7,041 nt of DNA from Acidobacteriota bacterium (GTDB lineage Bacteria > Acidobacteriota > Vicinamibacteria > Vicinamibacterales > UBA8438): contig DTWD01000269.1 in the NCBI GenBank assembly GCA_012963185.1, positions 1 through 7,041 of the forward strand, in the 5' to 3' direction. The notes under the pieces are model-generated. The model did not search any database, was not told the DNA's origin, and was given only the letters and a program-made list of their open reading frames with translations. The translations under genes and the position numbers were made by a program. Below are positions 1 through 7,041 of this stretch, piece after piece. Within the stretch, counting starts at the first letter, position 1, and each line of letters opens with the position of its first letter.

Positions 1-1
1 T

Positions 2-193
2 CCAGACGAATTGGATTTTGACGATCCCTTGGCCCAGCTCCATGGAATGTCCAATGCAGTCATACTTACGACAGACATCCTCGGCGACATTATGATTGGT
101 GAATTAACCTCTGGTTTGACCCAGACAGCCTACGCACTCTTAAGTGATTTGGTTACACTTCGCCGTCGCCTGACAACAACACCCGAAACTTAG
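2..193 (+). CDS. hom: Homoserine dehydrogenase, C-terminal end (partial at 5')
   Basis: The reading frame is open from base 2 to the TAG at 191-193; the gene starts outside the window. The visible 63 residues match the C-terminal catalytic-domain end of homoserine dehydrogenases: a DDPLA segment, then SNAV-(x)3-TD-x-LGD, then QTAYALLSDLV followed by an Arg-rich tail. In the family this part completes the substrate-binding domain of the enzyme that reduces aspartate semialdehyde to homoserine (threonine/methionine pathway, cytoplasmic). The usual glycine-rich 'GPGAG' stretch before the TAYA motif reads GELTSG here, a modest deviation. No ACT domain follows, so this is a form without a C-terminal regulatory ACT domain, or one whose regulation lies elsewhere. 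Its last 41 bases overlap the 3' end of the opposite-strand glutaredoxin gene. The assignment rests on a short fragment but the motif order is characteristic. Confidence 0.8.
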   Translation, partial: PDELDFDDPLAQLHGMSNAVILTTDILGDIMIGELTSGLTQTAYALLSDLVTLRRRLTTTPET

Positions 194-398
194 CTTCGTC
201 AAAGCCTTTAACTGCGACACCGTTTATGACGGTCACAGGCACAGCCCTCCAGCCAAGCGCAATTAGTTCAGCATACGCGTCTGGATCATCGTCCACATTA
301 CGGCTGACGAACGAGGGTCCTTCGTGTGAAAGAAACTCTTTCACCCAATCGCACGCCTCTCAATCAGAGCCCGAATACACGATAATGGAGGTAGACAT
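153..398 (-). CDS. Selenocysteine-containing glutaredoxin-like protein (in-frame UGA at 362-360)
   Basis: Seen: an ATG at 398-396 with a GGGAG ribosome binding site 6 nt upstream opens a frame of 81 codons ending in TAA (155-153), interrupted only by a TGA at codon 13. Before the TGA the frame encodes a beta-strand of glutaredoxin type (MSTSIIVYSGSD). Directly after it come Glu14-Ala15-Cys16, so the motif is UGA-x-x-Cys where glutaredoxins and NrdH proteins have CxxC. The rest matches the fold: helix DWVKEFL, then RAVPVTVING with the expected cis-Pro, then a GF-(D/E) turn and final helix. A hairpin of SECIS type starts 15 nt after the UGA. Known: bacterial UxxC thioredoxin-fold selenoproteins exist and Sec usually replaces the N-terminal redox Cys. 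Inferred: UGA is read as selenocysteine, giving a cytoplasmic thiol/disulfide reductant of 81 residues. A GTG at 344 would give only a 63-residue fragment lacking the active site. The alternative is a pseudogene with a nonsense mutation; the precise position and the hairpin argue against that. Confidence 0.82.
326..344 (-). promoter_or_regulatory. Putative bacterial SECIS hairpin of the selenoglutaredoxin mRNA
   Basis: On the minus strand, GTGAAAGA (344-337) and TCTTTCAC (333-326) form a perfect 8-bp stem closed by a GUU loop (336-334). The stem begins 15 nt and the loop 23 nt after the in-frame UGA. Bacterial SECIS elements lie within the coding sequence immediately downstream of the UGA and carry a G at the start of the apical loop, usually about 16-37 nt away; both hold here. 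SelB would bind this hairpin to deliver Sec-tRNA. The structure was folded by eye only. Confidence 0.65.
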
Positions 399-404
399 AA
401 TGAT

Positions 405-409
405 CTCCC
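405..409 (-). promoter_or_regulatory. Ribosome binding site deciding the selenoglutaredoxin start
   Basis: GGGAG on the minus strand lies 6 nt before the ATG at 398. It supports translation starting upstream of the UGA rather than at the GTG at 344, and so supports the 81-codon reading. Confidence 0.6.
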
Positions 410-421
410 AGTTAGGCACCA

Positions 422-454
422 CCACAGCGAGCACACTTAGCGTGCGTTGTGTGG
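422..454. repeat. Imperfect inverted repeat between divergent genes
   Basis: CCACA (422-426) and GCAC (431-434) are mirrored by GTGC (442-445) and TGTGG (450-454), with a 7-base centre and symmetric 4-base mismatched segments. It lies between the divergent starts at 398 and 489 and could be an operator or a cruciform. Nothing nearby identifies a binding protein. Confidence 0.25.
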
Positions 455-488
455 TCCGCGCCTGTCAACTATTAACTGAGGTGAACAG

Positions 489-1703
489 ATGACGGTAACA
501 ACAGGGGCAAAACTAAAGGGAGCGCTTGAGGGCGTAACCATCCTCGATTTAACCCGCGTTCTTTCTGGCCCCTATTGCACCATGCTCCTAGCTGACATGG
601 GCGCTCGCGTGATCAAAATTGAGCACCCTGAACATGGTGATGACACGCGCGGATGGGGACCACCGTTCTTAGGTGATGAGAGCGCATACTTCCTCAGTGT
701 CAACCGCAATAAGGAAAGTGTGACGCTCGATTTTAAACATCCAAAGGGCCGTGATGTGCTTAATCAATTAATCGAGCAGGTAGATGTCCTGGTTGAGAAT
801 TTTCGGCCGGGCACAATGAAACGCGCTGGATTTGGGTACAACGATTTGGCGGCTCGATTACCCAATCTAATATATGCCTCAGTTTCAGGTTTCGGACAGA
901 CCGGACCACGACACACTCAGCCTGGTTATGATGCCGTGCTACAAGCCGAGGGTGGCTTGATGAGTATCACCGGTGATGCTGATGGTCCCGCGTACCGACT
1001 CGGCGTAGCAATTTCCGATATCACGGCTGGCATGTTCGCGGCATATGGAGTGGTGTTGGCACTATTCGCACGGGATCGTACGGGACGTGGTCAGATGGTC
1101 GATGTAGGCATGCTCGATGCCGTCTCGGCACTACTGACATATCAGGCTGAAATCCACCTGACCACAGGCGTAGTACCGCCACGAATGGGAAATCGGCATC
1201 CGACCATTACGCCATACGAGACCTTCGATACTTCTGACGGTGAGTTTGTTGTCGCAGTCGGAAACGATGAACAGTGGAAGCGTTTATGCAAAGTAATCGA
1301 TCGGCCGGAACTAGGCAATGACCCGCATTTTAATACCAACCGTGCTCGGGTAGCAGCTCACGACCAATTACAACCCCTCCTCGCTCAGGTATTTAAAACT
1401 CGGACACGGAAAGTTTGGATCGAATGTTTGAATGAAGCAGGGATTCCGTGTGGAGCTGTTCGCAATATCGCTGAAGTCTTAGCCGACCCGCAACTCGCTG
1501 CTCGAGAAATGATCGCCTCACTAAACCATCCAACAGTCGGTCCACTAAAGATGCTTGGAGTGCCGACCAAACTCTCCGATACCCCCGGTTCGGTTCGAAC
1601 CCCACCGCCCACCCTCGGGCAACACACCGAGTACGTGCTGACGGAATTACTAGACTTAAGTGCAGATGAAATCGTGGCGTTGCAAAAGGCTGGAGCGATC
1701 TAA
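489..1703 (+). CDS. CaiB/BaiF family (family III) CoA-transferase
   Basis: A complete 404-residue protein of normal length for the family. It transfers CoA between acyl-CoA and a free carboxylic acid in the cytoplasm; the substrate pair cannot be read from the sequence. N-terminal markers are LEGVTILDLTRVLSGPYCTMLLADMGA and VIKIEHPEHGDDTRGW (about 13-56), the NRNKESVTLDFKHPKG segment (72-87) and VENFRPG (102-108). Asp177 in the GVAISDIT segment aligns with the catalytic Asp169 of Oxalobacter formyl-CoA transferase, which forms the covalent acyl/CoA intermediates. GRGQMVDVGMLDAV (199-212) and GIPCGAV (318-324) are further family hallmarks, and LGQHTEYVL (376-384) closes the C-terminal region. 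The ATG is preceded by GAGGTG (478-483) with a 5-nt spacer. It is divergent from the selenoglutaredoxin and ends 2 bp from the convergent unknown gene, so it appears monocistronic. No partner acyl-CoA ligase, dehydrogenase or hydratase is in the window to narrow the substrate. Confidence 0.93.
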   Translation: MTVTTGAKLKGALEGVTILDLTRVLSGPYCTMLLADMGARVIKIEHPEHGDDTRGWGPPFLGDESAYFLSVNRNKESVTLDFKHPKGRDVLNQLIEQVDVLVENFRPGTMKRAGFGYNDLAARLPNLIYASVSGFGQTGPRHTQPGYDAVLQAEGGLMSITGDADGPAYRLGVAISDITAGMFAAYGVVLALFARDRTGRGQMVDVGMLDAVSALLTYQAEIHLTTGVVPPRMGNRHPTITPYETFDTSDGEFVVAVGNDEQWKRLCKVIDRPELGNDPHFNTNRARVAAHDQLQPLLAQVFKTRTRKVWIECLNEAGIPCGAVRNIAEVLADPQLAAREMIASLNHPTVGPLKMLGVPTKLSDTPGSVRTPPPTLGQHTEYVLTELLDLSADEIVALQKAGAI

Positions 1704-1705
1704 AA

Positions 1706-2146
1706 CTATCTTGAACTTTTGTCTGACTTCGGCGCTTCCACCTCGTATATCCGAACTAATTCGACTAATTTGTAACCGCGAGTTTGATACGGCGGTACGA
1801 TACGTTCCGTACGAAGGTACTGCAACATTCCTTCGTCAGCGTAGTCGCAAGGTCCAATGGTCGACACATTCGCCAAATGCTGTTCGAGCGAATCCAAGGA
1901 CATCTCCTTTTCTAGAATCCTGCGCCTTCCAGGCCAGAAACCGAACCAGCGAATCGTCTCGACTCGCTCTGTACTAGCGAATGCAACAAATACCTCATTA
2001 CTAATAAACTGGTAACCCGTGTCAGCGTGCGTAGCTGGTGCATCTTCGACCCGTAGATACACCATACTACCGTGCTCCTTTAGCGACTCGATAAGCGCCT
2101 CAGTAAAGCTCCCATCCCCAGACCAGTTAGATGTTTCGATGTGCAT
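1706..2146 (-). CDS. Hypothetical protein, 146 residues, function unknown
   Basis: I do not recognise this protein. It is a soluble, mixed alpha/beta-looking sequence without signal peptide or membrane segment. Features are an aromatic FGFWPGRRR stretch (about 69-77), an acidic-helical region EKEMSLDSLEQHL (79-91), two Cys/Met-poor halves with a single Cys (about 99), and a C-terminal LVELVRIYEVE strand-like segment. Coding status is supported by an uninterrupted 146-codon frame, an ATG start and a tight convergent fit to the CoA-transferase, whose stop is 2 bp away. The ATG at 2146 has AAGGA only 1 nt upstream, an unusually close spacing; no other ATG is available upstream in frame before the TAG at 2209-2207, so the start is uncertain. 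The 155 bp separating it from the cupredoxin gene hold no convincing promoter or terminator. It could be a distal operon member or independently transcribed. Confidence 0.6.
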   Translation of the reverse strand: MHIETSNWSGDGSFTEALIESLKEHGSMVYLRVEDAPATHADTGYQFISNEVFVAFASTERVETIRWFGFWPGRRRILEKEMSLDSLEQHLANVSTIGPCDYADEGMLQYLRTERIVPPYQTRGYKLVELVRIYEVEAPKSDKSSR

Positions 2147-2301
2147 ATCCTTGTACCAAAAACAATATCCATGCGAGATTACTACATGAATGGCACGTAA
2201 ACGAAGCTACGAAAGCTGGGTGGAGTCTAGCAACAATATGAGACCGAGATCTTGACTGATTGAAGGTAACTATAGAACACGATTCGTCAACAGGTGGTCA
2301 T

Positions 2302-2709
2302 TCACTGCGTCTCAACAACTTCAATCACACCACGCATCATGGCACTATGCGGAGTACAGATGTATTCATGAATTCCCATATTTGACGGCACGCGAAATTG
2401 CACTGACCCTACCTGCCCCGCACCGAGCCCAGCAACCGAAACATCCAAGCTATCAATCCTAAACCCGTGCAGCATGCCGGATTCGACATTACGGAGAACG
2501 ATGCGCACATCTTCATTTGCCTTGAAACGCAATCTAGGATTCGGAATAGTCTGTCCTTCGATATAGAACGCCATGTTACGAACGACTAGAACAATTTCCC
2601 GCACGGACGATCCCGAATCTACCGCGCGTACCGACAGTCCAGCAATACCCACGCACGCAAGGCCAAACAAGACCAGTGTGACGGTTTGCCTTCGAATCCA
2701 TTGATGCAT
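2302..2709 (-). CDS. Membrane-anchored cupredoxin (blue copper) domain protein
   Basis: A 135-residue protein with an N-terminal hydrophobic segment (about 9-29) preceded by WIRR, either a signal peptide or a signal anchor, placing the domain outside the cytoplasmic membrane. The remainder is a single cupredoxin domain. Type 1 copper ligands visible are His81 (GMLHGF), Cys118 and His121 in CTPH, and Met125 (or Met124) before RG; CTPH-(x)n-MRG resembles amicyanin and plastocyanin. Such proteins shuttle electrons, so it may accept electrons from or donate them to the multicopper oxidase encoded two genes upstream; that partnership is inferred. It is the last gene of the oxidase-ZIP-cupredoxin operon. 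A TTG at 2721 overlapping the ZIP stop would add 4 residues (139 in all); the ATG at 2709 is chosen because an AGAAAG sequence lies just upstream and ATG is commoner, but the choice is uncertain. Confidence 0.85.
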   Translation of the reverse strand: MHQWIRRQTVTLVLFGLACVGIAGLSVRAVDSGSSVREIVLVVRNMAFYIEGQTIPNPRLRFKANEDVRIVLRNVESGMLHGFRIDSLDVSVAGLGAGQVGSVQFRVPSNMGIHEYICTPHSAMMRGVIEVVETQ

Positions 2710-2717
2710 GGTCTTTC

Positions 2718-3941
2718 TCAACCCACTAACATTCCGGTAACGTACATAATCACAAACCCCGCACAGAGACCACCCAACACTGGTGCCTTTGCAAGAAACT
2801 GTGCTACTGGCGCATCAGCCACCATCTGTCGTGTAATCTGGACAACCACCTGCGCTATCGCACCCGCACCGACTCCAAAAAACAACACAGACCACACGGG
2901 CGAGTACACGAACCCGCCGAGCCACGTTCCAAGAATCGTCGGAACACCACCAATGAGACCAAGTTTTAAGAGATCCACGATGCGGGTCCGCTCATTTGCG
3001 AGTGGCGCCACAATCGCCAGCCCTTCAGTGGTATTGTGCAGAGTAAAACCTACGATCAACAGGGTTCCTAGACCTGCCGCACCTTGCGCGAACGCCGTTC
3101 CGATCGCCAAGCCTTCACCAAAGTTGTGTAATCCGATTCCGATAGCCACAAGCAACGCGCTTACCCATCTGCCGGATACCATTCCTGGGTTCGCTCGCGA
3201 CTTACGAGTACTCAACCACGACCTCAGAGCCTCCAAACCAAGATACGCCGTCGCCACGCTAAAGAAAAAAAGCGCTACACCGTGGTACGACTCAGGCATT
3301 ACAGCTGCTATCTCGAGACCCTCGCGACCAGCATCAACAAGCAAAAACATTAGCAACCCAATCGTAAGAGATAACAGAAATGCCAAACCGGTCTTCCCAA
3401 GCCTCGACACCAGCGGAAACCACAACAAACCAAGCATCACAGGAATGACGCCTACGTAGAGGCCGATGATGGTAAAGGCAGCAAAGAATCGCCACTCTGG
3501 CATGGGTGTTTCTACAGCCACAGCGATTTCGTAGTCGAAGGTCACACCATTTGACGTCACAACCCTGACCACATGCGTATCGCCAGACACCCAAGGATAT
3601 GGAATCGTAAGTGTCGTACGATCTAGATGTTTCAAGACCGTTCCGCGATCCGATTCGAAAGCCCAAAAAGCGTCGTCGATTTGCACCTGCGCAATTGATA
3701 CTTGGTCAGGTCCATCATTCAGCACTGTTACGTTGATCACGCCAGGTTGTAGGCGTACGGCATTAAACGTCAGCTCTTCCACCAAAGGATGTGAATTATC
3801 ACGAACACTATCAGCAGGATCTGTCCATACGATGACCGTTACCAGCGCCAGTAAAAGTAGTACTGGTAAAAGCGCGATAACCCATACAGAGCCTAGTCTT
3901 GAGTCGAACCCAGACGCCCTTGACTGTAGATCAGGTCTCAC
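2718..3941 (-). CDS. ZIP family metal transporter with N-terminal extracytoplasmic domain
   Basis: A 407-residue inner-membrane protein. Residues about 19-39 form an N-terminal membrane helix, 40-147 a soluble beta-rich domain that is not part of ordinary ZIP proteins, and 150-406 about eight membrane segments of the ZIP fold. The ZIP metal site is clear: HNFGEG (His272, Asn273, Glu276) in the fourth core helix and HNTTEG (His302, Asn303, Glu306) in the fifth, matching the HNxxEG motifs of ZupT/ZIP proteins that import Zn, Fe, Mn or related divalent metals. The canonical Pro of HNxPEG is Gly in the first and Thr in the second. The loop between core helices 3 and 4 (RSWLSTRKSRANPG) is basic rather than His-rich. 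It overlaps the multicopper oxidase stop and is followed closely by the cupredoxin, so co-transcription is likely. A GTG at 3950 would add 3 residues; the GTG at 3941 is preferred because GGAGAG lies 8 nt upstream of it. Substrate metal is not determined. Confidence 0.88.
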   Translation of the reverse strand: MRPDLQSRASGFDSRLGSVWVIALLPVLLLLALVTVIVWTDPADSVRDNSHPLVEELTFNAVRLQPGVINVTVLNDGPDQVSIAQVQIDDAFWAFESDRGTVLKHLDRTTLTIPYPWVSGDTHVVRVVTSNGVTFDYEIAVAVETPMPEWRFFAAFTIIGLYVGVIPVMLGLLWFPLVSRLGKTGLAFLLSLTIGLLMFLLVDAGREGLEIAAVMPESYHGVALFFFSVATAYLGLEALRSWLSTRKSRANPGMVSGRWVSALLVAIGIGLHNFGEGLAIGTAFAQGAAGLGTLLIVGFTLHNTTEGLAIVAPLANERTRIVDLLKLGLIGGVPTILGTWLGGFVYSPVWSVLFFGVGAGAIAQVVVQITRQMVADAPVAQFLAKAPVLGGLCAGFVIMYVTGMLVG

Positions 3942-4989
3942 GTCGATCACTCTCCGCTCGGAACAGCCCCATCCAGCCTAGTTCTGCAAACTCACTCTGA
4001 TGAGCATGGAACATGAAATCACCTGGATATCGAAACGTAGTTTCAAGGATCATACGCTCGCCTTGACAAAACATCACCGTGTCAGTGGTTTCAGTTGGAA
4101 TGAGTTTTGTACCTGTGCGATAGACATCGAAGAACATGCCGTGCAAATGCAAGCTGTTTAATAAATCGAACTCGGTAATGTTGATGACGTACATACGAAC
4201 CAATTGCCCAACTTGAACACGAATTGGTTCGTGCATATGAAAGTGCGCGACCGTATTGACTGCGTAAACTTCGTTCTCGGCGTCGAAGTTGGTGTCAAAT
4301 GAGTTAAGTATCATAATTAGCTCATCGGCCGGAGCCCTAGTTACAGCTGCGCCAGTTGGCGGATCAATAATAAACGCACCGTAGAGACCTTTATGGATAT
4401 GCCGCTTAAGTGGCACACTGTGGCAGTGATAGAGATGCACACCGAAGGGTGCCGCATCAAATTCATAGACAAATCGCTCGCCTGGTGCTACCTCGTGGTC
4501 AGGCATCGAACCATCCATCTCTGGCGGATGCCATCCGTGAAAATGAATAGTGTGGGGGTGGGTTCCTTGGTTGACGAAATTTACACGAATGCGGTCACCT
4601 TCGTTAGCCCGTAATGTTGGTCCCGGCACCTGACCGTTGTAAGTCCATGCAGGAAAAAACACACCCGGTGCTATTTCTACATCCCGATCAACGGCAAACA
4701 TTTCGTACTCCCGTAGCAATGTGCCATTTGAACGGGGAGTTTCACGGTAAAATTGAGCACGCTCCGTGTCTGTCAAGTTTGAGAAGTTCCAAGTTCGAAG
4801 AAACGCAGACGGATCAAAAGCCTCCTTTGAAACACGCCCTACCGCACCCATGAGATGCGGATTTTTATGCTGAACTTCGGATAAAGATTGGCTAGCGGAC
4901 AGGGCGCCAGGCCTCCAGTGCAGAGCGCCACTTACGAGCGAACCTAGTCCTGCCAGTTGTAACCAGGAGCGCCGAGTAAAATGCTTCAT
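3931..4989 (-). CDS. Tat-exported two-domain multicopper oxidase (laccase / nitrite reductase-like)
   Basis: A 352-residue protein starting with a twin-arginine signal (TRRSWLQLAG, Arg6-Arg7, then a hydrophobic stretch to about 23), so it is exported folded with its copper. Two cupredoxin domains follow (about 95-210 and 220-345). All four HxH motifs of a type 2/3 trinuclear copper centre are present: HFH (149-151), HCH (188-190), HLH (281-283) and HAH (328-330). A type 1 copper site lies in domain 1, with likely ligands His146, Cys189 and His197; the axial position, Met in NirK, appears to be Leu202 (GLYG), as in high-potential laccases. Domain 2 has no HCH-type Cys. Known members oxidise phenols or metal ions (Fe, Mn, Cu) with O2; NirK reduces nitrite but lacks the full set of HxH pairs, so an O2-reducing oxidase is more likely. 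It is the first gene of the operon with ZIP and cupredoxin and is divergent from a DtxR-type regulator. The ribosome binding site is weak (AGAG at a 10-nt spacing). Confidence 0.92.
   Translation of the reverse strand: MKHFTRRSWLQLAGLGSLVSGALHWRPGALSASQSLSEVQHKNPHLMGAVGRVSKEAFDPSAFLRTWNFSNLTDTERAQFYRETPRSNGTLLREYEMFAVDRDVEIAPGVFFPAWTYNGQVPGPTLRANEGDRIRVNFVNQGTHPHTIHFHGWHPPEMDGSMPDHEVAPGERFVYEFDAAPFGVHLYHCHSVPLKRHIHKGLYGAFIIDPPTGAAVTRAPADELIMILNSFDTNFDAENEVYAVNTVAHFHMHEPIRVQVGQLVRMYVINITEFDLLNSLHLHGMFFDVYRTGTKLIPTETTDTVMFCQGERMILETTFRYPGDFMFHAHQSEFAELGWMGLFRAESDRRET
3950..3955 (-). promoter_or_regulatory. Ribosome binding site deciding the ZIP transporter start
   Basis: GGAGAG on the minus strand sits 8 nt before the GTG at 3941 but directly abuts the GTG at 3950. 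It therefore favours the downstream GTG. The site lies inside the end of the oxidase gene, consistent with translational coupling. Confidence 0.5.
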
Positions 4990-5023
4990 TTCTAATAATC
5001 TCTAGAAAAATAATTAGTAAAAA

Positions 5024-5029
5024 TTTATA
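5024..5029 (-). promoter_or_regulatory. Candidate -10 element of the multicopper oxidase operon
   Basis: TATAAA on the minus strand, 34 nt before the oxidase start. No good -35 hexamer sits 16-18 nt upstream; that space is occupied by the palindrome at 5031-5048, as would suit a repressor-controlled or activator-dependent promoter. Weak support. Confidence 0.3.
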
Positions 5030-5030
5030 T

Positions 5031-5048
5031 TTTGACTAGCTTATCAAA
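5031..5048. promoter_or_regulatory. Operator-like palindrome 2 (likely DtxR/MntR-family site)
   Basis: TTTGA-ct-AGCT-ta-TCAAA is an 18-bp palindrome with 14 of 18 positions symmetric. It shares the TTTGAC and TCAAA ends with the site at 5050-5069 and abuts the candidate oxidase -10. Binding by the adjacent regulator is inferred. Confidence 0.45.
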
Positions 5049-5049
5049 T

Positions 5050-5069
5050 TTTTTTGACAAGTCAAAAAA
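5050..5069. promoter_or_regulatory. Operator-like palindrome 1 (likely DtxR/MntR-family site)
   Basis: TTTTTTGAC-AA-GTCAAAAAA is a perfect inverted repeat with 9-bp arms around an AA centre. It covers the -35 hexamer of the regulator promoter, as expected for autorepression by the product of 5122-5799. DtxR-family boxes are palindromes of this size and AT-rich ends, but this exact sequence is not one of the classic boxes I know, so the pairing is inferred from position. Confidence 0.6.
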
Positions 5070-5082
5070 CTAAAGATTTAAT
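5054..5082 (+). promoter_or_regulatory. Sigma70-type promoter of the DtxR-family regulator
   Basis: A perfect -35 TTGACA (5054-5059), a 17-bp spacer and TTTAAT (5077-5082, 5 of 6 to TATAAT). Transcription would begin near 5089, leaving a leader of about 33 nt. The -35 lies inside the palindrome at 5050-5069. Confidence 0.6.
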
Positions 5083-5095
5083 CTATAGAAAGCGC

Positions 5096-5107
5096 TTAAG
5101 ATCTTAA
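5096..5107. repeat. Perfect 12-bp palindrome in the regulator leader
   Basis: TTAAGATCTTAA reads the same on both strands and lies between the predicted transcription start and the ATG at 5122. It may be a third binding site (it differs in sequence from the other two) or chance in AT-rich DNA. Confidence 0.3.
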
Positions 5108-5121
5108 AATTGTGAGTTGAT

Positions 5122-5799
5122 ATGCTGCCATCAAGCACGGTAGAAAATTATTTGAAGTCGATCTACATCGCACAGTTGAGACTCGACGATGATCAAGAGT
5201 TGGTCCCCATGGGTCAGCTTGCATCGTCACTCGATGTCGCGCCGGGAACCGCTACAACGATGGTTAAAGCGCTGTCAGATTCCGGACTGGTCGACTACGA
5301 ACCGTACGCGGGTGTACGTCTTACTGACGCTGGTGCCAAACTCGCCGCTTCGGTGCTGAGACGCCATCGTCTTGTTGAACTCTTCCTCGTACAGATGATG
5401 GGTATGAGTTGGACAGAAGTACATGACGAAGCGGAAAACCTTGAACACGCCGTCTCGGATCGACTAATCGATCGGATCGACGAACTGCTCGGTCGCCCAT
5501 CCGTAGATCCACACGGCGATCCCATCCCAGATTCGATGGGTACCATGTCACGTTACCATTATCACAATCTTCTAACTTGTCCTTTACAAAAACCGATGAA
5601 CGTAACACGAGTTATTGATCAAGATGTAAAATTTTTACAATTTCTAGAAGCCCAGAACCTCAAGCCTGGCCAGTCGATTCGGGTCGAAACGCGAGACGCC
5701 ATAGCCGATAGCGTAACCGTGATCAATGCAGAAGATCGCCAGATCACGCTGGGAACCGCTGCTGCCTCTAAATTATTAGTGGAGCCGAAACGACCATGA
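5122..5799 (+). CDS. DtxR/MntR-family metal-dependent transcriptional repressor with C-terminal FeoA/SH3-like domain
   Basis: A 225-residue cytoplasmic DNA-binding protein of typical DtxR-family length. Order: winged helix (about 4-68; TVENYLKSIY, recognition region APGTATTMVKAL, wing YEPYAGVRLTDAG), metal-binding/dimerisation domain (70-140; RRHRLVELFL and VHDEAENLEHAVSDRL), a YHYHN linker (145-149), and an SH3/FeoA-like domain (about 155-222; LKPGQSIRV...ITLGTAAASKLLVE). Aligning with DtxR/MntR, His82, Glu86, His101, Glu105, Glu108 and His109 fall on metal-ligand positions. Glu105 is at the place of DtxR Cys102 and matches MntR Glu99, pointing toward an MntR-like Mn/Fe sensor; the N-terminal ligand (Met10 in DtxR, Asp8 in MntR) is Asn9 here. 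It lies divergent to the multicopper oxidase-ZIP-cupredoxin operon with two palindromes between them, so it probably represses itself and that operon when metal is replete. The ATG has a modest GTGAG site upstream. Confidence 0.92.
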   Translation: MLPSSTVENYLKSIYIAQLRLDDDQELVPMGQLASSLDVAPGTATTMVKALSDSGLVDYEPYAGVRLTDAGAKLAASVLRRHRLVELFLVQMMGMSWTEVHDEAENLEHAVSDRLIDRIDELLGRPSVDPHGDPIPDSMGTMSRYHYHNLLTCPLQKPMNVTRVIDQDVKFLQFLEAQNLKPGQSIRVETRDAIADSVTVINAEDRQITLGTAAASKLLVEPKRP

Positions 5800-5820
5800 A
5801 TGCGTCGCTGAGACGAAAGT

Positions 5821-6231
5821 CTAGACTGGTTCGGGTTCGTATGTTGCCGATGAGGTTGGTGTTTCCCAAACCTTGACGCGAACAACAGGCAGTCCAACTT
5901 TTTGCACGTTTTCAAAAATCAGCCTGGCGATGCGTTCAACGGTTGGATTGCTCTCAACCAGAAAAACCGGTTCACCCAATTGACGAAGTGGTTCGACGAG
6001 CGGGTCATCTTCCCGCAAAATCATCTTATGGTCAATCTCTTGGTCAATCCAACCTTTGACAATTCGTTTCACATCGCCGAAATCGTACACCATGCTACGC
6101 TTATCGAGTGCGGAGGTGCGAATCTCGATTTCCGCAACAGCATTGTGGCCATGAGGATGCTTGCAGATTCCGTCATAATCAAGCAACCGGTGACCGTAAC
6201 AAAAATCGATGCGCTTAATAACTGAATACAT
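5821..6231 (-). CDS. queD: 6-carboxy-5,6,7,8-tetrahydropterin synthase (QueD / PTPS family)
   Basis: A complete 136-residue protein of the 6-pyruvoyl-tetrahydropterin synthase fold. Family members convert dihydroneopterin triphosphate to 6-carboxytetrahydropterin (QueD, queuosine pathway) or 6-pyruvoyltetrahydropterin. Zinc ligands His14 (CYGHRL), His27 and His29 (HPHGHN) are present; Cys23 in CKHPHGHN is the candidate catalytic nucleophile, with Asp67-His68 (EIDHKM) completing the active site. NPTVERIA (95-102) and VWETPTSSATY (121-131, Glu123 for pterin binding) are family motifs. The neighbouring divergent QueC supports the queuosine role over a biopterin or folate one. It starts at an ATG without a clear ribosome binding site, and ends 21 bp from the convergent regulator gene. 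Confidence 0.9.
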   Translation of the reverse strand: MYSVIKRIDFCYGHRLLDYDGICKHPHGHNAVAEIEIRTSALDKRSMVYDFGDVKRIVKGWIDQEIDHKMILREDDPLVEPLRQLGEPVFLVESNPTVERIARLIFENVQKVGLPVVRVKVWETPTSSATYEPEPV

Positions 6232-6301
6232 GAAAAATAGACCGGAGCAGGCGGCTTAAATCCTGTATTGAAAACTACGAATTAAAAACCCTACGCTTGA
6301 G

Positions 6302-6994
6302 ATGTTAATCGAACAGACAAAAGACGGTCAAGCCACCGCCATCCTGTGCTCTGCCGGGCTCGACAGCGTTGTACTGCTGGCAGCCGAAGCTCGGTCCCGT
6401 TTTGTGCAACCTGTGTACGTCGCCGCTGGACTCGCTTGGGAATCAGATGAACTACTAGCTCTCAATCAACTTTTAGAAACACAGGCCTTTCTGACCAATG
6501 TAGGTCGACCGGTGCGTCTTGAAGCAACAGTACACGACGTATACCCACCCTCGCATTGGGCCATTAAAGGTCAGGCTCCTGCCTACGATACACCAGACTC
6601 CGATGTTTACTTGGTCGGTCGCAACGCGATCTTACTATCTAAGGTGGCAGTTTTTTGCTGTCAGCATGGCATAGGACGCATTGCGATTGGTTCACTTGCA
6701 AATAACCCATTTCCTGATGGGACTCCAGAGTTCTTGGAAGCTATGGCTAACGCATTATCACTGGGACTCGCACACGAACTGTCGATCGTGGCACCCCTAA
6801 CGAAACACCATAAAGCTGACGTTATAGCTCTCGGAATCGAATTGAAGGTGCCATTAGAACTGACACTGTCCTGTATGCAGCCTGAGAATGGGCTCCACTG
6901 CGGGCTCTGTAGTAAATGTCGAGAACGGCGTGATGCCTTTAACGAGGCGGGGGTTCCAGACCTGACCGACTACAAAATGCCGTCACCTCGATAA
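6302..6994 (+). CDS. queC: 7-cyano-7-deazaguanine (preQ0) synthase QueC
   Basis: A complete 230-residue cytoplasmic enzyme that turns 7-carboxy-7-deazaguanine into preQ0 with ATP and ammonia. The N-terminal ATP-pyrophosphatase P-loop is SAGLDS (17-22), with Ala in place of the second residue of the usual SGGxDS. VGRNAILLSKVA (105-116) matches the QueC RN-(x)n-LS motif. The zinc site is Cys191, Cys200, Cys203 and Cys206 (SCMQ...HCGLCSKC), followed by RERRDAF, the conserved end of the family. Length is typical. The adenylation/zinc arrangement distinguishes it from other N-type ATP-pyrophosphatases such as ThiI or MnmA. The ATG at 6302 has only GAG directly before it, so the ribosome binding site is weak and a slightly different start cannot be excluded. 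queE is not in the window. Confidence 0.92.
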   Translation: MLIEQTKDGQATAILCSAGLDSVVLLAAEARSRFVQPVYVAAGLAWESDELLALNQLLETQAFLTNVGRPVRLEATVHDVYPPSHWAIKGQAPAYDTPDSDVYLVGRNAILLSKVAVFCCQHGIGRIAIGSLANNPFPDGTPEFLEAMANALSLGLAHELSIVAPLTKHHKADVIALGIELKVPLELTLSCMQPENGLHCGLCSKCRERRDAFNEAGVPDLTDYKMPSPR

Positions 6995-6999
6995 TTGCC

Positions 7000-7041
7000 T
7001 TAATCCTTGGCATCATCCAACACGCCGATTTCATCGCCAGA
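7000..7041 (-). CDS. Possible 3' end of a minus-strand gene (partial)
   Basis: On the minus strand the frame entering at 7041 reads 13 codons (SGDEIGVLDDAKD) to a TAA at 7002-7000. The acidic, natural-looking tail and the 5-bp convergent gap to QueC make a real C-terminus plausible, but the fragment is too short to identify or to exclude chance. Confidence 0.3.
   Translation of the reverse strand, partial: SGDEIGVLDDAKD

What the first reader, a model, noticed from the sequence alone, without database searches (positions are those of the whole stretch)
153..398. Selenocysteine glutaredoxin hidden behind an in-frame UGA
The 63-residue glutaredoxin-like fragment at 153-344 extends upstream, through a single TGA at 362-360, to an ATG with a good ribosome binding site. 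The TGA falls exactly on the first Cys of the glutaredoxin redox motif, giving UxxC (U-E-A-C), and glutaredoxin similarity is continuous on both sides. Sec replacing the N-terminal redox Cys is the established pattern in thioredoxin-fold selenoproteins. Standard annotation would truncate the protein and lose its active site.
Basis: partly seen in the sequence, partly recalled or inferred. Interest (0 to 1): 0.9.

Follow-up and report, generated by a model that had tools for sequence, protein, structure and literature searches.

The report
Selenocysteine glutaredoxin gene, truncated by annotation
A small redox protein in an ocean bacterium appears to carry selenium at its active site, encoded by what looks like a stop codon, so ordinary gene annotation cuts off its working end; it is a new and widely overlooked branch of an already known family.

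Summary
Confirmed and supported. On the minus strand, 398..153 reads as 81 residues with one in-frame TGA (362-360) at the first position of the glutaredoxin motif, U-E-A-C. The TGA is conserved: a separately assembled sister contig (94.6% identical over the window) keeps it, and of 48 matches in 162 genomes of the same order 41 carry one TGA, all 41 at this column. The 13 more distant loci read with Cys have it there. A bacterial SECIS-like hairpin follows the UGA in 48 of 49 TGA loci against 2 of 13 Cys loci, with compensatory changes and unusual codons that fit selection on the RNA. The sister draft has selA and selD over cut-off and a selB split by a frame break; no tRNA-Sec was found in it, but 32 of the 38 TGA-bearing genomes of the order have one. 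Nearest solved structure: the selenoprotein glutaredoxin of Clostridium oremlandii. Sec-glutaredoxin is an established family, so this is a new member. The unexpected parts are an all-Sec clade and the scale of mis-annotation: 118 of the 120 listed database proteins start downstream of the Sec codon.

The parts
153..398 (-). Sec-glutaredoxin gene, 81 residues plus TAA stop, ATG start, U at 13
   Evidence: Translation with TGA=U; PF00462 52.3 bits; frame and TGA conserved in L001 and in 41 of 48 matches of the order
360..362 (-). In-frame TGA, read as selenocysteine 13 of the U-E-A-C motif
   Evidence: same column is TGA in 49 of 64 loci read, Cys codon in 13
351..353 (-). Resolving Cys16 codon (TGC)
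   Evidence: C16 invariant in the 38-sequence alignment A2
313..359 (-). Bacterial SECIS-like hairpin directly after the UGA
   Evidence: -19.7 kcal/mol over 53 nt, z -2.87; a hairpin meeting the same criterion in 48 of 49 TGA loci
326..344 (-). Apical stem of the hairpin (8 bp) with GUU loop at 334-336, 23 nt after the UGA
   Evidence: loop at 22-23 nt in 45 of 49 TGA loci; covariation and codon bias
405..409 (-). Shine-Dalgarno-like GGGAG, 6 bases before the ATG
   Evidence: read directly; same in L001
2..193 (+). C-terminal end of homoserine dehydrogenase, convergent, overlapping the glutaredoxin 3' end by 41 bases
   Evidence: PF00742 33.1 bits; neighbour found in 26 of 38 main-clade loci
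489..1703 (+). Class III CoA-transferase, divergent neighbour
   Evidence: PF02515 474 bits; neighbour found in 28 of 38 main-clade loci

Best explanation
The gene encodes a selenocysteine-containing dithiol-type glutaredoxin. Mechanism of expression: the ribosome meets UGA 362-360, SelB-GTP with Sec-tRNA(Sec) binds the hairpin that follows (loop 23 nt downstream), and Sec is inserted at residue 13. Mechanism of action: the Sec13 selenolate, at the N-terminus of the first helix, attacks an oxidised substrate, Cys16 resolves the intermediate as a selenenylsulfide, and a reductase or low-molecular-weight thiol restores it. Shown here by computation: the frame, the conserved TGA, the hairpin with RNA-level constraint, the Sec machinery in relatives, the predicted fold. 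Inferred: actual Sec insertion, redox activity, the reductant and the substrate. My guess for the reductant is a thioredoxin-reductase-type flavoenzyme rather than glutathione (about 60:40).
For: TGA column: 41 of 48 order matches carry one TGA, all 41 aligned at residue 13. Cys in 13 more distant loci and in P0108. U/C13, C16, P54 and G65 invariant in 38 sequences. Hairpin in 48 of 49 TGA loci vs 2 of 13 Cys loci; apical stem 90.4% paired vs at most 88.0% in 1000 column shuffles, 34-66% when slid, 37.5% in the Cys loci; three pairs with two-sided changes. Hairpin codons: Leu is CTT in 44 of 48 distinct sequences vs 20 of 215 Leu codons further downstream in the same genes, Ser TCA in 39 of 44 vs 10 of 93. 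Among the 38 TGA genomes of the order: selA over cut-off in 34, selB in 30, tRNA-Sec in 32. Model pLDDT 81.6; best solved match 7c10, C. oremlandii Grx1, TM 0.86/0.93, 0.9 A, 41% identity. cGrx1 is a native selenoprotein (PMC7642778, passages). TGA is an ordinary stop in 4 of 9 other window genes.
Against: No genome is held for the window itself. The sister draft has no tRNA-Sec over 47 bits (best 41.1, a tRNA-Arg) and its selB is split in two frames. Against synonymous permutation the hairpin energy is only mildly low: z -2.09 for the window, mean -1.03 over 49 TGA loci (Cys loci +0.16). The selA association is weak because selA is common in the whole order (34 of 38 vs 87 of 124, Fisher p 0.018, relatedness not corrected). 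Two relatives have Arg at the Sec position (L090, P0003). The TGA loci are related, so the counts are not independent events. No experiment.
Confidence: 0.94

Rival explanations
1. The TGA is a true stop; the product is a 63-aa protein from the GTG at 344, or the gene is a pseudogene.
For: Table 11 gives that ORF, and 118 of the 120 listed database proteins are annotated in that way.
Against: The fragment lacks strand 1 and the catalytic residue; the first 27 codons are unchanged between window and sister; every stop found at this column is TGA (49 of 49); the SECIS-like hairpin is found in 48 of 49 TGA loci and 2 of 13 Cys loci, and its stem pairing is 90.4% against 37.5%.
Confidence: 0.03
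2. Sequencing or assembly error: the real codon is TGC or TGT.
For: One base separates TGA from Cys codons; the window alone could not exclude it.
Against: Same TGA in the separately assembled L001 contig and in 38 genomes of the order; database protein P0002, a cluster listed with 23 member sequences and 94% identical, starts after the same site (its DNA was not read).
Confidence: 0.01
3. TGA is reassigned genome-wide (for example to Trp or Gly) rather than locally to Sec.
For: None found.
Against: TGA ends 4 of 9 other window genes and is inside none of them; the residue aligns with Cys, not Trp or Gly.
Confidence: 0.005
4. Functional rival: it is a classical glutathione-dependent glutaredoxin rather than a thioredoxin-reductase-dependent, NrdH-like redoxin.
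For: Belongs to PF00462; the cited account of cGrx1 has the oxidised protein reduced by GSH (PMC7642778 passage); GCS2-family genes occur in 18 of 38 TGA genomes.
Against: Glutathione synthetase ATP domain in only 7 of 38, at 21-58 bits, and neither domain in G001, G300 or G397, whose copies are the three nearest to the window's, though G001 and G300 are small drafts; best-scoring NCBIfam models are YruB and NrdH, both below cut-off; Cys-glutaredoxins fused to a pyridine-nucleotide disulphide oxidoreductase exist in the phylum sample (L040, L047).
Confidence: 0.4

Closest known systems
Selenoprotein glutaredoxin Grx1 of Clostridium (Alkaliphilus) oremlandii (PDB 7c10, 7c12)
   Same: Sec at the first motif position in nature (Cys in the crystals), resolving Cys16, same fold (TM 0.86/0.93), best sequence match in the PDB (46.4 bits single, 85.6 bits with profile)
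   Different: About 41% identity; motif there U(C)-P-x-C, here U-E-A-C (R most common after U in the clade); clostridium versus an ocean lineage that appears to be Acidobacteriota; Sec-MsrA partner there, no partner identified here
Sec-glutaredoxins of Geobacter sulfurreducens, Alkaliphilus metalliredigens and Moorella thermoacetica (PMC1794560, table passages) and Grx/Grx-like families of the Global Ocean Sampling survey (PMC2398784, passages)
   Same: PF00462, UxxC
   Different: Those sequences were not fetched; relation to this clade not tested
NrdH redoxin and YruB-family glutaredoxin (TIGR02194, TIGR02196)
   Same: Best-scoring NCBIfam models; all 38 members of A2 match both at E <= 0.001
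   Different: P0001 is below both curated cut-offs (49.1 vs 85.75; 53 vs 88.55 bits); NrdH has Cys (recalled)
UXX-star selenoprotein families (NF041212, NF041211, NF047338, NF041114)
   Same: Glutaredoxin-like; U at the first motif position (by name, recalled)
   Different: P0001 is below the cut-offs (34.4 vs 66, 26.8 vs 100, 28 vs 97) and has no listed match to NF041114; it keeps the second Cys (UxxC)

Membership tests
Selenoprotein glutaredoxin (Grx, PF00462, UxxC) | Glutaredoxin domain over the curated cut-off | tested here: met
   52.3 bits vs 22.9
Selenoprotein glutaredoxin (Grx, PF00462, UxxC) | In-frame TGA aligned with the catalytic Cys, second Cys at +3 | tested here: met
Selenoprotein glutaredoxin (Grx, PF00462, UxxC) | Bacterial SECIS downstream of UGA: loop 16-37 nt away with G in its first two bases (criterion recalled, from no call) | tested here: met
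   Loop GUU at 23 nt; 48 of 49 TGA loci pass
Selenoprotein glutaredoxin (Grx, PF00462, UxxC) | Sec machinery selA, selB, selC, selD in the organism | tested here: inconclusive
   Own genome not held. Sister draft: selA, selD over cut-off, selB split, selC not found. G397: selA, selB, tRNA-Sec over cut-off; selD not searched there
Selenoprotein glutaredoxin (Grx, PF00462, UxxC) | Sec physically incorporated | not testable with these tools
   needs 75Se labelling or mass spectrometry
Glutathione-dependent glutaredoxin (function) | Glutathione available and used as reductant | tested here: inconclusive
   GSH synthetase domain in 7 of 38, GCS2 family in 18 of 38 genomes
NrdH redoxin (TIGR02194) | Score over the curated cut-off | tested here: not met
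   49.1 vs 85.75 bits
YruB-family glutaredoxin (TIGR02196) | Score over the curated cut-off | tested here: not met
   53 vs 88.55 bits
UXX-star selenoprotein families | Score over the curated cut-off | tested here: not met
   34.4 vs 66, 26.8 vs 100, 28 vs 97 bits; no listed match to NF041114

The most novel reading that the evidence does not exclude
An order-wide clade of glutaredoxins that has become dependent on selenocysteine (no Cys orthologue seen in the clade), in cells that mostly lack a recognisable glutathione synthetase, and is therefore a thioredoxin-reductase-driven selenol redoxin rather than a glutathione-linked one. It has stayed out of sight because nearly every listed copy is annotated without its active site.
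Probability: 0.35. Interest if true: 0.55.

Novelty: new member of a known kind. Interest (0 to 1): 0.4.

Why it matters
The gene is one visible copy of a family whose database entries mostly lack the catalytic residue (118 of the 120 listed matches), so analyses built on annotated proteins misread these cells' redox chemistry and selenium need. An all-Sec clade (43 Sec rows, no Cys row, support 99/96) also gives a natural setting to test when Sec in a redoxin cannot be exchanged for Cys. The A2 alignment and the hairpin could be turned directly into a curated selenoprotein model.

Tried and rejected
Own-genome search was impossible, so the sister record found was used. P0001 alone gave only one database protein and nothing in viral contigs. 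Rfam has no family at gathering threshold in the window. Aragorn found no tRNA-Sec on the ten sister loci scanned; the eight candidates are tRNA-Arg, -Leu, -Ser and -Val there. Glutathione synthesis searches were equivocal: PF04107 also rings in E. coli and four other controls, PF02955 in 9 of 14 controls. Neighbour clustering was dominated by antisense frames; only the tblastn comparison with window proteins is used. The first structure model, from 4 sequences, was poor (pLDDT 61.5) and was not used. Sequencing error, true stop and genome-wide reassignment were considered and rejected as described under rivals.

Rows left out: of 51 matches, the 20 with loci plus two asked for (G032:C60, G266) were read; the other 29, all listed without stops, were not. 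In one search, 46 of 48 rows were read; G332 and G303 were not. The script column for L103 was one codon off the motif, so L103 is not in the 49 of the hairpin and codon counts. The tree has 61 rows: L090, L103 and the short L033 were dropped. A2 has 38 sequences: TGA rows L033, L036, L041, L042, L046, L070, L095, L097, L099, L102, L104 were left out. Only 120 of 1127 proteins were listed, and their DNA was not read. The tRNA-Sec search scored 86 of the candidates per genome at most, so its five misses may be false.

Full report
What is there. The minus strand from 398 to 153 holds an 82-codon frame, ATG to TAA, interrupted once by TGA at 362-360. Read through, it gives an 81-residue glutaredoxin with U-E-A-C at 13-16. 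A GGGAG lies six bases before the ATG. Pfam Glutaredoxin scores 52.3 bits for the whole and 35.6 bits for the 63-aa ORF that table 11 leaves. The gene sits between the end of homoserine dehydrogenase, which it overlaps by 41 bases tail to tail, and a divergent class III CoA-transferase.

It is real and conserved. A scan of one genome per species found one close relative: L001, contig NZSH01000023.1, a metagenome-assembled genome titled Woeseiaceae. It matches all 7041 bases of the window at 94.6% and keeps the TGA. Between the two copies only 4 of 82 codons differ, two of them silent, and the first is codon 28. In 162 genomes of the same order 43 have a match, in 48 rows. 41 rows, in 38 genomes, list one TGA, and reading each locus puts it at residue 13 in 41 of 41. 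Of the other seven rows, four have Cys, one has CGA (L090), two were not read. In 297 genomes across the phylum 45 have a match; 11 of 51 rows carry a TGA; 10 of those align at residue 13 and the eleventh, L103, has it one codon on in the same motif position, U-G-S-C. Altogether 64 loci were read, window included: 49 TGA at the column, L103, 13 Cys and one CGA.

The RNA. After the UGA the strand folds into a long hairpin whose apical 8-bp stem carries a GUU loop 23 nt downstream (53 nt, z -2.87, 2 of 200 shuffles as good). Of 49 TGA loci 48 have a hairpin that meets the bacterial SECIS criterion as I recall it; of 13 Cys loci 2 do. In 45 of 49 the loop starts 22-23 nt after the UGA; L032 has it at 19, L041 and L104 pass through a differently placed hairpin and L074 fails. 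Energies against synonymous permutations are only mildly low (window z -2.09; means -1.03 and +0.16 for TGA and Cys loci). Stronger evidence is in the letters: pairing is 90.4% in the apical stem, above all of 1000 column shuffles (maximum 88.0%), and 37.5% in the Cys loci; three pairs show two-sided changes; and in loci averaging 66% GC, Leu at the stem is CTT in 44 of 48 distinct sequences (20 of 215 Leu codons further downstream in these genes) and Ser is TCA in 39 of 44 (10 of 93 further downstream).

The machinery. For the sister genome G001 (1.7 Mb): selA 428 bits and selD 302 bits, both over cut-off, selD itself with one TGA; selB as two pieces of 151 and 112 bits in different frames on a contig rich in N; no tRNA-Sec. 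I take the last two as draft defects, but that is inference. Among the 38 TGA-bearing genomes of the order: selA over cut-off in 34, selB in 30, tRNA-Sec in 32 (30 of 35, G192 and G230, not G001). The machinery is common in the order anyway (selA over cut-off in 121 of 162), so the association with the gene is weak (p 0.018).

Fold and function. The 38-sequence clade alignment has U/C13, C16, L23, S24, P54 and G65 invariant. A model from 74 sequences (pLDDT 81.6) puts residue 13 just before helix 1; Foldseek's best match is 7c10, C. oremlandii Grx1 (TM 0.86/0.93, 0.9 A), which is also the best profile match in the PDB (85.6 bits). That protein is a native selenoprotein proposed to reduce a Sec-MsrA (PMC7642778, passages). 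For the reductant the evidence is split: glutathione synthetase domain in 7 of 38 genomes at 21-58 bits, and GCS2 in 18 of 38, with neither in G001, G300 or G397; two Cys-glutaredoxin loci in the phylum sample are fused to a disulphide oxidoreductase (L040, L047). I lean to a thioredoxin-reductase-type partner, inferred only.

Evolution and annotation. In a tree of 61 rows, 43 Sec rows form a group without any Cys row (support 99/96); other Sec rows lie among Cys rows, and the label needs three changes (few columns). In the main clade 35 of 38 loci show homoserine dehydrogenase (26) and/or the CoA-transferase (28) next door. A profile search of 5.8 billion proteins gave 1127 hits; of the 120 listed, 118 start at or up to five residues before the KEFLS-type stretch, downstream of the Sec codon, many named glutaredoxin; that a TGA lies before each is inferred, as their DNA was not read. 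The other two are P0003 with Arg at 13 and P0108 with Cys. Three listed source names visible read Acidobacteria or Vicinamibacterales bacterium, which disagrees with the Woeseiaceae title of L001.

Known or new. [quoted passage not shown] It was counted three times in a 2006 survey, when Acidobacteria had four selenoproteins (PMC1794560, passages), and as Grx in two and Grx-like in 42 sequences of the ocean survey (PMC2398784, passages). Text searches for selenoprotein, selenocysteine and Acidobacteri, for selenoprotein with Vicinamibacter (none) and for glutaredoxin, selenocysteine and Acidobacteri listed no paper that from title and start of abstract describes it in this lineage; only listings and passages were seen, and the library lacks most subscription journals. 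So: a new member of a known kind, with a broader mis-annotation worth reporting.

Noticed in passing
L090 (G305) and P0003: Two clade members have Arg at the Sec position; in L090 the codon is CGA, the SECIS-like hairpin is intact and the protein reading breaks down further on. Recent Sec loss or consensus error.
   Followed up: partly
L001 / NZSH01000023.1: Record is titled Woeseiaceae, but source names of three close database proteins read Acidobacteria or Vicinamibacterales; the record may be mislabelled.
   Followed up: partly
L020 (G001:C21:9236-10159): selD of the sister genome carries its own in-frame TGA, so SelD is probably a selenoprotein too.
   Followed up: no
L008 6270-8268: selB of the sister genome lies in two overlapping frames on a contig rich in N, probably a draft defect.
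   Followed up: partly
L033 (G006): Glutaredoxin relative with TGA at residue 13 and a further in-frame TAG after the FLS stretch.
   Followed up: no
L070 and L102 (G340): Clade member on two contigs with an ERGERGERGER repeat in its C-terminal half.
   Followed up: no
L040, L047: Cys-glutaredoxin fused to a pyridine-nucleotide disulphide oxidoreductase in one frame; one search lists four further matches inside open frames of 421-452 codons.
   Followed up: partly
window 2302-4989 (-): Cupredoxin-like protein, ZIP-like membrane protein and two-domain multicopper oxidase (best NCBIfam match Cu nitrite reductase, below cut-off) run in one direction with short overlaps, divergent from a DtxR/MntR-type regulator at 5122-5799.
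   Followed up: no
window 1706-2146 (-): 146-aa protein with no Pfam or NCBIfam match, 90% conserved in the sister and found near two other Sec-glutaredoxin loci (L050, L072).
   Followed up: no
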